From the NCBI GenBank assembly GCA_018003015.1, contig JAGNEZ010000013.1:1-64000 (forward strand): DNA of 64,000 nt. The letters run 5' to 3'. The translations under genes and the position numbers were made by a program. The stretch's first letter is position 1; every line of letters starts with the position of its first letter. This document shows positions 1 to 64,000 of this stretch, one piece after another. The notes under the pieces are model-generated. The model had not been told where the DNA came from and did not search any database. It saw only the letters and a program-made list of their open reading frames with translations. Source of the DNA: Phycisphaerae bacterium. GTDB taxonomy: Bacteria; Planctomycetota; Phycisphaerae; UBA1845; PWPN01.

Positions 1-16
1 GCCGATCATCCTAGCG

Positions 17-2356
17 TCAGTCCGCGCTCGGTTCCGTCACGATGGCGGGGCCGGTGAAGCAGGACTGGAACAGGATGACGTCGTTCTCGTCTATCAGCCC
101 ACCATGGTCGCGATCGAAACACTCGCAGCCCGGTCCGACCGAGCTGGCGGACCCGGTGTAGCATTGCTGGAACGATCCGAAGTCCCGCTGGTCGACGTCC
201 CCGTCACCGTCCGCGTCCGCCCATGGTGACCGGGTGCAGTCGTAGGAACTGCGGACGTTGTCGAGGTGGAAGGCTGCCACGTTTCCCCATTCGGGTGGCC
301 CGGCGTCCGCGCCCCAGTGGATCCACACGAATTCGATCGTCAGGATGGGCGGGTTGGACTGATAGACATAGCCTGCCGGCACGGTGGCTCTGAACTCCGG
401 TGATCGGATCAAGCCGTTGCCGAAGCTCTGGGTGTTGGGGATGTCGGTCTGGGCGACGAGCGCGCCGCTGTAGTTGTCGCCATCGATCAGGCGGATCTGG
501 CCTCTGCTGATCTGCTGCCAGCTGGCTACGCATGCATCGATGTAGATGCTGAAGTCGACCAGCGAGGTCTGACCGGCGACCTCGGGAGCGGCGATGGACT
601 GGTACATACCGCTGTAGTACTGGTCCAGGGTGAAGTTGTGCTGGAGCGAGGCGTAATGAAGGCCGGTCAGGCCCGGGACATGATCTCCGTCGCAGGGATG
701 CCAGATGTTGCCGTCGCGCTTCAGATCGAACTGATTGGCGCCGTCTCCGCCGCCGTCGGGGTCGAATCCGGTGCCGCCCCAGGCCTGGTCCCAGTGCTTG
801 GGTCGATTCTTGTTGCCGCCTCCCGTCGCGTCCCACTGGCTGGGATTGACGCAGATGTTGTTGTTCTCGCGCGGTTCCGTGTTCCAGCCTTCCTCGAAGC
901 TGGCATTGGCCAGTGTCGGCAGGTAGACCAGTACGGCCTCGGGGAACCACATCGCGTTCCGGCACGAATCGTTCGGCTGAATGCTGTAGCGCCCCGCCTC
1001 GATGGTGGGACTGGTCAGGTCGAAATCCACCAGCAGGTCGTCGCCGGACAACTGGTAGTTTTGGCCGGGGATCGTGGCCGTGCCATCCGAGACGCCTTCG
1101 TTGCGCATCTTCCTGAGCGAGACGCTTCCCCCGGTGCTCGGCATGAGGCCGGCCATGTTGTCGCCCTGCAGCCGGACCGTTCCGACCGTTCCCCACAGGA
1201 GCTGGTTCTGCGTGACCTTTCGGATGAGGGTACCCGGCTGGCGCCCGCACTTGATGAGCAGGCCTTGCGGGCGGCTGACGCCGGAGGGGATCAGCGGCGT
1301 GATGGAGCCCTCGTTGGCCCCGACCAGTCTGATCGCCCCGCCCCAGTAGTCGGGAAGAAACAAGGACTGCCTCTTCTCGCCGGAGCTGGCCGGGCTGTGG
1401 TTGGGTCCCCAGACCGGGTTTCCGTTGTAGTTGATATTGCCGGTATTGGGAAACGCGCCGTAGAAACCGTGCTCTGGAAGGCCCATGCCTGCACTTTCCA
1501 TGTCGGACGAACTGCCTTGGTGAATCTGGATGTTACTCGTGGTGCTGATGAGGGCGTTGCCGGTGTACAGCTGGTTGTACCACGGGTCGTTCCTGCGGAA
1601 GAACTGCTCGTAGACCATGTAGGTGGGCTGAACCCCCTGACAGTACGTTTTGACATCGGCGAAGACATCCACGTAAGCGCCCGTCTGGCCGTGGTAGCGC
1701 AGGATCTTGCCGCTGGTGGTGCTGGCGACGTACAGATCGGGGTAGCCATCCTGGGCCGGGCCCGGTGGTTGGCCGGGCCCCGTCCACTGGTCGTTGCCGA
1801 ATATGACGCCACGCGGACCGCTGAGTCCGCCGCCGCTGGCAAACACGCCCATGAAGGCTCCGGGCGTCGCACTATCGAGACCTTCGTAGCGCAGAATCTG
1901 GTTGGTGTTGCTGCTCGCAACGTAGAGGTTGCCGTCTGGGCCCCAGCACATGCCCCAGGGTCCGCTCAGCCCACCGCTGCCGGCGGCGACGAAGTCCATG
2001 AGGTAGTGCCCGGTCGTACCGTCGTACACTTTGACGCTGTTCGTGCCCGAACTGGCCGCGTAGACGTTCCCGTCATTTCCGAGCAGCAGGCCATAGGGCT
2101 TGCTCAGTCCGCCGTGACCGCCGGGCACCGTAGGGCCGATGAACACGCCCGCGGCGACTCCAGCGTCGTAAGCGGGCATGGGTGTTCCGGTCACGGCGTC
2201 ATAGCGCAGGATCTGACTGACGGCGCCGCTCGGGTTGTAGCTGCTGATGAGCAACTCGGCTGCCTCGACAGGCGAGCCCAGAAGCGCAAGGGCGCCGACG
2301 ACCGCACACGCCCCCGCCGGCCAACCTGTTCGATTGCTGAACTTCGCTCTTTTCAT
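17..2356 (-). CDS. Secreted NHL/SMP-30-like beta-propeller protein with C-terminal dockerin-like repeats
   Basis: The 779-residue product starts at an ATG preceded by a GGGAGAAG ribosome binding site; a longer upstream reading frame is less likely because a signal peptide (basic MKRAK start, hydrophobic stretch, Ala-rich cleavage region) begins exactly here. Residues about 35-270 contain repeated blades of the type GLSxPxGL..GxDGNLYVAS, as in NHL or SMP-30-like propellers. The middle third (about 480-720) looks like a carbohydrate-binding or jelly-roll domain, but I cannot name it. The C-terminus carries two EF-hand-like segments (DADGDGDVDQRDF and DRDHGGLIDENDV), each followed by FQ.C.TG. 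This dockerin-like module recurs in two other proteins of the window. The protein is probably exported and calcium-binding; its ligand is unknown. Confidence 0.85.
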   Translation of the reverse strand: MKRAKFSNRTGWPAGACAVVGALALLGSPVEAAELLISSYNPSGAVSQILRYDAVTGTPMPAYDAGVAAGVFIGPTVPGGHGGLSKPYGLLLGNDGNVYAASSGTNSVKVYDGTTGHYLMDFVAAGSGGLSGPWGMCWGPDGNLYVASSNTNQILRYEGLDSATPGAFMGVFASGGGLSGPRGVIFGNDQWTGPGQPPGPAQDGYPDLYVASTTSGKILRYHGQTGAYVDVFADVKTYCQGVQPTYMVYEQFFRRNDPWYNQLYTGNALISTTSNIQIHQGSSSDMESAGMGLPEHGFYGAFPNTGNINYNGNPVWGPNHSPASSGEKRQSLFLPDYWGGAIRLVGANEGSITPLIPSGVSRPQGLLIKCGRQPGTLIRKVTQNQLLWGTVGTVRLQGDNMAGLMPSTGGSVSLRKMRNEGVSDGTATIPGQNYQLSGDDLLVDFDLTSPTIEAGRYSIQPNDSCRNAMWFPEAVLVYLPTLANASFEEGWNTEPRENNNICVNPSQWDATGGGNKNRPKHWDQAWGGTGFDPDGGGDGANQFDLKRDGNIWHPCDGDHVPGLTGLHYASLQHNFTLDQYYSGMYQSIAAPEVAGQTSLVDFSIYIDACVASWQQISRGQIRLIDGDNYSGALVAQTDIPNTQSFGNGLIRSPEFRATVPAGYVYQSNPPILTIEFVWIHWGADAGPPEWGNVAAFHLDNVRSSYDCTRSPWADADGDGDVDQRDFGSFQQCYTGSASSVGPGCECFDRDHGGLIDENDVILFQSCFTGPAIVTEPSAD

Positions 2357-2846
2357 CGCTTCTCCCTTTTTGCGAGGATCCAACACCGTTCTGCCTCGCA
2401 CACCCACGGCGGGCGACAGGGGGCTTGGATTCTCTCGGCTCTCCCTGGCAGGACGAGTGGGGACGGCCGAGACGACGCGTGCCCGGTGCGAAGGCCTCCA
2501 CTAAGGACCTGCGGGGCGCTCATCGACGTGGGGTGGGGAAAGCGGCTCTCTTGCCCGGGCATGCTCGGTTGAACCGAGATGCGATTCCTCGGATGGGGTG
2601 GCGACGGGATTCTCTCCCCGACCTCGCCTCGGACGAACGCACGACCTCCTTTCCGCAAACCGACTGGAAAAGAAGTCCGGGAACCGATATCGTCTATTTC
2701 GCGATTCCTGCAGACCCGATGTATAGTATAAACGATTGTAGATGGGAAGGGAAGGATGAGAACAGCACTCGGTCCGCTGCTTGGCCGATGATGGCGTTGG
2801 GCGTTCAGAACAAGGGCCCGCTCTGCCGGGCATGGTAGGTAAGTAA
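2357..2846. other. Intergenic region between divergent genes, no gene seen
   Basis: This 490-bp stretch separates the divergently read propeller gene and the LacI-type regulator, so it should hold both promoters. Several reading frames cross it, but none has a ribosome binding site and protein-like composition together. I see AT-rich patches near 2720-2735 and a short CGATATCG palindrome near 2685, but no convincing -35/-10 pair and no clear LacI-type operator. Confidence 0.5.
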
Positions 2847-3941
2847 TTGAAGAACAAAAACTTAGCACCCAGAGTGACACTCAGTGACGTTGCCCGCCGC
2901 GTGGGTGTGGCCCCGTCCACCGTAAGCTACATCCTCCGGCGGGTGGAACCGCATTTCTCGCGCTATGCCAAAGATACCATCGCCCGTGTCCAGCAGGTCG
3001 CTGCGGAGATCGGTTATGCGCCGAGTCTGCTGGCGACCTCGCTGCGCCGCAGGCAAGTGCCGTTCTTCGGGGTGTTTTTCGAGTTCGTTCGGCGCGGCGA
3101 CGCGGCTCCGGACGGCGGGCAGTCCATCATGATGTGGCAGGTCTGCGAGGGCATCGCCAACGCGGCGCGCCAGGATCATCGTTATCCGGTGGTGCTGACC
3201 AGCCCCAATCCCGCCTCCGGTCTGCCGGTCTCGGCTCATGAACTGGACCTGATTGTTCGGTCGGGGCTGTCTGGGGTGATCGCCGCGGTCCACCCGGAGA
3301 CCTGGGTGAACCACGTGGCCCGCTGGGAGGAGGCGGGCGTGCCCTGCATCAGCCTGTTCGATGCCGGATCGCAGGACCGGCCTCGATGGTACGTGGACCT
3401 CGACAATGATGCCGTTGGCCGGTCGGCCTGGGAATACCTTTACCGGCACGGCCATCGCCGGGCGATCTGTCTCCATCAGAGCGAGTCCAGCCAGGCCATT
3501 TCGGACCGGATGGCGGCGTTCAGTCAGGCGGCCGGTTCCGCCTGCGAGCAGACGAGGGTCGAGGAGATGATCCTCACCCCTGAGCAGGTGCGGCAGGCCG
3601 ATGCCGGGCAGTTCCAGTCCTGTCGTCTGCTGATTGATGCCCTTGAGCGGGGAAGGTCGACGGCCGTATTTGCCGCGGATGGCGGAGCCAGCCTGATCGC
3701 GTACCAGGTTCTCGGCGCTTACGGACGGCGTGTGCCGGGCGAATGCTCGATCATCGGTATCGACCTGCCGTTGTGGTGCAGTGCTTCGGGCTTCGTGACC
3801 CAAGTGGCTTGTTCCGGCACGCTCATAGGCCAAGCGGCCGCGAAGTTGCTCGTCGAGCGCGTCAACGGCGAGAGCGGCGAACCTCGGCACACGCTGGTTT
3901 CCCCGGTGCTCCTGGAACGATCGAGTGTGGGATCGGTCTGA
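2847..3941 (+). CDS. LacI/GalR-family transcriptional regulator
   Basis: The product has 364 residues. An N-terminal helix-turn-helix (VTLSDVARRVGVAPSTVSY, residues about 10-28) is followed by the hinge helix region and a periplasmic-binding-protein-like effector domain, the standard LacI/GalR layout and length. The TTG at this position is taken as the start because it leaves nine residues before the helix-turn-helix; a GTG at 2874 would begin directly at the domain. The effector is probably a sugar, judging from the family and from the glycoside hydrolases elsewhere in the window, but none lies next to this gene. It is divergent from the secreted propeller gene and convergent with elbB, only 4 bp from that gene's stop. 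Confidence 0.88.
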   Translation: MKNKNLAPRVTLSDVARRVGVAPSTVSYILRRVEPHFSRYAKDTIARVQQVAAEIGYAPSLLATSLRRRQVPFFGVFFEFVRRGDAAPDGGQSIMMWQVCEGIANAARQDHRYPVVLTSPNPASGLPVSAHELDLIVRSGLSGVIAAVHPETWVNHVARWEEAGVPCISLFDAGSQDRPRWYVDLDNDAVGRSAWEYLYRHGHRRAICLHQSESSQAISDRMAAFSQAAGSACEQTRVEEMILTPEQVRQADAGQFQSCRLLIDALERGRSTAVFAADGGASLIAYQVLGAYGRRVPGECSIIGIDLPLWCSASGFVTQVACSGTLIGQAAAKLLVERVNGESGEPRHTLVSPVLLERSSVGSV

Positions 3942-3945
3942 GCCT

Positions 3946-4614
3946 TCAACCGCCTTTGACCATTCTCATGACCTCGGCGACCAGTCCGCGAATTCCCTCG
4001 AAGACCTCGGCGGGTCCTTTTCCCAGCATGTAGGCGGGGGTGGTCACGATGCGGTGCTCATGGTCGACGACGAATGACGCGCACAAGCAGTCCTTGTGTC
4101 TGGCCCCGGTCTTGGTGATGGCCGCGGCGGTGGCGTGGTCGGTACCGATGGTGACCTCGGCCTGAACGCCCTGCGACGCCGCAGCCCGAGCCAGCATGGC
4201 CGGTGCAATGCAGATCGCGGCGATCGGCTTGCGGGCCGCGAGCATTTCACCGATGATGCGCTGGACTTCGGGGTTGACCTTGCAGGTGGGGCCGTCGTCG
4301 GCGAAGGTGCAGAGGTTCTTGGCCGCGCCCAGTCCGCCGGGAAAGAAGATTGCGTCGATATCGCGAGCGTGAACCGTGGCTAAGTCCTTGATGGCGCCTC
4401 GGGCAATGCGGGCGGATTCGACCAGGACGTTACGTTTCTCGCTGGTGGTTGCTCCAGTCAGATGGTTGACCACCGCTGGCTGGTCGACATTTGGGGCGCA
4501 GCAGACGATCTGGGCGCCGGCTTGATCCAGTGCCAGAAGTGTCAAAACTGCCTCGTGAATTTCCGAGCCGTCCTTGACGCCGCATCCTGACAAACAGACT
4601 GCTGCGCGAGCCAT
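3946..4614 (-). CDS. elbB: ElbB-like DJ-1/PfpI-superfamily protein (glyoxalase-type)
   Basis: The 222-residue product starts at an ATG preceded by GGGAGA. It matches the ElbB family: an N-terminal AVCLSGCGVKDGSEIHE-type strand, an FFPGGLGAAKNL loop and the nucleophile-elbow segment AICIAP with its cysteine. Family members belong to the DJ-1/PfpI superfamily, and E. coli ElbB has been reported as a weak glyoxalase linked to isoprenoid synthesis; the physiological role remains uncertain. The gene lies 55 bp downstream of prfB on the same strand and could be cotranscribed with it. It ends 4 bp from the convergent LacI-type gene. Confidence 0.9.
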   Translation of the reverse strand: MARAAVCLSGCGVKDGSEIHEAVLTLLALDQAGAQIVCCAPNVDQPAVVNHLTGATTSEKRNVLVESARIARGAIKDLATVHARDIDAIFFPGGLGAAKNLCTFADDGPTCKVNPEVQRIIGEMLAARKPIAAICIAPAMLARAAASQGVQAEVTIGTDHATAAAITKTGARHKDCLCASFVVDHEHRIVTTPAYMLGKGPAEVFEGIRGLVAEVMRMVKGG

Positions 4615-4669
4615 CGTGGAATCTCCCGTGCGCCGGTGACCTTGTGGCTGGTTTCGGGTCGCTGAACGC

Positions 4670-5783
4670 CTATCCATCCTTGCGGCTTTTCGCCCGCCTT
4701 CGGAGCTCTGCTTCAATAAACAGCTGCAGGTCTCCGTCCAGGACCTTCTCCGGCTGGCCGGTTTCGTGATTGGTTCGATGGTCCTTGACCCGCCGGTCGT
4801 CGAGCACGTAGCTGCGGATCTGGTTGCCCCACGCGATTTCGCCGCGATCGCCATAGAGCTTCTGCAGCTCCTGGTCGCGCTCGGCCTGCTTGGCCTGTTC
4901 GATTTTAGACTGCAGGATCGCCATGGCCACCCGCTTGTTTTGCTGTTGGCTGCGTTCGTTCACGCATTCGACGATCATGCCGGTCGGAATGTGCTTGACG
5001 CGAACGGCCGTCGCGACCTTGTTGACGTTTTGACCGCCGGCTCCTGCCGCGCGGCGGAAGTAGACGATTTCGAGTTCGGCTTCCTTGAGTTCGACGTCGA
5101 GTTCGTCCAGGACGGGGAGGACGTCCACGGCCGCGAAGCTGGTGTGACGGCGTTTGTTGGCGTCGAACGGGCTGATTCGCACCAGGCGGTGGACGCCGCG
5201 CTCGCACGACAGGTAGCCCATGGCGTAGGAGCCCTCGACCTTGAGGGTGATGCTGCGGATGCCGGCCTCCTCGCCGTCGGTGCGGGCGAGTTCCGACACC
5301 TTGTAGTCGTGCCGCTCGAAATAGCGCAGGTACATTCGCAGGAGCATTTCCGCCCAGTCGCAGGCCTCGGTCCCGCCGGCTCCGGCCTGAATGCTGAAGA
5401 AGCAGTCGCAGGCATCGTTCTTGCCGGACAGCAAGGTCATCAGTTCGACTGCGTCAAGCTGCTCCTGCAACTTGACCAGTTCCTTGTCCAACTCCGCGTA
5501 GGCCTCCGGGTCGTTCGCTTCCCGGGCGAGCTCGAGCATTGCGGCGGCATCTTCCTGGCCCTTGGCCAGCGCGGCCGCGGGTTCAAGAACGCCCTTGACC
5601 GCCTTGAGTTGGCGAACGACGTCTTGCGCGACCTCCTGGTTTTCCCAGAAGCCCGGAGCCCCCATCTTCATCTCAAGTTCCTGACGCTGGACGGCCTTGG
5701 CGGGCAAGTCAAAGAGAGTCCCGGATCGCGACGATCCGGGCCGAAAGGGTTTCCAGCGTACTGGCCGGGTCCTCAAAGTGCAT
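4670..5783 (-). CDS. prfB: Peptide chain release factor 2, expressed by programmed +1 frameshift
   Basis: RF2 recognises UGA and UAA stop codons and triggers peptide release on the ribosome. The gene begins at ATG 5783 after AAGGAG and reads 24 codons to CTT, then an in-frame TGA (5711-5709). A +1 shift on CTT TGA C enters the long frame and gives a 370-residue protein, the usual RF2 length. The SPF anticodon-like tripeptide falls at residues about 204-206 and the catalytic GGQ at 249-251, almost exactly the E. coli positions. The frameshift autoregulates RF2: when RF2 is scarce the ribosome pauses at UGA and slips. The 0-frame leader peptide (MHFEDPASTLE and so on) has normal RF2 N-terminal character. 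An annotation without the shift would wrongly start near 5776 or later. Confidence 0.96.
5708..5714 (-). promoter_or_regulatory. prfB programmed +1 frameshift site (CTT TGA C)
   Basis: The seven bases read CTTTGAC on the minus strand, the canonical bacterial RF2 slip site, with TGA as codon 25. The preceding sequence (CGGGACTCT) offers only a weak Shine-Dalgarno-like GGGA stimulator compared with AGGGGG in E. coli. The zero frame is coding-like upstream of the site and the +1 frame is RF2 downstream, so this is a real recoding signal and not a sequencing error. Confidence 0.95.
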
Positions 5784-5875
5784 GTTCACATTTCTCCTTG
5801 CGGTCTTCCGCCGCCCCTGTCCTGGGAGGGGCGACTGACTATACCGCGCTGAGACCGACGGGACAACCGCGAGGT

Positions 5876-5903
5876 TTGACCCTCCCGATTCAGGGCATAC
5901 AAT
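5876..5903 (+). promoter_or_regulatory. Sigma70-type promoter of the DinB-like gene
   Basis: TTGACC (5876-5881) and TACAAT (5898-5903) are separated by 16 bp. The expected transcription start is near 5910, giving a leader of about 30 nt before the AAGGAG site and the ATG at 5939. This is among the two best promoter matches in the window. Confidence 0.7.
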
Positions 5904-5938
5904 AGTTGCTTTAGTTCCTCCAACAGAAGGAGAATCTC

Positions 5939-6436
5939 ATGAAGGCCTCGGACGCACTGAAGGCGTCGCTGGAGAGCGCGAAGGGGTGGATGTTGGCCTT
6001 GGTCAGCGATATCCAGGATGCACCCACAACCTTTCCCACGTCCAACAAGGGCAACCATCCCCTCTGGTGTCTCGGGCATGTGATCCATTCGGAAGCCGGC
6101 ATGGTTTCCGGCATGGTTCAGGGGAAGCCGTGTCCGACGGCGCAGTGGGAGGCTCTGTTTGGCATGGGCAGTGTGCCTGATGCTGACAGCAGGAAGTACC
6201 CGAGCATGGCCGCCCTGTTGGCCGAGTGGGAGAAGGTGCGTGCTGAGACGCTGAAGGTTCTCGCGGCGATGAGCGACGCGGACCTCGACAAGCCCGCACA
6301 CTGTCCTCCCGAGCTCAGGCCGATGTTTGGCACGGTCGGGCAGGTCTTCGCCATGATCGGGCTTCACATCACCTTCCATGCGGGGCAGGTGGCCGATGCC
6401 CGCCGTGCATTGGGCCGCAAACCCCTGCTTGCCTAG
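5939..6436 (+). CDS. DinB/YfiT-like four-helix-bundle protein
   Basis: The 165-residue protein starts at an ATG with an AAGGAG ribosome binding site. Its pattern matches the DinB superfamily: an early helix, a HPLWCLGHVIHSE segment whose histidine sits where DinB proteins bind metal, and a C-terminal IGLHITFHAGQV helix with two further histidines. These three histidine positions suggest a metal site. Known members include thiol-dependent transferases (bacillithiol or mycothiol S-transferases, maleylpyruvate isomerases), but many have no known activity, so no substrate is proposed. It has its own promoter and precedes the ubiD gene by 58 bp. Confidence 0.82.
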   Translation: MKASDALKASLESAKGWMLALVSDIQDAPTTFPTSNKGNHPLWCLGHVIHSEAGMVSGMVQGKPCPTAQWEALFGMGSVPDADSRKYPSMAALLAEWEKVRAETLKVLAAMSDADLDKPAHCPPELRPMFGTVGQVFAMIGLHITFHAGQVADARRALGRKPLLA

Positions 6437-6494
6437 TGTCTGACGAAGATGGCCGCGACGCGGTGGATGCCGGTCTCGACGCAGAGGAGTACGA

Positions 6495-8075
6495 GTGCCC
6501 TTTCCTGATCTTCAGTCGTTTATCGTCGAACTCGAGCGGCGCGACCAGCTGCGCCGTGTGCGGCCCGAGGTCGACCCGATCCTGGAAGTGACCGAGATTG
6601 CCGATCGCGTCGGGAAGTCTCCGTGTCCGGAAGGGGCGGCGGGGGCGCCGTCCACGGATCGGGCCCACGGCGGCTTGGGTGGCCGGGCTCTGCTCTTCGA
6701 GAAGGTGCGCGGCTCGCGGATTCCGGTCCTGATCAACGCGTTCGGCAGCTACGCTCGTGTGAAGCTGGCTCTGGGGTGCCAGGATCTTGACGAACTTGGG
6801 GCACGGATAGAGCAGCTTCTCAGGCCCGAGTTGCCCACCACCTTGCTGGATAAACTCAGGAAGCTGCCTGATCTCGCCAAGCTGGCTGGCCTCGGTCCCA
6901 AGGTCGTTAAACGCGGCATCTGCCAGGAGGTCATGCACATCGATGACGTGGATCTTGGCTCACTACCGATTATCCAGTGTTGGCCTGACGACGGCGATCT
7001 GGCGTCCGAGCCGTGCGAGGTCGAGCGATCGGGCGGGCCCATCGTCGAGTCGGCCGGGTCCGAGGGTCGAACCGGGCGCTACATCACCCTCGGCGGGGTG
7101 TACACCCGCGACCCGGAGGATGGTTACATCAACGTCGGCATGTACCGCATCCAGGTTTTTGGCCCACGGCTGGCGGCCGCCCATTGGCATGTCCACCATG
7201 ACGGGGCCAGGATCTACCGCAAGTGGGCCGCCCGCGGTGAGCCGATGCCCATGGCCGTCGTGCTCGGCGGGGAGCCCGTCCTGACCTACGCGGCGACCTG
7301 CCCGCTGCCGCCGGGAATCAGCGAACTTCTGCTCGCCGGGTTCCTTCATCAGGGTGCCATCGAACTGGTGCCCGCCAAGACGATCCCGCTGGATGTACCC
7401 GCCAATGCCGAAATCGTCATCGAAGGTCACGTCGATCCGAAGGACCGCTTCATCGAGGGGCCTTTCGGCGATCATACCGGGTTCTACTCGCTGTCTGGTC
7501 CGTACCCGGTCTTCCGCGTTACCGCCATCACTCATCGGCGCGAACCGATTTACCCGGCGACCATCGTCGGCCGGCCGCCGATGGAGGACTACTACCTCGG
7601 CAAGGCCACCGAGCGCGTGTTCCTGCCGTTGCTCAGGACCCTGATCCCGGACGTGATCGATTACCACCTGCCCATGTTCGGCGCCTTCCACAACTTTGCC
7701 TTCATCAAGATTCGGAAGGAGTATCCGTACCAGGCTCGGAAGGTGATCCACAGCATCTGGGGTGCGGGGCAGATGATGCTCAGCAAGTTCATCGTCGTGG
7801 TGGACGAGCACGTGGACGTTCATGACGAGCAGCAGGTGATGTTTGCGGTGGGGGCCAATGTCGATCCCCGCCGCGACACGGTCGTCGTCGACGGCCCGCT
7901 GGACATCCTCGACCACGCCGCGCCGTTTGAAGGGGCCGGCAGCAAGATGGGTATCGATGCCACGCGCAAGATTCCCGGCGAGGGCGTGGTTCGACGCTGG
8001 CCGATGGCCCTGGGCATGTCGCCCGCGGTCAAGGAGCGGGTGAACCGCCGATGGAGAGAACTCGGGCTCGACTGA
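6495..8075 (+). CDS. ubiD: UbiD-family prenyl-FMN-dependent decarboxylase
   Basis: The 526-residue protein starts with GTG after AGGAG. It shows the UbiD fold signatures: an N-terminal FPDLQSFIVELERRDQL segment, a central YITLGGVYTRDPEDG block and a C-terminal TIVGRPPMEDYYLGKATER motif. UbiD enzymes decarboxylate aromatic or alpha,beta-unsaturated acids using prenylated FMN made by UbiX. A ubiX gene lies 3.5 kb downstream and a quinone C-methyltransferase lies between them, so I infer a role in quinone synthesis, most likely menaquinone by the futalosine-type route. The related SCO4490-type decarboxylases work there. A different aromatic substrate cannot be excluded from sequence alone. Confidence 0.92.
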   Translation: MPFPDLQSFIVELERRDQLRRVRPEVDPILEVTEIADRVGKSPCPEGAAGAPSTDRAHGGLGGRALLFEKVRGSRIPVLINAFGSYARVKLALGCQDLDELGARIEQLLRPELPTTLLDKLRKLPDLAKLAGLGPKVVKRGICQEVMHIDDVDLGSLPIIQCWPDDGDLASEPCEVERSGGPIVESAGSEGRTGRYITLGGVYTRDPEDGYINVGMYRIQVFGPRLAAAHWHVHHDGARIYRKWAARGEPMPMAVVLGGEPVLTYAATCPLPPGISELLLAGFLHQGAIELVPAKTIPLDVPANAEIVIEGHVDPKDRFIEGPFGDHTGFYSLSGPYPVFRVTAITHRREPIYPATIVGRPPMEDYYLGKATERVFLPLLRTLIPDVIDYHLPMFGAFHNFAFIKIRKEYPYQARKVIHSIWGAGQMMLSKFIVVVDEHVDVHDEQQVMFAVGANVDPRRDTVVVDGPLDILDHAAPFEGAGSKMGIDATRKIPGEGVVRRWPMALGMSPAVKERVNRRWRELGLD

Positions 8076-8131
8076 GCAGACGAGCAGCCCCGATGGGGGA
8101 GGTCGATCTGGGCCCCTGAGCATACCACCAT

Positions 8132-8692
8132 CTACCCCTCGGGAAGGACATGCGTGTCGACTTTGGGCTGGCTCACGATCAACTGGTCAAGGGTGAACTT
8201 CGTACCGCACTCTGGGCAACGCGCCTCGCTCAGACCGGTCATGTTGTAGCCGCAGATCGGACAGGACACTGCTTCCCTTCCGATCTTCGCGAGCCGCTCG
8301 GTTCGCTCGGTGGGGGTCTCTCGCCAGATGATCACCGTGGCCAGAACCCAGATCACCGGCACGACTGAGCCGCCGATGAGCACGGCGACTTCAATATCGC
8401 TTCGAATGAAGACCGTCATCATCAGAAATCCACTGGCGAGCCCCGCGGCCACAATCGCCACCACACCCGCCAGAATGGTCTTTACGATCCGCTCCGGTGT
8501 CCAACGCACCATGCTTCGCCAGAGTAGTACCCAGTAGCAGGCCACAAAGGAATAGAGGCCCGCGTAAAGCAGGGCGATGGTGCCAACTTGCGGCCTGCGG
8601 CTGACGACTACGGCAAATCCGATCACAAACAGACAGGCACTCACCGGCAGAATGAGCATCGCCAGTATCAATCGGGCCACCAACTGGGTCAT
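8132..8692 (-). CDS. Membrane protein with C-terminal planctomycetal zinc ribbon
   Basis: The 186-residue product has four hydrophobic segments (residues about 4-30, 37-60, 72-95 and 102-125) followed by a cytosolic tail with a treble-clef-like zinc ribbon, CPICGYNMTGL..ARCPECGTKF, containing four cysteines in two CxxC pairs. This tail occurs widely in planctomycete membrane proteins of unknown function. The chosen start is ATG 8692, which begins directly at the first membrane helix; a GTG at 8740 would add 16 residues and overlap the divergent menG start. A second, decayed copy of such a gene lies at 58745-59068. No function can be assigned. Confidence 0.75.
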   Translation of the reverse strand: MTQLVARLILAMLILPVSACLFVIGFAVVVSRRPQVGTIALLYAGLYSFVACYWVLLWRSMVRWTPERIVKTILAGVVAIVAAGLASGFLMMTVFIRSDIEVAVLIGGSVVPVIWVLATVIIWRETPTERTERLAKIGREAVSCPICGYNMTGLSEARCPECGTKFTLDQLIVSQPKVDTHVLPEG

Positions 8693-8698
8693 GCGAGA

Positions 8699-8719
8699 AT
8701 TGTACCCGGAAGCTACAAT
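8699..8719. promoter_or_regulatory. Inverted repeat ATTGTA-N9-TACAAT between divergent genes
   Basis: The two 6-bp arms lie between the start of the zinc-ribbon membrane gene and the menG start 8 bp away. Each arm reads as TACAAT, a usable -10 box, in one direction. This could be a pair of facing -10 elements giving nearly leaderless transcripts, or an operator. No convincing -35 is visible for either direction. Confidence 0.35.
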
Positions 8720-8726
8720 AGCGGGA

Positions 8727-9539
8727 ATGGATGGCTCCACGAACAGCGGTCTTGGCGGGCGTGAACCTGCCAGCGGCCTGGTGTGGGACGAGGGCCGGCT
8801 CGTTTCCCCTCATTCGACCAAGGACAAGGCCGATCGCGTACGCCGCATGTTCAACGCCATCGCACCCACTTACGAGTGGGTCAACTCCGTCGCCAGCGTC
8901 GGCCGCGATCAGTCCTGGCGGCAGGAGATGGTCATTCTGGCAAACCCGACGGCCGAGGATGTCCTTCTCGACGTCGCATGCGGAACTGGCGATGTGGCTC
9001 GCACGTTCGCCGACTCCCCGCGACGCCCCGGCCGCATCATCGGGATCGACTTCGCCGAAGAGATGCTGCGACGAGCGGTGCACCGTCCGATCGGCGGAGG
9101 CCTGTTCGCCCAGGCCGATGCGCTGTGTCTTCCGGTGGCCGATGGTAGCGTGTCGATCGTCACTTGCGCGTTTGGGATTCGCAACTTCCAGAACCTTTCC
9201 GCCGGCTTGGCCGAAATGGCTCGGGCGCTTGGTCCCGGCGGCCGAGCTGTCCTGCTCGAGTTCTCCGTTCCCGCCAACGTCTTCCTGCGATACTCGTACC
9301 TGATCTACTTCAAGTGGATCATGCCTTGGTTCGCGACGCTGATGAGCCGTGATCGCACCGGGGCATATCGCTATTTGCCGCGTTCGGTGGTAAGCTTCCT
9401 ACCCAGGCAGGCTATTCGGTCGGCGCTGGAAGCAGCCGGTTTCAGTCAGGTCGGCGTGCATCCGCGATCCTGCGGCGTCGTCTGCATCTACGTCGCGACC
9501 AGGAACGGCGCATCGCCCAAGCGTAACGGAGGCGCATAG
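8727..9539 (+). CDS. menG: Demethylmenaquinone methyltransferase (UbiE/MenG type)
   Basis: The 270-residue protein is a class I SAM-dependent methyltransferase of the UbiE/MenG family: MFNAIAPTYEWVN near residue 45, the SAM-binding DVACGTGDVA motif, the CAFGIRNF signature, the LLEFSVP strand and a C-terminal YRYLPRSV segment. It adds the ring methyl group in the last step of menaquinone (or ubiquinone) synthesis. Planctomycetes are generally menaquinone users, so menG is preferred over ubiE. The start is the ATG at 8727; the N-terminus is about 35 residues longer than in E. coli. It lies between ubiD and ubiX, supporting a quinone gene cluster. Confidence 0.92.
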   Translation: MDGSTNSGLGGREPASGLVWDEGRLVSPHSTKDKADRVRRMFNAIAPTYEWVNSVASVGRDQSWRQEMVILANPTAEDVLLDVACGTGDVARTFADSPRRPGRIIGIDFAEEMLRRAVHRPIGGGLFAQADALCLPVADGSVSIVTCAFGIRNFQNLSAGLAEMARALGPGGRAVLLEFSVPANVFLRYSYLIYFKWIMPWFATLMSRDRTGAYRYLPRSVVSFLPRQAIRSALEAAGFSQVGVHPRSCGVVCIYVATRNGASPKRNGGA

Positions 9540-9655
9540 AGCTGTCCGCCAAACGTGTCAAACGAGCAGGCGTCCGGCCGATCCGCGTTCTCGGTTGGCT
9601 CCTGGGCTTTCGGGCGGTACCCGGCCTCGATCAGCCCGATGATCGGTCCATCGAG

Positions 9656-11590
9656 GTGTGGCGCTGGACGAAGCCGAAATACCGTCACCGGGCGGTCGCG
9701 CTCCTGCTCTTCGATGCCCTGTTGTTCGCAGGTTTGTGTTGCTTCATTCTCTGGCTGCGTACGGGACAGTATGTCATCGCCACGTCGACGGCCGGCCCCG
9801 CCGAGATGTTGCCGCCTGATTCCATTCTGGAGCCGGCCGGGCAAGCCGACGGCGTCTTTGATGTCCAGGGCGACACGACCGTCGGCTCGTACGTATCTCC
9901 CTCGGGGGGCTACTGGCAGGCGTGGTGGGCGGTCTTCGACCCTTCCGCCGAGCGACAAGCCACGCTCATCGATTTTCTCATCAGCCCGATTCCCCTGGAC
10001 CAGGTACCGCTCATCGCCGTCATCATTGGGCTGGCCATGGCCACACTGACGGCCGTCCCGATCATGGTTTCCATGCTCTATCGCTTTCCTTACTCTCTCA
10101 TTTTCTGCCTGCTGATCGCCTTCGTGGCCCTGCTCCCTTGGCTGGGGCTGACCATGGTGTTTTGTTGCCTGCTTGCCCGCTGGCGCCCGTTGAGATTCTC
10201 GTTCCATTACGCCACCGCGCTGGTATCGTTTCTTCCGGTGGTGTTCTACTACTTCATGGCCACGCGGAATGCCGCGGCGTTCGATTACCTACCGCGGATT
10301 GAGATCGCCAAGCTGTACGTTCCCTGGGTCCTGGCCATCGTGGCCGCCTGCATATTCATGGCCATCACCCTGATGATCGCCTGGATCGTGAACTACCGCC
10401 CGGGAGCGATCGCGCCGCTGCTGGCCATGATGTTCGCGATTCCGGTTGTGTTGTTCGAGGTGAAAGTTGGCCGGGACGAGCTCTATTACCGCCTGCTGGA
10501 ATCGAGATTCGGACCGGGCTCCAACAGCTACTTCGTCGAAAACGCCGATGCGTCCCAGGCTCTTGCCCGGGCGGTCAGGAAGTACAGCCATGCGGGCCAC
10601 AATCCGTCGGCCACGCCGGAAGCGATTGCCGAACTGGTTGCTCTCCGCTGGCAGTTCTGGTTGGACTCCGCGTTCACGAAGCAGCAGGAGGAGGCCCAAA
10701 CGGCCTGTGACACTTTTCGGCGGAGCTTTCCACGCAGCCGGTACACCCCCAATGTTTTGTATCTGAAGGCCCGGGCCATCGACATGCAGATCGACCGGGA
10801 GTTCTTCCGAAGGAATGCCATCCTTCGATACTACAGCGACTATCCGAGTGCCGCCTCCAAGTCCGTTTGGCGTGAGATCTACAACGACGTTCCTCGCTCT
10901 CCCATTGGGGCGGTGGCAGCCTTGCGTCTGGCTATTCTCGAGGGCCGCGAGGGACACATTGACCAAGCCGGCCCCGAGGGATTGGCCGCCCTGATGCTGC
11001 TGGACGACCTTCTCAAGCATCCACCCGAGCCGGTTCCGGGGGCATCAGCCTCCGAGATGGAAGGCGGCCTGCGCGCCTTCTTCGCCAAGCGTTCGCCCAC
11101 CGGGACGCTGGGCATCGACCCGTCCGCAACCCTCCAGGACGCTCGCAAGTTCCAGTACCTGTTGACCCACAACACGGATCCGGAACAGAACAACTTGGCC
11201 CTTCGACGCCTGCTCAGTCTGATGCCCCGTCATGCTCTGTATCATCGCAACTTGGTGAACCTCCGGGCGGACATCGCCGCCGGCCAGCTCATCACCCGTC
11301 TCTGGGACAACATCGAGGTACTGATCGCCGCCACTGAGCCTTCCTCCAGCCTGCGGATCGACGGCCTGGTCAAATGCGTCGAGAAGCTGCAGAGCGTGCC
11401 TCAGAGCGACGCCCTGTCCCAGGCCCGGTACGAACTGGGCGTTGCCTACAAGGACGACAACCGGCACAACGAGGCCGGAGCCGCGTTCGAGGACGTCGTT
11501 CGCCTCCACGCGGATACGCCCTGGGCTACCGATGCCAGTCGTCGCCTGGCAGCCATGGGACTCGGCATTCGCTCCGGAGGTGACAGGTAA
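9656..11590 (+). CDS. Polytopic membrane protein with C-terminal TPR-like domain
   Basis: The 644-residue product has about six membrane helices in residues 12-285, with a roughly 60-residue extracytoplasmic loop after the first, and then a soluble alpha-helical half with TPR-like repeats (for example ARYELGVAYKDDNRHNEAGAAFEDV near the end). The GTG at 9656 lacks a good ribosome binding site, while the frame stays open and protein-like back to 9527; a CTG at 9542 lies 9 bp after GGAGG, so translation may start there. The stop overlaps the ubiX start (TAATG), so the two are translationally coupled. I do not recognise the family; coupling to ubiX suggests a link to quinone or membrane metabolism. 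Confidence 0.8.
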   Translation: MWRWTKPKYRHRAVALLLFDALLFAGLCCFILWLRTGQYVIATSTAGPAEMLPPDSILEPAGQADGVFDVQGDTTVGSYVSPSGGYWQAWWAVFDPSAERQATLIDFLISPIPLDQVPLIAVIIGLAMATLTAVPIMVSMLYRFPYSLIFCLLIAFVALLPWLGLTMVFCCLLARWRPLRFSFHYATALVSFLPVVFYYFMATRNAAAFDYLPRIEIAKLYVPWVLAIVAACIFMAITLMIAWIVNYRPGAIAPLLAMMFAIPVVLFEVKVGRDELYYRLLESRFGPGSNSYFVENADASQALARAVRKYSHAGHNPSATPEAIAELVALRWQFWLDSAFTKQQEEAQTACDTFRRSFPRSRYTPNVLYLKARAIDMQIDREFFRRNAILRYYSDYPSAASKSVWREIYNDVPRSPIGAVAALRLAILEGREGHIDQAGPEGLAALMLLDDLLKHPPEPVPGASASEMEGGLRAFFAKRSPTGTLGIDPSATLQDARKFQYLLTHNTDPEQNNLALRRLLSLMPRHALYHRNLVNLRADIAAGQLITRLWDNIEVLIAATEPSSSLRIDGLVKCVEKLQSVPQSDALSQARYELGVAYKDDNRHNEAGAAFEDVVRLHADTPWATDASRRLAAMGLGIRSGGDR

Positions 11591-12168
11591 TGCCACGTAA
11601 TATCGTCCTGGCGATCACCGGGGCGAGTGGGGGACTTTATGCCCTCCGGCTTCTCGACTGCCTGGAGGCGGCCGGGGTCCTGACCCACCTCATCGTCTCG
11701 CCGCACGGACGCCGGTTGCTGGCCGAGGAGTGTGGCGTCGAGCGGATGGAGCCGGAAGCGGTGCTGGGGCGGCCATCGAACCGCGTCACGATCTACCCGG
11801 CCGGCGATCTCGCGTGTCGGCTCGCCAGCGGATCTTTCGTTACCGATGGGATGGTTGTTTGTCCCTGCAGCAGCAACACACTCGGTAAGATCGCTTCCGG
11901 ACTGGGTGATAACCTCGTCACTCGGGCGGCCCAGGTGACCCTCAAGGAGGGCCGGCGCCTCGTGCTGGTTCACCGCGAAATGCCCCTGAGCGGCATCGAT
12001 CTGGAGAGCATGCTTAGAATCCAGCGCGCGGGTGGAATCGTGTGTCCGGCCTCCCCTGGTTTCTACCTGAAGCCCACCTCGGTCGGCGAACTCGTGGATT
12101 TCGTCGCGGGCCGGGTCCTTGACCTCCTGGCCGTCTCCCACCAGCTCTCGGTACGGTGGGCGAAGTGA
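11590..12168 (+). CDS. ubiX: UbiX-family flavin prenyltransferase
   Basis: The 192-residue enzyme transfers a dimethylallyl group to FMN to make prenyl-FMN, the cofactor of UbiD decarboxylases. The sequence shows the N-terminal AITGASGG FMN-binding loop, VVCPCSSNTLGKIASG and HREMPLS, all UbiX/Pad1 hallmarks, and the normal length. The ATG overlaps the upstream TAA (TAATG). Its presence in the same cluster as ubiD is a strong functional pairing. No intrinsic terminator is visible within 150 bp downstream. Confidence 0.95.
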   Translation: MPRNIVLAITGASGGLYALRLLDCLEAAGVLTHLIVSPHGRRLLAEECGVERMEPEAVLGRPSNRVTIYPAGDLACRLASGSFVTDGMVVCPCSSNTLGKIASGLGDNLVTRAAQVTLKEGRRLVLVHREMPLSGIDLESMLRIQRAGGIVCPASPGFYLKPTSVGELVDFVAGRVLDLLAVSHQLSVRWAK

Positions 12169-12549
12169 ACGGCCGAGTGGCCTCGATTCCCCGGTGTGTG
12201 GAGCGGTGTGCGGAGTCTGTCCAGTGGCTTGAGGATGTGTTTCCCGCCGAAGGTCCTTCAAACGGCGATGTGGGACATGCAGCGGCCTCCCGAGAACCAC
12301 GACCTCCTGCGGAGCGCAATCACCAATGGGGGAGGCTGAGCAGCGTTGAGTCCGTCCATCCGACGGTCATGTGCCGCCCGCGTTTGGCCGATGGCGGACC
12401 GAGAGCCGCCGACTGCCGGTTGCAGAAGGCTTGCCGGAGCGTTAATATGCCGTCGGTTCGGAGAGGGCCGAGGGCCGGCGGCGTCTTTCAGGCTGGCTTG
12501 ATTTTCGACCCACCGAACTAGACCCGTGATTCCCTGGATTCGCGGGGTC
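12169..12549. other. Intergenic region after ubiX, no gene seen
   Basis: About 380 bp between ubiX and the tRNA promoter. One open frame (12156-12521, plus) crosses it, but it overlaps the ubiX end, has no ribosome binding site and its composition (Arg, Pro and Ser rich with no hydrophobic core) does not look like protein. No hairpin with a T-run was found. Confidence 0.5.
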
Positions 12550-12578
12550 TTGGTGTCCGCCGCGGCCTCTGGTACAAT
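12550..12578 (+). promoter_or_regulatory. tRNA-Phe promoter
   Basis: TTGGTG (12550-12555) and TACAAT (12573-12578) are spaced by 17 bp, about 60 bp upstream of the mature tRNA 5' end. The -10 sequence is identical to the one proposed for the DinB-like gene. Confidence 0.65.
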
Positions 12579-12638
12579 GAAGGTGCCGGTTCTCCGGGGG
12601 AATCACTCCAGATTCCGCTCGGATGGCGAGGCGGATTT

Positions 12639-12711
<73 letters not shown>

Positions 12712-13079
12712 GTATTCCCTGGCGCGAGTGGGCCTCTGGGTCCTTGTCGGCCGTGCACCGCTGGTGATGCCCGTCACCCCCACGCGGAAAGAGGGGCACG
12801 CTCCGAGTCGGCGGACTTGAGCCATGGCGACGGGGCCGTCACCCTCTTGCACGTTTCGCGGCGCTTCCGACCGGTGGGTCCCTTTCCTGCACGCTTGGCG
12901 AGCTGCCCGTGACGTGCGATGCAACCCTCGATACCTTCGACTTCCTGCCACTCGACTTCGCCCACGGTGAGGATGCGAAGCCGCGCGGCTCTGGTATCAT
13001 GCAGCGGTGATGCATCGGGATCAGGCCTGCCGGCGACGCGTGTTGCGCGGCTCGGAGCTGATTGTTCAGGAGACTGGAA
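12712..13079. other. Intergenic region after tRNA-Phe, no gene seen
   Basis: The 368 bp between the tRNA and the next gene contain several GC-rich frames without ribosome binding sites. A TATCAT box near 12994 could serve as a -10 for the following gene, but no matching -35 is evident. Confidence 0.45.
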
Positions 13080-14483
13080 ATGACCGGGCAGCACATCCTC
13101 TATATAGTCGCGATCACGCTCGGCGGAATCCTGGCCTTGGGTCATCGCGCCTCGGCGGCCGAAGCCAACGCCTCGCGCATCCGGCCATACGAGAAGAACC
13201 CCTCCTACTGGCAGTACAAAGGCCGGCCGGTTCTGCTGCTCGGCGCGAGCGACGACGACAACCTCTTCCAAATGCCCGACTTGGAGAAACATCTAGACGC
13301 CATGAAGGCCGCAGGTGCCAACTACATCCGCAACACCATGAGCGACCGCAGGGACAAGGGCTTCGAGGTCTACCCGTTCAAGCAGCTGCATGACGGCAAG
13401 TACGACCTGGATGAGTGGAATGACGAGTACTGGTCCCGGTTCGCGAACATGCTTCGCTGGACGGATGAACGCGACATTATCGTTCAGATCGAGGTCTGGG
13501 ATCGCTTCGACTACAGTGGTCGCAACTGGCCTCCACATCCCTACAATCCCCGAAACAATGTGAACTACACTTCGGCGACGTCCGGCCTTGCTGTTGAGTA
13601 CCCCGACCATCCGGGGGCCAACAAGCAGCCGTTCTTCTTCACGACCCCCAAGCAGCGGAACAACAAGGTGGTGCTGGCCTACCAGCAGCGGTTCGTTGAT
13701 AGAATGCTCTCGTACACCCTGAAGCATGATCACGTCCTCTACTGCATGGACAACGAGACTTCCGGCGAGGAGGCCTGGTCTTCGTACTGGGCCGAGCATG
13801 TCCGCCGCCGTGCAGCTGACTCGGGCAAGAAAACCTGTATTACGGAGATGTGGGACGACTGGGATCTCAAGGCCGACCGGCACCGGCGCACCCTCGACCA
13901 CCCCGAACGGTACGACTTCGCCGACGTTTCGCAGAACAACCAGAAGAAGGGCCAGGAGCATTGGGACAACTTTCAGTGGGCGCGGGGCGCCGTGAGCAAG
14001 CACGAGCGGCCGTTGAATACGGTCAAGACCTACGGAGCCGACGGGGGCCGGTTCGGTAATACCCGCGAGGGCTTGGAGCGCTGGTGGCGGCACGTGATCG
14101 GCGGCGCCGCGGCGGCTCGCTTCCACCGACCGGACTCTGGGCTCGGGCTCTCGGCGCCGTCCGTGGCCGCCGTCCGGGCGGCGCGAAAACTGGAGTCGGT
14201 CATCAAGCTTTGGGACGTTCGGCCGGCCAACGAACTGCTCGAGGATCGGGGTGAAAACGAGGCCTATCTGGCCTGTGCCCCCGGCCGGGTTTACGCTCTG
14301 TACTTCAGCAACGGCGGTTCTGTGGGCCTCGACCTTCGCCCGCATCCCGGCGTCTGGACACTCCGCTGGATCGACCTCGGGACAGGCGAGTGGGGTGCGA
14401 CCCTCGTTCTCAGCGGCGGTTCGATCGTCACCATCGAGACTCCCGCTCCGGGCGGATGGGTTGCGGCCATGACGACGAAGTGA
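13080..14483 (+). CDS. Secreted glycoside-hydrolase-like (TIM-barrel) protein
   Basis: The 467-residue product starts at an ATG after AGGAG and begins with a signal peptide ending near ASAAEA. The body has the look of DUF4038/GH140-like barrel glycosidases: an early [17 protein letters not shown] strand, [23 protein letters not shown], a conserved acidic [10 protein letters not shown] that is a plausible acid/base position, and [10 protein letters not shown] as a possible nucleophile strand. The last 90 residues look like a small beta-domain. The substrate is unknown, likely a plant or algal polysaccharide. It stands alone, convergent with the following minus-strand gene. Confidence 0.75.
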
Positions 14484-14596
14484 CTCTCCCGGAAGGAATC
14501 AGGGCGTCACCGGATGTGGTCTACCGTTCGACGGGACGCTCCTGGCAGCATTGGCTTCGAAGGGCTGGTGTTCGTCGGTGTGCCAATGCCGCAGCG

Positions 14597-15931
14597 TCAC
14601 CAGACATGCAGCACGCGCAGTGTCCAGCGGTAATAGCCCTGGGTTTGCAGATGGGGTTGTTGGAGCACGTAACCGTCCTGCATCAGCAGGCGGATGTTCT
14701 GGATCGATTGGGTGGGAGGCAGCGGCACGCTGACATTGTTGTCCTCCGGGCATACGAAGGTCTGCTGTCCGCTGGCATACCAGTTTTCGGTGAGCTGCAG
14801 GTTCAGCCAGGGCTGACCCATCTCGTCGGACTCCAATTGGCCTTCGACGACGACGTCGATCGTGAAGCTGCCGGTAATGGTACAGTCGCCTGCCACCCCC
14901 GTGATGGTGCCGCTCACCGTGCCCTGGCCGGTCGCTCGCAACGGCTCGATATCGCTGACAACATAGACGGGCAACGAGAAGAGGACTTGGCCGGTGACAT
15001 GGATGTCCTGGCTGAATGCGTATTGATTGACTGCTTGCAGATAATCATAATCGATCGCGAATTGGTTCGTGCATTGGTTCAGCAAGTGGGTGACGGTAGC
15101 GTTCAGGTTCCGCATCAGCTCCGATTGATCGTCGAAGCCTAACAGCTGAGCCTGGGCGTAGTAGGCGAGTGCTTCGCGGATGTAGTCTTCATTGCAGATG
15201 TCGATCGGCACAGGGTGACAATTCGGGTCCAGGAAACACTCGATGGCCGTGCGCAGAGCCTGTTCGGCCTGGTTGAATGAGGCTTGCCCTTGGTCTCCCA
15301 TGCCGTGCGACACGAACCACTCGCCCCACTCCATCATCCCACCGATGTCATCGAGAGTCGCTTGCCAATCGGAGGAGTCTGACGATTGCCCGGCGGCCTT
15401 GTCGGCCTGTTGGGAGGCCTCGCTGTCGGAGGGCGATCCGGCCAGGTATGTGCTGAAGTGCCGGATCCTGCCGGAAATCACGTTTCCGGCGATCGCCTGG
15501 TCCGAAAGGGGCATCACGAAGTCCGCTTGGCGAAGATGGAGCAGCAGGGTTCGCGCATCGGGTGCACCCTGAGCCAGGGTGAGCTTCAGCGTCGCGGCCT
15601 TGAGCAGCTTGAGACCGTTGGGCTGCAGTTCGATGCCGGGAAAGACGTTGCCGCTGACAGGACTGGCGGGCGGCTCGTCGAGCGGGTCGATGGCGATGTC
15701 CACAGCCTGTGACAATGCTCCCGATGGCACCTCCAGGCGAATCACGTCGCCGCGAGCATTCGTGACTTCGATAGTGCCGCCATCGATGCCGATCAGCTTG
15801 CGAACCGGGCTGCCTGTGTCACTGCTGCCATTGGGCGTCATTTGTGGCCCGCAGGCGCCGCCCTGGAAGGAGACCATTAGCGCAAGGGACAGCAGCGAAT
15901 GGACGGCCCAATATCGATTTGACGTGGTCAT
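14597..15931 (-). CDS. Exported beta-domain protein of unknown function, possible lipoprotein
   Basis: The 444-residue product starts at an ATG with an AAGGAG ribosome binding site and a hydrophobic signal sequence ending in QGGACGPQ; the cysteine could be lipidated, but the lipobox is non-canonical. Residues about 40-165 (IGIDGGTIEVTNARG..LEVPSGAL) resemble a ZU5-like beta-sandwich. A low-complexity Ser/Asp/Gln region and a helical central part follow, and the C-terminal third has repeated beta-strands (TGQVLFSLPVYV, GTVSGTITGVAGDCTITG). I do not recognise the whole protein. A TACAAT box about 50 bp upstream could be its promoter. Confidence 0.75.
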   Translation of the reverse strand: MTTSNRYWAVHSLLSLALMVSFQGGACGPQMTPNGSSDTGSPVRKLIGIDGGTIEVTNARGDVIRLEVPSGALSQAVDIAIDPLDEPPASPVSGNVFPGIELQPNGLKLLKAATLKLTLAQGAPDARTLLLHLRQADFVMPLSDQAIAGNVISGRIRHFSTYLAGSPSDSEASQQADKAAGQSSDSSDWQATLDDIGGMMEWGEWFVSHGMGDQGQASFNQAEQALRTAIECFLDPNCHPVPIDICNEDYIREALAYYAQAQLLGFDDQSELMRNLNATVTHLLNQCTNQFAIDYDYLQAVNQYAFSQDIHVTGQVLFSLPVYVVSDIEPLRATGQGTVSGTITGVAGDCTITGSFTIDVVVEGQLESDEMGQPWLNLQLTENWYASGQQTFVCPEDNNVSVPLPPTQSIQNIRLLMQDGYVLQQPHLQTQGYYRWTLRVLHVW

Positions 15932-15978
15932 GATCGGGCTCCTTGCCTGGACATGAAGCCAAACTCGCTCTACTAGAC

Positions 15979-15984
15979 ATTGTA
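15979..15984 (-). promoter_or_regulatory. Candidate -10 box for the ZU5-like protein gene
   Basis: TACAAT preceded by TGA (an extended -10-like context) lies about 48 bp upstream of the ATG at 15931. The -35 region is weak. Confidence 0.4.
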
Positions 15985-16203
15985 TCACTTGCAGGGGCGT
16001 CGATCCATGGTTTTGTCCACGATCTCGGCGATTGGGCGGCGCACGCTGGCTGGGTATCGCACGAGGCGGGCCAAGGGACCCGGTGCGCGGGAGAACCGAG
16101 GATGGGCCACGGGCCTGAAAAGACGCAAGCTCGGACCGACTCGAGGGAGTCTCGTTGGGCTGACCGCCTACCGCTCGAGACTCGAGCCTCGACTCGTGAG
16201 GCT

Positions 16204-17043
16204 TCAGGACTGAGGAGCGTTGACCGGTTTCTGCCACAAGCGGGTCAGCCGGCAGTACATGTGGAGCGTCCCCCAAAGGGCCCAGAGCAGGGGGCGGACC
16301 ACAATGCCCCACTTCCAGGCGTAGCTGCGGTACAGGCGGTCGAGATGGAGCAGGTACCGCATCTGCTGTTCGAGGTTCAGTTTGCTCTGACCTCCAATAC
16401 GTTCCTTAAAGGTTATGGGAACCTCCAGAGGGTGTTGGCAGCGGCAACGGCACAGCAGTTCCAGGCCGATCTTGTAGCCTACGGGGTCGAGACCACGGGC
16501 GCGTTCAAAGGTCGAGCGGTGAATGGCGAACAGGCCGGCCATCGGGTCCTTGATCCGGCCGGTCAGCGGCCGGGCGAGCAACGTAGCGACGAAGCTGTTG
16601 AATCGCCGTCCTCTGCCCCAGCGTCTGGTCCGTCCGCCGGCGACGTATCGGCTGCCGATGACATAGTCCGTCGGCGGCTTCTCCAGTGCATCGAGCAGCC
16701 GTGGAATGGCTTCCGGGGGATGACTCAGATCCGCGTCCATGACCAGGATCAGCCGACCCCGGGCCTGACGCATTCCCTCCAAGACCGCCTGGCTCAGATC
16801 GCGAAGACCCGTTCGGGTGATGAGCCGTGCCGGACAGATTGTCGCGAGATCACGCACCACCCGATCGATGCCGTCGCGGCTGTCGTCATCCACGATGAGA
16901 ATCTCGTACAACCGTCCGTCGCGGCGCATCACCTGCGCGATTCTGGTCAGCAGGGACTTCGCGTTTTCCGCCTCTCGATAGGTCGGAATGACGATGGAGG
17001 CCTCGGGCGTCTGACCTGAGGTCGATTGCCCGCATTGGCTCAT
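16204..17043 (-). CDS. GT2-family polyprenol-phosphate glycosyltransferase (DPM1-like)
   Basis: The 279-residue protein has a GT-A fold: the ASIVIPTYREAEN start, EILIVDDDS, the catalytic metal-binding DADLSHPP (DxD-like) motif, VIGSRYVAGG, and a C-terminal QSKL segment followed by one hydrophobic stretch. DPM1-like enzymes transfer a sugar from a nucleotide donor to a polyprenyl phosphate at the cytoplasmic membrane. Its ATG overlaps the TGA of the preceding GT39-type gene (ATGA), so the two are translationally coupled. The natural reading is that this enzyme makes the lipid-linked sugar that the GT39 enzyme uses on the outer face of the membrane. Confidence 0.9.
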   Translation of the reverse strand: MSQCGQSTSGQTPEASIVIPTYREAENAKSLLTRIAQVMRRDGRLYEILIVDDDSRDGIDRVVRDLATICPARLITRTGLRDLSQAVLEGMRQARGRLILVMDADLSHPPEAIPRLLDALEKPPTDYVIGSRYVAGGRTRRWGRGRRFNSFVATLLARPLTGRIKDPMAGLFAIHRSTFERARGLDPVGYKIGLELLCRCRCQHPLEVPITFKERIGGQSKLNLEQQMRYLLHLDRLYRSYAWKWGIVVRPLLWALWGTLHMYCRLTRLWQKPVNAPQS

Positions 17044-19010
17044 GGTGTCCCTCTTGTTGCCTGGGATTGTTGGACGTTCGAGACCACCATCCAATCCTTG
17101 CGGGCAGGATCGCCGGGCAGGTGAATAGCGTCGATCAGGAACGCCCGGCCGAACAATTCCGACTTCATCAGGTCATAGTTCTTGCGTGCAAGGATCAGGT
17201 AGACCGGCTGCGGCGATTTCAGCAGGTCCGAGGCTCGCTCCATCGTCATCATCAGAAGCTTGTCCTTGCCTTGGGTGCGGTCCAGCATCTCGGTCACAAT
17301 CTCGGCCGGGGTGATCATGTATCGGCTCTGGCGGGCGAAGTAGAAACTGAGCCGGGCGTCGGGCCGTTGATCGACCCACAGGACCGGGCCGATGGCCGGC
17401 ACTCCCGCAGTCTCCAGTGTCCGGTACAGGGCGGCGACCTTTTCGACGCTGGCGATAGTCGAACCGCAGGTGTGCCAGATCAACTGAAAGGCGGCGATCG
17501 TTGCGGTGGCGGTGACACCGACCGCCCACCAGCCGCGCCGACGAACGTAACAGACGCCCGCAATGAGCAGAGCGAGAGCGGCCACGGATGCGATCAGCAT
17601 GATTCGCAGCGCCGTGTCGGGGGCCTCTTGCCGCACATAGTCAGAGCCAACCACAAGCGCGATGATCAGGCTGACGGCGAACAGTGCCCACACCGCCCAA
17701 CCGAGGCGGGCCGAGGGCGGTGAGCTGCCGTAGAACCGGTCAGCCACGACGGCCATCATGAGGATCAGCGCTGGCATGCCCGGCAGGATGTAATAGGGCT
17801 TCTTGAACGGCTCGAGCGACATGATCATGATGCCCACCATGGCCCAGACTCCGCAGAAGAGCAGCGCGCGGCGGGCAGGGGTGTATCGCTTCATCCAGGG
17901 ACTGAGGAGGGCTTCGGGAAGCAGGAACAGCCACGGGGCGCTAAAACCGAGGACGAGGGGTAGGTAGTAGAACACTCCGCGCGGTCGGGAGTCGAGGTAA
18001 TCGCCTTCGGCCCGCTGAACGTACTGCCAATTCCAGAGATCCCAGGCGTGAGGATGTTTGGCGGCGACGGCCAGGATCCACGGTACAAACATCAACGCGA
18101 AGACGATCAGGCCCGGGATGAGGCCCAGTCGGGTGAACGCTTGGACGGTCCGAGACTTCAGGCCGCGGATGAAGACGACGGGCGCTCGGCGAGCGCCGGC
18201 CATTCCCCCCTTCGCCAGAACGCGCAACGGGCGCTCGGTGTACCACCACACGGCCAGCGGAACGGCGGTGAGAGGCAGCGGCGCCGGCCCTTTGGCCAGC
18301 ATGCCAAGTCCCAAGGCGATGTAGAACAGCAGCAGGTGAAGCAGGCGCCGCCTCGGCGAGTGACAGGTTACTGCGAACCAGAAATGCAGGCATGCCCACG
18401 TGCAGCAAAACGTCAGGATCATCTCGGCTGTCGCGTTTGGAGCGTAGAGCATGAAACAGAGGCTCGAGCCAGCGATCACCGCGGCCATGATACCCGCTCG
18501 GCCTCCGAACATGGCAGTGCCCAGCCGCCAGAGCAGCAGCACGGTTCCGAAGGCCGCCAACGCCGAGGGAAGTCGGGCGACGAGTGCGGTCACGGGTAAG
18601 CCTGTATCAGGGTCGTGTGGAAGCAGAAACGACGTGCCCGCGACCAGCCAGTAAGGCAGCGGCGGCTTGCGCAGAAAAGGCGTGTCCAGGAATTGCGGCA
18701 CGAGCCAGTCACCAGACAATCGCATGTTGCGAGCGCACTCGGCCACGATGGCCTCGTGATCGCCCAGGGGTGGCCCGCCAAGGACAGCGCCCAAAGAGGA
18801 CACCAGCAGCAGCAACACGATGCTGGCGCTCACGGCCGGAGAGGGGCCGTTACAGGTTAGCAGACTAGTCTTGATCGCTATCCTCGGCGTTCGCTCGATG
18901 ACTGATTCTCCGAACCGCTGCGGCACGACAGAGATAGCCCCATCGGCTTGGCGTGTCAAGATCTCTGCTGCCGCGTCCAGCCGGTCTCCCGTCTGGCTCC
19001 TGGTGTGCAA
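17040..19010 (-). CDS. GT39/ArnT-like membrane glycosyltransferase
   Basis: The 656-residue protein has about 11-12 predicted membrane helices and the features of PMT/ArnT-type transferases that use polyprenyl-phosphate sugars: the acidic first loop GDHEAIVAECARNM after the first helix and the RKPPLPYWL motif, then a C-terminal soluble region. Targets may be lipid, glycan or protein; the sequence does not tell. The start is uncertain. The TTG at 19010 is the longest possibility; a downstream GTG near 18926 or a site just before the first helix (about residue 55) would also work. It is coupled by ATGA overlap to the GT2 gene, which probably supplies its donor. Confidence 0.88.
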   Translation of the reverse strand: MHTRSQTGDRLDAAAEILTRQADGAISVVPQRFGESVIERTPRIAIKTSLLTCNGPSPAVSASIVLLLLVSSLGAVLGGPPLGDHEAIVAECARNMRLSGDWLVPQFLDTPFLRKPPLPYWLVAGTSFLLPHDPDTGLPVTALVARLPSALAAFGTVLLLWRLGTAMFGGRAGIMAAVIAGSSLCFMLYAPNATAEMILTFCCTWACLHFWFAVTCHSPRRRLLHLLLFYIALGLGMLAKGPAPLPLTAVPLAVWWYTERPLRVLAKGGMAGARRAPVVFIRGLKSRTVQAFTRLGLIPGLIVFALMFVPWILAVAAKHPHAWDLWNWQYVQRAEGDYLDSRPRGVFYYLPLVLGFSAPWLFLLPEALLSPWMKRYTPARRALLFCGVWAMVGIMIMSLEPFKKPYYILPGMPALILMMAVVADRFYGSSPPSARLGWAVWALFAVSLIIALVVGSDYVRQEAPDTALRIMLIASVAALALLIAGVCYVRRRGWWAVGVTATATIAAFQLIWHTCGSTIASVEKVAALYRTLETAGVPAIGPVLWVDQRPDARLSFYFARQSRYMITPAEIVTEMLDRTQGKDKLLMMTMERASDLLKSPQPVYLILARKNYDLMKSELFGRAFLIDAIHLPGDPARKDWMVVSNVQQSQATRGTP

Positions 19011-19125
19011 ATCCCGCGGTTCGCGGCCTCATGGTCCGGTCGAACCAAGACGACCCGGCGGCCCGTGACAGGGAAGGGATTCGCCGTTGTCCGGTGTGAT
19101 GAGCGTGCTGGACCTGCCGTCGGCC

Positions 19126-20511
19126 TTACTTGGCGGGGGCCAGCTGGGTCGTGAGCGGCGTCCAATTCCGCGAGCGGGACCCGCGGGACGTGCGGCGTTC
19201 GCGCGGCAGGTGGGTAATGTCCTGTGGGAGGCTGCAGACGTAGCCGGGGAGGCCGCCGGCGATGTCCTTGACTTCCACCATCCAGGCGTCGGGGAGCTTG
19301 CCAGTCACGTAGCCGGCCCACTGGCCGTCCTTCTGGGGGACCATGAACTCCGGATACCACATCAGGTCGCGCCAGTAGGGGACGTCATCGTTGTAGACGT
19401 ACCAGACCTTGGCCTGGATGATCTTGTTGGGCGAGTCAATCCTGCACTTGAAGAGTGTGCCGCCGCCTTGGCCGTACTTGCGGCCGCCCCACACGAAGTC
19501 CGGCCCTTTCTGTTCGTAGCTCAGCTTGGAGACCTTGGAGATCGGGCGGCCGTCGAACACGTGTGAGACCCACATCTTCCAGACGATGAAGTGCTTTTCG
19601 GATTGCGAAGCATGGCGGTAGTTGGGCACGTAGGCCAGCGTCCAGGGCGGCTTCATCCGGCCGAGGATATCGTTGACGTTGAACATGGTGTAGCCGTCCT
19701 CGTTGGTCGCGCCCAGGTAGATGCACTCGGCGTCCGTGTAGCGGCCGTGGGCGAACGGCGGATAGACGGCCCGGTAGGGGCCTTTCAGCATGTTGTCGTT
19801 CCATGCGGATTCGTTGCCCATGTAGATGACGCCGCGGATTCGCGGGTCGATGGTGGCCGCGGTGTGGGCGCACGTGGCCCGTTTGGAGTGGCCGCCGATG
19901 ACCGCGCGGATGTCCTTGCGGTCGACCTTGAGGACCTCGGCCATGACATCCAGGGCGCGCAGGTAGATCGTGGCCAGGGTGAAGTGGGGGTTGTCGGCCA
20001 CATCCTTGGAGGTCTTCAGGAGGTTGTTGAGCGGGGCGATGGAGACCTCCCGGCCGTCCTCGCCGTCCACTTCGCCGGGATGCGGCAGGATCATGGTGGG
20101 ATAGCCGGTCTGTGCGGCGATGGGTTCGCCGTAGTTGCCGAGGAACGCGCGGCGCCAGGGTCCAGTGGCCAAGCCGTCCCAGCCACGCTGAGCCACGATG
20201 ACACATCGGCCGCGCCGGGGAGGGGCACTATTGACCGACGGGTCGGCGGGGGCGAAGACGACGCAGGGATGTCCCCATTTGCGGCCTTCGATCTCCAGGC
20301 TGTAGAACTTCACCTCCACCCGGCGCAGCTTCATCTCCGGCCGGGTGTCCGAATGGACGATCTCGTCGCTCTCGATGGTGTAGCCGAAGGGAAGCATGTT
20401 CTTCTCCCACCGCTTCCACATCTGCGCCGGGGTTTCGAGCTTGTCGTCCGGAACGGAGGCTGGCGCGGCGACGACGCACGCGACCATTTGCATGGCAATC
20501 AATACGAGCAT
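19126..20511 (-). CDS. Secreted alpha/beta-hydrolase, PhoPQ-activated-protein (PqaA)-like
   Basis: The 461-residue product has a short signal peptide (MLVLIAMQMVACVVAAPAS). The centre has a nucleophile-elbow-like GGHSKRA, close to the GxSKRGW motif of PhoPQ-activated PqaA-like hydrolases, and the later NDILGRMKPPWTLAYVPNY and EKHFIVWKMWV segments also fit that family; the histidine in RHASQSEKH may complete the triad. The C-terminus has a beta-rich domain of the type seen in PqaA proteins. GTG 20514 and ATG 20511 are adjacent candidate starts; the ribosome binding site is weak. It lies 31 bp after the Tat-exported aldo-keto reductase gene on the same strand. Confidence 0.72.
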   Translation of the reverse strand: MLVLIAMQMVACVVAAPASVPDDKLETPAQMWKRWEKNMLPFGYTIESDEIVHSDTRPEMKLRRVEVKFYSLEIEGRKWGHPCVVFAPADPSVNSAPPRRGRCVIVAQRGWDGLATGPWRRAFLGNYGEPIAAQTGYPTMILPHPGEVDGEDGREVSIAPLNNLLKTSKDVADNPHFTLATIYLRALDVMAEVLKVDRKDIRAVIGGHSKRATCAHTAATIDPRIRGVIYMGNESAWNDNMLKGPYRAVYPPFAHGRYTDAECIYLGATNEDGYTMFNVNDILGRMKPPWTLAYVPNYRHASQSEKHFIVWKMWVSHVFDGRPISKVSKLSYEQKGPDFVWGGRKYGQGGGTLFKCRIDSPNKIIQAKVWYVYNDDVPYWRDLMWYPEFMVPQKDGQWAGYVTGKLPDAWMVEVKDIAGGLPGYVCSLPQDITHLPRERRTSRGSRSRNWTPLTTQLAPAK

Positions 20512-20542
20512 CACTTTCGTTCATCCGTTTATTAGAGCACTG

Positions 20543-21475
20543 TCAGGTCATCGGTTTGGACGCCGGTGCCTCGGCCAGGGCCCGATTGAGCCGCTCGATG
20601 GCCTCGTCCACCTCGGCGTGGCTCTTCATGCCGATGACCACGGCGTCGAGGTAGCCGCACTGTATGGCGTGTCGGGCGGCCTTCTCGCGATCCTCCGCCT
20701 TGGTGAAGTCGCCGTTGCCGATGAGTTTCATGCCGATCACGCCGTGCTTCTTGGCGTGCATGAGCTTGAGCTGTTCCATGACCGGTGGTACATGGGAGGT
20801 GTCGCTCCGGGCATCCCACTTCTCCGAGAGCGTGTCCATGTGAGCCCCTTGCGGATTAACCCGAACCAGGTGCACGTCGACCCAGTCCAGTTCGACTGAG
20901 CGCTTCAGAGCGGGCAGACTATGGCATGACAGGCCGTGCACGCGGATGATCTTCTTCTGCTTGGCCTCCTCGAGCGCGTCCATGACCTTCTTGTGGCTCT
21001 TGTCCCAATCGGGGGAGGTCATGCAGTGCAGCAGCACGCTGTCGACGTAATCGACGCCCAGTTCCTTGCGAAAGCGGTCGAGCTCCTGGAGCGGCTTCTC
21101 TGGGATGCCGCCCATTTTGGTCTGGATGAAGAACTTCTCGCGTGGCAGTCCCTTGATCGCCCGCCGGACGTACGCGTGCGTCCTGTAGCTGTCGGCCGTG
21201 TCGATATAGGTAATCCCACGCTCGTAGGCGTAGCGGATGAGCTTGTTGAAACCCTCGTCGCCCAGGGCACGCTGGACGGAGCCGCTGTTGCTGCCGACCC
21301 CGATGCCCAGCCGGCTGAGCTTGATGCCGGACTTGCCCAGCGTGACCTGATCAACCGCGGTGCGTTTCACCGGCTGGTCGGCGGCTGAAGCAGAGAGTCC
21401 GGCCAGCATGACGCCCCCGGTGAGGGCGGCCGATGCTTCGATGAATTGACGGCGGGTAATCGGTCTCTTGTTCAT
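20543..21475 (-). CDS. Tat-exported aldo/keto reductase
   Basis: The 310-residue protein starts at an ATG after GAGGAG. The N-terminus TRRQFIEAS is a twin-arginine signal followed by a hydrophobic segment and an ASA cleavage region. The remainder is an AKR barrel with the catalytic tetrad recognisable: Asp and Tyr in YIDTADSYRTH, Lys in IQTKMGG and His in LLHCMTS. Tat export suggests that folding or NADP(H) loading occurs before transport. The substrate is unknown, perhaps a sugar or aldehyde in the periplasm. It is probably cotranscribed with the downstream PqaA-like gene. Confidence 0.9.
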   Translation of the reverse strand: MNKRPITRRQFIEASAALTGGVMLAGLSASAADQPVKRTAVDQVTLGKSGIKLSRLGIGVGSNSGSVQRALGDEGFNKLIRYAYERGITYIDTADSYRTHAYVRRAIKGLPREKFFIQTKMGGIPEKPLQELDRFRKELGVDYVDSVLLHCMTSPDWDKSHKKVMDALEEAKQKKIIRVHGLSCHSLPALKRSVELDWVDVHLVRVNPQGAHMDTLSEKWDARSDTSHVPPVMEQLKLMHAKKHGVIGMKLIGNGDFTKAEDREKAARHAIQCGYLDAVVIGMKSHAEVDEAIERLNRALAEAPASKPMT

Positions 21476-21700
21476 GATTCGCTCCTCGTCAGGGTCAGGG
21501 CAATATCGACAGCATTATAGGGGCCATTGATGGTGACACCAAGGCCCGCCGGTCTCCTCACTATCCCGGAAAGAGGGTGCCGTGTTGCCGCATCGGTCCG
21601 CCTGTGCTCTAATCCGCATGCTGGGATCACTCACGGCGCGGCGGATCCCTGTGGAGCGCGGAACTCGGCGCCGCCGGTTAACCAACAGAGAGGAGAGTTG

Positions 21701-22474
21701 ATGGAAACGCAGTTGCCGAAAAACCTGGGCGATCGTGTGGCCGTTGTCACGGGCGCTTCAAGTGGCATTGGCGAGGCGACCGCGAAAGCCCTGGCCGCGC
21801 GCGGGGCGCGGGTCGCGGTGCTGGCCCGACGCAAGGAACGCCTGGATGGTTTAGTCGCCGAGATCCATCGGGTCGGCGGGCGGGCCGCGGCATGGACACT
21901 GGACGTCACCGATCGAAGGGCCGTCGAAGCGGTCGCGGCGACAATCCTCAGTGAGTTCGGGCGCGTGGACATCGTGGTCAACAACGCCGGGGTCATGCTT
22001 CCGAATCCGATCGAGGCGATCAGAGCCGATCAGTGGCAGAAGCAGATCGACCTGAACATCAGTGGCCTGATGAACGTGATCGGGGCGTTCACGCCGGCGT
22101 TGATCAAGGCGGGCGCGGGCGGCGGGCCGGCCGATCTGGTGAACATCTCTTCCATCGCGGGGCGAAATATCTTTCCGAGCTTCGCGGTTTACAGCGGGAC
22201 CAAGGCCTTCGTCACCCATCTGTCCATTACCCTTCGCGCCGAGCTTGGGGCCAAGGGCGTGCGCGTTTCCGCCGTGGAGCCCGGTGTCGTCGGCACCGAG
22301 CTGCTGAATCATGTCGACTGTAAGGGCGTCCAGGACTGGTTCGAGGCCTCAAAATCGCACATGGAGTGGCTTCGGTCGGAGGACGTCGCCGAGACCATTG
22401 CATTCATCGTGTCGGCCCCCAGGCGAGTGAATCTCCAATTGGTCACCATCATGCCGACCGGCCAAGCGATGTGA
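21701..22474 (+). CDS. Short-chain dehydrogenase/reductase
   Basis: The 257-residue classical SDR starts at an ATG after AGAGAGGAG. It has the nucleotide-binding TGASSGIGE motif, the NNAG motif, the catalytic Ser in NISSIAG and the YSGTK catalytic Tyr/Lys pair. The arginine/lysine-rich LARRKERLD after the first strand suggests NADP(H) preference. The specific substrate cannot be read from sequence. It is followed by a good intrinsic terminator, so it is likely monocistronic. It diverges from the aldo-keto reductase gene. Confidence 0.9.
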   Translation: METQLPKNLGDRVAVVTGASSGIGEATAKALAARGARVAVLARRKERLDGLVAEIHRVGGRAAAWTLDVTDRRAVEAVAATILSEFGRVDIVVNNAGVMLPNPIEAIRADQWQKQIDLNISGLMNVIGAFTPALIKAGAGGGPADLVNISSIAGRNIFPSFAVYSGTKAFVTHLSITLRAELGAKGVRVSAVEPGVVGTELLNHVDCKGVQDWFEASKSHMEWLRSEDVAETIAFIVSAPRRVNLQLVTIMPTGQAM

Positions 22475-22521
22475 ACGCAGATGAATCTGAGACGGTGATC
22501 ATTCGCGCGAGGATCGGCGGT

Positions 22522-22545
22522 GGGGGCAGCAGATTTGCCCCCTTT
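22522..22545 (+). terminator. Intrinsic terminator of the SDR gene
   Basis: A perfect 7-bp stem (GGGGGCA / TGCCCCC) with a 7-nt loop is followed by TTT, 48 bp after the SDR stop codon. The T-run is short, but the stem is very GC-rich. Confidence 0.6.
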
Positions 22546-22838
22546 GGGCCACGCCGGTAGTGGAGGATGGCGGGGACCAAGCCGGGGCAAGCGCAAGGGA
22601 ACGCTGTGCGGCCGCCCGCCGTGACCCGGGAAGCTGGCCCGGCGTCGCCAGCCGGGACGTGTCCGTATACAATGCTGCTCCAAGCCGGCGGCGTGATGGA
22701 GCGGGCTTGTGGCAGGCCGGACGAGGCGAAGGCGTGGCCTCATTCGGCCGTCGCCGGCCGGATGTTCCATCCGCGCGATCGGGCGACGCTGTGGTGTGAT
22801 GACGTGAAGGCCAAGTAGCCTGGCAAAGGAAACACGAC
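22546..22838. other. Intergenic region upstream of the GH27 gene
   Basis: No convincing gene. A TACAAT hexamer at 22668-22673 could be the -10 of the alpha-galactosidase gene (leader about 160 nt), but no -35 is evident. Two short frames here have no ribosome binding site and unlikely composition. Confidence 0.4.
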
Positions 22839-24812
22839 ATGAAATCCTTATTCTCTGTTGTCTTCTCCCTCTTCTTCGGCCTGCTCGCCCCGGCCGCCGC
22901 CGAGACCATGCCGCTCTCGAAGCTGGACCTGAACGCCATGTCCGCCGGGTGGGGCCGGCCGCAGGTGGACAAGGCCGTCACCGGCAAGCCCCTGCAGATC
23001 GGCGCCCAGGTCTACAAAGAAGGCGTCGGCACGCACGCGGACAGCGAGTTCTTCATCGAGTTGGACGGCAAGGCCGATCGGTTCCGGGCCATGGTCGGCG
23101 TGGATGCGGCCGCAGGCAATGCCCGGGCTTCGATCGAGTTCTTCGTGTACGGCGATGACCAGGTCCTGTTCCAGAGCGGCATCTGCAAGCTGGGCGAGGA
23201 CTCCAGGGCGTGCGATGTGCCGCTGACAGGAGTCAAGATACTCTCTTTAGAGGTAACTGACGCGGGCGACGGCGTCTCGTACGATCACGCCAACTGGTGC
23301 GACGCGGTCATCACCTACTCCGGCGCGGCCCCCAGGGCTCTCTCCACGGGTCCGCCGGAGGCGAAAGCGATTCTCACGCCGTCGCCGCCCCGTGAGCCGC
23401 GCATCAACGGCCCCAAGATCCACGGCGTGCGGCCCGGCTCGCCGTTCATTTATCGCATACCTGCCACCGGCGACCGGCCGATGACCTTTGCGGCCACCGG
23501 TCTGCCCGATGGGCTTACCCTCGATGGGGACACGGGGATCGTCACCGGCTCAACCACGCTCAAGGGCGAGCACAAGGTGACGCTCACCGCGAGGAACGCC
23601 AAGGGTTCGTGCCGCCGCGAGTTGCGGATCGCGGTGGGGGACAGGCTGGCCCTGACTCCGTACATGGGCTGGAACACCTGGTACCTGCACTACTCGCACA
23701 TCAACGACGCCATGATGCGCAAGGCCGCCGACGACATGATCGGCTCGGGCATGGCCGACTACGGTTATCAGTATGTCAGCCTGGACGACTGCTGGATGGT
23801 CAAGCCTGGCTCGGATGACCCGGAGCTGGGCGGCCAGCCCCGCAATCCCGACGGCACCCTCCGCCCGAACAAGCGGTTTCCGGATATGAAGGCCCTGACC
23901 GACTACATTCACTCGAAGGGACTGCGGGCGGGGACATACATCTCCCCCGGCCCGACGACCTGCGCCGGCTACACGGGCTCCTATCAGCACGAGGCCCAGG
24001 ACGCCCGGACCTTTGCCGAGTGGGGTTTCGATCTGCTGAAATATGACTGGTGCAGCTATGCCAACGTGGCTGGCGGCAAGACCCGCGAGCACTACATGAA
24101 GCCCTACCGGCTGATGTGGAATGAGCTGCAGAAGCTGGACCGCGACATCGTGTTCAACCTTTGTCAGTACGGGCAGGACAAGGTCTGGGAGTGGGGCGGC
24201 GAGGTCGGCCACTCCTGGCGAACGACGGACGACATCGGCTGGGTCGGCGGCCATTTGTCCAAGGGCATTTACATCGTCGGCCTGGCCAACGCCCAGCACT
24301 GGCAGTACGCCGGGCCCGGCAAGTGGAACGACCCCGATTACCTCTCCGTCGGACGAATCAATGCCGATGGCGGCGAGGGTCAGGCCACGCCGCTGACCCC
24401 CAGCGAGCAGTATTCGCATGTGACCATGTGGTGTCTGATGGCCTCGCCGTTCGTCTTCGCGGGTGACATGGGCAAGCTCGATCCGTTCACGTTCAGCCTG
24501 ATCTGCAACTCGGAGGTGCTCGACGTGAACCTCGACGCCCTGGGCAAGCAGGCTCGGATCCTGCGGCAGACGCGACGTGAGTTGGTCCTGGTCAAGGAAC
24601 TCGAGGACGATTCCACCGCGGTCGGCGTCTTCAACCTCGGCCCCCGAGCTTCGACGTTCTCGGTGACGTGGCAGGATCTGGGCCTGACCAAAGCCCCGCA
24701 GCGCATCCGCGACGTCTGGCGGCAAAAGGACTTCGAGGTCCCGACCGAGGGCTACAAGGCGGAACTGCCACGTCATGGGACGTTCATGTATCGGTTCTGG
24801 CCGGCGAAGTAG
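22839..24812 (+). CDS. Secreted NPCBM-GH27 alpha-galactosidase-like enzyme
   Basis: The 657-residue protein has a signal peptide (residues 1-21), an NPCBM carbohydrate-binding module (about 25-160, with VGTHADSEF), a putative Ig-like He_PIG linker domain (about 190-265) and a GH27 barrel (about 270-560) with a C-terminal beta-domain. GH27 landmarks are MGWNTWY, the DDCWMV strand, the nucleophile Asp403 in LLKYDWC and the acid/base Asp465 in SWRTTDDIGW. GH27 enzymes are retaining exo-alpha-galactosidases or N-acetylgalactosaminidases; the exact sugar is uncertain. An AAAGGA ribosome binding site precedes the ATG. Confidence 0.93.
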   Translation: MKSLFSVVFSLFFGLLAPAAAETMPLSKLDLNAMSAGWGRPQVDKAVTGKPLQIGAQVYKEGVGTHADSEFFIELDGKADRFRAMVGVDAAAGNARASIEFFVYGDDQVLFQSGICKLGEDSRACDVPLTGVKILSLEVTDAGDGVSYDHANWCDAVITYSGAAPRALSTGPPEAKAILTPSPPREPRINGPKIHGVRPGSPFIYRIPATGDRPMTFAATGLPDGLTLDGDTGIVTGSTTLKGEHKVTLTARNAKGSCRRELRIAVGDRLALTPYMGWNTWYLHYSHINDAMMRKAADDMIGSGMADYGYQYVSLDDCWMVKPGSDDPELGGQPRNPDGTLRPNKRFPDMKALTDYIHSKGLRAGTYISPGPTTCAGYTGSYQHEAQDARTFAEWGFDLLKYDWCSYANVAGGKTREHYMKPYRLMWNELQKLDRDIVFNLCQYGQDKVWEWGGEVGHSWRTTDDIGWVGGHLSKGIYIVGLANAQHWQYAGPGKWNDPDYLSVGRINADGGEGQATPLTPSEQYSHVTMWCLMASPFVFAGDMGKLDPFTFSLICNSEVLDVNLDALGKQARILRQTRRELVLVKELEDDSTAVGVFNLGPRASTFSVTWQDLGLTKAPQRIRDVWRQKDFEVPTEGYKAELPRHGTFMYRFWPAK

Positions 24813-24891
24813 CGGGTGGGGTTTTTCGGCTGTTCGACCGTGCTTCGTGGCGATGCTGTTGCCACTGATTTAGGACGTGAGGAGGTATGCC

Positions 24892-24948
24892 CACAGATGA
24901 CACAGATGACATGGATATGGAGGAAGGAGGATCGAGCCGCTGTGTCAT
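24892..24948. repeat. Tandem CACAGATGA motif with a 9-bp inverted partner
   Basis: CACAGATGA occurs twice in direct succession (24892-24900 and 24901-24909). ATGACACAG at 24897-24905 has a perfect inverted copy, CTGTGTCAT, at 24940-24948 across a 34-nt spacer. The surrounding 60 bp downstream are unusually AT-rich for this window. It resembles the intergenic CACAGATGACACAG repeats seen in many bacterial genomes. Confidence 0.5.
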
Positions 24949-25067
24949 ATGCGTAGTTCTTTTGTAATCTATAAGTATCTATCCGTGTGGTCTATGGGCG
25001 ATAACCGGAAGAGAGCTGATGGTGTGAACGAGCGGAATCCTCCGCCGCGGGCGTCTGGATATCGACG

Positions 25068-25379
25068 ATGCGTGCGCAAGATACCAAAGACCTTGAGTTC
25101 TTTGGAAAGAGCGCGGTGGTGGTCTTCACCGGCATCTTCGGGACGGGGACGATCTTTGGCCCGAAGCATCAGTTGGTGCGCGACGGCCTTACCGCCGCCA
25201 TCTTCTGGGTATGCGTCGTGGGCTTTGCCGTGGCGGCACTATCTGGTGCGGCGATGACTCTTCAGCGTCGAGCTGGCTTCGCACGCGGCCGGCGAGTATT
25301 CACGATCCTGATGCTCCTTGGTTTTATTGTCGGGATCATCAGCTCAGGCACGCTCACGACGCTGCGAGACTGGCGATGA
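25068..25379 (+). CDS. Small two-helix membrane protein (tentative)
   Basis: The 103-residue product has two clear membrane helices (about residues 39-61 and 82-97) linked by a basic loop (LQRRAGFARGRRV), a normal topology for a small inner-membrane protein. The ATG is not preceded by a good ribosome binding site, and I do not recognise the family. It sits between the GH27 and DUF1080-VOC genes on the same strand. The helix content argues for a real gene; the lack of a translation signal argues for caution. Confidence 0.5.
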   Translation: MRAQDTKDLEFFGKSAVVVFTGIFGTGTIFGPKHQLVRDGLTAAIFWVCVVGFAVAALSGAAMTLQRRAGFARGRRVFTILMLLGFIVGIISSGTLTTLRDWR

Positions 25380-25470
25380 GGTGAGCAGGGTGGTCTGACC
25401 CCAATGTTGGGTGTCGGCGGTTCATCCCTGTCATCTTGATTTGCCGGCCCGCACGGGCTCAAATACCGCC

Positions 25471-26622
25471 ATGCGACACAACGCCTTTCTCCGAATCGTG
25501 GCGGCAGGATCGATGACCGCCGTTCTGGCCGCTGTTCTCATGACCTGGGCCGCCGATGCCGGCACGTCGAAAAGCGCCCTGGAGTCCGACGATCAGGGCT
25601 GGCAGGACATAATGCCGCCCGCCGATCTGGCCGGCTGGTACCGCGTGCCCGTGCCGCCCGGGGGCAAGCTGGGCCGCGACCAGTGGCATGTCGATGCCGC
25701 CGCCAAGCTCCTGATCTGCGACGGCGACGGCGGCCACGACATGCTCCTGACCAAGAAGGAGTACGGCGACGCGATCTTCCACTTCGAGTTTCGATACACC
25801 CAGGTCGAGGGCAAATCCGGGTACAACAGCGGGGCGTACGTGCGCAACTCCGAGGACGGCGGGCTCTGGCACCAAGCCCAGTTCGGCGATGCCAGCGACG
25901 GCTACCTCTTTGGCGAAACCCGTACCACCGAAGGTGGCAAGCAGTTCTTCACCCTACAGAAGGACGTCAAGAACGGCCGGGTCAAGCCGGTCGGCGAATG
26001 GAACATCATGGAAATCAGTGCCCAGGGCAAGGTCCTGACCCTCTGGGTGAACGGGGCGGTGACCTGCAAGTTCGAGAAGTGCGGCACGCCCCAGGGCCAT
26101 CTCGGGCTCGAAGGCGAGGGCTACCGCATTGAGTTCCGCAACCTGAAGGTCAAGCCGCTGGGCGGAGCGGCCGGGTCGACCTTCTCCAAGCCGGTGATCG
26201 ATATCGGTGTGGTCGTCTCGGACATCGAGAAGTCGGCCAAGTTCTACACCGAGAGCCTGGGGATGACCGAGGTGAAGGGCTTCTCCGTCAGCGGTGAGCT
26301 CGGCCGCAAGATCGGCCTGATCGACAACCACCCCGTTGACATTCGTGTTTTCGTTCCCGCGGATACCGACTCCACCACCCGGATCAAGATGATGTCTTTC
26401 GCGGACGCGCCCGGTAAGGCTGCCGATCAGAGCTGGATCCACTCGACGCTGGGCATCCGGTACCTGACCATCTACGTTGCCAGCGCGGATGCGACCCTTG
26501 AGCGCCTGGCCAAGACCGGCGTCAAGCCGATCGGCGAAACACCGGTTTCGTTGGGTAAGAACCAGCGTCTGATCACAGTCCGGGATCCCGACGGCGTCTT
26601 TATCGAGCTGATTGGGCCGTAA
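25471..26622 (+). CDS. Secreted DUF1080 (3-keto-glycoside hydrolase-like) domain fused to a VOC/glyoxalase domain
   Basis: The 383-residue product begins with a signal-anchor-like segment (residues 8-28). Residues about 35-225 form a DUF1080/LamG-like jelly roll (DLAGWYRV, GDAIFHFEFRYTQ, GYNSGAYVRN, GLEGEGYRIEFRNLKVKPL), a family very common in planctomycetes and recently linked to 3-keto-glycoside hydrolysis. Residues about 245-383 form a VOC superfamily domain (IDIGVVVSDIEKSAKFYTESLGM ... DPDGVFIELIGP, quoted in part). Metal-ligand positions in the VOC part include the final FIEL glutamate. The fusion suggests a combined extracytoplasmic sugar-processing enzyme, but no activity is proven. 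Confidence 0.87.
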   Translation: MRHNAFLRIVAAGSMTAVLAAVLMTWAADAGTSKSALESDDQGWQDIMPPADLAGWYRVPVPPGGKLGRDQWHVDAAAKLLICDGDGGHDMLLTKKEYGDAIFHFEFRYTQVEGKSGYNSGAYVRNSEDGGLWHQAQFGDASDGYLFGETRTTEGGKQFFTLQKDVKNGRVKPVGEWNIMEISAQGKVLTLWVNGAVTCKFEKCGTPQGHLGLEGEGYRIEFRNLKVKPLGGAAGSTFSKPVIDIGVVVSDIEKSAKFYTESLGMTEVKGFSVSGELGRKIGLIDNHPVDIRVFVPADTDSTTRIKMMSFADAPGKAADQSWIHSTLGIRYLTIYVASADATLERLAKTGVKPIGETPVSLGKNQRLITVRDPDGVFIELIGP

Positions 26623-26753
26623 GTCACCGGGGAGAGGTTGAGTGTGCTGACAAGACGGTAGTCGTGGGTGACGCACGTTTGCCCGGTGTGCGACGGATGA
26701 TCCGGGGCGGTGATGGCCGACGTCGATACGCCGGTCAGTGAGCGTTCGGGCGG

Positions 26754-28004
26754 TCATGGGTTCAGAAGGTGGTTTTGGCTTTTCGCTGGAGGATGACGCT
26801 GCAGCGAGTCGATCAACGTATCCCTCTCGGTGGCAGGCCTCGGGTTAGAAGCCGTGGGCTCCCGCTTCAGTGCTTCCAGAACGGCATCGAAGGCTGGCTT
26901 CGATTTGCCCTGGCGATCGAAGAGCAACGGGTGGTTCACTCGCTTCCAAGGGAAATCGTTTAGCCAGCTCTGGCCGTCGTGCAGATTCCAGAATGAGACT
27001 CGGGCGACGACGTCGGAGTATTTGCGGAAGAGGCGGAAGAGCTGGGCGTACTGGTCGGCCTGGCGCCGCAGGATCTCGGCAGGACAACCGTCGCGGTAGG
27101 GATCGAGCTTGGCGAGTTCCCCGCGATACCTGCCGCCGTCCGCCCACCATCGTGACCGGGGGATGACGTCGATGTCGAGTTCGGACACCACCACTTTGAC
27201 GCCGAGCTGGCGCATGGTAACGAGCGTGGCTTCAAGGTCGGTGAAGGGCAGGTGGTCCAGTTCGTAATGTCCCTGGAGGCCGATCGCATGCACGGGCGCA
27301 CCCTTCTCGCGCAGCGAACGGAGAAGGCGGATCTGCTTTTCGCGCTTGCCGGGCAGCTCGTTGTTGTAGTCGTTGTAGATGAGCAGGGCCTGTGGATCCA
27401 CCTCGTGGGCGAACTCGAATGCCTTGACGATGAAGTCCTCGCCGCAAGCCCTGCTCCAGCCCGACGGCCGCAGGAACTCCTTGCCGTCGTCCAGGGCCTC
27501 GTTGACCACATCCCACATGGCGATGCGGCCGCGATAGCGGCCGGCGACGGTGGCGATATGCGACTTCATGCGGGCGAGCAGCAGGTCGTGGCCGGCCGTG
27601 CCGTCGCCATCGCGGAAGAACCAGGGCGGTGTGCGGTCGTCTTTGGCCCAGACCAGGCAGTGGCCCACGACCTGAAGATGACGGGATGCGGCGAACTCGA
27701 CGAACGCGTCCGGCCGGGTGAAGTGGAACGACCCTTCCGCAACCTGCACCGGGTTGGGTTTGAGGCAGTTCTCCGGCGTCAGGGCGCCAAACTGAGCGAT
27801 GAGCAACGGCCAGTCGGTCGGGGTTTCGGGAATCCGGTCGCTGACGCCCGCGCCGATCGTGAAGAGGCCATCCGCGGCGGCACGCAGCGAACGCGGCTCG
27901 TTCGGTCCGGCTGTGGCCGATGGCCATGCCGTCAGCAGCCCGATGGCGGCCAGGAGGCCCCGACGGATTGACAGCTTCTGGGTCTGCATCGACACACCCA
28001 TCAT
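26754..28004 (-). CDS. Secreted GH10 endo-beta-1,4-xylanase-like enzyme
   Basis: The 416-residue protein has a signal peptide (residues about 6-32) and a single GH10 barrel. The catalytic acid/base Glu169 lies in WDVVNEAL and the nucleophile Glu275 in VVSELDID; VGHCLVW and FWNLHDGQSW match the GH10 substrate-binding strands. The catalytic barrel is of normal length with no extra binding module. GH10 enzymes cleave xylan with retention. Candidate starts are ATG 28004, ATG 28001 and ATG 27989; the last would leave the signal peptide intact. It is next to the HzsA-related gene on the same strand. Confidence 0.94.
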   Translation of the reverse strand: MMGVSMQTQKLSIRRGLLAAIGLLTAWPSATAGPNEPRSLRAAADGLFTIGAGVSDRIPETPTDWPLLIAQFGALTPENCLKPNPVQVAEGSFHFTRPDAFVEFAASRHLQVVGHCLVWAKDDRTPPWFFRDGDGTAGHDLLLARMKSHIATVAGRYRGRIAMWDVVNEALDDGKEFLRPSGWSRACGEDFIVKAFEFAHEVDPQALLIYNDYNNELPGKREKQIRLLRSLREKGAPVHAIGLQGHYELDHLPFTDLEATLVTMRQLGVKVVVSELDIDVIPRSRWWADGGRYRGELAKLDPYRDGCPAEILRRQADQYAQLFRLFRKYSDVVARVSFWNLHDGQSWLNDFPWKRVNHPLLFDRQGKSKPAFDAVLEALKREPTASNPRPATERDTLIDSLQRHPPAKSQNHLLNP

Positions 28005-28099
28005 GAGGCGACAATCGGTTGCCTAACCATGGTCATGTGTGGCCGCTGGTCCTGGTACGACCCATGCCTCTATTTCGCCCAATGGCCTGTCATCGCTTC

Positions 28100-31000
28100 C
28101 TAATCCACCGGCCCCGGCCTGGTAATCCGCGGGGCGGTCGCGATCCTCGGCCGGACGGCCAGCCAGTCGACGCCCTGGAACCACGGGTCCGGTATCTGCC
28201 GCACTTCCTCGTCGCCAAGATATGGGCACATGGCGTCCACCCAGGCGATCAATCGCTGCAGGCTGATTGGATCCACCCGCACTTGGTGGTGCTTCCCACT
28301 GGAGGCATAGTCGATGAGCCGGCTCTTGTAGGAAAGGCCGGTCAAGGGCGCGGGCGTCTTGTAGCCGGCCGGATCGATTGTGCTGAAGGCCTCGACCATG
28401 AGCATGCCCGCCAGACCCCAGCCGGGGGTGGATTCGCGCGGTTTCCGATAGGGCTCACCCCAGCTGGGATGGCCGGTGAGAATCACATAAGGCTCGCTGA
28501 AGCCCAAGAAACCCGGCCGATCGGTCAAATCCAGCACCTTCTGGCCTTCGCCGTCGCCCTGGTGGCACTGGCCACAGTAGCGGTCGAGGACCGGCTTGGC
28601 GTATCGGGCATAGCTGACGGTGTCCTCGCCCCACGGCGGTGGCGTGATCTGCAAAGGCTCCCGGGTCACCGCCGTGCCCCGCGTGGTGTTCATCGGCGTG
28701 CGAGCGTGAGCCTCGTGGCAGCCTAGGCAGCCGCGGTACTCGCCCGGCATGAGCCCGACGAAGCTCCGCATCGTCTGCAAGGCCCGTTGGTTCTCGTCCA
28801 GCAACTGGAAGTGCAGGGGCATGCCGGAGGGGGCGTGGAAAGAGACTGACCCGTCCGAATCGATAGGCGCGGTGCCCAGGACCCGCTTGACCCCCTCGGA
28901 CTGCACGATCGAGACCACCGGTCCGGTCGAGATGTACGGCCGCTTGTGCCAGTAGGTGTAGGTCTTCGGCTCGATGTGGAGAATCCGCAGGTAGCGGGCT
29001 TTGTCCTTCAGTTCGGGGGGCGCCCCCCGGTAGACATCGTTGCTGAACAGCACGCCCCCTTTGGGACTCGATCGGTCGGCACGCCCCGGCCAGGCAACCT
29101 GGTCGGGGATGATCGGTGGCCGGGGCCGTGGCTTGACTGGCAGGGCGTGAAGGATATTGTGTGCGCCCTCGTAGATCAGTTCTCGGTTGCCCTCCACGTC
29201 CATCAAGTATAGCAGGAACTTGCCCCCGCGGTTGGCGGACACCAGGAAGTCCTGCTCGCTCAGCGGATACGGCGAGTAGTAGGCTGGATACTTGCCACTG
29301 CAGTGATAGTCCGGGGATTCAATCGGGTCCACCGGTCCGTTGCCTGTCTCAGGCCAGGGCACGTCGGCCGTGATCTTGGTCAAGCCTTGCGGGAAGTTGA
29401 GACCCTGCGCCGGGTCGAGGATGGCCAACGAGCCGGCGAACCAGTCGTGATGGGCGCTGCCGGTGAGCAGGATACGGCGGCTGCCGGGGATGCACCTGGC
29501 ATCCTTGGTCACGTCGGGCCAGACGCTTTGGTTGCCCCACAGCGTGTTGACCTGCATGCCGTCGGGGTTGACCGTCCAGAGCTTTTGGGCCCGCCACAGC
29601 GGCTTGTCGGTGTACTCCCAGCGGGTGTAGAGTACCCGGCCTTCGTGGGTAACCGAGGGCAGATAGTCGGGTTCGTTGTTCTGTGAGATCAGATACACAT
29701 CGCGGCCGGATCGGTCGCATCGGGCCAGCACGAAGGCGTTGGTCGGGGGCATGCAGCGGACATAGGTGTGACCGCGCGTGGTGGTGAACACGATGTGCCG
29801 ATCATCGGGCAGGTAGATCGGGTCGAGATCATCGTACGCCCCGTCGGTCAATTGGACGAGGCCGGTGCCGTCCACGTTGATTTCGTAGAGGTGAAAGGAC
29901 TTCTCGTTGTGTGGCTTGTAGCAGAACAGCACCTTGTCGGCGTCGTAGGACAGATCGGGACGCCAGAAGGAACCGTGCAGCGGCGGCTGGGGCATGAGCT
30001 GGTTCAACTTGCCGTCGGGTGACAGGCCGTCCAAGATCAGCAGCCGGGCGCCGGGGACGGCCATGTATCCCAGCCGATGGCGGGTCTCGTGCCGCCACTC
30101 CGAGCCCTGGGGATAGGGCATGTCCACGAAGAGCACTTTTCCGAAGTCGACAACCGGATTGCGGAACTGGATCGATCGCTTGATCCGGCGGACTTCGAAA
30201 TACGGCTCCGGGTCGTCGCCCGGCAGACTCGCCGCTCGCTTCTCCAGGTCGGCGAGGCGGGCCAGGTCGGCCGTGAAGTCCACCCGGCCAGGCCATCGCG
30301 ATTGAATCCTAGCGGCCAGGTGGCGGGTCCACGTGACCTCGTCGCGGATCCGCTGGGGCGTCGGGTTGCCGTCGGCCTGGTGCAGCCAGTCACGCCGCAG
30401 GGTTTCCTCCGCCTCGCTCGCCGAGAGGTCGCGCGTCGGGGGTGTGGATGGTCGAACGTAGGGTGCCACGGGCTCCTGGAGGTAGGGCCGAAGCTGGACC
30501 CGGGCTCCAATCTGAAGGACCAGTTCGATCCACTCGGGTGAGCCGGTTGCGGCGTCGCCTTGGGCCTTGAGCTCCTCGAAACGTTTTCGGAGGTCATCCG
30601 CTTCCTCCCACTTCTTGCGGTCTTCGTCGGTCTGTTTGCTCCGCTGGTGCTCGGTCAGAGGCTTGTACTCCATCATGAGCTCGATGAGCCGCGCGGTCTG
30701 CTCGATGAGCGGCCCACTCCTGCGGGCGGTGACGTATTGCGGCAGGCCGGCGCCGGTCCAGGTCGTGAAACAACGGGATTCCTCAGGGAAGGCCCGCCGG
30801 AGCACCGCGAGCGCCGCATTCAGGACTTCGGGATCGAGCCCGGCATCCCTCTCGACCACGGCCCGGCGACAGCGGAACAGCATGTTGGCGAACGAATCGG
30901 CAGGGCCGCAGATAAAGCCGGCTCGCTCCTGCAACGCCTTGAACGCCTGCTCGGCTGGCTCGGCACCGGCCTGATATAGGCTCTTCACTTCCTCGGCCGT

Positions 31001-31729
31001 CAATGCGTCGCCGTAGACTCGCAGATCGTCCAGGCCGCCCTGGAAGTGCTCTCCGGTGCCGCCCAATGAGCCGATGAAGAAAGGAACGGCCCCGTTCGAC
31101 GCGATCGTGCCGGGCCGCTCCAGCCGGGCGATCTCCCGTCCGTCGAGGTAGACGCGCATGTGCCGGCCGTCGAACGTGGCGGCACAGTGATGCCATCGGC
31201 CGTCGAGGACCTTCGCGGGCTCGACCGGGCCGTCGCACTCCACGTATCCGCCGATGTTCAGACCCAGCGACAGGATCGTGCCGTTTTCCTGGAACGAGAA
31301 GAGCACGCGATGCGCGCACTCCTGGCGGATGATCTCGCGGAATCCCGACAGATCCGAAGGCTGCACCCATGCGCACAGGCTCAGCTTGTCGATCGTGCCG
31401 CCGCGCAGGCCGGCGCGGGTCTGAAGGTAGTATTCGCCGGTGAGATACAGGGCGGTGCCGAACACACTCGGGATTCGCCTCAGGGTCGTGGGTTGCCGGC
31501 CGGAAATAAGCGATCGAAAGCCGCCGTGCAGGGCGGTGTTGTGGTCCTGGCCACTCGCGTCGCGACAGATGTCGCCGGAGGCTTCGTCGAACGTCCAGTG
31601 GGCGATCAGCGGTGGTGAACCGGCTGGCCCAGGGCTCGCTTCTCCGTACGTGGCTGTGCTGCTGGTCACGGCCAGTGCAGGAATCAACAGGAGAATCGCG
31701 GGAAGCCCAGGTGCGAGTCGGTTGTTCAT
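28100..31729 (-). CDS. Secreted LamG/HzsA-related dihaem cytochrome-like protein
   Basis: The 1209-residue product starts at an ATG after AGAGAGG and has a signal peptide. Residues about 42-235 are a LamG/concanavalin-like domain (LIAHWTFDEASGD ... GGLDDLRVYGDALT, in part). A helical region follows, and residues about 490-1190 resemble the hydrazine synthase alpha subunit: a Trp-rich six-bladed propeller with PD40-like strands (FRPDLSYDADKVLF, DLDPIYLPDDRHIVF) and two c-type haem motifs, CLGCH (1001-1005) and CGQCH (1052-1056). HzsA-related proteins are widespread in planctomycetes that do not perform anammox. An electron-transfer or oxidative role outside the cytoplasm is likely; hydrazine synthesis is not implied. 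Confidence 0.85.
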   Translation of the reverse strand: MNNRLAPGLPAILLLIPALAVTSSTATYGEASPGPAGSPPLIAHWTFDEASGDICRDASGQDHNTALHGGFRSLISGRQPTTLRRIPSVFGTALYLTGEYYLQTRAGLRGGTIDKLSLCAWVQPSDLSGFREIIRQECAHRVLFSFQENGTILSLGLNIGGYVECDGPVEPAKVLDGRWHHCAATFDGRHMRVYLDGREIARLERPGTIASNGAVPFFIGSLGGTGEHFQGGLDDLRVYGDALTAEEVKSLYQAGAEPAEQAFKALQERAGFICGPADSFANMLFRCRRAVVERDAGLDPEVLNAALAVLRRAFPEESRCFTTWTGAGLPQYVTARRSGPLIEQTARLIELMMEYKPLTEHQRSKQTDEDRKKWEEADDLRKRFEELKAQGDAATGSPEWIELVLQIGARVQLRPYLQEPVAPYVRPSTPPTRDLSASEAEETLRRDWLHQADGNPTPQRIRDEVTWTRHLAARIQSRWPGRVDFTADLARLADLEKRAASLPGDDPEPYFEVRRIKRSIQFRNPVVDFGKVLFVDMPYPQGSEWRHETRHRLGYMAVPGARLLILDGLSPDGKLNQLMPQPPLHGSFWRPDLSYDADKVLFCYKPHNEKSFHLYEINVDGTGLVQLTDGAYDDLDPIYLPDDRHIVFTTTRGHTYVRCMPPTNAFVLARCDRSGRDVYLISQNNEPDYLPSVTHEGRVLYTRWEYTDKPLWRAQKLWTVNPDGMQVNTLWGNQSVWPDVTKDARCIPGSRRILLTGSAHHDWFAGSLAILDPAQGLNFPQGLTKITADVPWPETGNGPVDPIESPDYHCSGKYPAYYSPYPLSEQDFLVSANRGGKFLLYLMDVEGNRELIYEGAHNILHALPVKPRPRPPIIPDQVAWPGRADRSSPKGGVLFSNDVYRGAPPELKDKARYLRILHIEPKTYTYWHKRPYISTGPVVSIVQSEGVKRVLGTAPIDSDGSVSFHAPSGMPLHFQLLDENQRALQTMRSFVGLMPGEYRGCLGCHEAHARTPMNTTRGTAVTREPLQITPPPWGEDTVSYARYAKPVLDRYCGQCHQGDGEGQKVLDLTDRPGFLGFSEPYVILTGHPSWGEPYRKPRESTPGWGLAGMLMVEAFSTIDPAGYKTPAPLTGLSYKSRLIDYASSGKHHQVRVDPISLQRLIAWVDAMCPYLGDEEVRQIPDPWFQGVDWLAVRPRIATAPRITRPGPVD

Positions 31730-32077
31730 GCAAACCTCTCTCTTCGACCACCGGATTGCCGGTACTTAACGCTGCGTGGGTGGTCGGCTGCAATGACGCT
31801 CTGACGACGGATGGCTCTGTCTGAGATCTGGGAGACAGACGCCGGAGCTTGGATTCTACGACAAATGGCCGGTCCGAATCTAGAGGTCGGCCAGGTTGCG
31901 GGCTCACAACGCCGTTCGTGCGTGCCTGGCCCATCCGAAACGCAACACCTTGGCCGACTGGCCCTGGACCGTCCATTCAACGTGGACAGGTGGTAGGGCA
32001 GGCGGTTCTCGCTGAAGGCGAGGTTCGCCTGCCGGATAGGCTGATGGGTGACCGCTACCCAGGTGACCGCCGTCTGC
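31730..32077. other. Intergenic region upstream of the HzsA-related gene
   Basis: The 348 bp lie between two minus-strand genes. Beyond the AGAGAGG ribosome binding site next to the HzsA-related start, I see no promoter of good quality, no terminator and no protein-like frame. Confidence 0.45.
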
Positions 32078-33262
32078 TCACTTCATGCAGTTCGGATCCG
32101 CCAGTTGGTTCTCGCCGCTGTAACACCGCTGGAAGATGCCAAAGTCGGCTTGGTCCACGTCATGATCTTTGTCGAGGTCGGTTGCCGAGCACGTCGGGGT
32201 ATCGCTGCGCGGAACGGCCGGTCCTGAGAAGCACGATGCAAATGTGTTGAGATCCTCCGCGTCCACGTCGCCGTCGTCATCGAAGTCGGCCTGGCCGCAA
32301 ACGGCGGGGACGATTATCGCGTCAACGGTGGCCTCGGCGTCGATCGAGACGTTCTCGCTGGCGAGCAGAAGATAACCTTGACCGCCGTTCGCGCCGCTCG
32401 AGTAGTAGAACGGATCCCAGGCTACGGGTTCGGTGCTGAGTCCGCCGCCCGCTCCGCCGATGGCTCGGATCTGGGCCGTTTCGCCGAATACGATCATACC
32501 GGCGTGCAGCTCGATGTTGCCTCCCGCGCCTCCTCCTCCGGGTCCCCCGTGGGCGAACACGTTGGCGAAAGCCACTCCCCCATGCGATCCGTTGGCCAGC
32601 AACTTGCCGGTTAGGCTCAGGCGCGCTGGGGTCGAGATCTGGAGTCCTCCCGCACCTCCTCCGCCGTCTCCTCCGGGGATGTCGACGCCGAAGAGCAGGC
32701 GTCCGCCGCCGCCCCCTCCACCGGAGCCTCCTCCGCCCTGCTGGCTGGGCACAAGCCTCGGCCGAGGAACGGCCCGGCCGCCGGCTGCCGGATTCGTTCC
32801 GGTGCGTGACGTTGCTCGCCGTCCCGGTGTCGCCATGCCGCCGCCGCCCCCGCCGTTGCCCTGGCCGGCAGGAGGTGGCCCGCCCATCCCCGGAGCGGGA
32901 CCGGTACCCATCTGGCCCGCGCTGTTTTTGCCGAGCGGGCCGCCATCCCAACCGCCCGGCCCTCCCGTGATGCCGAATCCCGATACATCGATGGTGCCCT
33001 CAATGAGCACGTCCCCGGTTGCCGCGAAGAACACGGGCGTGTTGAGGTCGTTGGGTTCGAAGCTGATCCTCACGTTCGGCGGGATGCGGATGGTCGTGAA
33101 GTTGAACACGCCGTCGGGCGCGAGGTCGTTCAGCACAATCTTCTGGTTGCCCGTGGGTGTGAAAGGCCCATCGGAACCGTCCGAGACGATGCCGCTGGCC
33201 ACCACGGCGGGAACGGCCGCCAATCCGAAAGCCGACACTGCGCTGAGTACGAGTGTTCGCAT
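32078..33262 (-). CDS. Secreted Gly-rich surface protein with C-terminal dockerin-like module
   Basis: The 394-residue product starts at an ATG after GGAGGAGG with a signal peptide (MRTLVLSAVSAFGLAAVPA). A beta-helix-like N-terminal part (VLIEGTIDVSG, then GGxGG runs and repeated GGGG blocks at about 140-260) resembles low-complexity adhesin-type proteins. The C-terminal 70 residues hold two EF-hand-like motifs (DFDDDGDVDAEDL and DLDKDHDVDQADF), each followed by F..C.SG. This layout matches the C-terminus of the propeller protein at 17-2356 and the N-terminal part of the RHS protein, so it is probably a shared calcium-dependent surface or assembly module. Confidence 0.85.
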   Translation of the reverse strand: MRTLVLSAVSAFGLAAVPAVVASGIVSDGSDGPFTPTGNQKIVLNDLAPDGVFNFTTIRIPPNVRISFEPNDLNTPVFFAATGDVLIEGTIDVSGFGITGGPGGWDGGPLGKNSAGQMGTGPAPGMGGPPPAGQGNGGGGGGMATPGRRATSRTGTNPAAGGRAVPRPRLVPSQQGGGGSGGGGGGGRLLFGVDIPGGDGGGGAGGLQISTPARLSLTGKLLANGSHGGVAFANVFAHGGPGGGGAGGNIELHAGMIVFGETAQIRAIGGAGGGLSTEPVAWDPFYYSSGANGGQGYLLLASENVSIDAEATVDAIIVPAVCGQADFDDDGDVDAEDLNTFASCFSGPAVPRSDTPTCSATDLDKDHDVDQADFGIFQRCYSGENQLADPNCMK

Positions 33263-33356
33263 GGGATTCCTCCTCCAATTCGAGAGGCAGGCGTTTGCCT
33301 GATTCGAGATGCTTCAGTCGACTCGGGCCGCCCACGGCGCCTGGCCGTGTGTAGCT

Positions 33357-33385
33357 ATTATACTGCCGGTGTCCAAGTGATGGAA
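33357..33385 (-). promoter_or_regulatory. Promoter of the Gly-rich surface protein gene
   Basis: A perfect TATAAT (33362-33357) with a weak TTCCAT -35 (33385-33380) at 17-bp spacing lies about 95 bp upstream of the ATG on the minus strand. Confidence 0.5.
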
Positions 33386-33680
33386 GGACTGGTCTGCCCT
33401 CGGCGATCGGCGGCCCGCCGGCCACATCGGAGCACGTCTGGCCTGGGTTGGCGCAACGATGAGGGAGTCGCCGTCGAGCGGAACGGGAGGACCATGCTGG
33501 CAGGGTGTTCACAGCTCGCGACCACAGCGGGCCCGCTCCGGCCAAAGGTGACGTCGGCGTCCGCGTTGCAACCTGTTGCCTCCGTCTAGGAATCCCTCGC
33601 ACGAGCTCGGCCAGGCAACGAGCCGCGGACTTGACTTGACGCAGGTCGGAGCCGACCATGATGCAGGTTCGAGGCATGAT
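33386..33680. other. Intergenic region upstream of the Cys/Met-metabolism gene
   Basis: No gene is seen. The part nearest the downstream gene contains TTGACTTGACG (about 33631-33641), a GGTCGG/CCGACC inverted repeat (33644-33657) and two copies of CATGATGC (33657 and 33675), which suggest regulatory sequence. Confidence 0.4.
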
Positions 33681-33707
33681 GCGGGTGGCCTTGTGAAGGC
33701 CGCCCGC
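33681..33707 (+). promoter_or_regulatory. Leader hairpin just upstream of the Cys/Met-metabolism gene
   Basis: GCGGGTGGCC and GGCCGCCCGC form a 10-bp stem (one T-G pair) around loop TTGTGAA, ending 4 bp before the AGAGGAGAG ribosome binding site. It has no T-run, so it is not a terminator; a translational control element or RNA stabiliser is possible. I could not match it to SAM or SAH riboswitch consensus. Confidence 0.45.
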
Positions 33708-33724
33708 ACGAGAGGAGAGCAAGA

Positions 33725-34894
33725 ATGGCCCCTGATCCGTTGACCCCGTACGGCAACCGGCCGATGGTGACGCCGATCGTCAATGCCGTCAATTATGAGT
33801 ATCTTTCGTTCGAGGTGCTCCGTCAGATTACCGACGGCGAGATCGATGGCTATACGTACCATCGAGATGACAACCCGACCGTGCGGGAGGTCGAACGCAA
33901 GATTGCCGACCTGGAAGGGGCGGAGGACTGCATCGTCTGCACCACCGGGATGGCCGCCTGCACGATGGTCTACTTGACCTATCTCAAGTCCGGCGACCAC
34001 CTGATCATCTTTCACGACACTTATGGCGCGAACTACAAGGTGGCCCTGATACTCGAGCGGCTGGGCGTCAGCATCACCTGGCTGAGTGCGGATGAATCGG
34101 GTCGTCTCGGCGAGCACGTCCGACCGAATACCCGGATGATCTTCCTGGAAACGCCCAGCAACCCGCTATGCAAGATCCTGGATATACGTTCCGCTCGCAA
34201 GGCTGCGGACACCGTCGGGGCTCTGCTCGTCGTCGACAATACCTTCGCCACGCCGTACCACCAAACGCCCCTCCGACTGGGGGCGGACCTGGTGATCCAC
34301 AGCGCCACCAAGGCGCTCGGCGGCCACAATGATCTGATGGCGGGTGCAATCGCCGGGTCCATGGAGCACTACAACCAGCTGTGGTTTACCCGACAGGCCA
34401 TCGGCACGACGCTGGACGCCTACTCCGCTTTTCTGCTGGAACGCGGGCTCAAGACCTTTGAATTGCGCACCGAGGCCATGGCCCGCGGAGCCCAGATTGT
34501 GGCCGAGTTCCTGGCCGGGCAACCGAAGGTGTCCCGGCTGGCGTATCCCGGCCTAGCCAGTTGCCCGGGCCATGCCGTCGCGGCGAGCCAGATGCAGCGT
34601 GGCTTTGGCGGAATGCTGGCCTTCGACGTCGGCGAGGAGGAAGAGGATGCCAAGCGGTTCATCGCCGCCCTCAAGACCATCTACCACGCGGTGAGTCTCG
34701 GGGCGACTGAATCGCTGATCTGCATTCCGTACTTGACCACCATGCTCTACTTGCCTCCAGAGCTTCGCACGGGTTTTGGCGTCCGGAAGAACACCGTTCG
34801 ACTGTCCATCGGGATCGAGCCGCCTGAGAAGCTCGTGGCCGACCTGAAACAGGCTCTGGCATGCGTGCCGCAGCGCGTCCTATCCCCCGCCTGA
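33725..34894 (+). CDS. Cys/Met-metabolism PLP enzyme (cystathionine gamma-synthase/lyase or methionine gamma-lyase type)
   Basis: The 389-residue protein starts at an ATG after GAGGAGAG. It is a fold-type I PLP enzyme of the Cys_Met_Meta_PP family: YHRDDNPTV, DNTFATPY and the Schiff-base lysine Lys196 in SATKALGGHND. C-terminal SLGATESLICIP is typical of this family. Family members do trans-sulfuration, elimination or sulfhydrylation, and sequence motifs alone do not separate them. No other methionine or cysteine gene is nearby. A leader hairpin may control it. Confidence 0.9.
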   Translation: MAPDPLTPYGNRPMVTPIVNAVNYEYLSFEVLRQITDGEIDGYTYHRDDNPTVREVERKIADLEGAEDCIVCTTGMAACTMVYLTYLKSGDHLIIFHDTYGANYKVALILERLGVSITWLSADESGRLGEHVRPNTRMIFLETPSNPLCKILDIRSARKAADTVGALLVVDNTFATPYHQTPLRLGADLVIHSATKALGGHNDLMAGAIAGSMEHYNQLWFTRQAIGTTLDAYSAFLLERGLKTFELRTEAMARGAQIVAEFLAGQPKVSRLAYPGLASCPGHAVAASQMQRGFGGMLAFDVGEEEEDAKRFIAALKTIYHAVSLGATESLICIPYLTTMLYLPPELRTGFGVRKNTVRLSIGIEPPEKLVADLKQALACVPQRVLSPA

Positions 34895-34949
34895 CCAAGA
34901 GAAGCTGCTCCTGATCCGCTCATCGATCCAGGCCCCGAACGGTCCGCTT

Positions 34950-37724
34950 TCAGGTCGTCGGCGATCTGAACCGCGACTCGCTTCGTTTCAGGCTCATGCT
35001 CAGAGCCCACGCGACCGCAGCCGCAATGACGAGCACGGACAGCAGGCTCTGGCTGGCATACCAGACATGGCGGTCAAGGGTCAGTGGGGCGAGGACCAAG
35101 AGCCGGGTCACAAACAGACTGGTCAGGAAAGCCAGGAAGCCGAGCTCCTGGAGAGTGACGGCCATGCCGGCGGCCAGCAGCCCACAGGTGAGCCACGGCG
35201 CGAGGCCGATCGGACCCGTCGAAGAAGCGAGCGCGGCCGCCAGCAGCACGATGAGAGCCACTATGGCCAGCCAGCGCTGCCGGAAGATGAGCCGGAGAAG
35301 CAGCATCAAGGCCAACACGATCAAGCCGCGCGTCATGGCAAGCAAAGCGGCATTGACCAGCGAATTGGCCGTGAACTGGTACCCTGACAGTCGGCCCGGT
35401 TCCCAATCCACAACCGGACCGACCAGCGCCGCCCACGGGTGCGCGGACTGAAGTCCGACCCAGGCATTCAGCTGCTGCAGGATGAAGATCGCCACGCCGG
35501 ACGCGGCACCCAGGACAATGTCGTGTCCCACCAGCGGATCCCGGATTCGACCGGCCAATACCCGAGTCCACGAGATGAGCGAATGGGGCCAGAAACGGCG
35601 GACGTACGGTTCGATGGCCATGTAGTAGATCCACACCATGAAGGATGTGAAGAGAGCGAGCTGTGACGCCGACACAAACCAAACCACCGCGGCGACAAAA
35701 CTCTCAGGGACGGAATGTCCGAGGACGTATAACACGAACTGCATCCCGAAAACCGCGATTGCGATCTGGCTTGCCCCTCGGCGATCACTTGTCTTTCGGC
35801 GAGCATTGTTCCATGCCAACGGCATCGAGGCGATCAGCGTGCCAATGAAGATCAGGCTTGTCGCGGTCTGCCCACCCACCGGGGGAGGTTGGTGCCCGCT
35901 CGTGCGATCGCCGTCGTCCCGATCGGTCTGTCCACTCGCCTCTGAAGACCGAGTAGCCCGAGTAGGCTCGGCGGACAGATGAGCGCCGACGTTGAAGCGA
36001 ATTCGACCTTCCTGGAGATCAGCCCGCACTCGAATCGAAGTCGCCCCCACTTGAGCCGGTTCCCAGAGCCTGACACGGTCGTCTCCGGAGACAAGCCTGA
36101 AATCGCTCATCTGCAGGCCGGCTAGGCTGAACAGGGTCGCCCAGGGCGAATCCCCGCGGGAGCCGACCCTGACCTTCCTCGAGCCCCAACCGTCCAACCA
36201 CCGAAGGTGCCCGTCCCCGGTCAGAAGAACCTCGACCTGATGCCCTCCAGGGGGTTGAGTCTCAAAGACACTGAAATCCTGGGATGACTCGGTGGACCGA
36301 CCAAAGAGCCTGTAGCGGTAACAGAGGACCTCCATGCCTATCGGCAACGAGGGAGTCGATTCGGCGGGCTGAGTCGTCGTGCCACGAATCGCGTTCCATC
36401 GCTTGTGGTCAACCTCGAAGGCTTGCACGCACGAGTAGCTCGCGGGATCGTACCCGAGCGTTCGCAGGATCTCCTCCGCTTTTTGGCCGAGCACCTCAGG
36501 GGGCAGCGACAGCCGGGCACGGGAGATGAGCAACGTGCTACGGGCCAGCAGCAGGGCGACGATGAGGCCCACAGCGACAAAGAGAGCACCCGCGATGGCC
36601 GCGACAGCCGCTCGGCGGGGACGCCTTGGGGAGTCGGCCACCACGTGAACCGGGGGTGTTTCTCCGGAGGCCACCATCGCGGCCAATACCTCGCCACCCG
36701 GAAGCTCGCCGAGCACATCGTAGACGGACTCGGGACGATGGCGCGGATCAGGTTCCAGGCAATCCAGGATCACACGCTCGAGCTTTCGGTCGAGGTCGTT
36801 CGCCCACGCGCTCGGCGGTGAGATCACCCGCGAGGCATCCGGGAGACCGCCGGTGCTGGGTTCGGCGGCCGGCCGCCCCGTCGCCAACTCGTACAGAATC
36901 AGGCCCAGCGAGTAGACGTCACTCTGGATGGTTGCCGGTTCGCCACGCCGGACTTCCGGAGCCATGTAAGCGAGCGTACCGGCACGTTCAGAGGTGGCTG
37001 CATCGGACACGGAAACGGCGATGCCAAAATCGGTCAGCCGGACTTCGCCGCGTTCGTCGAGCATGACGTTGGCCGGCTTGAGATCGCGATGCAGAATGCC
37101 GCGGTCGTGGGCGGCGGCCAGGCCGAGGCAAAGCTGACGCGCGACGTGGCAGGCTTTTTCCGGAGCGAGACGTCCCACTCGCTTGAGGAGGGTGGCGAGG
37201 TTCTCCCCATCGATGTACTCCATCGAGATGAACGCCTCGCCGTCGACTTCGCCGATGTCGTAGATGCGGCATACGTGGCGATGGGTGATTGTCGAGGCCA
37301 TGCGGGCCTCGGCGTAGAATCGGGCGAGCCATGCCGGATCGGAGCCTCGACCCGCGGTGAGGAACTTCAAGGCCACGGTCCGAGAGAGCCGGAGATCCTC
37401 GGCCCGATAGACCTCGCCCATGCCGCCCCTGCCCAGAATGCTGATGATCCGGTACCGCTCCGCCACCCGAGTGCCCGAAGGCCACCGATCCGACGCGGAC
37501 TGCGTCGAGATACCCGCCGTTGATGCGACCGCTTGGGTGTCCTGTGCGGCCGAGGCTGCCAGAAGCGTCTTCGTGGTGTGATACTGGAGAAGGGATTCCA
37601 CTTCGGCTCGCAGAGCCGGATCCTGTCCGCAGCGCGCCTGCAAGTAAGCGCGACGGGTAGAGTCATCCATTTCACAGACGGCCAGAAACAGCTCCTTGGC
37701 CTGCTGGTGAAGAGAGGGTGTCAT
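34950..37724 (-). CDS. Membrane Ser/Thr protein kinase
   Basis: The 924-residue kinase begins at the ATG overlapping the sigma-factor TGA (ATGA). An N-terminal PknB-type helical region (LFLAVCEMDDSTRRAYLQARC) precedes a kinase domain at about 90-355: GRGGMGEVY (99-107), Lys120, HRDLKPAN (212-219), DFG (232-234) and APE (255-257), all intact. A membrane helix follows at about 375-397, then a periplasmic-looking beta domain and a C-terminal part with about seven more helices. The C-terminal membrane region is unfamiliar. The kinase is very likely part of an ECF sigma/kinase signalling pair, as is common in planctomycetes. Confidence 0.92.
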   Translation of the reverse strand: MTPSLHQQAKELFLAVCEMDDSTRRAYLQARCGQDPALRAEVESLLQYHTTKTLLAASAAQDTQAVASTAGISTQSASDRWPSGTRVAERYRIISILGRGGMGEVYRAEDLRLSRTVALKFLTAGRGSDPAWLARFYAEARMASTITHRHVCRIYDIGEVDGEAFISMEYIDGENLATLLKRVGRLAPEKACHVARQLCLGLAAAHDRGILHRDLKPANVMLDERGEVRLTDFGIAVSVSDAATSERAGTLAYMAPEVRRGEPATIQSDVYSLGLILYELATGRPAAEPSTGGLPDASRVISPPSAWANDLDRKLERVILDCLEPDPRHRPESVYDVLGELPGGEVLAAMVASGETPPVHVVADSPRRPRRAAVAAIAGALFVAVGLIVALLLARSTLLISRARLSLPPEVLGQKAEEILRTLGYDPASYSCVQAFEVDHKRWNAIRGTTTQPAESTPSLPIGMEVLCYRYRLFGRSTESSQDFSVFETQPPGGHQVEVLLTGDGHLRWLDGWGSRKVRVGSRGDSPWATLFSLAGLQMSDFRLVSGDDRVRLWEPAQVGATSIRVRADLQEGRIRFNVGAHLSAEPTRATRSSEASGQTDRDDGDRTSGHQPPPVGGQTATSLIFIGTLIASMPLAWNNARRKTSDRRGASQIAIAVFGMQFVLYVLGHSVPESFVAAVVWFVSASQLALFTSFMVWIYYMAIEPYVRRFWPHSLISWTRVLAGRIRDPLVGHDIVLGAASGVAIFILQQLNAWVGLQSAHPWAALVGPVVDWEPGRLSGYQFTANSLVNAALLAMTRGLIVLALMLLLRLIFRQRWLAIVALIVLLAAALASSTGPIGLAPWLTCGLLAAGMAVTLQELGFLAFLTSLFVTRLLVLAPLTLDRHVWYASQSLLSVLVIAAAVAWALSMSLKRSESRFRSPTT

Positions 37725-38299
37725 TGACTCCCATCCTTGTCGCCCAATTCGCGCCGGAGCCACGCCCTGGCCGCGGTCCACTCGCCCTCAACGGTCCGTT
37801 TCGAGACCCCGAGAACGGCGGCCACTTCCGCGACGTTCAATCCCCCGAAGAACCGCATCTCGACCACGGATGCCTGCCTCGGATCCAGGGCGGCCAGCCT
37901 CTCCAGAGCGTCATCGAGCGCCAGGACGTCCTCGTCCCGGCCCGGGCTGAGAGCGATGTGCTCGTCGAGTTGGAGCCGGACGGCGTTGCCCCCACGCTTG
38001 GCCCGGCGGCGCGATCGAGCATGGTCTACCAGGATCCGGCGCATGGCCTGGGCTCCAACCGCCAGAAAGTGAGTCTTGCCCTGCCAGTTCACTCGGCTTT
38101 GATCGACGAGCTTGAGATAGGCCTCGTGGACCAGAGCGGTTGGGGTCAGGGTGTGTCCCACGTTCTCACCTGAAAGGAACCGAGCGGCCAAGTGCCGCAG
38201 CGGCTCGTAGAGGAGCTCAAACAGCTGCTCCGCGACGGGCCTGCCGCCACCGGCCTGGGTTACGATTTCCGTGATCTGCTCGCGGATGTCGCTTGCCAT
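37721..38299 (-). CDS. ECF-type RNA polymerase sigma factor (TIGR02999-like)
   Basis: The 192-residue protein has sigma region 2 (LYEPLRHLAARFLSGE, ALVHEAYLKLVD) and region 4 helix-turn-helix (LNVAEVAAVLGVSKRTVEGEW), with the spacing of the short planctomycete/acidobacterial sigma-70 group. It lacks a recognisable anti-sigma partner. Instead, its stop overlaps the start of a membrane kinase gene, so the kinase may control it. The start is uncertain (ATG 38299, or TTG 38326 adding 9 residues). Confidence 0.88.
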   Translation of the reverse strand: MASDIREQITEIVTQAGGGRPVAEQLFELLYEPLRHLAARFLSGENVGHTLTPTALVHEAYLKLVDQSRVNWQGKTHFLAVGAQAMRRILVDHARSRRRAKRGGNAVRLQLDEHIALSPGRDEDVLALDDALERLAALDPRQASVVEMRFFGGLNVAEVAAVLGVSKRTVEGEWTAARAWLRRELGDKDGSQ

Positions 38300-38379
38300 C
38301 TCTCGTGCAACCCAGCCAGGAGTCAAACCCGAAACAGGCGACTCCTATTGTCGGGAGGGGACAGCTGATGTGCAAGCGT

Positions 38380-39522
38380 TCACCATTTCACCACGAAGCC
38401 ACCGGTCATCCACTTGCTCGACTCGACGGAATGGACCACGGCCCACTCTCCTGCCCGAACCTCCCCGGCGCGGGCCATCTCGTCCAGGTGCAGCAGGATC
38501 GATGCCCCGCCACAATAGCCCGTGTTTCGCGCCCGGAACTTGACTCGCCGCCTGACCTGGTCTGGCGAGCAGTCCAGGTATTCCATGAATCGCTTAAGAC
38601 CATCATCGTAGAGCTGCATACTGGGAATCGAGAGGATGAAATGGCCAATCAGCCCGCGGTCGATCCCCAGCCGGTTTATCATCCGGGCGATTCCCTCGAG
38701 CAGCAAGCGGCCCGCATCGCGGTTGACCGCCGCGAAATCCTGATCGAGATGGTGCAACCCCTGTTCGTAGATGTGCTGGATCTGCCTGGCCGGATCGGCC
38801 AGGTTGGCCACACCCCCACCCGCCGTCATGGCGGGCGGAAGCCTGCCGCCGACCGACTCGACGCACGTTCCGACGATTTCCCGTGACAGCGGTTCGCCGG
38901 ACGAGGCCTGCGAAGACCGGAGCACGACCGCTCCGCTGCCGTCCGCCAGGATGTAGCGCAAGGCTGCGTGTTTCTTGGTCACCCGGGCCGGGTTCAGGTA
39001 GGCGGCCCGGAGGTACACGCTTGAAAGCTGTGGATAAACGACCAGGGCGGTCCGGTATCGGCCCACGCGCAACGCGTCGTAGGCGATCTGGACACCCTTG
39101 CCCACGCCGGAGCAGTTCGAGTGAATCTCCATCTCCGCGCACGTCTCGATACCCAGCCTCTCCTGCAGCAAAGCCGAGGTCGGAGGTGTGCTTTCGTCGT
39201 AGTTTGAACTGGCGAGGATGATCAGCTCGACGTCCGTAACACCCAGGCCGGCATCGTCTAGCGCCCGTCGGCAGGCATGCTCGGCCAGGTCGGCCACGGT
39301 ATGGGTTAGCCAGCCGGTCGCAGGGTCAATCGCAAAATGCCGCTGTTCAATACCACTTGTAGCCAACATTCGGCTTCCGACGGTCTGAATGAAGGACTGA
39401 ACGCGCTCGGGGGCGCCGGTGAGCAGGCCGAGGACTGCATCAATCCGCGCGTTGGGAACCGGCTCGTTGGGCAGGAATGATCCCGTGCCCGCGATGAATA
39501 CGCGACGTAGAGCGTTACTCAC
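38380..39522 (-). CDS. 3-oxoacyl-ACP synthase III-like thiolase-fold protein
   Basis: The 380-residue product starts with GTG after AAGGAAGGA. It has a KASIII/thiolase fold: VFIAGTGSFLPNEPV, the active-site cysteine Cys137 in IHSNCSGVGKG and the conserved Asn333 in ARNTGYCGGAS. Where FabH carries the catalytic His (PHQAN), this protein reads IPSMQ, so the His appears to be a serine. It is longer than FabH (about 320) and has no fatty-acid synthesis neighbours; the next genes are a sigma factor and a kinase. An acyl-CoA or polyketide-type condensation other than the FabH reaction is likely. Confidence 0.82.
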   Translation of the reverse strand: MSNALRRVFIAGTGSFLPNEPVPNARIDAVLGLLTGAPERVQSFIQTVGSRMLATSGIEQRHFAIDPATGWLTHTVADLAEHACRRALDDAGLGVTDVELIILASSNYDESTPPTSALLQERLGIETCAEMEIHSNCSGVGKGVQIAYDALRVGRYRTALVVYPQLSSVYLRAAYLNPARVTKKHAALRYILADGSGAVVLRSSQASSGEPLSREIVGTCVESVGGRLPPAMTAGGGVANLADPARQIQHIYEQGLHHLDQDFAAVNRDAGRLLLEGIARMINRLGIDRGLIGHFILSIPSMQLYDDGLKRFMEYLDCSPDQVRRRVKFRARNTGYCGGASILLHLDEMARAGEVRAGEWAVVHSVESSKWMTGGFVVKW

Positions 39523-40142
39523 AGCGTCCTTCCTTTCTTGCTGTTGACGCCATGGGAGAGCACCTTGATCATTGATCGTGCCGGCCGGCCGCGGGTCGCG
39601 CTTCACACTCGCTGCAAGTAAGCCGCCCCTTTAGGGTCACCAACGCGACCGGCCGGCGTCGTACTCGGGCCACACGACATTCCCGTCTCCGGTAGGGGGG
39701 CTCGACCCTCCGGCCCAGATCTGCCCGCACGTCCGACTGGAAACACTCCAGCCGTTATCCTGGACGGATGCCGCGAGCCGACAGAGACCGGGTCCGTGAC
39801 GGGAATGTCACGCGGCTCGAATTGTCGCTCCACAGGTCGCGAGCTTGCCTCTCTCGCAACGCCTCGCACCGCGCACGGCCATGAGCTGCCGAGCCCTTGC
39901 GTTCACCAACCCACGCGACGGCGGACACCGGAAACCGCAGTTGAAACACGAAATGCTCCGGGCATTGGACACATGCAGCGGTCATGGGCGGTCGGCAGAA
40001 CACGGGACAAGACACCAATGGAGCGGGACCCGCGCCCGAGGTCGTCCATCGAGCCCGGGCCCCGCCATCGACTTTGCTGGACCCCATTTCTTTAGAGGAT
40101 TGTCTTGTTCCAGGACGACCCACGAACTCATGGTTGCCCAGG
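39523..40142. other. Intergenic region upstream of the KASIII-like gene, no gene seen
   Basis: About 620 bp of GC-rich sequence. Several overlapping open frames exist on both strands, but all lack ribosome binding sites, hydrophobic cores or known motifs. No terminator or repeat was found. Confidence 0.45.
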
Positions 40143-40271
40143 TCAGACCGGGAGTTGAACGTCGCCCAGCAGACTTTCGATCAACGCGGTGATGTCTTCG
40201 CATCCCGAGGCGACCGCCAAGGTCGTGCCGGCCAGCAACAGCCCAAGTCGTGCAAACACTTTCTTCAACAT
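40143..40271 (-). CDS. 42-residue lipoprotein-like peptide
   Basis: The short product starts at an ATG 8 bp after AAGGGAG and reads a basic N-terminus (MLKKVFARL), a hydrophobic core and the lipobox VASGC, followed by about 18 acidic/hydrophobic residues ending DVQLPV. The combination of a good ribosome binding site, a complete lipoprotein signal and a stop codon supports a real gene despite its length. The mature peptide would be only about 19 residues. Function unknown. A much longer frame that includes it upstream lacks any translation signal. Confidence 0.7.
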   Translation of the reverse strand: MLKKVFARLGLLLAGTTLAVASGCEDITALIESLLGDVQLPV

Positions 40272-40549
40272 GATATAACTCCCTTTGCCGCGTGGAGAAT
40301 CGGGTTCGTTGGCTTGCCCCGCCCACGCACGATGGGGCAACCGTTCGCGCCGGCGCCGGAAGCCTTTTCCGACTGTCCCGGCCACTTCACTACGCGACAA
40401 GTCACGTTTCCGTCCGCAGCGCTCCGCTCCAACAATGCCAGAGAACCCTAAGCCAACCGGAACGGGCCCGGCAGAGGCCTGATTAGCAAGCAGACGGGTT
40501 ACGGGTGCGCCTCGTGGACCGTCAAGACCGCATCCTCTCGGCTTCTTTC
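40272..40549. other. Intergenic region upstream of the RHS locus
   Basis: No gene is seen in this region between the divergent small lipoprotein and the RHS gene. It should hold the lipoprotein promoter, which I could not place. Confidence 0.4.
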
Positions 40550-40577
40550 TTGACGAGCCCAGGAAAGGAGGTAGGAT
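40550..40577 (+). promoter_or_regulatory. Candidate promoter of the RHS toxin gene
   Basis: TTGACG (40550-40555) and TAGGAT (40572-40577) are 16 bp apart. The interval also contains AGGAAAGGAGGT, a near-perfect anti-16S complement followed by an ATG at 40576 whose 81-codon frame ends in ATGA overlap with the RHS start. Either reading (promoter, or translated leader ORF) is possible. Confidence 0.4.
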
Positions 40578-40817
40578 GCTTGGTGGAAGGGATGCAGCGG
40601 CAAGAACAGGCATCTCCACCACGTCCCAGCCGGCGTTTTTGAGGTCGGGATGCGACACGCCCCCCGGATACCCCGCTGGCGACGAGTGCCGCCAAGGCAC
40701 TGCCGTTTCTGAGTTGTTCTTCGACATTATGGGCCAATCCCGAGGATCGGCCAAGCCAGCCGATCACCTCCCGTCAGGGCTCAGGCTGCCCTATCGAGTG
40801 GGTTTGGGAGGAACGCG

Positions 40818-43800
40818 ATGAACACGGGTGTTGTTCGACCGGTCGTTAGTTTCGGCATCGGCTTGCTGCCGCTGGTCACCGTACTTGCGTCGCTGTTGAC
40901 GGGTTGGCCTTTCGAAAAGAGTATGCCCTGGGAACGCCAGGCCGTCGCCCGACAGACAATCCCCACAGGTGTTGTGTTGGTCAGTGCCGTGTCCAGGAAG
41001 GCACACCACGCCTCCAGAACTCCCGCCGAGTTGGATGTCTCCATTCCCCTCGACGGCCGGCAAGCGGTCGAAGGGCGGCTGAACGACGACGGTACCGGCG
41101 ATCTTGAACTCATACTCAGGTTCAGTGCTCCTGTTCGGGCTGCGGATGGCACCTTGGATGCGACCGAGATCCTTGTGACCGGCGGGGCATGCGGTCATGC
41201 CGAGGTGGCCGGAGATGGTGTCGGCGATGCCTGTGATCTGTGCCCCGGTGCGAACGACCGGCTAGACATCGACGCTGACGGTACTCCGGACGCCTGCGAC
41301 AACTGCCAGAGGGAGGCCAACGCGGATCAGGCGGACGGCGACGGGAATGGGATCGGGGATGTCTGTGACCATACTGCGTCGGCCATCGTGGCCGCTTCGA
41401 CCGGCAACGCCGTTGTCCAGCGAAGCAGTCTGCGCACCTCGCCACCGGCTCACGCCTTCAAGGACGCTGCGGTAGTCCCTAGAAACGGAGCTATCCAGAT
41501 CGCCGACCCACTACTCATCGGCCACATTGTCCCCGTACGGCGGCCGCTCTTGGTCGCCCAGCCGTTCAATGCCTTGGAGGTTGGCGCCGTCGGCCAGGTG
41601 GAATCTCCAGGCAGCTCGGCCGCGGCCGGTGGTGCCCAATCGCCTTCTGCGTCGATCACCGCCGCGACCACCTGGGACGCCGGGGTCTGTACAGGCTACT
41701 GTCCTTACACGATCCCGCAATTTGACATGGACATGGACGGTGACGTTGACCAAAGCGATTTCGGGATCATCCAGTCGTGCTGGGGCTGTCATGTGGAACA
41801 GGGTGTTCTTCACGGTTGCCCCGAGTTTGAGACGAACGAAGGTGCCGTGAGTTGTCTGTATGCCGACCTCAATGCAGATAACAGCGTGGATGGAGACGAC
41901 CTAGCGGTGTTTGCCCGCTGCCACTCAGGCCCGGATGTGCCGGGTAATCCAAGGTGTGGAGACCGCAACTGCAACGGCATCCTCGATGCCTTCGAGATCA
42001 AATGGTGCACTGGCTGTGGCGAGAGTCTGGATCTCGATGCAGACCTCATTCCGAGCGAGTGTGACAATTGCCCCACTTACAACCCCGACCAGGCGGACCA
42101 GGACGGTGACGGCACGGGTGACGTTTGCGACAACTGTCCTGCCGTGCCCAATCCGGACCAGGAAGATGCGGATCGCGATGGCATCGGAAATGCGTGCGAC
42201 TCCAACGCGGGCGCGGACGGGGATGAGGATGGAGTTCCGAACGCGACGGACAACTGCCCGACAGTATCCAATCCCAATCAGCATGACTCGGACGGAGACA
42301 CCTTGGGTGATGCTTGCGACAACTGTCCTGCGGTGACGAATCAAGCTCAGACCGATTCCGATGGCGACGGCATCGGAAACGCCTGTGACAACTGTCCCAC
42401 GGTCGCTTGCTCCAATTTGAAGGACGCGGACAACGACGGAGTCGGAGATATGTGCGATCCGGACGCGGACAATGATGGGATCTGCAACGTGGGCGGTCCC
42501 CTTGCAGACACCGTACGGGGCGTTCCGGCGGGCGGTTGTCAAGCGGGGCCGAACGGGCAAGACAATTGCCTGCTGATCCCCAATTATGACGCAGCGGATC
42601 AGGACGGTGACGGTGCCGGCGATGCCTGCGATCCATGTCCCAACACGCCACCTCAGGACTGCGATGCGGCCGAGTTCAGGTCCCGTTGCTGGGGCCGGCC
42701 GAGCGAAGCCTGGGGAGCACCGGCCGGGTTCGGCGCCAATCTCGATATCTCGCAGGGGTTCGGTCCGCCGGACTTCCCGCCACTGAGCTTGAATCCCGTG
42801 ACAGGGACCGCACCATTAATCTCGTCGGACATGAACCAGGCCGTCGGCGATCGGTTCCGGTTTGCGGAGCGGGTCACCCAGAACGGCCTGGTGGATATGG
42901 CGACCGGCAGTCCGCTGCTGCGGGAGGTGGATTTCGAGTTGCCCTTTGGCGGAGCCGTGTTCCGGCACGTCCGCACATATGGCGATGATGTTGCGGCGGA
43001 AGCGTTCGCCTGGTGCAGTGATTCGGAGCCATGCACTTACTCCGGCTCACAGGCGTGCTACGAGGGGAACCCCAACGGCAGCTTCTGGGATTGGGTGGGT
43101 ACCAACTGGATGATGGGTGAGAACCCGGTTTTCCTTCTCAGCGCCGAGTACAAGAACATCGTCACGCCCGGCCCGCGCCGCTGCTACTTCATTCCCGACG
43201 CCCACCATGCGATTCCCTTTGAATGGAACGCAGGTGCCGGAAGATACGAGGCCCCCGCGTGGTTCGACGCAACTCTGACCTGCAAAGGAGCGTTCAACGA
43301 CGATGTGACCAAGCCAGCGGAGTTCCAAGTCCAGCTTCACCGCGGTGCACTGACTTACACGATCCGACCCCTCTACGAAGACGACTGGCAGATTCCCATG
43401 CCCCCCGATCAGACCGTGAGCGTTCACGCACCGCCCTCCGAAGGGGGACGCGGATTCCCGTATATCGGGGTCGTGGACAAGATCCAGGATCGCTACGGAA
43501 ACGCGGTGGAAATGGTCTACTGCGACAACATCCGCCAATTCGCCTGCGGCAAGGCGCCGCCGAGTGGTTGTCCACAATGTTGCCAGAACTGCAATCGCAA
43601 AGGCCAGCTCAGCGCGGTGAGACTACGGGACAGCGGCGGCGCCGTCCGTTGGACACTGCTGTACACCTACCGCGAGTTTGGGCACATCCACGACGACGGA
43701 CCCAGCAACTACACGACTCACCGGCCCGGCCTGCATCAGCAGACCATGCTGCACTCCGTCCACGTCTACAAGGGTGATTTCTCGGATACAGAGCTAGCCC

Positions 43801-46800
43801 AACGATACAAGTGCTTGACGCTCGGGCTCGACGTATTCAGCGGCCGGCCTACCTTCAACGAATACGACGCCATCAACGACGTGGAAGTGTTCGGTCTGCC
43901 CACGAATTGGGTGATTGAGGCGCGGTATACCTATCAAGAGTCCGGGTATGGTGCATATGGCATGCACACCGTGATGCACCCGGATGGTACTTCCAGCCTG
44001 GAGTACTGCAACTCATACATGAGCGCGAACGGACCCGGAAGTGGGCAAATCCTTGATGCCGCAGAGTCGCCGAATCCGCTGCTCAAGGCCGTGGTCAATC
44101 GCCGGGGTGAGAGCAATTCGAGCCCCCTGGTTCAGGACCGGACCGTGTACTGGTGGTGGGGGGGGCCTGACTTCAGTGGCCATCCAATCCAATACCACCA
44201 TCTGCGGGCCGTGTTCCGCAACGACAGCATCAACGCCGCCTTGCGCGAGGCCAGGGAAATGCTGCCGAGGGTGACAGAGAACATCCTTCTCGAAGACGTC
44301 GGCTGGGAGAAGTACGCCGACTTGTCCACACAACCGCTGGTTTACAGTGGCGCCGACGCGGAAAAAGCCGCCATGTACCAGTTGGCCCAGGCCGGCCAAT
44401 TGGATCTCGACTATACCGTCTACGCAACGACCGGCGTCCATGATTTCGTTGACCGACGCCAGGGATTCGAGGGCGATTTCGCCCTATACCGGTTCATCGT
44501 CTATCCGAGGGATGGTGGTTCTGTGGCGAGAAGCACCGGGGCGCAGCTGAGCCCGGGTCTTCCGGTCTTCGATCCCACCCTGTTTCGCTACCCGTATCGC
44601 GTTCCCAAGGTCACCGGCTACTGCCAGTCCGACTCTGAGTTCATGGATCCGGACTTCAACGCACCCCGTTTTGTGATGATGATCGATGAGAAATCGGATT
44701 CCTTTCACTACAACGCCTTCACGCGCAGCGGCCTTCGTACCCGACGAGTCCTCGAACTCAACCCGGCAGGCCTGGTCCTGAAGGATCGGAAGTGGTCCTT
44801 CGAAGGCAGCCCCGATGGCTCCGTCGCGACTGACACCGGGCAATCTGAGCGGTTCATTTACGACACGCACGGCAGGGGCAAACTGCTCGAACGCCGGACG
44901 CTGGGCTGGGACGCTGCGACCGACGGTCAGGAAGGCAGCGAGGGACTGATCTACGTGTATCGCTATGCGGGAGGAACCGTCGACCGCCCGGAGGGCGAGT
45001 TGGAGGCGGTCGGCGTGAAGCGGGGAATCAACGGTACCCCGGCGTTCACGAGCTACACGGTCAGGCACCGCCACCGGCCCGAACTCGTACTGACACAGGT
45101 AGACTTTCCATCGCCCGTTCTGGACTACAAGACCACAGCCGGAAACAGGACGGACACGACCTATGATTTCTATCCGCCACCGGACGATCCTGACTTGCCT
45201 GAGTCCGTGCTCTGGAAACGCCGAGCCGTCAAGGAGATCATCATTCGTGGTCCGGCGGGCCAAGGCTCTAGCCGCGGCAACACCGTCTGCCTGTTCAGGC
45301 ACATGCTCTTCAACGAACTGGGACACCAAGTCTGGTCGGGCGAAGGCAGCCGCACTGTGCCCGAAGAGATTCCTATAGTTTTCTATGTCACTCACGACAA
45401 GTACGATGACTATGGTCGCCAGACACTACACGCGGTAGATGCCGACCCGACCGAGTTCGCCTATCCTGAAGGGTGGGCCCGCGTCGGGGATGGACAACCG
45501 CTGAATCTCAAAACCGAGCTTCACTACGACGACTTCGGCCTTGCCTGGACCAGGTCCCCCGACGGACGCGAGCAGCACATTGTGCGTATTCTGGATCCTC
45601 TGGACCCTCAGGCATTGACGATCTGGAAATACTCGGACGTGGTGGCCGTAATCGGCCAGGGCGGGGCGGTGTCTCACGAAGTCCGGCAGCCGGTCGAGAT
45701 TCAGCGATACGAAGGGCTGAGCCTGAAATCCACGCAACAGGTGAAGATCCCGCTTCTGGCGTCCTACCCGCCCCAAGGCGCCGAGGCATACGGTCCAGCC
45801 GATGTCCTCTCGGACTCCACGCTCACCTACGATGAATCCGGCAGGAATGTCGTCGGCGTTTCGAGCAGGGGTGTCAACGCGGGTGTTGTCTCGGCCAGCG
45901 TGAGCTACCATCCGAACGGACAGATCGCGAGCGAGAAGGCGCCCGATGGTACAATCACGCGCTACGTCTACGATCAGAGGGGGCGGTTGGATAGGATCTA
46001 CCGGGGAACTCACGACGAACATTGGGGGACCTCCTGCGATCCGGGCCATGATTCGACGTGCAACACATTGACTTGGCTCGACGACCTCATCCTCGTTGAG
46101 AAGCGATACTACGGAACGGGTATCGCCGATGCCAACAAGCTGGTTACGGTACGCCACTATCGTGATGAGACCAGCAACCCCTATCACATCTGGGACACAA
46201 CTCTGAACGGCAACCAGGGCGGCTACTCACCACCCTTGAACGAGGATGAGGTGGGCTGGACCGATGTTGACCGTTACGACTGGCGTATGCGCGAGGTGTG
46301 GGTCACCCGCTACGGTTCCAGAGACGACCAGGGGCGGCAAACGGCGCTGACCCACACAGTGACCTGGTACGACAACATGGATCGGCCCTGCTTCATCGCC
46401 CAGTATGGCAGCGAACTGCCCAGTGCCTCCATCCTGTCACTGACTCCGGAGGGTGTTCTCAGCCCAGACATGACCTACGATGGGATCGAACACAACGGCA
46501 GTGCCATCGTTGCCCTGCTAAGCGTCGCGCCGAAACCGATCAGTCTGACGGAGAACATCTACGACAGCTACGGCCGGACCAGGGAGGTCCGCCACTACCG
46601 GAACAGCAGCGAGTACACATCCACGTTTAGTTACTACGATTACGGGGGGCGCCTGCTAGAGAAGACCACTCCCAACGGCCTCGTCCGGAAGTACGAATAC
46701 AACGCCAACGGCCAGCAGATCTGGAGTCGAAGTGAAGCGGGCGGGGTGGCCGTCAGCAAGTCAGAGACACGGTACAACGCTCTCGGTCAGGCGGCCGAGA

Positions 46801-49800
46801 ATATCAGCTATGAGCTCAAAGCGGGCGCAGCTGGCACGGCGGAGAGCGACTACATCAAGAGCTGGCGCTTCAACTGGTACGACCAGGCGGGCAAGACGAT
46901 CGCCACCGCTGACTACGGCACCAATGCCGACACCTTTACGACCGGGACGGCTCCAACGCGTGGAGATCACCCGCCTGTGAGCTCGATGGGTGCGCGGGTC
47001 GCCCATTACGAATACGACGAAGCAGGGCGCCAGAGACGGATCACCAACCCGGATGGAACGGTCACGGCCAACGAGTACGATGGCCTGGGGCGCCTCGTTC
47101 TGACCACCGAGGACGCCGACGGCCTCCGTCGTCAAACGGCATACCGGTACGAGTGCTCCGAGCCTTCCGGGTCAGACTGCATGGGCAATCGACTTGTGGC
47201 CGTGGCGGCGATCGCGCCAATCGCCGGCCGTGCGGGCCAAGTCAACCGGTGGGCAGACATCGATTGGCAGGCGAGCGACAGTTCCCTCCAAGTGACCGGT
47301 CTCACCTATGGGGCAGACGTGGTCAACACCGCTGGGAGCGTCATCAGCAAGAGCAATGGCTGGATCAAGGATGTTCACTACCCGGACCCGACGACCGGGC
47401 AGCCCTCTGCCGCCGCCTCCTTCACCTTCACGTACTATAGCGATGGTTCGGTCGCATCACGCAAGGACGCCAAGAGCAACGAGTTCCGATACCGCTACGA
47501 TGAGGTCGGCCGGCTGGTGCGTGTGGATTTCACCAGGCAATCTGCCTACGCGGGGGCCGATCCGAGCTACGGCTACGTGACCTTTGCGTATACCGCCGAG
47601 GGCAAGCTGGATCTCGCAACGGCCTTTGACGCAATGGGGACGATACGCTTCCAGAACAAGTCCGACTACGACGACCGGGGCAACCTGGTGCGCGAGTATC
47701 AATCTCACGCCGGGGCGGTCACAACGTCTACCCCCGCCATCCAGTACGCCTGGTCGTATCAGCCGTACGATGCGGAGCATCCCGGCGGCAACTTCGACCG
47801 GTTGACCGGCATGGTCTACCCCAAGCGCCCGGACGACGGTTGGCAGCGGGTCCTGACCTTCAACTACGGGGACGCCCCCGGCGATCTGGACAGCCACTTG
47901 AACCGCATCACCCGGATCCTGGACGGCGTCACCCGCGACGGCAGCATGCCGAACACCAGTCCGGTGGCCGGCTACACCTATATGGGTGCTTCCCGGCGGG
48001 TCAGCATGAGACTGGGCGATCCGGGCTCCCCGGCTGTCCAGCAGACCTTCGTTGACGTCAGCGGCTCTGTCGGCCTGGATCGGTATGGCCGAGTCAAGGA
48101 CCTCCACTTCAGGAAGTCCGATGGCACGACCGTCCACCGGTATGAGTATGGCTACGACTTGGCCGGCAACCGCGTTTCGTCGCGGGTGATCCAGGCCCCG
48201 ACGCCGGGCACACCGGAGGTACCTCACCAGAACGACCGGTCCTACAAATACGAATACGACAAGCTGAACCGGCTCAAGATCTCCGATCTCGGTCGGCTGA
48301 ACGATGACGGCACGGCCATCGTGCCCGACGCGACCGTCGTCCTAGCCCGCAGGTCGCAGTGGGAACTGGACGCACTGGGCAACTGGGCCGACCTGTTCGT
48401 CAGGGAGGACCCGAACGGCGACGGCGTCTACGGCGGAACCGGCGAGCCCTGGCTGGATCAGGGCCATGTCACCAGCGCCGCCAACACGATCAGCCAATTG
48501 GCGTGGAGAAGTCCCGGGGCGCCGAACGCCAACCGGGCGGAGTTCGTCCACGATTTGGCTGGAAACCTCGTCTTCGACGGCACTTACGTCTACCAGCACG
48601 ACGCGTGGAATCGGCTCGTCCAGGTCAACCTGGCGGGTACACTACAGTGTACGCCCGCCAACCCGGATACGAGCGACTTCACCGTAACCGGTCAGCTTGC
48701 CCCGGTTCAGGGTCGCACCCTCGGTGCCCTGGTCGGCTGGTACGTCTACGACGCTCTCGGCCGGTTGATCACGTCTGGTGAGCTGACGACGAGCGGTCTC
48801 AAGGTCGTCGACCACTATTACGACGGCATCCGCCGCATCCAGGAGATCGTCGACGACGGTGAAGAGGACCCGAACACCACGGACACGACTCTTGCCGAGT
48901 ACGTCTACGGCCCGGAGTACGTGGATGAATTCGTCTTGCAGAGTTGCCCGAACGGCCAGGCCGGCAGCGTCACCCAGGGCATCCCGAGCGACGGCCAACG
49001 CCGGCTCTACATGCTCCAGGACGCCAATTACAGCGTCATGGCCTTGGTGGACGAGTCGGGCAACGTCTGGGAACAGTACCAGTGGGATCCTTACGGCACT
49101 CTGGCCGTCAAGGACACCCTCGTTTGCTCTTCTCCGATCAACCGCGTCGGCCACCAAGGTTTGTTCTTCTACCGCTTCGACAGCGGAACGGGCAACCCGC
49201 TCGATACCGCCGCAACCGGGCTCTACTACAACCGCAACCGATGGTACAGCCCAAAACTGGGACGGTTCACGTCGAAGGATCCGAATGAAACGGCCGTAGA
49301 GGTAATTTTTGCCGTGGCTATGAACGGGAGAGGACTGTGTGTTCTGGCAGGCGTGTTCCACGCCTCCGGACACCTTAGTAGCGGTATGAACCTCTACGGA
49401 TATCAACAGGGCAATCCACTTAGAGGCAGAGATCCTCTTGGCCTGTATGATCCACTCGATGAGGCTGACGGCGTGATAGCTGGCATGGCGGCGGACAGGG
49501 CGGCTGCGGCACACCATGCTCTTGCGATGATCCATGGCATGGCTCAGCAAGTGGCTACCATGGCCATGCAAGGGATGATCGCCGCTGTCTTCCCGCCGTA
49601 TGGCCTTTACCTCTCGGTGACCGGCGCCGCCTCCGCGATAGAGGATATGCTGTTCAACGGTGTGTCCTGGAATGGTGCTGGAATGCTCGGCTTGAACCTG
49701 ATGGGGGCTGGAGCCGCTTGGAGTCCAGCAATGGCCCAGATCGACCGAGTCACCACACTGACCCGTCGCGCCTACTGTATGGTGGGGCGCCAGTACGCAA

Positions 49801-50159
49801 GAGGACGCATGGCCAGATCGGGCTTCAATGACGGAAACACAGTGACGCATGTACGGAATGCGCAAGCGCGCCCCTGTCGACCGCGGTCCGAGTGGCACCA
49901 CGGCAAGCAGGTGTGGTTTGATGAGAGCGGGTTCCCAGATTTCGAGCCATATGCAATCGATGAACAGTGGATCACTCCGACGAAGACCCGTCAAGGTGAT
50001 TTCGCGGCAGCGAATCGGGCAGGGGGTTACGCGCAGACACAGCCGGGGTACACTTGGCACCATCATCAGGACTACGGACGGATGCAGTTGGTGCCTGAGG
50101 ACCTGCACGCCTCTGTGGGCCATGACGGGGGCTGGAGCATTTGGGGAGGTGGACAGTGA
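40818..50159 (+). CDS. Giant RHS/YD-repeat polymorphic toxin with Ca2+-motif N-terminus and WHH nuclease C-terminus
   Basis: The 3113-residue protein starts at an ATG after GGGAGGA with one N-terminal hydrophobic segment. Thrombospondin-3-like repeats ([13 protein letters not shown] type) occur at about 131-185 and 415-612; dockerin-like [12 protein letters not shown] lies near 301. From about 670 to 2830 come RHS/YD repeats (YDxxGRL.., e.g. [17 protein letters not shown]) ending in a core with [15 protein letters not shown] and PLGLYD (about 2873). The variable tail of about 240 residues has a hydrophobic pre-toxin region and ends with [18 protein letters not shown] then GHDGG, the WHH-type HNH/Endo VII nuclease signature. 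An RHS shell normally encloses and releases such a tail. The immunity gene follows immediately. Confidence 0.93.
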
Positions 50160-50977
50160 AACCGCATATCACGAGTCTCGAACCGCCGGTTACGGCGGAG
50201 ATACTGGCACGAGCCGAACAACACCTGGGCTTCAGACTGCCGGAGGATTACGTCGGGTTTCTCCGCGAGAATAACGGCGGACGGCCGACACCCAATACCG
50301 TTCCAACGCCGTCGTTTCCAGGCAGCGCAGCGACGGACCTGAAGCTGTTTTATGCCATCGGCGCAAAAATGGAGTGCTACGATCTTGTCTGGAACTACGA
50401 GATATGGCGCCGCGACTCACCGGCGAATCTGCTGCCGATTGCGTGCGATAGCGGCGGCAGCGCCTTCTGTCTTTCGGTCACTGGTGAGGACTCCGGCAGG
50501 ATCTATTACTGGGATTGGCACCGTGAGCCGCATCGTGTACGAACACGCTACCTCTGGGTCTACACGGTCGCGGATTCACTGGAGGAGTTTCTGGGCAGCT
50601 TCCGCGAGCCGCGGCGGGAGGAGGTCGGACCGGCCGACGTGAACTCGCTCGTCTGGCGGACGGATTGGATCACCGCCGAGATTCGCCGGGATGACGAGTT
50701 CTTAAAGATCGGCCAGTACCTCCATCTTTGTCAGCACCTCCCTCCCGGCGTGACCGGCTGGACAATGAAGAAAATCGAGGTGCCGGAGCACTGGTCGGTC
50801 CGGAGCGTGGGGGTCGCCGACGGCGTCATCACGGTCAGCACGCGGGATGGCCGGGTTTTCCAGCTAACTCAATACAATGTCGGCATGCTCAATTCTGCCA
50901 TCCTTGAAGTCGGCACCATCTCAGATGAGGAACTGGATCGCATCTGGTGCAGCTACGCCGGCGTACAGCAGGTATAG
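50156..50977 (+). CDS. SUKH (SMI1/KNR4)-family immunity protein
   Basis: The 273-residue protein starts with GTG 50156 after GGGGAGGT and overlaps the RHS stop by GTGA, so it is translated with the toxin. The N-terminal half has the SUKH signature [19 protein letters not shown] and later [17 protein letters not shown], typical of SMI1/KNR4-like immunity proteins. The C-terminal 110 residues form an additional domain of unknown type. SUKH proteins neutralise diverse nuclease toxins in polymorphic toxin loci; the tight pairing with a WHH nuclease supports this. The direct toxin contact surface is not known. Confidence 0.88.
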
Positions 50978-51275
50978 CTTTGGCTGACCCAATGACGCGG
51001 CTTCTGGCAGTAGGCGACAAGAAGCCACTGGCTTATGGAGCCGAGATCGACGACCTGATGACGGGCCCCGATAGGGGCCAAAAGCCATTTGCCACACACA
51101 GGTATCTGCCGACCAAGCCATTCGATCGCAAGCCCCTGCTCCACCCTGACGGCAGGCCAGAACCGTGTCGTCGAAACGCCCTCCTCGAGTTCCCAGAGAG
51201 AGTGTCATTCCGACATGAGATCTGGACGCGGTAACCAATGGTCATCCATCTGTAGGAGGAGGCTAAAGGTGAGTG
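50978..51275. other. Intergenic region after the immunity gene, no clear gene
   Basis: About 300 bp between the immunity gene and the predicted small RNA terminator. Frames on both strands exist but lack ribosome binding sites and motif content. It may hold a degraded toxin or immunity fragment, but I cannot show this. Confidence 0.4.
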
Positions 51276-51446
51276 AAAAAAGCAGGCCCCGGCAGGGGGA
51301 ACCGGGGCCGTTGGCGAGCCATCGCAAGGGTCGGCGTGGTCCCAGCCGGGGTCGGCCGGAAATCGCTCATGGGCGGCCAGCCCCTGCGAATAGCTTGGTT
51401 GTCCTGTACCCCGAAGGGGCACCGACAACGAAAGGGGGAAGCAACC
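51276..51446 (-). ncRNA. Candidate structured small RNA, about 170 nt, family not recognised
   Basis: A TATAAT box lies at the right distance before 51446, and the sequence ends with an 8-bp GC stem and T6, so a discrete transcript is predicted. Inside it, GTTGTC pairs with GACAAC around a CCCC/GGGG hairpin (about 51427-51398), and a GCTATTCGCAGGG arm (about 51394-51382) pairs with CCCTTGCGATGGC (about 51331-51319), enclosing a GGCCG/CGGCC hairpin. No protein-like frame fits the interval. It does not match the landmarks I know for 6S, SRP, RNase P or tmRNA. It lies between the toxin-immunity pair and the RluD-like gene, on the rluD strand. Confidence 0.6.
51282..51309 (-). terminator. Intrinsic terminator of the candidate small RNA
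   Basis: GGCCCCGG/CCGGGGCC is a perfect 8-bp stem with a 9-nt loop. On the minus strand it is followed by TGC and then six T (51281-51276). It could also end read-through from the RluD-like gene upstream. Confidence 0.85.
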
Positions 51447-51452
51447 GAGTGC

Positions 51453-51481
51453 ATTATAGCCGGCTGCGGTTGCCGGGGAAA
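51453..51481 (-). promoter_or_regulatory. Promoter of the candidate small RNA
   Basis: A perfect TATAAT (51458-51453) has a 17-bp spacer and a weak TTTCCC at the -35 position. The predicted start is near 51446, a G. Confidence 0.6.
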
Positions 51482-51672
51482 CCAAAAAGCCAGAGAAAAA
51501 TCGGGGGAATGCCCCATCGCCGTCGTTCTTGCATGATTGAACGAGTGTGTCTCGTGAAAGGGACAGGATCAATCCGTTGCGTTCGCGTCCTGGCCGGCGG
51601 CACTCATCGGCAGGGCGTGGCGGCCGGAGGCACGAGTTGGGGATCGTCGTTCGATGCTAAGTGTTGGGATCG

Positions 51673-52731
51673 CTAGAGCTTACGGTATTCCCTGAGCAGA
51701 CGGATGAGGTGGGCCAGCTCCGGAGGCGGCGGGGCCTCCAGCTCCATGACGGTCTCCCAGATTGGGTGTTTGAAGCGGATCCGGTACGCGTGGAGGGCCT
51801 GCTGGGAGGTGATCGGGGCGTCGCTGCCCTGGCCGGTCAGGCTGAACTCGGATACGTGGTGTCCGCCGTAGAAGGTGTCCCCGGCCATGGGGTGCCCGAT
51901 GTAGGACATGTGGACGCGGAGCTGGTGGGTTCGGCCGGTGCGAGGATGGAGATGGGCCAGAGCGTATCCGCGGAACCGTTCCACGATCTCGTATTCGGTG
52001 ATGGCTTCCTTGGCCAAGCGATTGAGGAACTTGGGGTGGGCGGTCGGGACGATGTAGCGGTCTTTGATGGTCTGGTGTGAACTCAGTGGGGCGTCAATGA
52101 CGTCGGCGTCGAGATGGGGGTTGCCCTCGACCACGCCGAGGTAGGTCTTGCGGACGGTTCGGCGTTCGAACTGCAGGGACAGCCGCCAGTGGGCCTCGTC
52201 GTGTTTGGCGACGAGCAGTATGCCGGTGGTGTTCTTATCCAGCCGGTGGATGATGCCGGGCCGGAAGGGATCATCGCCGTGGCTGAGGCTGTTGGCGTAG
52301 TGGGCCAGGCCATTGGCCAGTGTGCCGGTCTGTGTGGTTCGGGATGGGTGAACGATGATTCCCTTCTGCTTGTTGAGGGCGAGGACGTGGTCGTCTTCAT
52401 AGATGACGTCGAGGGGGATGGGTTCGGGAACGAGGTCGTAGGGTTCGGGCGGGGGGATGGTCAGATCGACGCGGTCTCCGCCGTTTGGCTCATAGCTGGC
52501 CTTGGTGGGGTTACCGTTGACGGTAATGGCTCCGTGCTTCATCAACCGCTGGACCATGGTTCGGGACAGATGGGGGAAGCGAGAGTGGAGGTACTTGTCC
52601 AGTCTGCGGCCGGGCAGGCGGCGTCGGATGTACAGGGTCACATGCCGGGCCTCCTCGCTGTCAATGTCCGGACGGATCTCGGCGATCTCGTCGCTGAGGG
52701 GCAGTTCGTCGTCCAACGGTTCTTGGGCCAT
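51673..52731 (-). CDS. rluD: RluD-family 23S rRNA pseudouridine synthase
   Basis: The 352-residue protein has an N-terminal S4 RNA-binding domain (RLDKYLHSRFPHLSRTMVQR) and a TruA/RluA-type catalytic domain with the catalytic aspartate in HRLDKNTTG, plus PRTGRTHQLRVH. RluD-type enzymes make pseudouridines in 23S rRNA helix 69; RluC-type substrate choice cannot be excluded. ATG 52731 is chosen as start because MAQEPL begins just before the acidic leader, although the ribosome binding site is weak. The catalytic and S4 parts have the usual family order and length. Confidence 0.9.
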   Translation of the reverse strand: MAQEPLDDELPLSDEIAEIRPDIDSEEARHVTLYIRRRLPGRRLDKYLHSRFPHLSRTMVQRLMKHGAITVNGNPTKASYEPNGGDRVDLTIPPPEPYDLVPEPIPLDVIYEDDHVLALNKQKGIIVHPSRTTQTGTLANGLAHYANSLSHGDDPFRPGIIHRLDKNTTGILLVAKHDEAHWRLSLQFERRTVRKTYLGVVEGNPHLDADVIDAPLSSHQTIKDRYIVPTAHPKFLNRLAKEAITEYEIVERFRGYALAHLHPRTGRTHQLRVHMSYIGHPMAGDTFYGGHHVSEFSLTGQGSDAPITSQQALHAYRIRFKHPIWETVMELEAPPPPELAHLIRLLREYRKL

Positions 52732-52950
52732 AGCTCTGCCATCATCCGAGGGAAAAGCAGGGGTGGCGCCGCGCCGGTATGGGGGGCAACGCCACCCGCA
52801 TGCCGCACGCCGGCCGGCCAGACGGTCAGACACGGTGTTGGCTTATTCCGTCAGCTGATCAGGAACCAGCCCCGGCGGTTCTGACAAGCCTGCGCCGAAA
52901 CTATTGCCGTCTCCGAGCTGGATGGCGCGGAACGACAAAGCCTGGGGGTT

Positions 52951-54081
52951 CTATTCTCCGCTGGCCAGCGCACAGAGAATCTCGCAACCCTTGACGATTT
53001 TCTCGTTGGAGGTCGCATAGCTCAGGCGGAAGTGCGTATCACGTTCGCTGAAGACCCCGCCCGGGATAATCAGCACGTTCCGCTCGATGGCCTGGGTTGC
53101 GAACTCGGTCGCGTTAGCGAACCGCTCCGGCACCTTGGGGAAGATGTAGAAGCCACCTCCTGGCGGCGCGAACTCGAACGCGGACGCGAGGTGTTTAGCG
53201 GCCAGATCGCGTTTGCGTCGATAGTCATCGACATGTCCGGAGATATCCGCGTCGAGGGCTGCCAAGCCGGCGTACTGTACCATGCTGGGTGCACACACGA
53301 AGGTGTACTGTTGGAGCTTGGTCATTTCATCGATGAGGAACTTCGGTCCGGCCGCATAGCCGAGTCGCCAGCCGGTCATGCCGTAGCTCTTGCCGAAACC
53401 GCGCAGGAGCAGCGTGCGATCGGGGGCCAAGCTCGCGGCGCAGGGTGATGGGGTATCGTAGACCAGCCGGTTGTAGATCTCGTCGACGAGAAGAAGGAGG
53501 TTGTGCCGGGTGGCGAGATCGGCGGCTTGGCGGAGCGCGGCCTCGGCGAGGACCACGCCGGTGGGATTGCTGGGCGTGGCCAGCACGATCATCTTGGTCC
53601 GAGGGGTGATGGCCGCCTCGTACCGCAGGAGGTCAAAGCCGAATGTCGGATAGGTGTCAACCATGACAGGGATACCGCCGACGAGTTTGACCGCGTGCTT
53701 GTAGATGACGAAATAGGGATCGCCGATGACCACCTCATCGCCGGGGTTGAGTACGGCCATGAGGGCCAGCAGGATGCCGCCGGAGACGCCTGAGGTGACC
53801 AGGATGGGGGAGGTCACGCCGCACTCGACTTTCAGGTCGGCTGCCAGCCGTTCGCAAAGCGGGGCGATCCCCTGGGTCACGGTGTAGCCGTTCCTTCGGC
53901 TCTGAATCGCGTCGATGGCCGCCTGTCGGACGGCCGGGGGCACATCGTAATCAGGCTGCCCGATGGAGAAGTTGATTGGGTCCTTGAGCTTGGCGCCCAA
54001 ATCGAAGACTTTGCGAATGCCGGATGCATCCACAGAGCGGCTTCGCTGGGACAAGAGGCGTTCCGGAGTCAGATTTGCCAT
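52951..54081 (-). CDS. Class I/II PLP aminotransferase (aspartate-aminotransferase-like)
   Basis: The 376-residue protein has the fold-type I signatures: INFSIGQPDYDVP, LATPSNPTG (Asn172), the cofactor aspartate in LLLLVDEIY (Asp200) and the Schiff-base Lys231 in GFGKSYGMTGWRLGY. It is of the short AAT Igamma type. The amino-acid substrate is not resolved; aspartate or a similar dicarboxylic acid is most common in this group. It is followed upstream on the same strand, 35 bp away, by the small basic protein gene, and the two may be cotranscribed. Confidence 0.9.
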   Translation of the reverse strand: MANLTPERLLSQRSRSVDASGIRKVFDLGAKLKDPINFSIGQPDYDVPPAVRQAAIDAIQSRRNGYTVTQGIAPLCERLAADLKVECGVTSPILVTSGVSGGILLALMAVLNPGDEVVIGDPYFVIYKHAVKLVGGIPVMVDTYPTFGFDLLRYEAAITPRTKMIVLATPSNPTGVVLAEAALRQAADLATRHNLLLLVDEIYNRLVYDTPSPCAASLAPDRTLLLRGFGKSYGMTGWRLGYAAGPKFLIDEMTKLQQYTFVCAPSMVQYAGLAALDADISGHVDDYRRKRDLAAKHLASAFEFAPPGGGFYIFPKVPERFANATEFATQAIERNVLIIPGGVFSERDTHFRLSYATSNEKIVKGCEILCALASGE

Positions 54082-54116
54082 AACATGGACATCCCAGTCT
54101 GTTGTTGATGTCGCGG

Positions 54117-54368
54117 CTACTTTTTCGCGGGAGTGGCCGCTGGGGGCGGAGCCTCGCCTTCCTTACCGGGGGTAGCGACCTCTTCCTTCTTCTTCTCCTT
54201 CTTGCCGACCTTGGCGTTTCGGTGGGCTACCTTGGGGAGGCCAAACACGCTGCCGCCATCCTTCCAGGCTTCCTTGTCCTTCAGCCTGGAGATTCTCTCG
54301 GCCCGAGTGAGGACATTGCGATGTCGGGCCAGGTTGCCCGCGGTCTTGAGCGAACGATCGATCGACAT
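54117..54368 (-). CDS. Small basic protein (TIGR04137-like)
   Basis: The 83-residue product starts at an ATG 9 bp after AGGAGA. Its first 60 residues, with MSIDRSLKTAG, RHRNVLTRAERI and FGLPKV, match the small basic protein shared by Planctomycetes, Verrucomicrobia and Chlamydiae (TIGR04137 as I recall it), suspected to be ribosome-associated from conservation. The tail is a low-complexity Lys/Glu then Pro/Ala extension. It is likely in one transcript with the aminotransferase gene. Function is unproven. Confidence 0.82.
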   Translation of the reverse strand: MSIDRSLKTAGNLARHRNVLTRAERISRLKDKEAWKDGGSVFGLPKVAHRNAKVGKKEKKKEEVATPGKEGEAPPPAATPAKK

Positions 54369-54528
54369 GGTCAGGCGTCTCCTGGGGTCGCTTTCGTCGG
54401 GCCCCGTTTGCACTCCGAATCCCTACGCCTGCCCACGGGCGCCGACCATCGACCGGCGAGCCGTCCTGGCCCGCCGAGGCAGAGGCGTAAGCCGAGCTTA
54501 GTAGTATATCACCAGGTTCGCCGCCATG

Positions 54529-55455
54529 CTACTTGTCGGCCCGGAGCGGCATTGGCGAGTTGAGGCGGTAGACAGGCAACTTCTTGCGGCTCAACTCTTT
54601 GGCGCACTGTTCCCCGACGCCCTTTACGCTTTCGCAGAACTCCCGCGCGGCCTTCTCGGCGTTTGCCTCCCGGTAGTCAAAGCCCTTGGTAGTCAGCAAC
54701 CGCCAACCCTTGCTGGATTTGTCCAGCCGGGTGTCCAAGCCATACTCGCTGGCGAGCCACGATTGCACGAACTCGCCTGATTTTTTATCGTCTGGCTTGA
54801 ACGTCTCGATCAGGATAATGTTGACACCGGCTTCGTGCCGGGAGAGGTCGGCCGCGCCGGCAGCCCCGGCGGGTCCGCGCGGTTCGCCGCCCGAGGGCGC
54901 CGAGGTCGGAGACCGCTCAGCAAGAGACTTGCTGGGGTTCTTGGACGAGGCGTCCAAGCCTCCGAGGACGCCTGGCGTCCGCGGCTGGCTCTGGAGAGCC
55001 TCAATGCCATTGGGGTCCAGGGGCACGCTTGTGGACCTGGATTGCACGGCCATGCCGGCCAGGAAGCTCACAAAAAGGGCAAGGACCAGCACCCCAGCGG
55101 TGACGGCCACGTTCATGGGGTTGAAGAACATCGCGACACCGTCGGCACTCAGCTGGATCAGGGGGAGCTTGCCGCGCCAGGCGATCGTGGGTCGTTCTGA
55201 GGTAGCGACGCCCGAGGCGGCACCGTCCGCCGCGGTGTGCGGCGTGGGTCTGCCCTCACCCGGCTTGGGGATGTTCCCGCCCTCAGGGCCGAGAGTTGCG
55301 GTTGAGCGGTCTGTCTCCGCGGAGGAGCGCTCGCTGACGACCTGAGCGGCCATTTGGGCTCGCTTGAACCACTTGGGTACCGCGAGCCGCTCGCGGTCCT
55401 TCCGCTGGGAGTTGATGACCTCAAATAGCGCAGGGGCATATTTGGATTTGGCCAT
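54529..55455 (-). CDS. Single-pass membrane protein with SPOR-like C-terminal domain
   Basis: The 308-residue product starts at an ATG after GGAGG. The N-terminal MAKSKYAPALFEVINSQRK segment is seen in planctomycetal proteins of unknown function. A Pro/Ser/Thr-rich linker follows, then one membrane helix at about 112-136, another disordered stretch, and a C-terminal domain (about 225-300: INIILIET-like strand, WLASEYGLDTRL, GWRLLTTKGF) with the strand-helix-strand order of SPOR-like peptidoglycan-binding domains. The assignment is tentative. It diverges from the putA gene. Confidence 0.75.
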   Translation of the reverse strand: MAKSKYAPALFEVINSQRKDRERLAVPKWFKRAQMAAQVVSERSSAETDRSTATLGPEGGNIPKPGEGRPTPHTAADGAASGVATSERPTIAWRGKLPLIQLSADGVAMFFNPMNVAVTAGVLVLALFVSFLAGMAVQSRSTSVPLDPNGIEALQSQPRTPGVLGGLDASSKNPSKSLAERSPTSAPSGGEPRGPAGAAGAADLSRHEAGVNIILIETFKPDDKKSGEFVQSWLASEYGLDTRLDKSSKGWRLLTTKGFDYREANAEKAAREFCESVKGVGEQCAKELSRKKLPVYRLNSPMPLRADK

Positions 55456-55659
55456 GGGAACCTCCTCCACTCGGGGATCTCGACGGCCGTTGCCTGTTCG
55501 GCCAATCTCGTTGCCCCAAGCCAGACAGGATACCTCAATTGCGGGCCGGTTCAAGCGCCGGGAGTAAGGGGCTTGGGCGGGCTGATGTCCGCCGCTCTTG
55601 CCGCGGCGGTTCTTGAAGCAGACAATCCCAGCGTCGTGTTGCTTTTGAGGGGTGACCTG

Positions 55660-58600
55660 ATGACTCAGCGGCCTGCGTTCGAGCAGCGAACTCGCCAGAT
55701 CGGAGCCGAGATCCTCAGCCGGGCTCGCAGCGCCGAGCCGTCTGTGTTGCGGCTGCAGTGGTGGATGGACCGCATGCTCGACTGGGCGACGGCTGATCCG
55801 GTCCGCAAGCTGCAGCTGTTTCGGTTCACCGATGTTCTTCCCTGCTTAACGGACGATCGGGCCGTGGCCCGCCAGATGAGCGAGTATCTGCTGGACGGTC
55901 AGGTTCCGTTGCCCTGGCCGGCCCGTCCGCTCCTGAAGGCCGCTGTTGGCATGGGCTGGAGTCGCCGGCTGCTGGCGGCCTTGACCAAGTGGGGAGCGAC
56001 CACAATGGCTCGTTCCTTCATTGCGGGTCACACTCCGGAAGAGGCCATTCAAACGGTGCTTGCTCTTCGCCGTCGCGGGATGGCTTTCACCATCGACACC
56101 CTCGGGGAGGCGACGACCAGTGACGTTCAGGCCGATCGGTATGCCGAGCAGTACCTGCGGCTGCTGGATTCCCTGGGGCCGGCGGCCCGTGGTTGGGAGC
56201 CACTTGAGGTGGTTGACCGGAGTGATTCGGGCCTGATGCCCCGGGTCAATCTGTCGCTGAAACTCACCGGCCTGGATCCGTGCTTTGACCCCATCGATCC
56301 CGATTGCAGTGCGAGCGCGGTGCTTGAACGTCTGCGGCCGATTCTGCGTTCGGCCCGCAAGCATGGGGCGATCGTGAACATCGATCTCGAGCAGCACCGG
56401 TATCGGGATCTGACCCTGGAGATCTTCCGCCGAATCATGACCGACCCCGAGTTCGGGGATTGTCCGGATCTGGGGATTGTGCTCCAGGCATACCTGCAGG
56501 ATGGTGTTGGTGATCTTGATCGCCTGCTGGACTGGGTGAACAGGCGGGGCACGCCGATCACGGTTCGCCTAGTCAAGGGAGCGTACTGGGACTACGAGGT
56601 TTTCACCGCGATCCAGCGTGGCTGGCCGATTCCCGTCCTGACCCAGAAATGGCAGAGCGATGCTCAGTACGAGCTCATGGCCCGCCGGCTGCTGGATCAT
56701 CGGCAGATGATGCGTCCGGCTTTTGCCAGCCACAACATCCGGAGCCTGGCGGCGGCCATGGCCTACGCCGAGTCGATCGGGGCTTCGCCGCGCTCATTTG
56801 AAGTCCAGATGCTCTTCGGCATGGGGGATCCTCTGAAGGTCGCCGTAATCGGCATGGGCTACACCCTGCGGATCTACGCGCCGTTTGGCGAGTTGATTCC
56901 GGGTATGGCGTACTTGATCCGCCGCCTGCTGGAGAACACGGCAAACGAATCGTTCCTGAAAGGGAGTTTCCGAGAGCGTAAACCGGCGGAGCAGATACTG
57001 GCCGATCCTGACGAAGTCCGTCCCGCCAGCGCCCCGTTACCCGAACCGTTGTCGGTCGATTCCGACGAGGACGAACCTATGAATGCGTTTAGCTTCGAGC
57101 CGCACACCGATTTCAGCCGTGCAGATGCCCGCGAGTCGATGAGCGAGGCCCTGGCCCGAGTGCACGATGCGTTTGGCGGAACCTGTCCGTTGGTGATTGC
57201 TGGCCAGAAGATCGCCACAACTCAAACGTTGGCCTCGCTCAATCCATCTCGGACCAGCGAGGTCGTGGGGCAGGTTTGCCAGGCGAGCATCGAGCAGGCG
57301 GATCAGGCGGTGGTGGCCGCCAGAGTTGCATTCACGGCCCACTGGCTGGAGGCGGTGCTCCGCGAGGGGATCGTGGCCGTCCACGCTCGACGGGCGGCGC
57401 TGCTGCGGCGAGTGGCGGCGATCATGCGGCAGCGGCGGTTCGAGCTGGATGCCTGGATTGTCTACGAGGTCGGCAAGGCCTGGCGCGAGGCGGACGGCGA
57501 CGTTGCCGAAGCCATTGATTTCTGTAACTACTACGCCGGCGAGATCGAACGGATCTCGTTGCGTCCGCGGCGGCGCCACTTTCCGGGCGAGGACAACCTG
57601 TACGGCTACCAGCCGCTGGGCGTGGTCGCGGTGATCTCGCCGTGGAATTTCCCGCTGGCCATTCTGACCGGTATGACCGCAGCGGCCGTGGCGGCCGGCA
57701 ACTCGGTGGTGATGAAGCCGGCCGGCCAATCCTCGGTGATTGCCGCCAAGCTGATGGATATCTTCGCCGAGGCCAGCGCTCCGCCGGGGGTGGTCAACTA
57801 CCTGCCCGGTCCCGGTAAGGCTGTCGGGGCTCGCCTGGTGGAGCATCCGGACGTGAATCTAATCGTGTTCACAGGTTCACGTGAGGTCGGTTGCTGGATG
57901 CACGAGCAAGCCGCCAAACGCCGGGCCGGCCAGCCGTTTCTCAAGCGGGTTATCGCCGAGATGGGTGGCAAGAACGCGATCATTGTGGATTCGGACGCTG
58001 ATCTCGACGAGGCCGTGGTTGGCGTGATCGCCTCGGCGTTCGGCTACTCCGGGCAGAAGTGCTCGGCCTGCAGCCGGGTGATCGTTCACCATGCGGTCCG
58101 GGAGACGTTCGTTCAGCGGCTGATTGACGCCGCTCGGAGCATGGTGATCGGTCCGGCGGACGAGCCGGCCACGCTGGTTGGCCCGGTGATTGATGACGCC
58201 AGCCGGACGAGGATCGCCGGGTATATCGAGCGCGGCCGGCAGGAATCAAAGTTGGCGTATCTGGCAGACTTGGGCGCGCTCTCCGATCGCGGGACGTTCG
58301 TGCCGCCTGCCATCTTCGTGGATGTGCCCCCAAAGGCGGCAATCGCCCAGGAGGAGATCTTCGGGCCCGTCCTGGCCGTGATCGACGCCGCGTCCTTCGA
58401 GGATGCCCTGGAGATCGCCAACGGCGTGGACTACGCTCTGACTGGTGGGGTCTACTCGCGGAGCCCCCGTCATCTGGAACTAGCCCGCAGAGGTTTCGAT
58501 GTCGGCAACCTCTATCTCAACCGAAACATCACCGGCGCCCTGGTTGATCGCCAACCGTTCGGCGGCTACAAGATGAGCGGGATTGGCAGCAAGGCGGGCG

Positions 58601-58704
58601 GTCCGGACTACCTGCTCCAGTTCATGGAGCCCCGCACCGTCACGGAAAACACGCTTCGGCATGGGTTTGCGCCAGAGTCCACCGCGGCCCCGGTTGCAGG
58701 GTGA
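55660..58704 (+). CDS. putA: Bifunctional proline dehydrogenase / L-glutamate-gamma-semialdehyde dehydrogenase
   Basis: The 1014-residue protein oxidises proline to pyrroline-5-carboxylate (FAD-linked barrel, about 60-430, with VNLSLKLTGLDP and VRLVKGAYWDYE) and then to glutamate (ALDH domain, about 490-985). The ALDH catalytic Glu767 lies in IAEMGGKNA and the nucleophile Cys801 in SGQKCSACSR. It is shorter than the 1320-residue E. coli PutA and lacks the DNA-binding N-terminus. ATG 55660 after GAGGGG is chosen; upstream ATGs would add up to 29 residues without a good ribosome binding site. Confidence 0.93.
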   Translation: MTQRPAFEQRTRQIGAEILSRARSAEPSVLRLQWWMDRMLDWATADPVRKLQLFRFTDVLPCLTDDRAVARQMSEYLLDGQVPLPWPARPLLKAAVGMGWSRRLLAALTKWGATTMARSFIAGHTPEEAIQTVLALRRRGMAFTIDTLGEATTSDVQADRYAEQYLRLLDSLGPAARGWEPLEVVDRSDSGLMPRVNLSLKLTGLDPCFDPIDPDCSASAVLERLRPILRSARKHGAIVNIDLEQHRYRDLTLEIFRRIMTDPEFGDCPDLGIVLQAYLQDGVGDLDRLLDWVNRRGTPITVRLVKGAYWDYEVFTAIQRGWPIPVLTQKWQSDAQYELMARRLLDHRQMMRPAFASHNIRSLAAAMAYAESIGASPRSFEVQMLFGMGDPLKVAVIGMGYTLRIYAPFGELIPGMAYLIRRLLENTANESFLKGSFRERKPAEQILADPDEVRPASAPLPEPLSVDSDEDEPMNAFSFEPHTDFSRADARESMSEALARVHDAFGGTCPLVIAGQKIATTQTLASLNPSRTSEVVGQVCQASIEQADQAVVAARVAFTAHWLEAVLREGIVAVHARRAALLRRVAAIMRQRRFELDAWIVYEVGKAWREADGDVAEAIDFCNYYAGEIERISLRPRRRHFPGEDNLYGYQPLGVVAVISPWNFPLAILTGMTAAAVAAGNSVVMKPAGQSSVIAAKLMDIFAEASAPPGVVNYLPGPGKAVGARLVEHPDVNLIVFTGSREVGCWMHEQAAKRRAGQPFLKRVIAEMGGKNAIIVDSDADLDEAVVGVIASAFGYSGQKCSACSRVIVHHAVRETFVQRLIDAARSMVIGPADEPATLVGPVIDDASRTRIAGYIERGRQESKLAYLADLGALSDRGTFVPPAIFVDVPPKAAIAQEEIFGPVLAVIDAASFEDALEIANGVDYALTGGVYSRSPRHLELARRGFDVGNLYLNRNITGALVDRQPFGGYKMSGIGSKAGGPDYLLQFMEPRTVTENTLRHGFAPESTAAPVAG

Positions 58705-58744
58705 GGGGAGGGTCGCTCGCCCGTCCCGGTGGTTTGGTCGATCG

Positions 58745-59068
58745 TCAAATTCTCTCTCCGCACTCGGGGCATCGCGGCTCGCTGATGCCTCGCAGGATGT
58801 AATCGCACTTGCGATAACGGATCTCCCCGTCGGGATGGGGACGCGGTTCCGGGACTACAGCGAGAAGGAAGGTGGAGAGAATGGAGAGGGTCAGTGCTGC
58901 GATGACCTAGAAAACCGTGACTTCGCCGTCAGTGAGGTTAGCGTCGGTTCTCAGACGGTGAATGAGGCGAAATACGACAACGCCCGGCATCACCGTGCCC
59001 GTGGCCGCCGTCAGCATGGCCAGCGAAAACGGCTTTCCGTTCAGCGATCCCCACCATCGGTCCCTGTC
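58745..59068 (-). pseudogene. Decayed membrane/zinc-ribbon protein gene with an in-frame TAG
   Basis: On the minus strand one frame reads 53 codons (WWGSLNGKPFSLAML, GTVMPGVVVFRLIHRLR), then TAG at 58909-58907, then 53 more codons containing a membrane helix (VIAALTLSILSTFLLAVV) and the planctomycetal ribbon YRKCDYILRGISEPRCPECG ending at a TGA. There is no start with a ribosome binding site, and the first ribbon cysteine is a tyrosine. Both halves keep protein-like composition in the same frame, so this is best read as a recently inactivated relative of the gene at 8132-8692, not chance. The plus-strand frames crossing it look like shadows. Confidence 0.65.
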
Positions 59069-59098
59069 TCACTGCCGCATGCCTACCTTCAAAGTGAC

Positions 59099-59130
59099 GG
59101 AGTCCGCGAACTCGATGGCTCGCGGACTCC
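59099..59130 (-). terminator. Perfect 11-bp hairpin downstream of rsfS
   Basis: GGAGTCCGCGA and TCGCGGACTCC form an 11-bp perfect stem with a 10-nt loop, 40 bp past the rsfS stop. The following minus-strand bases (GTCACTTT) give only a poor T-run, so it may be a weak or bidirectional terminator or an RNA-stability element. Confidence 0.5.
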
Positions 59131-59169
59131 GAGAAGAACTCCGGGTGTGAAATCTGGTCGGACCTCACC

Positions 59170-59568
59170 TTACCTCGCGTTCGGGCCTTTCCACTCCACG
59201 CGCGGTGCGTCGCCCCAGAGGATGTCGAGTTCGTAGTAGCCGCGTTTCTCCGGGCTGAACAGGTGGATAACCACGTCGATGTAGTCGGCCAGCAGCCAGC
59301 TCGAGGACTCGTAGCCACTGGTTCGGTAGGGCTTCTCGCCGACCGATCGGGCGTATTCCTCGACGTGGTCAGCGATGGCTCGCATCTGCCGGTCGGACGT
59401 GGCCGTGGCGATGACGAAGTAGTCCGCGATTGAGCTCAGTCCGCGCAGATCGAGGACGACGACGTTCTCGGCGTTGTCACCGTAGGCGATGCGGGCCGCC
59501 TGGACGGCCAGTTCGAGAGCTCCGACCGGCGTCCCTTCCCGCTTCTGGGTCTTCGGTTTTCTTGCCAT
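59170..59568 (-). CDS. rsfS: Ribosome silencing factor RsfS
   Basis: The 132-residue protein belongs to the RsfS/Iojap family: VVVLDLRGLSSIADYFVIAT, TSDRQMRAIADHVEE and a C-terminal YYELDILWGDAPRVEW. RsfS binds ribosomal protein L14 and blocks subunit joining under nutrient limitation. It has the expected length with a short basic N-terminal tail (MARKPKTQKRE). No strong ribosome binding site is present; translation may be coupled to the REC-XRE gene, which ends 10 bp upstream. A perfect hairpin lies 40 bp beyond the stop. Confidence 0.93.
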   Translation of the reverse strand: MARKPKTQKREGTPVGALELAVQAARIAYGDNAENVVVLDLRGLSSIADYFVIATATSDRQMRAIADHVEEYARSVGEKPYRTSGYESSSWLLADYIDVVIHLFSPEKRGYYELDILWGDAPRVEWKGPNAR

Positions 59569-59578
59569 GGGGTTGAGA

Positions 59579-60184
59579 TTACAGGCCGCCGATGAGCTCG
59601 CAAAGCTGCTTACCGAGGGCCCCGCTGATTCTGGCCAGCGCCCACACGCTTGCGGCGTTCTTGCCCAGCTCGACCTGGGATAGCTGCGAGGTGGTCAGTT
59701 CGGACCGCTCGGACAGCTGCCGCAGGGTGAGGCTCTGCTTGAGGCGTTCCTGGCGAATCCGCTGCCCGATCAGCCGGTTCAGCTCGTGTTCGTTGGTGTA
59801 GATTAGACCTAGTTCCTGAGCGATCCGTTCGATGGCCGCCAGGAGTTGTTCAGCGCTGAAGGGCTTAGTGATGTAGTCGCGGGCGCCTAGACGCATGGTC
59901 TCGGCGGCGCTCTGGACATCCGGGAACGCGGTCATGACCACGGTGGCCACACGATCGTCCTCGCCGCGGATCTTCTCGACGAGCTCGACGCCGTTGACAT
60001 CGGGCATCTTGATGTCGATGAGGGCGATATCGAACGGTGTCTTGCGTACGGCCTGCAGGGCCTGTCGCGGCTGGGTGTAGGTCTGGACCTGGTAGTCGTT
60101 CTCCTGGAGGATCTTGCCTACGGTTTTGCACACCTGGGGGTCGTCGTCGACCACCAGGACTTTGATGTGGTGTCGGACCGCCAT
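59579..60184 (-). CDS. Response regulator with XRE-type helix-turn-helix output
   Basis: The 201-residue protein has a receiver domain (residues 5-122) with the acidic pocket VVDDD, the phospho-acceptor Asp57 in LIDIKMPD and the signalling Lys in ITKPFSAEQL. A linker leads to a C-terminal XRE helix-turn-helix (about 140-190, RQLSERSELTTSQLSQVE). REC-XRE pairing is less common than REC with OmpR, NarL or Fis outputs. An AAAGGATA ribosome binding site precedes the ATG. No histidine kinase is nearby, so it is an orphan regulator. It is closely spaced (10 bp) to rsfS. Confidence 0.9.
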   Translation of the reverse strand: MAVRHHIKVLVVDDDPQVCKTVGKILQENDYQVQTYTQPRQALQAVRKTPFDIALIDIKMPDVNGVELVEKIRGEDDRVATVVMTAFPDVQSAAETMRLGARDYITKPFSAEQLLAAIERIAQELGLIYTNEHELNRLIGQRIRQERLKQSLTLRQLSERSELTTSQLSQVELGKNAASVWALARISGALGKQLCELIGGL

Positions 60185-60234
60185 CGGAAACTGTATCCTT
60201 TCTGCTAAAACACAGGTTGAACATCGACGTCATG

Positions 60235-60240
60235 ATTGTA
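60235..60240 (-). promoter_or_regulatory. Candidate -10 box for the REC-XRE/rsfS pair
   Basis: TACAAT on the minus strand lies about 50 bp upstream of the REC-XRE start. No good -35 hexamer was found at 16-18 bp. Confidence 0.35.
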
Positions 60241-60638
60241 TCGCGATTAAAGTGGCAGTGCTAGTACCGATTCAGAAAAAGGTGACAAAATGTCCTGATC
60301 GGGGTAGGCATGCCCGTTCTGGTCGGGGCTCGTACGTGTGCCACACGTGCGGGTGGCTTGGAGCCGGGAGCCTCTGATCGAGGACGGATGGCTAGGGCGT
60401 GGCTTTCTGCGGTGCCGTTGGCGGGTGGCATACCACCTTTCGATGGGGTATTTGCCCCATTTGTGGCCGATCTAGGGGGCTTGTGGGGCGGCTTTATTGT
60501 GCCCTTTTCATGATGGGGTGACTTGCTAGACACACTTGGTATCCCGTATCATCACCGCGAAATGGGAAGGACCCCACTCGGCAAGGAGGTTGGGGTCTGG
60601 ACACGATCGGCTAACTCCCTTGTGGAGGACGGACTGGG
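60241..60638. other. Intergenic region between divergent genes
   Basis: No gene is seen. A TTGCTA/TATCAT pair at about 60522-60551 (18-bp spacing) may be the promoter of the lipoprotein series that follows. G-rich runs and GGGG/CCCC patches occur near 60440-60520. Confidence 0.35.
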
Positions 60639-61142
60639 ATGGAGTACCATTGCACAAACGCCGCCCGGCGAGCGGTCGTGGGTGTCGTGCTCGCGGGAAT
60701 CGGGCTTCTGCTCGCTCCGGGCTGCGGCATCATCAACCCGGATCTGCTCGGGACGGTGTTGCCAAATTCGACGATCGGCATCCCGGCTCCCGAGGGGACC
60801 ATCGTGATTGCCGTTCTGAATCGGTCACCGGCGATTGTGGCCGCCCAGGTTCAGGTCACCAAGATTGACGGTGGCGTGGTTGATCTGACCATTCCGGTCC
60901 AGCCTTTCGACAGCAGCACCGCCAACCCGGCGGATCGAGCTTTTGCCGTGCAGGATTGCGATGTCTACTCGATCAGGCTGGTCCAGATTCTGGCGGGTCT
61001 TCCGACCGGCGGGGCTGTTCAGCAGTTTGCGTCCTCGCTCCCGCCGCTGGTGGACGGCGTCGAGTTGAGTTGTGGCAAGCTGGTGACGATCACCGTCGTG
61101 GGCACGCCGCCGAATCTACAGGCCGCGGTGGAGGTCTATTGA
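60639..61142 (+). CDS. Small lipoprotein of unknown function
   Basis: The 167-residue product starts at an ATG after GGAGGACGG. A signal peptide ends in the lipobox LLAPGC, so the mature protein is lipid-anchored. Mature strands (TIVIAVLNRSPAIVAAQVQV, and the end GVELSCGKLVTITVVG..AAVEVY) suggest a compact beta domain. The C-terminal pattern is shared with the lipoprotein at 62970-63446 (ECGSII..F..AQITAGVY). It is 3 bp from the next lipoprotein gene and probably cotranscribed. Confidence 0.8.
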   Translation: MEYHCTNAARRAVVGVVLAGIGLLLAPGCGIINPDLLGTVLPNSTIGIPAPEGTIVIAVLNRSPAIVAAQVQVTKIDGGVVDLTIPVQPFDSSTANPADRAFAVQDCDVYSIRLVQILAGLPTGGAVQQFASSLPPLVDGVELSCGKLVTITVVGTPPNLQAAVEVY

Positions 61143-61145
61143 GGT

Positions 61146-61727
61146 ATGAAGGATCATGTTCGACATTACGGATGCCTGTTGTTCGTCCTGATGGTGCTGG
61201 CCCCACTGTGCGGCTGCTTGAACCCGGAGTTCCTCAACTCTGCGTTAGGGGGTGCCTATTACCCGACGGCGCCGGGCGATACTCCCTTCGTCATGGTGCG
61301 GGTGGTGAACGAGACCACCGCGACACTGGACGTGCCGATTGTGTGGGATGACGGTTCCCTGCCGACCTACAGTTACACGGTTCGCGGTCTGACTCCCGAC
61401 GGCCACGACACCGGGACGCTGATTCAGTGGCCCGTGCTCCGTATTGGCCTGGGAGACCTTGACTTCCCGAATGCGCCGCTGATCGTGGCCAATTTCCCGG
61501 ATGGCAGCAGCACGGGCGTGATTTTCGGTCGGTCTGCGCTCCAGGCGGGTGTGGATTACAGTGAAGGCGACACGATCATCTTCCAGATCGCGGCGGACAG
61601 TCGCAGCCCGGCCTACATTCGTGTGGACGCCGGCAAGATTGATGGCAGTTCTCAGTTGCAGACTGGGCTCAGCCGTGCCGACCCGTTTGGGCGACTGTGG
61701 TCTTTGCTTGCGGCCCTGGGATTCTGA
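61146..61727 (+). CDS. Small lipoprotein of unknown function
   Basis: The 193-residue product starts 3 bp after the preceding stop, with GAGG upstream. The signal sequence ends in the lipobox PLCGC. The mature domain begins with a strand TPFVMVRVVNETTATLDVPI, similar in pattern to the first strand of its neighbours (V.V.N.T..), followed by YTVRGL. A hairpin lies in the gap before the third lipoprotein gene. No catalytic motif is visible. The three genes in this strand order look like a duplicated, secreted family. Confidence 0.78.
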   Translation: MKDHVRHYGCLLFVLMVLAPLCGCLNPEFLNSALGGAYYPTAPGDTPFVMVRVVNETTATLDVPIVWDDGSLPTYSYTVRGLTPDGHDTGTLIQWPVLRIGLGDLDFPNAPLIVANFPDGSSTGVIFGRSALQAGVDYSEGDTIIFQIAADSRSPAYIRVDAGKIDGSSQLQTGLSRADPFGRLWSLLAALGF

Positions 61728-61728
61728 T

Positions 61729-61753
61729 GGCCGGGGCATTTGCCGCCCCGGCC
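61729..61753 (+). promoter_or_regulatory. Intercistronic hairpin between lipoprotein genes
   Basis: GGCCGGGGC and GCCCCGGCC form a perfect 9-bp stem with a 7-nt loop. It lies just after the second lipoprotein stop and before the AAAGGAG site of the third. It lacks a T-run, so it more likely shapes mRNA stability or translation than stops transcription. Confidence 0.45.
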
Positions 61754-61770
61754 TATAAAGGAGCCTCTTT

Positions 61771-62490
61771 ATGCATCGTCGATGTCTGATCGCCTGCGGG
61801 CTGGCGGTGGCTCTAGTGGTACCTGTGGTCATCGGCACGAGTTGCCCCGCGCCCTCGGATCCGTTTTACCTTTCGGTGACATCGAGCCGTTTGAACGTGG
61901 GTAGTCAAGTGCCCGATTGCGTGGATGGCTTCGTTTGCCTGTCCGTGGTGAACAGCGCGTGTATCATCGTCGAGTTTTCCCTTTATGTGAACAACGGATA
62001 CGATCTTCAGCTGGACTACTGCACGTGGAATCCGAGCATCGTCGTCGGCGGGACTCCCCAGCGAGCCTCCGAGGAATGCCCCGGGTACAACCTCGGCGAG
62101 TTCCAGATTTCGCGGGTGGATTTGTTTACGCCCCCCGCGGGCTTGCCCAGCAACCTCTATCCGATTCAGGGAAGTGCCATTCGCACCCTGGCTCCACGCG
62201 AGTCTGTTCTGGTACAGATCCAGGATGGAGACATCAAGACTTTTGGCATTGCCATCGGCCGGGTGGGAACGCTGCCGGCCGCCCCGGAGATTCGCGATGC
62301 ACCTCGCTATCGGTGCACCATGGTTGACCTCGGCACGATCAACGTGCCGCGAAGCCCGGAGGACGTTCCCTCAGGTGAGACGTTCCAATACACGATATAC
62401 GACCAGAGCGACTGCGCGGTTCCCGGTCTGGCGCGCCTGGCGGTCCGTACAGGTACCTCCGGTAGCGGCACCTGCCCGCGGGTTCAGTGA
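61771..62490 (+). CDS. Cys-rich small lipoprotein
   Basis: The 239-residue product starts at an ATG after AAAGGAG. The signal peptide ends in VIGTSC, an acceptable lipobox. The mature part has eight or more cysteines in a beta-rich sequence (VPDCVDGFVCLSVVNSAC, LDYCTWNPS, EECPGYNLGEFQIS), so disulfides are likely in the periplasm. It is more divergent than its two neighbours but keeps a comparable strand order. Function unknown. Confidence 0.76.
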   Translation: MHRRCLIACGLAVALVVPVVIGTSCPAPSDPFYLSVTSSRLNVGSQVPDCVDGFVCLSVVNSACIIVEFSLYVNNGYDLQLDYCTWNPSIVVGGTPQRASEECPGYNLGEFQISRVDLFTPPAGLPSNLYPIQGSAIRTLAPRESVLVQIQDGDIKTFGIAIGRVGTLPAAPEIRDAPRYRCTMVDLGTINVPRSPEDVPSGETFQYTIYDQSDCAVPGLARLAVRTGTSGSGTCPRVQ

Positions 62491-62969
62491 GCTACTCCGA
62501 TTCAAGTCTGAGCCTCGGTTCAGCTGGCGGCTTTTATTGCCGGGGGGTGCTATGCCTTGCGTGGGCCAGGGAACTGCCTGGTGATGCCGTGGATCGAGGA
62601 GCGGGCCGCAGCTGTGGACAACGCGATCAGCCTCGGTGGGCTTGTCTGAAGACCGAGCCTCGACCGTAAGGCCCCCGTCGTTCCCCCTGCCCTGCCGCTT
62701 GCGCCGCCTCGGATCGTGTCATCGTCTCAGAGTTGGTGCCGTCGTCCATAAGCATGAACGGGTGTCCATGTTCATTGACCCGGAGACGGGCAGCCAGCCG
62801 CGTTTCAGGGTAGACTCGGTCCACGAGGATCGCCTCTGTGAGTGTGCAGTGGTGTCTGGGTCAACAGGAGAAAGCGCCTGGGCACCATGATTCGCACCCA
62901 GCCACCGTACATCGCGTTTCGAGGATCGAGGACTGGGCGGCGGATCCATGTGGCCGGCACCGGCGCCGG
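62491..62969. other. Region between convergent lipoprotein genes, no gene seen
   Basis: About 480 bp between the convergent ends of two lipoprotein genes. A minus-strand GTG frame at 62824-62627 is the least bad candidate, but it lacks a recognisable motif. No hairpin with a T-run was found, although both genes should end here. Confidence 0.4.
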
Positions 62970-63446
62970 TCAGTAGACCCCTGCGGTGATTTGTGCCCCT
63001 TCGAATTGGAAGAGGATAATGCTCCCGCACTCGAAGTCATCACCGAGCTGAAAGGTGTACTCGGGGCGGCCGGTGAAGACGGTGCCACCCACAAACCCGC
63101 CGGTCGTTGGGTCGAGAAGGGATTGACTAACTGGTTCGATCATAGTGGGGCAAGGATTGCAGAACTCCTCGCAGAGCTTCTGCTCCTTTGAGCAGGTGAT
63201 CGTCTGAGATACGCCGTCGACCAGATATTCGAACATGCTGTCGTATCCGGATTCGTTGATTACCCGGATGGTGACCGTCGCGGGGTCGAGTTGTGGCAGC
63301 GGGTTGCCAGCGGCAATGCCGTTGATGAACTCGTCGAACTCGGCATCGCCGTTACTGTAGCAGCCTGCCGCCATGGGCAGAGCCAAGGACAGGATCGCGG
63401 GAACGATTATCCGACGCACGAGCTTGTTCAACCGGGGTAGTACCAT
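62970..63446 (-). CDS. Small lipoprotein of the same family
   Basis: The 158-residue product starts at an ATG after AAGGTAAG. A signal peptide ends in the lipobox PMAAGC. The mature part has the strand VTIRVINESGYDSMFEYLV, a cysteine-rich loop (TCSKEQKLCEEFCNPCP) and the end FECGSIILFQFEGAQITAGVY, echoing the end of the lipoprotein at 60639-61142. It is on the opposite strand to the other three and 165 bp downstream of the hydrogenase/complex I subunit gene. Confidence 0.8.
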   Translation of the reverse strand: MVLPRLNKLVRRIIVPAILSLALPMAAGCYSNGDAEFDEFINGIAAGNPLPQLDPATVTIRVINESGYDSMFEYLVDGVSQTITCSKEQKLCEEFCNPCPTMIEPVSQSLLDPTTGGFVGGTVFTGRPEYTFQLGDDFECGSIILFQFEGAQITAGVY

Positions 63447-63610
63447 GGTTTCGAGCTTACCTTTCCAACAGGACCCTTCGCGCCGATCCTCCGTAAGTCT
63501 CGGACGCGATGATTCTAACGGGACCGGATGTCCAGGGCAACGGGTCCGGCGGCAGGCCCTTCCGGGGGGGGGCAGATTGGCCAACGAGGCCGTTCGTTTC
63601 GCCTGCCGGG

Positions 63611-64000
63611 TCATCCCTCCCGCTGACCCAGGAAGCGAAGCAGTCCATCCAGGATCGTCACTGGGTGGGGTGGGCAGCCGGGAATGAACAGGTCGATCGG
63701 AAGCAGCCCGGCAGCACCGTTAGAGCTCTCGGGTCGATCGACATAAGGCCCGCCGGAGATGGCACAAGCCCCTACGGCGATGACGAACTTGGGTGCCGGT
63801 GTTGCCTCGTACGTCTTGAGGAGAGCGGTTTTCATGTTCTCCGTGACCGGCCCGGTGATAACCAGCCCGTCGGCGTGCCGGGGCGAGGCCACGAATTGGA
63901 TGCCGAAGCGGCCCAGGTCGAAAACAACGGTAGTGAGCACGTTGAGATCGGCCTCACAAGCGTTGCATCCCCCTGCGCTCACCTGGCGGAGTCTGAGTGA
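63611..64000 (-). CDS. Hydrogenase/complex I-type small subunit (EchC/HycG/NuoB-like), 5' end outside window
   Basis: The frame runs to the window edge, so the true start is missing. The visible 129 codons have the iron-sulfur motif of group 4 [NiFe] hydrogenase and NuoB-like small subunits: AGGCNACEADLN (CxxC type), DGLVITGPVT, VGACAISGG and IPGCPPHP. The CxxC spacing favours a hydrogenase-type or membrane-bound oxidoreductase subunit over classical NuoB. It ends with IPGCPPHP..ILDGLLRFLG, the normal C-terminus. Other subunits should lie beyond the window. Confidence 0.88.
   Translation of the reverse strand, partial: SLRLRQVSAGGCNACEADLNVLTTVVFDLGRFGIQFVASPRHADGLVITGPVTENMKTALLKTYEATPAPKFVIAVGACAISGGPYVDRPESSNGAAGLLPIDLFIPGCPPHPVTILDGLLRFLGQREG

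Follow-up and report, generated by a model that had tools for sequence, protein, structure and literature searches.

A LamG-fused dihaem protein from a Phycisphaerae bacterium represents a distinct clade of a large, barely described HZS_alpha-core family

Analysis of a 64,000-nucleotide stretch of DNA from a Phycisphaerae bacterium (contig JAGNEZ010000013.1; hereafter the window) identified a gene whose predicted secreted product, LamG-HzsA, is not hydrazine synthase alpha, a subunit of the enzyme with which anammox bacteria produce hydrazine, but a member of its own clade within the very large dihaem HZS_alpha-core family. Judged from alignments, the residues associated with hydrazine chemistry have been swapped in this family for a different, equally fixed set. 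We give an about even chance to the reading that LamG-HzsA, as a member of the HZS_alpha-core family, is secreted and works at the surface as a dihaem c-type oxidoreductase, anchored to polymer and catalysing its reaction at the haem I/propeller site, in hosts that are probably polymer-degrading and anaerobic. To our knowledge, hydrazine synthase has hitherto been treated as nearly without relatives; an alpha-subunit core that is widespread, and multiplied to as many as 87 genes per genome in non-anammox bacteria with different conserved residues, provides the origin of hydrazine synthase with a concrete comparison set, and points to a haem chemistry, as yet unknown, outside the cells of bacteria from rumen, lake and sediment.

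Domain architecture and fold

The gene and the regions of its product were located as follows:

28100..31729, minus strand: LamG-HzsA gene; open reading frame with ATG start, 1209 aa, two c-type haem motifs
31649..31729, minus strand: signal-peptide-like N-terminus, residues 1-27 (hydrophobicity heuristic)
30956..31612, minus strand: LamG / ConA-like lectin domain, residues 40-258 (fold matches, and Pfam Laminin_G_3 match to residues 113-249, E = 4e-23)
30209..30955, minus strand: helical linker region, residues 259-507, or ~245-522 at its widest (AlphaFold2 secondary structure)
29150..30208, minus strand: propeller region, residues 508-860 (conservation, AlphaFold2 model and structural superposition)
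28712..28993, minus strand: HZS_alpha middle domain PF18582, residues 913-1006 (Pfam E = 3.1e-21)
28715..28729, minus strand: haem I motif CLGCH, residues 1001-1005 (motif position)
28562..28576, minus strand: haem II motif CGQCH, residues 1052-1056 (motif position)

The LamG (PF13385) and PF18582 matches both exceeded their gathering scores (82.7 bits versus 27.6, and 76.2 bits versus 26.6, respectively). Residues 528-1180 of an AlphaFold2 model (pLDDT 77.9) superposed on chain A of hydrazine synthase alpha (5C2V) with a Z of 33.3 over 568 residues, and 5C2V was also the best structural match of the core (Foldseek, 1.7e-20), the model thus indicating that the propeller is real. The joining of a LamG domain to an HzsA-like propeller with two c-type haem motifs, as described in an earlier note on this DNA, was accordingly upheld by Pfam, motif and superposition data alike. 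A signal-peptide-like N-terminus was recognised in 50 of 64 nearly full-length orthologues, and a lipobox in one; the protein is predicted to be secreted, with the domain order LamG, helical spacer, propeller, HZS_alpha domain with haem I, and cytochrome-like C-terminus with haem II. The helical region between LamG and propeller did not feature in the earlier description. Among the longest non-overlapping open reading frames of the window, the single other CxxCH motif was found in one of 3113 aa, and promoter and terminator scans gave no excess over shuffled sequences.

Among the solved folds nearest to the LamG domain is domain 4 of arabinanase AbnA (5HON), a sugar-binding domain, with a Z of ~23 and 23-24% identity over 195-197 residues. 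However, pairwise alignment indicated that the clade-invariant LamG residues Arg135, Glu137, Arg141, Tyr162 and Glu164 are not shared with that domain, and the ligand of this LamG may therefore differ. The ligands of LamG domains can be proteins as well as sugars.

Haem ligands and conserved residues

LamG-HzsA resembles HzsA (5C2V, NF052339) in the succession of a propeller, an HZS_alpha middle domain with haem and a C-terminal cytochrome with a second haem, and in an invariant histidine lying near the distal ligand of haem alphaII. It differs in the spacing of its haem motifs (51 residues, versus 102 in HzsA), in the addition of LamG and the helical linker, and in having no beta/gamma genes alongside, none being found in either the window or the same-genus locus. 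The positions that bear on the pocket, all placed by alignment, were:

29753..29755, minus strand: Cys659
29612..29623, minus strand: Arg703-Trp704-Glu705-Tyr706 motif, non-anammox-specific
29528..29536, minus strand: Gly-Asn-Gln, residues 732-734, of which Gln734 occupies the position of Cys303, a zinc ligand in Kuenenia HzsA
29447..29452, minus strand: His760-His761
28703..28705, minus strand: Ala1009, at the position of Tyr591, the axial ligand of haem alphaI in HzsA
28289..28291, minus strand: His1147, aligned with the region of His772, the distal haem alphaII ligand of HzsA

The pocket comparison that had been proposed earlier yielded two replacements, Cys303 by Gln734 and Tyr591 by Ala1009. 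Gln734 was present in 26 of 26 LamG rows, while cysteine occupied that position in only two of four anammox rows, the Scalinduaceae being reported to lack this zinc ligand (PMC12758564); the Tyr591 position was mostly serine in orthologues and tyrosine in all four anammox rows. These replacements, a score of 37.3 bits against the curated NF052339 cut-off of 800, and the lack of adjacent beta/gamma genes ruled out identity as hydrazine synthase alpha. A decayed HzsA was likewise rejected; LamG-HzsA belongs to a clade of its own.

An enzyme of nitrogen chemistry akin to hydrazine synthase, with an altered pocket acting on hydroxylamine, NO or ammonia, would share the HzsA fold (Z 33.3), and other paralogues in the same genome do pair with CCP_MauG/propeller beta-gamma-like genes in the arrangement of clades I-IV (PMC12758564). 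Such an enzyme is nevertheless unlikely, given the loss of both Tyr591 and Cys303, the finding of bona fide HzsA above the NF052339 cut-off in none of 19 carrier genomes, and beta-gamma-like genes in just 3 of 72 LamG-HzsA loci elsewhere; the authors of PMC12758564 likewise argue against a nitrogen-chemistry role for their own homologues. The earlier view that nitrogen metabolism is not involved therefore stands in the anammox sense.

Cys659 was found in 89 of 92 non-anammox HZS_alpha proteins and His761 in 94% of them; together with Arg703-Trp704-Tyr706 they are common to non-anammox members and absent from anammox HzsA. Blade order puts all of them on the propeller face that holds zinc in HzsA, and in the AlphaFold2 model the loops bearing Cys659 and Gln734 have a pLDDT below 50. 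CGQCH and the conserved His1147 together give, by alignment, a predicted bis-His haem alphaII.

If the protein is indeed a polymer-anchored oxidoreductase, LamG would bind a polymer or surface glycan and keep the core there. Haem I would be held through CLGCH, with the histidine of that motif as a normal proximal ligand and without tyrosine or zinc, and would face the BC/DA-loop side of the propeller, the reaction site being formed by the conserved Cys659, Arg703-Trp704-Tyr706 and His761. The invariant His1147 may be placed as the sixth ligand of haem II; electrons would move between haem I and bis-His haem II, and then to a diffusible carrier, the substrate being oxidised (less likely reduced) without a beta/gamma partner.

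In the propeller, 137 columns reached at least 97% conservation across 57 orthologues, far above the seeming need of a mere relay, and loop residues of the types Cys, Trp, Tyr, Arg and His are retained in the family. Both features, together with the presence of only two haems and of no recurrent adjoining multihaem partner or porin, make it rather doubtful that LamG-HzsA is purely a cytochrome for electron transfer or extracellular electron exchange, in which propeller and LamG would dock and neither haem would be catalytic, the protein serving as a relay between cells and polymer or mineral. That reading nonetheless draws on the two haems and the putative status of the active site, on the bis-His arrangement kept at haem II, and on the origin of carriers, by title, in anoxic-type samples.

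Orthologues, paralogues and modules

The LamG-HzsA clade (SH-aLRT 100) comprises about 70 loci from at least six phyla. Both haem motifs were kept in about 70 co-linear orthologues across phyla, with a spacing of 51 residues in 61 of 73 two-motif rows (a few rows being duplicate records), and dN/dS against the same-genus copy was 0.20 overall and about 0.1 in the core; since orthologues keep both motifs under such constraint, the fusion is beyond chance. Judged by record title, many carriers came from gut, digester, deep-lake and sediment samples. Selenocysteine encoded by an in-frame TGA, as reported in three relatives, was rejected: in the two visible cases the TGA directly follows the last aligned residue and is an ordinary stop codon, and the third relative gave no contrary sign.

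Dihaem HZS_alpha-core genes numbered 5-87 per genome in all 16 further carrier genomes, further paralogue counts being 35, 24, 23, 18 and 12. An HMM built without the motif was used to check 49 paralogues, all of which had both haem motifs, and the cytochrome c assembly gene PF01578 was found in 8 of 8 carrier genomes. Modules among 46 paralogues included F5/8C (7), NPCBM (4), LamG (3) and FGE-sulfatase (12), sugar-binding-type modules being carried by about 15 of the 46; a common core with differing terminal modules is as expected if one redox chemistry were aimed at different targets. LamG domains are also promiscuous in the window's own genome. Because at least six phyla retain the two haem motifs together with the putative pocket, it is improbable that LamG-HzsA serves without enzymatic activity as an adhesin or a structural component of the surface, with haem as a stabilising or sensing element, a role for which LamG, the other adhesion-type modules and the very high copy numbers might otherwise speak.

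More tentatively, and at somewhat less than even confidence, we suggest that the HZS_alpha core may rank, in PVC-type bacteria that degrade polymers, with the largest families of extracellular haem enzymes, having its own active site (Cys659, Arg-Trp-x-Tyr and His761 over a c-type haem) and an undescribed anaerobic polymer redox reaction, with hydrazine synthase alpha as a divergent, neofunctionalised offshoot. PF18582 matches annotated as hydrazine synthase would lead to false anammox claims; a metagenome-assembled genome labelled 'Candidatus Anammoximicrobium' carries HZS_alpha-core genes and no HzsA above the cut-off.

Gene neighbourhood and the carbohydrate link

26754..28004, minus strand: GH10 xylanase-type gene (E = 6.1e-83), on the same strand and 95 bp downstream of the LamG-HzsA gene

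The adjoining xylanase had been correctly recognised in the earlier note, and a same-genus genome keeps it at a spacing of 97 bp, these two being the only cases of GH10 adjacency. A GH10 search of 72 other loci (1.19 Mb) gave a single weak match that lay 7 kb away and had 22% identity, no carbohydrate family recurred when 245 neighbours were tallied by Pfam, the window's own GH10 was the only one among 64 downstream neighbours, and alpha-galactosidase lay near orthologues at three loci only. When 652 neighbour ORFs were clustered, the largest cluster reached only 8 of the 73 loci (versus 0.3-3.5 expected, according to the copy number assumed) and consisted of a further HzsA-like paralogue encoded on the strand of the LamG-HzsA gene. 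The gene neighbours of these loci point to no pathway, and the xylanase adjacency is a one-genus coincidence. The argument from gene neighbours to a carbohydrate role thus fell, and it is very improbable that LamG-HzsA is an operon partner of the GH10 enzyme in xylan degradation, as the shared strand and the 95 and 97 bp spacings could have implied: the 72 clade loci hold no second clear GH10 neighbour.

At the genome level, GH10 was present in 7 of 7 LamG-HzsA genomes versus 48 of 385 others among 392 sampled planctomycetes (Fisher p = 8e-7; 14% of all 392), and in 16 of 16 carriers outside that sample. The carbohydrate link is therefore genome-wide, and not by gene neighbour. This co-occurrence may reflect only large heterotroph genomes; being confounded with genome size and lifestyle, it leaves sugar or polymer oxidation as something that we infer. 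The oxidative sugar or polymer chemistry suggested earlier accordingly keeps the backing of the GH10-carrying genomes and of the F5/8C, NPCBM and LamG modules on paralogues, and loses that of gene-neighbour context.

Relation to published families

A literature search returned nothing under 'HzsA-related', nor on hydrazine synthase together with Hydrogenedent, and the dihaem HZS_alpha-core family is barely described. The non-anammox HZS-alpha clades I-IV (PMC12758564, 2025) resemble the LamG clade in their HZS_alpha core, missing HzsA catalytic residues and non-anammox hosts. They were, however, selected for co-location with beta-gamma genes, which are rare beside the LamG clade, and clade I reportedly lacks His772 whereas the LamG clade keeps His1147; that paper describes no LamG fusion and no expansion in copy number. 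The planctomycete-specific cytochromes of the PSCyt/PSD type (PMC5615132) differ from LamG-HzsA, whose core is propeller plus HZS_alpha and which gave no PSCyt/PSD Pfam match at E up to 0.01. They are similar in that they contain CxxCH, are secreted by PVC bacteria and have undergone expansion and domain shuffling, with PF13385 proteins located near some of them (PMC5615132).

Domain architecture and conservation of LamG-HzsA

The ORF at 28100-31729 (-) codes for a product of 1209 residues, in which Pfam located Laminin_G_3 at residues 113-249 (4e-23) and HZS_alpha at residues 913-1006 (3.1e-21). With CxxCH motifs at residues 1001 and 1052 (coordinates rechecked), these confirmed the fusion of LamG, an HzsA-like part and two haem motifs claimed in the earlier note as the product of one reading frame. 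Judged by a simple hydrophobicity criterion, the N-terminus resembles a Sec signal peptide, and so do the N-termini of 50 out of 64 nearly full-length orthologues; a lipobox-like match was recorded in just one of the 64. For residues 40-1209, an AlphaFold2 model based on 37 orthologues (mean pLDDT 77.9, pTM 0.71) predicted a beta-sandwich followed by a long helical stretch (~245-522), then a propeller, the HZS_alpha domain and a C-terminal helical part. The model's top PDB match was hydrazine synthase alpha, 5C2V (Foldseek E 1.7e-20; Z 33.3, rmsd 3.9, 568 residues), while the PDB matches of the LamG part included domain 4 of arabinanase AbnA (Z ~23), a structure solved with an arabino-oligosaccharide.

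A scan of genome contigs yielded 79 loci, of which around 70 encode co-linear LamG-HzsA, whole or in part, at 50-89% identity. They come from Planctomycetota, Verrucomicrobiota, Armatimonadota, Hydrogenedentota, Kiritimatiellota and Lentisphaerota, plus single, possibly misbinned MAGs labelled Nitrospiraceae and Nealsonbacteria. A second LamG would fit by length in 11 of the 64 nearly full-length proteins, and the one of these that was scanned contained two LamG stretches. Across 57 aligned orthologues, 137 propeller and 43 HZS_alpha columns were at least 97% conserved, and comparison with the same-genus copy gave a dN/dS of 0.20 for the whole gene and 0.10-0.12 for its core. A chance fusion was ruled out: LamG-HzsA is a conserved protein. 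Between 28100-31729 and the same-genus copy (L030:10116-13793), dS in the propeller plus haem part (0.18-0.19) was less than half that in LamG plus linker (0.42-0.43), a contrast that may reflect recombination or codon constraint.

In a 96-row tree of cores, obtained by a quick search without bootstrap and drawn by midpoint so that it carries no direction of descent, the LamG proteins formed one clade (SH-aLRT 100) adjoining close relatives that lack LamG. A branch of length 2.9 carries the four HzsA of anammox bacteria.

Comparison with hydrazine synthase alpha

Identity with HzsA was rejected, the NCBIfam equivalog (NF052339) scoring 37.3 bits where its cut-off is 800. No HzsA passed this cut-off in any of 19 carrier genomes; 27 genomes of the sampled phylum passed it with scores >1000. 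In HzsA the CxxCH histidine His587 and Cys303 bind zinc, and Tyr591 holds the haem iron (PMC12758564, PMC12607021). Profile-profile alignment (probability 99) placed Gln734, invariant in the LamG-HzsA clade, in the Cys303 column and Ala1009 in that of Tyr591; two of the four anammox rows have Glu at Cys303, in agreement with a remark on Scalinduaceae in PMC12758564. Because the zinc Cys303 and Tyr591 are both replaced, haem I would most simply be a normal His-ligated c-type haem. The haem II motif is retained, as is His1147, aligned close to the distal ligand His772, whereas the spacing of the haem motifs is 51 residues in LamG-HzsA and 102 in HzsA.

Decayed HzsA was ruled out by a separate residue set kept across 92 non-anammox HZS_alpha cores: Cys659 (96%), Arg703 (94%), Trp704 (93%), Tyr706 (96%), His761 (94%), Met987 (98%), Arg988 (93%) and Glu997 (94%), none of which occurs in the anammox rows of the alignment. 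Read by its strand order, the model places Cys659, Arg703-Tyr706 and His760-761 within B-C loops, or where such loops begin, on three blades in succession; Gln734 falls in a D-A loop. In a propeller, B-C and D-A loops emerge on the same face, so this residue set should point to the side corresponding to the zinc and haem I of HzsA, a topological placement by strand order, the loops holding Cys659 and Gln734 being of low pLDDT.

The core sample had been selected for two CxxCH motifs, so motif retention was checked in addition with an HMM that stops short of the motif: both motifs were present in 49/49 loci from two HZS_alpha searches, a result strong for haem II only because these loci were originally found by PF18582, the end of which covers the first motif.

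Copy number and paralogue modules

HZS_alpha was detected at E 1e-10 in 69 of 392 sampled planctomycete genomes, mostly in one or two copies, with high counts in a few (35, 24, 23, 18 and 12); 16 further LamG-HzsA genomes contained 5-87, and the window's own genome is poor, with three. LamG-HzsA was present in 6/11 sampled planctomycete genomes with at least seven HZS_alpha vs 1/381 others (Fisher p 7e-10), a comparison in which the LamG gene itself adds one to the count, one of the six is cut by a contig end, and the single other genome is the window's own. The extreme copy numbers were 87 (the maximum) in a 6.3 Mb Kiritimatiellia MAG, 38 in a Lentisphaerae MAG, and 35, 34 and 32 in three Verrucomicrobia MAGs (genomes of loci L116 [G524], L143, L103, L144 and L146).

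Additional domains among 46 HZS_alpha paralogues comprised FGE-sulfatase (12), F5/8C (7), NPCBM (4), LamG (3) and one each of a GH2 or rhamnosidase N-terminal domain. Every listed module except FGE is of sugar-binding type, amounting to ~15/46 if no paralogue has two. The FGE-sulfatase (formylglycine-generating-enzyme-like) domain shares one protein with the dihaem core at L206:1-3276, where it is C-terminal to the core, and in 11 more of the 46. LamG-HzsA occurs in tandem with an HZS_alpha gene (L094:7887-15105) in a MAG that is called 'Candidatus Anammoximicrobium' but contains no HzsA above the NF052339 cut-off.

The genome from which the window comes has two other HzsA-like genes (L034:7057-11471 and L035:6513-11110), each adjoining a propeller plus CCP_MauG dihaem gene that looks like a beta-gamma subunit in fused form; both HzsA-like kinds thus coexist in one genome. 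Previous work on non-anammox HZS homologues (PMC12758564, 2025) focused on those adjoining beta-gamma genes; its authors found key residues not to be conserved. Neither its main text nor the other open papers searched describe a LamG fusion, a separate residue set or an expansion in copy number.

Gene neighbourhood

Genes near LamG-HzsA in the window include:

25411-26622 (+), 3-keto-disaccharide hydrolase domain joined to a glyoxalase-type domain
26754-28004 (-), GH10, xylanase-type
32078-33262 (-), secreted glycine-rich protein upstream of LamG-HzsA on the same strand; C-terminus dockerin-like by eye, without a Pfam match

The GH10 gene lies 95 bp downstream of LamG-HzsA in the window and 97 bp downstream in the same-genus genome, where an FG-GAP/Ig protein stands between LamG-HzsA and the glycine-rich dockerin-like protein. 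The GH10 adjacency pointed out in the earlier note did not extend beyond the genus: with the window's GH10 as query, 72 loci (1.19 Mb) gave one weak match, 7 kb off. The same loci contained three alpha-galactosidase matches, and a beta-gamma-like gene was present in three. When Pfam families were tallied for 64 neighbours downstream, 57 upstream and 124 further ones (the window's own two included), the 25 most frequent families per set contained no recurrent carbohydrate family apart from a few sulfatases. A second HZS_alpha gene was nearby in eight loci, always on the same strand, compared with 0.3-3.5 expected at the copy numbers tried. At genome level, GH10 occurred in 55/392 planctomycetes overall, in 7/7 with LamG-HzsA (Fisher p 8e-7) and in 16/16 LamG-HzsA genomes from other searches, a correlation that could stem from genome size and a heterotrophic lifestyle.

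Proposed function

LamG-HzsA is proposed to be a surface-targeted dihaem oxidoreductase, in which LamG would bind and retain polymer, chemistry would occur at haem I and the Cys/Arg/Trp/Tyr/His face, and haem II would relay electrons onward. Alternatives to such an oxidoreductase are an electron relay, an enzyme of nitrogen chemistry whose pocket has changed, and a haem-stabilised adhesin. MAG titles often name rumen, rectum, digesters, deep lakes and sediments, and these habitat names suggest an anaerobic function. A cytochrome c assembly gene, present in 8/8 tested carriers, gut ones among them, makes haem attachment plausible. In three gut planctomycete genomes (loci L120, L149 and L126; G510-G512), this assembly domain is part of open frames 2044-2094 residues long.
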